A program made the translations under genes and the position numbers. A stretch of 10,043 nt of DNA from Flavobacteriaceae bacterium (lineage in GTDB: Bacteria; Bacteroidota; Bacteroidia; Flavobacteriales; Flavobacteriaceae). Below are positions 1-10,043 of this stretch, one piece after another (positions within the stretch are counted from its first letter, which is position 1; every line of letters starts with the position of its first letter). The stretch spans positions 1 to 10,043 of the forward strand of contig JAMOMG010000159.1 of assembly GCA_027068695.1 (NCBI GenBank). Direction: 5' to 3'. The notes beneath the pieces are model-generated. The model worked only from the letters and a program-made list of their open reading frames with translations, was not told the origin of the DNA and searched no databases.

Positions 1-214
1 AACGCTCGAAAGGAACGTTTTTCATTTTTTTATTTTTAAATCCGCCCTCGGGAAGCATATCAAATACTAATTTAGCATGTGTATATTCGTCTAGTGTAAA
101 TGTAATTGCTGGATTCTTTTTTAAAATTAAAAAGAAGCCTTTTTCTTTGTTAAATGTTATATCTAACATTTCTCTTTTCACTTTCAAGTTTTGCAAGTTT
201 TCTGGAATTATCAT
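1..214 (-). CDS. Hypothetical protein, partial (C-terminus beyond window)
   Basis: An open frame reads from an ATG at 214 down to the window edge without a stop, giving 71 residues that begin MIIPENLQNLKVKREMLDI. The start is supported by a strong ribosome site (GGGGGTGA, 221-228) six bases upstream, and by an ATGA overlap with the stop of the preceding minus-strand gene, a usual sign of translational coupling. The visible part is a mixed hydrophobic and charged soluble protein with alternating beta-like stretches (GFFLILKKNPAITFTLDEY) and no membrane segment or signal peptide. I do not recognise the family. It probably forms one transcription unit with the gene at 211-459. Confidence 0.75.
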   Translation of the reverse strand, partial: MIIPENLQNLKVKREMLDITFNKEKGFFLILKKNPAITFTLDEYTHAKLVFDMLPEGGFKNKKMKNVPFER

Positions 215-459
215 TCCTTTTCACCCCCATCCTCTTTTGTGAAATCTTCAACTAATATCCACTTGTCATTATCATCTAAATAGAATAGATATGTTTTCTT
301 ACAAACAACTAAAAAACGACCACATCTGTCTATAAAATAATCATCATCCTCAAGAAAGATATGGTTAGTATTCAGATATTCTGGTGGAATTACGTACTGA
401 AACTCATCCCACTTGTCATTGTTGAAAATTTCTAAAAATTCTTTTGCGTCTCTCTTCAT
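211..459 (-). CDS. Small acidic hypothetical protein (82 aa)
   Basis: An 82-residue soluble, acidic protein starting MKRDAKEFLEIFNNDKWDEF. An acidic cluster (LEDDDYF, about residues 36-42) is followed by a probable beta hairpin with two cysteines (CGRFLVVC, about 46-53) and an acidic C-terminus. The start is firm: a consensus GAGGTGAT ribosome site lies three bases upstream. It is the first gene of a minus-strand unit, divergent from the helix-turn-helix gene at 737 and separated from it by the repeat-rich control region. Its stop overlaps the ATG of the next gene. I do not recognise the family. The acidic character and position next to a likely regulatory or origin region would fit a small accessory or DNA-mimic-like protein, but nothing in the sequence proves this. 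Confidence 0.8.
   Translation of the reverse strand: MKRDAKEFLEIFNNDKWDEFQYVIPPEYLNTNHIFLEDDDYFIDRCGRFLVVCKKTYLFYLDDNDKWILVEDFTKEDGGEKE
221..228 (-). promoter_or_regulatory. Shine-Dalgarno site of the partial minus-strand gene
   Basis: On the minus strand this reads GGGGGTGA, six bases before the ATG at 214. It is a near match to the GGAGGTGA complement of the 16S rRNA 3' end. It lies inside the end of the upstream gene, as expected for an internal operon gene. Confidence 0.65.
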
Positions 460-462
460 ACT

Positions 463-470
463 ATCACCTC
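463..470 (-). promoter_or_regulatory. Consensus Shine-Dalgarno site
   Basis: The minus strand reads GAGGTGAT with three bases before the ATG at 459. It is the best ribosome site in the window and fixes the start. It also shows that this mRNA has a leader, unlike the plus-strand first genes, which have no such site. Confidence 0.75.
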
Positions 471-480
471 AAAAGTTTTA

Positions 481-518
481 CGAAAATAGAACAAAATTTC
501 AAATTTTTAATATTTTCG
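481..518 (-). promoter_or_regulatory. Probable minus-strand promoter flanked by an 8-bp inverted repeat
   Basis: CGAAAATA (481-488) and TATTTTCG (511-518) are perfect inverted copies 22 bases apart. Between and overlapping them lies the only good TATA-like stretch for the minus-strand unit (minus strand ATATTAAAAATTT, about 501-513). A start 25 bases downstream would fall near 475-480 and leave a short leader carrying the ribosome site. The inverted repeat around the TATA box could be an operator. The promoter is inferred from composition and position only. Confidence 0.4.
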
Positions 519-553
519 ATAGTTAAATTTCAGTTAAGTTTTAGTTAAATTTG

Positions 554-574
554 AGTTAAATTTTAAATTTAACT
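554..574. repeat. Inverted repeat within the iteron array (left core)
   Basis: AGTTAAATTT (554-563) and AAATTTAACT (565-574) are perfect 10-bp inverted arms around one T. This is one of two places where the direct AGTTAA units are interrupted by an inverted copy. Immediately to the right, AAATTTAAC (565-573) also pairs with GTTAAATTT (576-584), so the left core is a double inverted repeat. Confidence 0.7.
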
Positions 575-610
575 CGTTAAATTTTAGTTAAATTTTTCTT
601 GCAAAATTTT

Positions 611-636
611 AGTTGTATACTATATATTATACAACT
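611..636. repeat. Central inverted repeat with TATA-like loop
   Basis: AGTTGTATA (611-619) and TATACAACT (628-636) are perfect 9-bp inverted arms around CTATATAT. It sits midway between the two halves of the AGTTAA array and uses a related but distinct motif (AGTTGTAT). It is the most TATA-like stretch in the control region. It could be a bidirectional promoter core, a dimer operator or an unwinding element. Nothing in the sequence separates these options. Confidence 0.6.
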
Positions 637-672
637 TGAATAGTCAAAGAATGTTAAATTTTAGTTAAGTTC

Positions 673-694
673 AAAATTTAACTAGTTAAATTTT
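673..694. repeat. 22-bp perfect palindrome (right core of the array)
   Basis: The arms AAAATTTAACT and AGTTAAATTTT join without a spacer to give a 22-bp perfect palindrome. It is the right-hand counterpart of the left core and would suit a dimeric binding protein. Confidence 0.75.
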
Positions 695-699
695 AGTTA

Positions 700-736
700 A
701 GTAAAAGTTAAAAATTAGTTAAGTTATTTTTTCTTC
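700..736 (+). promoter_or_regulatory. Probable promoter of the helix-turn-helix gene, inside the repeats
   Basis: A TATA-like stretch GTTAAAAATTA (707-717) lies about 20-30 bases before the ATG at 737, with an A-rich stretch (AAGTAAAA) just upstream as a possible BRE. There is no ribosome site; the ATG follows a pyrimidine tract (TTTTTTCTTC), so the transcript may be leaderless. The last two AGTTAA units overlap this box, so binding there should block transcription. This points to autorepression if the 737 protein is the binder. Confidence 0.45.
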
Positions 737-955
737 ATGAGTAAGAACAAAAAAGAACTTTTGATAGAATTTTTAAAGAAAGGCATAAAAGACAATAAAA
801 TTCTTGCCCGAATTTTAGAAACAAGCCCGCAATCGATTGCAGTTATGAAATATAAACTTGTTAAAGAAGGAATTTTAAAAGAAGAGGAAGTATATGTACG
901 AAAAAATAAAAAAAGAAATAAAACAAAAGAGAAGAAAGATCTGCCTTTTCTTTGA
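737..955 (+). CDS. Small helix-turn-helix DNA-binding protein (72 aa)
   Basis: A 72-residue, very basic protein. Residues 5-47 fit a (winged) helix-turn-helix: helix 1 KELLIEFLKKG, helix 2 NKILARILET (about 20-29), turn SPQ, recognition helix SIAVMKYKLVKEG (about 33-45). This resembles the common pattern of a helix followed by 'ARIL-S-Q-A--K-KL---GIL'. The C-terminal third is a lysine/arginine-rich tail (RKNKKRNKTKEKK) likely to touch DNA non-specifically. The ATG is chosen because a TATA-like box lies 20-30 bases upstream and there is no ribosome site. It directly adjoins the AGTTAA array, which covers its own promoter. The likely role is a repressor or origin-binding protein acting on that array. 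I cannot name a family with certainty. Confidence 0.8.
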   Translation: MSKNKKELLIEFLKKGIKDNKILARILETSPQSIAVMKYKLVKEGILKEEEVYVRKNKKRNKTKEKKDLPFL

Positions 956-970
956 TTTTATTTAGTAAAA
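956..970 (+). terminator. Weak T-rich terminator or hairpin after the HTH gene
   Basis: Directly after the TGA stop, TTTTA (956-960) can pair with TAAAA (966-970) around TTTAG. It is a reduced version of the TTTTACT/AGTAAAA hairpins found after the genes ending at 3204 and 4510. Archaeal termination needs little more than a T tract, so this may be partial termination. Confidence 0.3.
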
Positions 971-1026
971 AAATAAAACTTTTCTAAAGAAATTATATAT
1001 ATTAATTATAATAATAATTCTTTATT
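964..1026 (+). promoter_or_regulatory. Promoter of the membrane protein-protease unit
   Basis: The element AGTAAAAAAATAAAAC begins 63 bases before the ATG. A purine-rich BRE-like TAAAGAAA (985-992) and a TATA box TATATATTAA (about 995-1004) follow. A start 25 bases downstream falls at or just before the ATG at 1027, and no ribosome site is present, so the mRNA is probably leaderless. The part from 985 through the ATG is identical to that before the gene at 3282. Confidence 0.65.
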
Positions 1027-1029
1027 ATG
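985..1029 (+). repeat. 45-bp exact direct repeat, copy 1 (promoter plus ATG)
   Basis: Bases 985-1029 are identical to 3240-3284, covering BRE, TATA box, initiation region and the start codon. Identity ends at the base after the ATG. Upstream, the AGTAAAAA(A/G)ATAAAA element is also shared at the same distance, but the ten or so bases between differ. Confidence 0.9.
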
Positions 1030-1431
1030 AATGAGCAAGAAATTAAGTTAATCAGACCAGCATTTATTGTTTTGATCCTTCTGTGTGCTGTGTTTTTGGC
1101 AACACTACATATAATAAATGTGCTTTGGCTAGGTCTTATAGGAGTTGTTTGTATGAGTATGTTGTTAATCGAACCATATTTAAGGCAGTTAGGACTTCTT
1201 AAAACCCAAGACGAGGAGTTTGCTTATAGACTGTTAGTTATTTTTTCGGGTCTACTTATTTTTGGACTTTTGCAAGCGGGTGTTATTCCAGTAATAAGCG
1301 CTACGGGAATCTTAGCGCTTGATATTGTTTTAACAACTGTTATTTTGCTATTTGTTGTTATAGTTGTTTTTCTTTCGCTATATCTTTATACACATAAAGA
1401 AGAACTAGAAAAGATAAAGAAGAGACTATGA
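1027..1431 (+). CDS. Four-helix integral membrane protein (134 aa)
   Basis: I do not recognise the family. The 134-residue protein has four probable membrane helices: about 11-30 (PAFIVLILLCAVFLATLHII), 32-52, 68-91 and 95-121. A hydrophilic loop (LLKTQDEEFAYR, about 57-68) separates the two pairs, and a charged tail (HKEELEKIKKRL) follows the last helix. Both ends are probably cytoplasmic. The ATG is the one at the expected leaderless distance from the TATA box. It heads a unit with the next membrane protein (ATGA overlap at 1428-1431) and a membrane-targeted subtilase. The next protein has the same layout and a similar tail (RKEELERLKKYIE), so the two may be distant paralogues or partners in a membrane complex. 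Function unknown. Confidence 0.8.
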   Translation: MNEQEIKLIRPAFIVLILLCAVFLATLHIINVLWLGLIGVVCMSMLLIEPYLRQLGLLKTQDEEFAYRLLVIFSGLLIFGLLQAGVIPVISATGILALDIVLTTVILLFVVIVVFLSLYLYTHKEELEKIKKRL

Positions 1432-1874
1432 ATGAGAGAATAAATGCTTTAAGATTGATTGGAAATTGTTTAGCATTTGTTTTTCTTTTTTCTCTTGCTT
1501 TATATTTCATATTTACTAATTTCTTCATTGGAATAATGTTTTTACTTGCTTCTTATGATCAATACGAAGATATACTTTCTCAGTTAAAACACAGAGAAAT
1601 ATTTTTAATAAATAGATATGTTGATATTATTTTTGAATTAATTTTAATTGCATTTGGATGTATAATAGCAACTTTCTCTCTGCTTTATATAATTTATTTT
1701 AAGACCCCGCTAGCAATTTTAATGCTTGTTTCAAGCGTTTTAATAATAACGTCAAGTTTTGACGATATATACATGGATTTGGAGGGATATAGGCATGAGG
1801 CTTTGGCAAAAATACATAGAAAAGAAGAACTTGAACGACTCAAAAAATATATCGAAGTATATAAGAAAAAGTAA
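1428..1874 (+). CDS. Second multi-helix membrane protein (148 aa)
   Basis: A 148-residue membrane protein whose ATG overlaps the stop of the previous gene (ATGA), indicating coupled translation. Hydrophobic segments lie at about 9-29, 31-43, 65-90 and 93-111. A polar loop (DQYEDILSQLKHREIFLINR, about 44-63) splits them and a long basic tail (about 120-148, with RKEELERLKKYIE) ends the protein. Layout and tail resemble the preceding protein. The last 80 bases overlap the protease gene in another frame, so the tail and the protease's cytoplasmic N-terminus are encoded by the same DNA. No known family is recognised. A role as membrane partner of the protease or of the surface proteins is a guess from context. 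Confidence 0.8.
   Translation: MNERINALRLIGNCLAFVFLFSLALYFIFTNFFIGIMFLLASYDQYEDILSQLKHREIFLINRYVDIIFELILIAFGCIIATFSLLYIIYFKTPLAILMLVSSVLIITSSFDDIYMDLEGYRHEALAKIHRKEELERLKKYIEVYKKK
1781..1786 (+). promoter_or_regulatory. Shine-Dalgarno site fixing the subtilase start
   Basis: GGAGGG lies eight bases before the ATG at 1795, inside the end of the preceding gene. It supports 1795 rather than the in-frame ATG at 1759, which has no such site. Confidence 0.7.
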
Positions 1875-3204
1875 TTTCTTAGTTGCTAAACAATTTATTT
1901 TAGTTCTTGCGAGCATAACTTTATTTTTCTCTATTTTTCCTTTGTTTTTAAAGCAAACAATTAGTTCTTTATATTTAAAAAATGTAGATCCCGCTGTAAT
2001 TAGTAATTTAAATCAAGGAAAGCCTACTATTGCTTATATTACTTTCAAAAACAGAATTAATTTAAGATGTGAAAGAATTTGGAATTTTGGTAAAATAAAG
2101 ATATGTAAATATGTTATTTATAGCAAAAAACAACTAGAAAAAATAGCAAGAATGAGCAACGTTCTTGGAGTATCTTATACATATACTTACAAAATTATAC
2201 CTAGAACGACCTCAACTCAATATAATTATAATGTAAATATTTACTACAAAACTATGCTTATGAATAAAAATTCTCAATATAATGGAAATATCACAGTTGG
2301 AATAGTTGATACGGGAGTTGACTTCATGAATCCTTATTTTTTCAGAAATAACGTAACAGTTTTTAAGGTTTTAGTTGATTGTAGAGTTTATCCTTGCGTC
2401 GTTAATAATACGAGTAATTTTACTTACAATCAAATGCTAAACGTGTTTAATTTTAGTTATAATTCTGAATTACATTACTATCAAGATTTTAATGGACATG
2501 GAACTTTTGTTACAGGAGAAATTGTTTCACAGTATTCAAATTATAAAGGATTAGCACCCGGGGACTACATAGTAGAAATAAAAGCATTTAATAAAAATGG
2601 AACTGCATCAACTGACGAAATATTAAATGCCCTTCAATGGCTTTACAACAACATTCCAATATACAATATAAAAGCACTTAGTTTTAGTTGGGGAAGCGCT
2701 GAGCCTTGTTCTCCTTACAATCCAATAATTCAAGCAATTAAACAAATCTATTTAACATATAGAATTCCAATTTTCGTCGCAGCGGGAAATTATGGAAACT
2801 TTTTAGGGGATATTGGAAGTCCCGCATGCTCACAGTATGTTTTTGCAGTTGGAAGTTGGAACTGCTATGAAAATAAATTATCGTGGTTTAGCAGCGTTGG
2901 ACCAGCGGAAGACAGAATAAAACCCGATTTTGTCGCTTGTGGAACTGAAATAGTAAATCTAAGAAGTCAAACGAGTGATTTAGGATGTTTGGAAGGAAAT
3001 TGCAATTTAACGGTTATGAGCGGTACTAGTATGGCAACTCCCCTAGCAACTGCGTGCTATAGTCGTTTCTATCAATATTATATAGATACATATGGAAGAG
3101 CACCGTCACCAAAAGATTTTATCGAGTATGAAAAAGTAAATGCTATAAAGTATTTTATACATAAAGATGTGTTTACTGGGTATGGATTTTTACAATGTCC
3201 TTAG
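1795..3204 (+). CDS. Membrane-targeted subtilisin-like serine protease (S8)
   Basis: A complete subtilase of 469 residues from the ATG at 1795, chosen for the GGAGGG site eight bases upstream. The 1759 ATG would add 12 residues. The basic N-terminus (residues 1-27) precedes a hydrophobic helix (about 28-52), a signal peptide or type II anchor. Residues about 60-140 look like an I9-type propeptide (PTIAYITFKNRI and following). The catalytic set is intact: Asp172 in IVDTGVD, His235 in GHGTF, oxyanion Asn332 in AAGN, Ser412 in GTSMATP. About a dozen cysteines in the extracytoplasmic part suggest disulfides, and several N-x-S/T sequons suggest glycosylation. The chain ends soon after the catalytic core with no added domain. 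It is third in a unit with two membrane proteins. Likely roles are maturation of the neighbouring surface glycoproteins or attack on a cell surface; the substrate is not shown by the sequence. Confidence 0.93.
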   Translation: MRLWQKYIEKKNLNDSKNISKYIRKSNFLVAKQFILVLASITLFFSIFPLFLKQTISSLYLKNVDPAVISNLNQGKPTIAYITFKNRINLRCERIWNFGKIKICKYVIYSKKQLEKIARMSNVLGVSYTYTYKIIPRTTSTQYNYNVNIYYKTMLMNKNSQYNGNITVGIVDTGVDFMNPYFFRNNVTVFKVLVDCRVYPCVVNNTSNFTYNQMLNVFNFSYNSELHYYQDFNGHGTFVTGEIVSQYSNYKGLAPGDYIVEIKAFNKNGTASTDEILNALQWLYNNIPIYNIKALSFSWGSAEPCSPYNPIIQAIKQIYLTYRIPIFVAAGNYGNFLGDIGSPACSQYVFAVGSWNCYENKLSWFSSVGPAEDRIKPDFVACGTEIVNLRSQTSDLGCLEGNCNLTVMSGTSMATPLATACYSRFYQYYIDTYGRAPSPKDFIEYEKVNAIKYFIHKDVFTGYGFLQCP

Positions 3205-3226
3205 TTTTTACTTTTTTTAGTAAAAA
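3205..3226 (+). terminator. Hairpin/T-tract terminator after the subtilase
   Basis: TTTTTACT (3205-3212) pairs with AGTAAAAA (3219-3226) around six Ts, starting directly after the TAG stop. The T tracts alone would suit archaeal termination. The right arm is also the start of the conserved promoter element of the next gene, so terminator and promoter share bases. Confidence 0.55.
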
Positions 3227-3281
3227 GATAAAAGATAATTAAAGAAATTATATATATTAATTATAATAATAATTCTTTATT
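3219..3281 (+). promoter_or_regulatory. Promoter of the 250-residue glycoprotein gene
   Basis: AGTAAAAAGATAAAA starts 63 bases before the ATG, exactly as upstream of 1027. A BRE-like TAAAGAAA (3240-3247) and TATATATTAA (about 3250-3259) follow. No ribosome site precedes the ATG at 3282, so the transcript is probably leaderless and co-regulated with the 1027 unit. Confidence 0.65.
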
Positions 3282-3284
3282 ATG
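3240..3284 (+). repeat. 45-bp exact direct repeat, copy 2 (promoter plus ATG)
   Basis: Identical to 985-1029, through the ATG. The coding sequences that follow are unrelated, so the repeat is a shared control element rather than part of a gene duplication. Confidence 0.9.
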
Positions 3285-4034
3285 GAGAGGACGAAAGTAA
3301 TAAATAAGGAAAGAATAGGAAAACTGTTTAGTTTGATTCTTATTTTTGCATTCTTTACTGGAGTTTTTGGAGCAACTATAATATGTTATGACCAGAACGG
3401 ACTTCCCGTAACTGGAACTAAACTTATTGTAGCAAACTCAACAACTAGATTGAATCTAACGACAAATGGATCGACTGGAACAACTGTTAACTTAATAAAT
3501 GGAACAAACTATACAGTTTACTGTTTCATAACATCTAATAAAGTCATAATGGGAGAAATACTATTAGCAAATAATTCATTGTCATACTCGTTCAACGCAA
3601 GCGCATATAACTATACGACTATATCTTTACCAAAATACTCGTGTTTGAACGTTTCTTACAACGTGTCTTTTACTAATATGAACATACCTTTAACATTGAC
3701 TGGAAATAGTACGCTATACACAGAGAACGTGTCTGATGTGAACATATCTGGCTTTGTTAAGGAAATAAAGAAAGGAATGTACATATATAAACTAGAGAAC
3801 ATAACTGTCAACAACGTTACATATAACAACACTACATACGTAACTGTTAAGGCATATGAGAACAACGATGTAAAAGTGTACTACATAAGAACATTGAAAG
3901 CATGGGTTATGGGTATGTTGCTATTGTTCATACTAGCACTATTGGTACTTATTTACGTCTCTCTGGGTAAGGGAATGATTAAGCACAGTTTGAAAGAAAA
4001 CAAGTGGATAGAAGTAAATAGAAAGAGAAAGTGA
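3282..4034 (+). CDS. Type I membrane glycoprotein with conserved cytoplasmic tail (250 aa)
   Basis: I cannot assign a named family. The 250-residue protein has a signal peptide (basic 1-14, hydrophobic 15-29, likely cleavage near VFG-A, residues 30-31), an extracytoplasmic domain (about 31-205), one membrane helix (about 207-228) and a 22-residue basic tail. About 17 N-x-S/T sequons (hand count) crowd the ectodomain. Its first part (IICYDQNGLPVTGTKLIVAN onwards) resembles carboxypeptidase-regulatory-like or Ig-type beta sandwiches with the 'nG.pv.g..v.v' pattern. The tail IKHSLKENKWIEVNR matches IPHTLKDNKWLEVNR at the end of the 1714-residue protein, so both probably bind the same inner partner. 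Asn is mostly AAC here, unlike the first half of the giant gene, which may mark higher expression. The start is fixed by the 45-bp leaderless promoter block shared with 1027. It may be the abundant small component of a surface layer or virion coat. Confidence 0.85.
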   Translation: MERTKVINKERIGKLFSLILIFAFFTGVFGATIICYDQNGLPVTGTKLIVANSTTRLNLTTNGSTGTTVNLINGTNYTVYCFITSNKVIMGEILLANNSLSYSFNASAYNYTTISLPKYSCLNVSYNVSFTNMNIPLTLTGNSTLYTENVSDVNISGFVKEIKKGMYIYKLENITVNNVTYNNTTYVTVKAYENNDVKVYYIRTLKAWVMGMLLLFILALLVLIYVSLGKGMIKHSLKENKWIEVNRKRK

Positions 4035-4038
4035 GAAC

Positions 4039-4260
4039 ATGACAAAATCGATAGAACTTTTAAAAGAAGTAAGACTAAAAGGAACTAATACAACACTTTA
4101 TGAAGTTTTACAACCGGCAGTAGAGAAATGTAAACTAGTTGCTCAGAATGACTCAGAACTTGAAGACTGTGTTAAGTCAATAGTATCGTATGCTTATGTT
4201 ACGCTAGAGACGAAGAGAATTCCAAATATGATTAAAAATAAGAGATTCATAAAACTTTAA
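4039..4260 (+). CDS. Small soluble hypothetical protein (73 aa)
   Basis: A 73-residue protein, predicted mostly helical and cytoplasmic, starting MTKSIELLKEVRLKG and ending in a basic stretch (MIKNKRFIKL). Two cysteines (Cys32 in EKCKLV, Cys44 in LEDCVKS) flank the middle. It starts four bases after the stop of the glycoprotein gene, with only a weak purine-rich site (GTGAGAAC) overlapping that stop, so it is probably read from the same mRNA. There is no signal peptide or membrane segment. As the cytoplasmic product of this two-gene unit it could contact the conserved tail of the glycoprotein, but this rests on position only. Family not recognised. Confidence 0.7.
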   Translation: MTKSIELLKEVRLKGTNTTLYEVLQPAVEKCKLVAQNDSELEDCVKSIVSYAYVTLETKRIPNMIKNKRFIKL

Positions 4261-4288
4261 TATTTTTTAAGTATTTCTTTTTCTTAGT
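4254..4288 (+). promoter_or_regulatory. Possible promoter and T-rich terminator before the 4289 gene
   Basis: CTTTAATATTTTTTAAG (4254-4270) is TATA-like and 20-35 bases before the ATG at 4289. It is followed by a pyrimidine-rich run ending TTTCTTTTTCTTAGT, similar to the tract before the 737 ATG. There is no ribosome site. The T runs could also end the upstream transcript. Confidence 0.35.
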
Positions 4289-4510
4289 ATGCTCACGACA
4301 AAAGTAAAGAGAGGAGTTAAGAGAATATTTGGATTCTTACCTATGAGTTTTGATGAGTTTTTGTTGTGTTTAGATAAGTTAAAGAATGACAAGAATCGTG
4401 TGCATTTTTTAACATACAGAAAGGCAAAGCAATACATAGAGATTTGTTCTAATGAATTTTTAAATGATAAAGAGAAAAAAATAATTCTAAAAAAATTGAA
4501 AAATCTTTAA
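4289..4510 (+). CDS. Small basic hypothetical protein (73 aa)
   Basis: A 73-residue, lysine-rich, probably helical protein: MLTTKVKRGVKRIFGFLPMS, then DEFLLCLDKLKND and a basic helical C-terminus (EKKIILKKLKNL). The alternation of leucines/isoleucines with lysines suggests amphipathic helices that could bind nucleic acid, membrane surface or a partner protein. There is no transmembrane segment and no recognised motif. It lies 28 bases after the 4039 gene, in front of the giant gene, and is closed by a hairpin/T-rich terminator. The ATG at 4289 follows a TATA-like stretch at a leaderless distance. Function unknown; it could be expressed alone or as the last gene of the 3282 unit. Confidence 0.7.
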   Translation: MLTTKVKRGVKRIFGFLPMSFDEFLLCLDKLKNDKNRVHFLTYRKAKQYIEICSNEFLNDKEKKIILKKLKNL

Positions 4511-4519
4511 TTCTTTTTC

Positions 4520-4539
4520 TTTTACTTTTTCTAGTAAAA
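4520..4539 (+). terminator. Hairpin/T-tract terminator before the giant gene
   Basis: TTTTACT (4520-4526) pairs with AGTAAAA (4533-4539) around TTTTCT, shortly after the TAA at 4508-4510, with further T runs on the left. Stem and loop sizes nearly match the hairpin at 3205-3226, and the right arm again starts a promoter element. Confidence 0.5.
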
Positions 4540-4594
4540 AAATAAAACATTCTTGTTTAAAATTAATTTATCTTTAATTATATTAGATTATATT
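4533..4594 (+). promoter_or_regulatory. Promoter of the giant glycoprotein gene
   Basis: AGTAAAAAAATAAAAC starts 62 bases before the ATG at 4595, matching the 63-base spacing at 964 and 3219. The core differs from the 45-bp repeat but keeps the plan: a TATA-like TTTAAAATTAATTTA (4556-4570) and an AT-rich stretch ending TATTATG. No ribosome site is seen, so a leaderless start at 4595 is likely. Confidence 0.55.
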
Positions 4595-7500
4595 ATGAAT
4601 ATGGATATAATAAACAAGAAAATAAAAGTAGTTCTTAGTTTGTTTTATGTTTTATTTGTTTTAAGTGGAATAATTGGAATTGGAGCAGTTATAAACACTT
4701 TTCCATATTATATAAATACTAGTGGAGTGTATTGGATAAATGGAACTTTAAAATGTAATGCTTCACCTTGTATAATAGTAAATACCACTCAATTAGTAGT
4801 TTTACAAGGTAATAGCACTGGTTCCCTTGATTCGTATGGAAACTTAACTATTTATATAAACAGTACAATTAACACGGTTAATTTAATAATAAATCATGTT
4901 TATATTTATAACACAAGTAATATAGTATATGTAACAAGTTCTACGCCTATTCTAATCAACATTAGTTTAGAAAACAATACTATAGTTTCAAGTAGCGAAT
5001 ACTTTGTGAATTATACTGCAAACCCACAAAATTATATTTTTAAAATAATAAACAGTAACTTTGAAACTGAGCAGTATTTAAATAATACCGTTTCTGGTAC
5101 TTTAGAAATAATAAATAGCACAACTACAAAAGATATTTATTGTTATTCTTTTAATTATAATGAATTCCATGCTTTGCTCATATATAATTCAACTGTTTAT
5201 AATATTTCTTTGTATGGTGGTTATGGAATTGTTAATGTTAACTTATCAAATATAAGCAAGTTATATATTCAATCTTATTCAAAAAACACAAGTTATGAAG
5301 AAAAAATAGAAAATAGCGTGTTTAATATTTTTGCTAATTTGAATTTTATTAGAAATATAACGATAAATAATTGTACTTTTAACTACATAAGAACTGGTTG
5401 GACTGGAACAGTAACACCGCCGGGTCAACTATATTATTATCATAATCATTTATTTCTGAACAATTCAAAAATTTACCATGAATTTGCTTTCGTTCCCGGG
5501 GATACTGCAGTATCTTTTTATATGAATGATTTTATGTTTTGTAATAGTAATTTATTAGTTGCTTCTCCTTATCCAGCGGGAGATCCGTGCCAACTTGGAA
5601 GTTGGCACGCTCTTGTAGAAAATTCTACAATTATATACAATAAGTCCGGAAACATAGGCCATAATATAACAATTAGATATTCTAGCATAATAATTAACGG
5701 AAGTATTATATATCAACACGGAGTTCCAAACCAAACTGGTATTCATTTAATAAATTCAAAACTATTAGAGTTTGCTAATTCATATCTCTATTGGGGAAAT
5801 ATACTTTCAGACAATAGTGAAATATATATTTTTGACTCTCAATTTATTCAAAAAGAAACTCTTCCAAGTTTTTTAGCGTCATTAGTAATAAATTGGACTA
5901 GTTATTTTAACAATAGTAGTTTAGTTTTTAACAATACAGTAAATATATTTAATTTAACGAATACCAGCGATGTAATAAGTAATAGCACTATTTATGCAGA
6001 AAATTTTGTTGGAACAACAACAGCATACAGAAATGTATTCAATTTTATAACCCAAGGGGTATATATTGGTCATGGATTTATAAATAATACAAAAATAATT
6101 ATTAACAATACAAACATTTACACAAATTTGTTCCACTTTAATTATGCATATGTTTATTTAAATAATGTAACGATAATAAATAATTCTACAAACGTGTATT
6201 TAAACAGTATAATTAGATTGGACTACGGAAGTTTTGCAAATATTACTAACACAAGTTTTTGTGTTCCATTTTATATAAAATATAATTTATTATTTACAGA
6301 AACAAACAGTTCAAGTTTTATAGGACATATTTGGATAAATCCAGTAAAAGTAAGTAATATAACATACGTTATAAACTGGCCAGACGATAGTTTTTACTGT
6401 AATGGAACACCACTGTTTAAAGTGTATAATGAATTAAAATTGAAAGGTTATTTTACTGTTGCAAACATATTTAAAACTCCTTTTGAATTTGATACTAAAA
6501 AAATTCCATTTAAGTTCGAAGAAAATAATTATACTATTAAAATTAGTTCTATTTATGAACCAAAAGGAGAATATATTCTATTTCAGCAAAATAGTAATGA
6601 AAACTACTTAAGTAACATAATAAACAAATCTACTCTTATAGTTGAGAATATTATAAATAAATACTTAGGAAGTATGTCATTTGAAGATAAAAACGTGCTA
6701 CACTTGCAACTAATTCCATCTACATATTACTTTATAAAAGATATACGATTTAATATACCACTAAAATATTACATTAACTTTGAAAATAACATAAGCATAT
6801 CATTTACAACTAATTACAGTGAAGATTTACAACTATGTAGTACTTTAGCAGTGTTTAAAAGATGTGTTACAGCATCAATGAAACAACCAAGCGCAGAATA
6901 CTTAATAGTTTATGTTCTAAACTTAACTTCCAATCAAATTCAAAAGTATGTTATATTATTAACAAATGAAGGAGGAACAGTTTACAATTACATTTATAGT
7001 TATGTTTCTACTTTCGGAGGAAAAATAATAGTTATGTCATTTAATTCACAAGAAAATATTTCATTAAACAAAGTTTTAGGACTTTACTCAGATAATTACA
7101 TTATAACATACATGAATATAGGAATAATAGAAGCAGTAACACAAACGGGTCCAGCAGTTATAACATATTCATTTAAGCCTCAATTAACACTATCAATCCC
7201 TAATCCAAGTCAACTAACCATGATAGATAGATTTTCTATAAATAATTTGAAAGTAGTTGCATATTCTCAAGGTATTACTTATTATCCTCCTTTCAAATTT
7301 ATTATTTCCGTTAACGGAGAAGATATAGTTCCTTCGACTATGATAATAAATACTTCGAAATTAGAAATAAAATCCGCACTTCCGCTTGTTGTTTATGGAT
7401 CTATCAAACTATACGGTAATTTAACGTTCCCATTTAGTCAATTAAACTATTTTACTTACAACACGATTTATTCATACTTGTACGATAAATTTTTCACAAT

Positions 7501-9739
7501 AAAAAGCGTTTATCTTTATGCACTACCATACTATCCATTTAGAATTTACAATAATATTTCATTTAAGTACGATAATGGAACTATTATTAATAAATCGGTA
7601 GATTTAACTCATAATTTTAAATTAATATTTTCCAAGGACGGAATAACATATGAAGCAAAAAATAGTTTCAATTTTGACTATTTAGGTAATATTTTACATG
7701 TATTTCCTAATTTTACTTTGAAATTTAACACGAGTTGGTTAAAGAGAGAACCAGACATATTTGTTAAAAATATACAAGTAAAAACATTGAATAATAGTCC
7801 TACGTGTGCAATAGTTACTATTAAAGCAATAAACATAAGCAATTACACAATTCCAACAAATATAACAAATATATTAGTTTGTGGAAACAAAACATTTTAT
7901 TATAACACATCCATAAACGTTAGCAATAAAACTACTGTTTATTCTTTCGATTTAATTCCATACATTTACAATTTATCGAATATAACTTGTAATTATACAG
8001 TTAAAATAAATCCAAAATTCGATATTATTCGAGCAGACAATCAACTCTCAACAGAATTTTATATTTTCCCTAAAAAGACTGGTGCTGCTAATTTAACTAT
8101 TATAGTTAAAAATGCATCAAATCAACAAATAATACCAGCAGATATTTATATTTACTATGAAAATGGTACGTTATATGCTAGCAACACGACAAACAATGGA
8201 GTTGTTAATATTACAAATATTAATTTCAGTTATTACATAATAGAAGTTAAGAATACTTCATATTATACTTATAATAAGAGTGTATTCATTGGATATAAGA
8301 ATTATACAATAATAGCATACTTAGTTCCAAAAAGCGTTAGTAAAACAAAATATGGAGTGTTGCAAGTTTGTATTTTAACAAAAGACAGAGAACCAGTCCC
8401 AGAACACAACGTTTCAATTTACTACACTAATGGAACATTTATTACTAATTTAACCGTGAACTCGACTGGTTGTGGTAGTATAGTTTTAACAGCAAACTTG
8501 ACTTATAAAGTTGCGACATTTGTAAATCTTACGTGGTACAACAAAACTGCATTCCTTTATCCAATAAACGTAAAACCTTACACAGAAGTTTTAATTTTCA
8601 CAAATATACTAAGTAATAACATAGAACCAGAAGCGCTAATATTATATGCAAAAGTATTAAATACATTTGATCAAAATCAATATATTCCAGTTACTTATGC
8701 AATATATAGTTCAGTTCCTCAAAACGTTACAGTAAATATTACAGCACAGTACTATAATGCTGGATCTTGGGTATATTATAAATCTATACAATATAATCTT
8801 ACTTTTAAAGAATTCAAGCAAGTATTAACAAATACTAGTGCTATATTGATAAACACTAGCAATGTTACGACATTTAGATATGTAATTACCATTTACCCAC
8901 AGAGCGACACAAACACTAGCAATAATCAAATAATAACAAATAACTTTACAGTTTTCAATATGATAGACTATATGGTAACATTATTTAATTTAATGCAAAA
9001 TGTTAAACCAAACGCTAAATTTAACATAAGTTTAATGCTTAATGGAACTATAAAATCTAGATGTAATATTTCATTAAAAGAATCATATCTAGATCCATAC
9101 ACAAGTAAACTAATAACAAAAACACAGTATTTAAACTTAACAACAAACAACACAACAAATATTTCAGTTACAGTTCCATATACGAACAATTTAACGTTAA
9201 ACGCTACACTTGTAGACTGCTATTTACTAAAAATGGATATGAACAAAAGAAATAATCGAAATATTCAAAATATCACAGAAATTTCAGACGCAAGAATAAT
9301 AAAAATAGTACATCCTAATGTCTCACGCTCTAAAAACATAACAATAAATATAACAATAGTATCAAACTATCCTTTGAAACTTGTATTATATGATAATAAT
9401 CATTCAGAAGCAATACTAAACACGAGTTTTGGTAATAATACTTACCAAGTATTAATAACTTTGCAAAATACAAGTACGTTTGGAACTAATATCGAAAATA
9501 TAACGATTAGCGGAGACCAAGACCCATATATGAACTCATATGAGTTTAAAATATATTACATAGGTACTAAAGAAAGTATTTTGATAATTATAATAGTTAT
9601 ACTAATAATATTGTTTATACTGTATAAGTTTGGAAAACTGTTAATTCCACATACATTGAAAGATAATAAATGGTTAGAGGTAAATAGAACAAAACCAACA
9701 ATAAAATACAACTACAATAAAAAATGGTTCGAAAGATGA
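4595..9739 (+). CDS. Giant cell- or virion-surface glycoprotein (1714 aa)
   Basis: A 1714-residue type I membrane protein. The ATG at 4595 fits the promoter spacing; the frame opens further upstream at a TTG (4553), but that lies inside the promoter. Signal peptide about 1-31; ectodomain about 32-1659; one membrane helix about 1660-1677; 37-residue basic tail. Residues about 35-600 are short beta-strand repeats rich in N-S-T-I-Y, suggesting a right-handed parallel beta-helix as in adhesins and tail spikes. About 600-1150 is beta-rich and unassigned. Two carboxypeptidase-regulatory-like or Ig-like sandwiches follow (about 1160-1246 and 1253-1332), then a CARDB-like domain (about 1354-1458, with YPQSDTNTSNN). 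I count about 110 N-x-S/T sequons. The tail motif IPHTLKDNKWLEVNR is shared with the 250-residue glycoprotein. Likely an adhesin, spike or fibre; ligand unknown. The next membrane protein gene overlaps its stop. Confidence 0.88.
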   Translation: MNMDIINKKIKVVLSLFYVLFVLSGIIGIGAVINTFPYYINTSGVYWINGTLKCNASPCIIVNTTQLVVLQGNSTGSLDSYGNLTIYINSTINTVNLIINHVYIYNTSNIVYVTSSTPILINISLENNTIVSSSEYFVNYTANPQNYIFKIINSNFETEQYLNNTVSGTLEIINSTTTKDIYCYSFNYNEFHALLIYNSTVYNISLYGGYGIVNVNLSNISKLYIQSYSKNTSYEEKIENSVFNIFANLNFIRNITINNCTFNYIRTGWTGTVTPPGQLYYYHNHLFLNNSKIYHEFAFVPGDTAVSFYMNDFMFCNSNLLVASPYPAGDPCQLGSWHALVENSTIIYNKSGNIGHNITIRYSSIIINGSIIYQHGVPNQTGIHLINSKLLEFANSYLYWGNILSDNSEIYIFDSQFIQKETLPSFLASLVINWTSYFNNSSLVFNNTVNIFNLTNTSDVISNSTIYAENFVGTTTAYRNVFNFITQGVYIGHGFINNTKIIINNTNIYTNLFHFNYAYVYLNNVTIINNSTNVYLNSIIRLDYGSFANITNTSFCVPFYIKYNLLFTETNSSSFIGHIWINPVKVSNITYVINWPDDSFYCNGTPLFKVYNELKLKGYFTVANIFKTPFEFDTKKIPFKFEENNYTIKISSIYEPKGEYILFQQNSNENYLSNIINKSTLIVENIINKYLGSMSFEDKNVLHLQLIPSTYYFIKDIRFNIPLKYYINFENNISISFTTNYSEDLQLCSTLAVFKRCVTASMKQPSAEYLIVYVLNLTSNQIQKYVILLTNEGGTVYNYIYSYVSTFGGKIIVMSFNSQENISLNKVLGLYSDNYIITYMNIGIIEAVTQTGPAVITYSFKPQLTLSIPNPSQLTMIDRFSINNLKVVAYSQGITYYPPFKFIISVNGEDIVPSTMIINTSKLEIKSALPLVVYGSIKLYGNLTFPFSQLNYFTYNTIYSYLYDKFFTIKSVYLYALPYYPFRIYNNISFKYDNGTIINKSVDLTHNFKLIFSKDGITYEAKNSFNFDYLGNILHVFPNFTLKFNTSWLKREPDIFVKNIQVKTLNNSPTCAIVTIKAINISNYTIPTNITNILVCGNKTFYYNTSINVSNKTTVYSFDLIPYIYNLSNITCNYTVKINPKFDIIRADNQLSTEFYIFPKKTGAANLTIIVKNASNQQIIPADIYIYYENGTLYASNTTNNGVVNITNINFSYYIIEVKNTSYYTYNKSVFIGYKNYTIIAYLVPKSVSKTKYGVLQVCILTKDREPVPEHNVSIYYTNGTFITNLTVNSTGCGSIVLTANLTYKVATFVNLTWYNKTAFLYPINVKPYTEVLIFTNILSNNIEPEALILYAKVLNTFDQNQYIPVTYAIYSSVPQNVTVNITAQYYNAGSWVYYKSIQYNLTFKEFKQVLTNTSAILINTSNVTTFRYVITIYPQSDTNTSNNQIITNNFTVFNMIDYMVTLFNLMQNVKPNAKFNISLMLNGTIKSRCNISLKESYLDPYTSKLITKTQYLNLTTNNTTNISVTVPYTNNLTLNATLVDCYLLKMDMNKRNNRNIQNITEISDARIIKIVHPNVSRSKNITINITIVSNYPLKLVLYDNNHSEAILNTSFGNNTYQVLITLQNTSTFGTNIENITISGDQDPYMNSYEFKIYYIGTKESILIIIIVILIILFILYKFGKLLIPHTLKDNKWLEVNRTKPTIKYNYNKKWFER
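5501..5514. repeat. 14-bp perfect palindrome inside the giant gene
   Basis: GATACTGCAGTATC is a perfect palindrome directly after CCCGGG (5495-5500), itself a six-base palindrome. Both are more GC-rich than the surrounding gene. It may be chance, but it lies within 90 bases of two further inverted repeats. Confidence 0.6.
5586..5609. repeat. GC-rich inverted repeat with 11-bp arms inside the giant gene
   Basis: CGTGCCAACTT (5586-5596) and AAGTTGGCACG (5599-5609) are perfect inverted arms around GG. The stem contains six G/C pairs in a gene of very low GC. It encodes PCQLGSWHA (about residues 331-339), part of a cysteine-bearing loop in the beta-helix region. Confidence 0.8.
5613..5630. repeat. 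Second inverted repeat, adjacent to the first
   Basis: TTGTAGAA (5613-5620) and TTCTACAA (5623-5630) are perfect 8-bp inverted arms around AA, starting three bases after the previous inverted repeat. The two would form side-by-side hairpins in single-stranded DNA or RNA. Confidence 0.75.
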
Positions 9740-10043
9740 GCAACATAAATCAAGACGTTAACTTAGCAACATCCTTTAGTTTATTTTTACTTGCTTTTAT
9801 TGTTTCTTTCTTTTATAAAACTCTTTCAATTGTTTTAATGACTATTATAATTGGACCTATAGTTTATTCATTAAATTATCTTTCAAAAGAACATAATATG
9901 AAAGAAGAGATTAATTTATTTATTTTTACTTACATAGTTAGTCTTATTTTCTGTTATTTATTTTTACATAAAATTTTAATAGTAGAGGTGTTTATCGCTC
10001 TCATTTTTTATGTACTCGCTAAGAAAATAAATAGAAACTTATT
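9736..10043 (+). CDS. Four-helix membrane protein, partial (C-terminus beyond window)
   Basis: An ATG overlapping the stop of the giant gene (ATGA) opens a frame that runs 102 residues to the window edge without a stop. It starts MSNINQDVNLATSFSLFLLA and has four probable membrane helices at about 10-27, 29-49, 60-78 and 80-95. A polar loop (YLSKEHNMKEEIN, about 48-60) separates the two pairs and a basic segment (AKKINRNL) follows. This plan, two helix pairs split by a charged loop and a basic C-terminus, matches the small proteins at 1027 and 1428. Coupling to the giant gene suggests a membrane partner of that glycoprotein. Family not recognised. Confidence 0.75.
   Translation, partial: MSNINQDVNLATSFSLFLLAFIVSFFYKTLSIVLMTIIIGPIVYSLNYLSKEHNMKEEINLFIFTYIVSLIFCYLFLHKILIVEVFIALIFYVLAKKINRNL

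Follow-up and report, generated by a model that had tools for sequence, protein, structure and literature searches.

In tetrabrachion from Staphylothermus marinus, a giant β-rich surface glycoprotein, the stalk is a right-handed coiled coil and a subtilisin-family protease, STABLE, is bound to it (PMC5744192). The VP4 and VP5 spikes of pleolipoviruses are type-I proteins that have a C-terminal helix and occur together with a small membrane protein, and since only two residues follow the helix in HRPV-6 VP5, this spike has no docking tail (PMC6381117). SSV19 is an archaeal virus (a fusellovirus) whose tailspike VP4, a large surface protein that has a role involving host glycans, is part of the tail with C131 and B210 (PMC12042106). 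In the CTERM tags (e.g., PGF-CTERM and MYXO-CTERM), a C-terminal helix region is reused on several surface proteins (PMC11980579).

The window, that is the whole stretch of 10,043 nucleotides analysed here, resembles each of these systems in part (Table 1). It encodes a giant surface protein with a hydrophobic N-terminus, 110 N-x-S/T sites, one C-terminal membrane helix and a 35-residue tail, and a small one which also has a hydrophobic N-terminus and one C-terminal membrane helix, with 17 N-x-S/T sites and a 22-residue tail. As in tetrabrachion, a giant β-rich glycoprotein occurs with a subtilisin-family protease; the S8 gene lies upstream of the small glycoprotein. The modelled end of the giant (residues 1230–1714) is, at low confidence, all-β, whereas the tetrabrachion stalk is a coiled coil. 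The available text of PMC5744192 describes no second protein that shares a tail. With their C-terminal helices the proteins recall the pleolipovirus spikes, but a search of phages gave no match for the small protein (E up to 10) or the giant (E up to 0.01). The giant is a large surface protein like SSV19 VP4; it is without a match in phages, and the available text of PMC12042106 says nothing of a cytoplasmic tail common to two proteins. Unlike the signature motif of the CTERM tags, which precedes the helix, the shared motif follows it, and only two proteins, both in the window, are known to carry it.

Table 1. Features of the locus (positions in the window).
Feature	Position	Strand	Basis or remark
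S8 subtilase with N-terminal membrane segment	1795..3204	+	Pfam PF00082, 1.9e-32; immediately 5′ of the small glycoprotein gene
Promoter-like block of the small protein	3199..3284	+	86-nt repeat, present in three copies
Small surface glycoprotein, 250 aa	3282..4034	+	ORF, hydropathy, sequons
Small protein, juxtamembrane segment with weak likeness to the giant	3849..3896	+	BLOSUM62 alignment, shuffles
Small protein, membrane helix (residues about 206–228)	3897..3965	+	hydropathy 2.85 over residues 209–227
Small protein, inner tail GKGMIKHSLKENKWIEVNRKRK	3966..4031	+	residues 229–250, 22 aa; tail comparison, BLASTP
73-aa ORF, no membrane segment	4039..4260	+	4 nt after the small glycoprotein; candidate inner partner
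73-aa ORF, no membrane segment	4289..4510	+	between the two glycoproteins; candidate inner partner
Promoter-like block of the giant	4513..4598	+	most diverged copy (63%) of the 86-nt repeat
Giant surface glycoprotein, 1714 aa	4595..9739	+	ORF, hydropathy, sequons, protein search
Giant, membrane-proximal stalk, all-β	8282..9568	+	low-confidence AlphaFold model, 3 sequences
Giant, juxtamembrane segment with weak likeness to the small protein	9521..9568	+	BLOSUM62 alignment, shuffles
Giant, membrane helix (residues about 1659–1679)	9569..9631	+	hydropathy 3.15 over residues 1662–1680; helix in AlphaFold model
Giant, inner tail	9632..9736	+	residues 1680–1714, 35 aa; tail comparison, BLASTP
Several-helix membrane protein	9724..10041	+	overlaps the giant gene at its 3′ end and continues beyond the window; candidate partner

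The tails of the 250- and 1714-residue proteins are identical at 13 of 19 ungapped positions, including a histidine, a tryptophan and the EVNR end. The shared core occupies nucleotides 3966–4022 in the small gene and 9632–9688 in the giant gene (GKLLIPHTLKDNKWLEVNR), where it is followed by an unshared end of 16 residues. The ORF coordinates agree with the tail positions given in the original prediction, and a recount reproduced its 11 identical residues out of 15, with 3 of the remaining 4 conservative. Composition-adjusted BLASTP of the small protein against the giant reports the tail only (13/23 identical, 18/23 similar), with 37.7 bits and E = 8e-07. The local alignment of the two tails scores 77, a value reached by none of 20,000 residue shuffles (maximum 49), and in the rest of the window, read in six frames (1,229 stretches), the best score against either tail is 31. 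In the tail register, nucleotide identity is 17/30 and 23/30 inside the tail and at most 14/30 in the other 13 blocks. The same codon is used at 6 of the 12 codons for identical residues (Met and Trp excluded), for a random expectation of 6.7 ± 1.7. Synonymous codons thus agree no more often than by chance, so the match has been kept at the level of the protein and is neither a fresh copy nor a DNA signal; the tail appears to be maintained by selection on the protein. The helical moments of the tails, 0.07 and 0.08, are equalled by 95% and 92% of shuffles, which does not support an amphipathic helix; thus, no obvious binding face is visible.

The small protein has no family in Pfam or NCBIfam (E up to 0.1), and its best E against PHROGs is only 0.43. 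Its single-sequence AlphaFold model (mean pLDDT 43.7) shows a helix at 206–249, with block pLDDT of 52–85 there, and is unusable for the ectodomain. The model of giant residues 1230–1714, built from 3 sequences with a mean pLDDT of 58.3, is all-β apart from the membrane helix, and the stalk probably consists of Ig-like sandwich domains. Foldseek matches this stalk model to complement/alpha-2-macroglobulin chains and to Big-1/Fn3 phage proteins, with TM-scores of at most 0.30 among the matches listed; by sequence, no solved chain matches the giant at E up to 1. The giant has two detected relatives, P0003 and P0004, 63% and 38% identical to it, whose tails differ from its own and lack the shared motif. 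In their alignment the motif appears as an insertion in the giant, which is otherwise mosaic. The exact peptide is thus not needed for the core function of the giant, since two of its relatives do without it. A remnant of the tail in P0003 or P0004 was not counted, the best of the four pairs being borderline: out of 5,000 shuffles, 61 reach the score of small–P0004, 131 that of giant–P0003, 2,027 that of small–P0003 and 2,117 that of giant–P0004 (79, 145, 2,231 and 2,397, in the same order, with slightly longer ends).

Copies of the same promoter-like repeat precede both glycoprotein genes, which is counted in favour of the explanation preferred below, and a third precedes the upstream membrane-protein gene. 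A TATA-like element inside the block of the small protein starts 34 nt before its ATG. The repeat has no match in viral_contigs. The subtilase, whose start codon at 1795 is our choice, has its catalytic domain (PF00082, 113 bits for a cut-off of 21.8), and its nearest solved relatives are 9ues and 3afg (E about 1e-26). The DTG, HGT and SGTSMA motifs of S8 subtilases are visible in ORF 1795–3204. Downstream of the giant, an in-frame ATG of the several-helix protein, at 9736, overlaps the giant stop as ATGA. In the Pfam and PHROGs scan of 10 ORFs, the matches were to protease families and, at E 0.42, to a replication-initiation family, with no viral hallmark gene (capsid, ATPase, integrase or polymerase), on a contig of only 10 kb. 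The fragment probably belongs to an uncultured archaeal element, which is perhaps viral in nature.

The original prediction raised the possibility of a new family of tail-tagged archaeal surface proteins, which the searches do not bear out. With LK[DE]NKW[IL]EVN, a degenerate pattern of the exact core, 0 matches are found in viral_contigs and 0 in genome_contigs. Protein searches for a third bearer, restricted by length and shared words, confirmed 1 of 540 candidates (a self-match), 3 of 4,091 (the giant plus its two relatives, which lack the motif) and 1 of 150 (again a self-match, of the small protein). At that database size, a match confined to the tail and as close as in the window pair would have about 19–22 bits and E about 19–190, above the E of 10 up to which matches were considered. 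In the literature searched (titles and the starts of abstracts), no paper title matches a shared inner tail on surface proteins. Because no third bearer was found and the two giant relatives are without the tail, it looks like a local pairing and not a widespread tag. Relatives of the giant, the small protein and the protease were not confirmed in viral_contigs, where the contigs of P0003 and P0004, 26.5 and 25.5 kb long, were not found with the patterns tried. A scan of genome_contigs with a two-sequence protease alignment, which gives poor patterns, returned 241 stretches, none confirmed, and cannot be read as a sign of absence. The giant has no match in plasmids, nor in phages at E up to 0.01; the small protein and the ORFs at 1027, 1428 and 9724 have none in phages at E up to 10. 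The window DNA has no match in phages in near mode; a 71-nt stretch of the AT-rich repeats upstream of 737 matches a Campylobacter phage at 82%, which was judged to be low complexity.

The small protein could be a shrunken duplicate of the membrane-proximal end of the giant, or share an ancestor with it, in which case only the C-terminal anchor would still be recognisable and the tail would need no special partner; we consider this rather unlikely. The optimal BLOSUM62 alignment begins about 15 residues outside the membrane and continues through the helix. Its juxtamembrane part (YENN-DVKVYYIRT against YMNSYEFKIYYIGT) scores 28, which is equalled by 153 of 20,000 shuffles and ranks first among 1,640 giant windows. 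As a weak likeness thus extends to the outer side of the membrane, what the two proteins share may be the entire anchor. Over the whole proteins the alignment is co-linear (about small 46–249 with giant 1504–1700), and the small ectodomain scores 97 against the membrane-proximal stretch of P0003, equalled by 1 of 2,000 shuffles (99 versus 61 for the reversed sequence). However, it is weakly matched to its own giant (score 69 with the membrane-proximal part, shuffle mean 52.7, equalled by 112 of 2,000) and to P0004 (484 of 2,000). In the reversed controls the scores are 68 against 73 (giant's end) and 83 against 82 (whole giant), and the best of 16 sliding giant segments is the distant 1031–1206 (2 of 200 shuffles). 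Comparison of the three-giant profile with the small protein by hhalign gives nothing convincing (probability 1.2%, 20 columns), and the absence of the tail from two giant relatives at 38–63% identity shows that it is not by nature slow to decay. The N-termini are also alike (VINK..I and IINK.I), but 61 of 5,000 plain shuffles do as well, and 374 of 5,000 when the architecture is kept, so a shared signal peptide was dropped. The remaining ectodomains are not demonstrably related. Of the predicted contrast between a kept tail and diverged ectodomains, the ectodomain half stands in that no convincing similarity is seen, but the likeness runs past the tail into the helix and the juxtamembrane segment, and homology over the C-terminal anchor region, which the original prediction set against its own reading, has partial support in the juxtamembrane match.

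Recombination or gene conversion between the neighbouring genes, which would have copied a piece serving merely as a generic stop-transfer and basic anchor, is unlikely in our view. The insertion of the motif relative to the giant relatives and the mosaic character of the giant fit it, as do the different basic tails at the ends of P0003 and P0004, which presumably act as anchors; but the random synonymous codons speak against a recent copy, and conservation of 13/19 residues with the H, the W and the EVNR end is not expected of a generic anchor. A CTERM-like processing or sorting tag (archaeosortase, rhombosortase or myxosortase) would explain why more than one surface protein has a C-terminal helix and then a basic end, and is very improbable: the conserved motif comes after the helix and not before, many tagged proteins would be expected and the searches found no third, and neither protein has an NCBIfam model at E up to 0.1, in a library which presumably includes the CTERM models. 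Both tails end just upstream of the next gene, as a DNA or RNA signal near gene ends would, but their distances to the next start codon differ. Such a signal, or chance in biased sequence, is extremely improbable, and chance, composition and a DNA-level signal were ruled out by the shuffles, the composition-adjusted BLASTP, the codon test and the window scan.

A tail with a job fits a peptide kept as protein while synonymous codons are random and the ectodomains have no convincing similarity, and one inner partner would be the simplest job. The explanation we prefer, tentatively and as somewhat short of probable, is that co-expressed, C-terminally anchored glycoproteins share an element-specific tail, selected as protein, which docks on one co-encoded partner at the inner face. 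Both genes would make type-I, heavily sequon-rich surface glycoproteins, each held by one C-terminal helix; the two would be expressed together and, from the predicted topology, display a common short peptide at the inner membrane face. This peptide would most likely bind one shared component there, a membrane or matrix-like protein that the element itself encodes, and inner or membrane candidate genes stand beside both glycoprotein genes, which is counted in favour of this explanation. Through shared docking, both glycoproteins may enter the same surface structure. The giant lineage would have gained the tail, or swapped it with the small gene, after the split from its detected relatives. The original prediction of docking or sorting by one inner partner is partly supported, in that conservation at the protein level fits it, but the tails offer no obvious binding face.

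How archaeal viruses and cell envelopes have their surface proteins chosen from the inside is, to our knowledge, a largely open question. The reach of the present case is limited, since it concerns one locus for which sequence searches gave no host. Two unrelated-looking glycoproteins, one conserved inner peptide and a short list of candidate partners nevertheless make it small and testable. Because the tails match within the locus and differ in both giant relatives, they would also fit a tail code, in which the small and giant tails of each element match each other and differ from those of relatives; we regard this as distinctly unlikely. If true, a self-encoded assembly partner would recruit no surface proteins but those of its own element, and related elements sharing a cell would not mix.

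The small and the giant sequon-rich surface proteins carry, after their C-terminal membrane helix, a common short tail with the core LK[DE]NKW[IL]EVN, and the positions and residue counts given for it in the original prediction are correct. BLASTP on the pair alone gives E = 8e-07, with 13 of 23 residues identical. The tail alignment scores 77, compared to a maximum of 49 in 20,000 shuffles, and elsewhere in the window the best of 1,229 stretches reaches 31. Where both tails have the same residue (Met and Trp aside), the codon is identical in 6 of 12 cases; the expectation is 6.7 (sd 1.7) when synonymous codons are drawn randomly from the window's usage, so the tail was not copied recently. 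The residues have been retained while the synonymous choices have not, which suggests that in both genes the peptide is under selection. A minus-strand ORF of 82 residues contains DNDKWILVE, which resembles the tail core by eye; it scores 23 against the giant's tail, less than other chance stretches, and is attributed to chance.

Gene content and repeats of the window
Feature	Position	Description
82-aa ORF	211-459 (-)	contains DNDKWILVE
Dense direct and inverted repeats	507-725	GTTAAATTTTAGTTAAATTT type; just 5' of the 72-aa ORF
72-aa ORF	737-955	possible DNA-binding protein, by eye
86-nt repeat, copy 1	944-1029	directly before the first membrane gene; ends at ATG
Two membrane proteins		several helices
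S8 subtilase	1795-3204	N-terminal membrane segment; adjoins the surface glycoproteins
86-nt repeat, copy 2	3199-3284	directly before the small glycoprotein; ends at ATG; 86% identical
Small glycoprotein	3282-4034 (+)	250 aa; 17 N-x-S/T sites; hydrophobic N-terminus; one C-terminal helix
Two 73-aa ORFs		
86-nt repeat, copy 3	4513-4598	directly before the giant; ends at ATG; 63% identical
Giant	4595-9739 (+)	1714 aa; 110 N-x-S/T sites; hydrophobic N-terminus; one C-terminal helix; start set at ATG 4595, consistent with where the promoter-like repeat ends and with the N-termini of its relatives
Further membrane protein		several helices; extends past the window end

The likeness reaches beyond the tail in the best BLOSUM62 alignment, which also takes in the juxtamembrane strand and the helix and scores 114 across the final 60-70 residues; composition-adjusted BLASTP stops short of both. 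Local phmmer scores the small protein's last 60 residues at 33 bits against the giant (positions 6-59), and its tail of 22 residues by itself at 19 bits. The juxtamembrane strand is modest on its own (score reached in 153 of 20,000 shuffles), yet it outscores the rest of the 1,640 windows examined along the giant. Inheritance of the anchor from a duplicated ancestor is among the plainest rivals to a tail that serves a shared partner. Regarding the ectodomains, the score of the small one against the membrane-proximal part is reached in 112 of 2,000 shuffles for the giant, and in 484 and 1 of 2,000 for its relatives P0004 and P0003, respectively; among 16 sliding segments of the giant, a distant one is best (2 of 200 shuffles). 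Reversed-sequence controls score 61 vs 99 for the real sequence with the P0003 end, 68 vs 73 with the giant's end and 83 vs 82 with the whole giant, and hhalign of the three-giant profile against the small protein returns a probability of 1.2%. On these mixed results, descent of the two proteins as wholes from a common ancestor is possible at most.

An old recombination is the other of the plainest rivals, and the giant's relatives bear on it. When residues 1400-1714 were used as query (proteins of ~940-3,000 aa), three of the 4,091 candidates scored stayed within the E limit of 10, namely the giant and its two relatives, P0003 (1705 aa, 63% identity over the alignment, jgi/ena) and P0004 (1738 aa, 38%, jgi/ena). 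The tail motif is absent from both relatives, whose tails are TKKLVLKSHKGSIKIKYYYRKR and TTKLMIKEQDYEFITYNNRRRR; in the MAFFT alignment, the window's giant has the motif inserted relative to them. The giant's family does not share this tail. P0004 is more distant along the stalk, so that gain in the window lineage takes one step and loss two, a count based on three sequences, which are few. In 60-column blocks against P0003, the identical fraction is 0.54 at the start, 0.66-0.98 across residues ~61-610, 0.22-0.59 in the middle, and 0.60-0.69 across residues ~1039-1573. It falls to 0.43 and 0.42 close to the membrane, and to 0.35 in the last 17 aligned residues. The end is therefore about as poorly kept as the variable middle.

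The giant is a mosaic in this comparison. Between P0003 and P0004 the leaders are alike (score 104), but they do not match the leader of the window's giant (26 and 25), which suggests that heads and leaders have been exchanged between elements. The contigs of P0003 and P0004 are similar in size (26,494 and 25,491 bases), and each may represent the genome of a small element in nearly complete form.

A family of tail-tagged proteins had been proposed as a possibility, and neither protein searches nor contig pattern scans returned a third bearer. A degenerate pattern for LK[DE]NKW[IL]EVN, allowing exact matches only, has 0 matches in viral_contigs and 0 in genome_contigs. The small protein as query finds itself only among 540 candidates at E 1e-3, and four C-terminal pieces, searched together as one query (proteins of ~200-635 aa), find the small protein only among 150 candidates at E 10. 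All these protein searches depend on shared five-residue words. By calibration, a C-terminal module as close as in the window pair would give E ~0.002-0.014, within the limit, and an equally close tail alone E ~19-190, outside it; partner glycoproteins beside P0003 and P0004 may thus carry matching tails of their own.

The G+C content of the window is 24-33% (1-kb steps over 10,043 bases) and its gene block lies mostly on the plus strand; searches of the window found no tRNA and 0 Rfam families at gathering score. The 86-nt repeat has a T-rich stretch and a AGTAAAAANATAAAA element. Copies 1 and 2 are identical in their final 45 nt, ATG included, and have a TATA-like element of TATATATA type starting 34 nt 5' of the ATG, which copy 3 lacks at the corresponding place. 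An element at that distance would be in keeping with archaeal promoters that give leaderless transcripts. The block looks like a shared promoter, perhaps also an operator, and the three gene groups that it precedes are likely, not certainly, expressed together. The repeats 5' of the 72-aa ORF could be origin iterons or form an array of operators.

Judged by promoter-like elements and general character alone, the DNA is probably archaeal. Among solved structures, the protease has its best relatives in 9ues and 3afg, the latter of archaeal origin. In phage records it is matched best by a protease from a Methanofastidiosa virus (29% identity), around which 0 of 41 annotated features are named glycoprotein. 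The model of the giant's stalk (485 residues, 3 sequences, mean pLDDT 58.3) is all-beta outside the membrane, and Foldseek matches it to complement/macroglobulin chains and Big-1/Fn3 phage proteins (TM-scores <=0.30 among the matches listed), which supports a beta-sandwich, no more. The nearest known analogues are tetrabrachion with its subtilisin-family protease, for the giant and the subtilase (PMC5744192), and pleolipovirus spikes, for C-terminally anchored archaeal spikes (PMC6381117); membership in either group is at most a possibility. The subtilase beside the surface glycoproteins recalls the tetrabrachion-associated protease, and may cleave its neighbours as substrate.

The data favor two co-expressed, C-terminally anchored glycoproteins which would share an inner peptide under selection. 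The simplest reason would be one inner partner from the same element, common to both tails.
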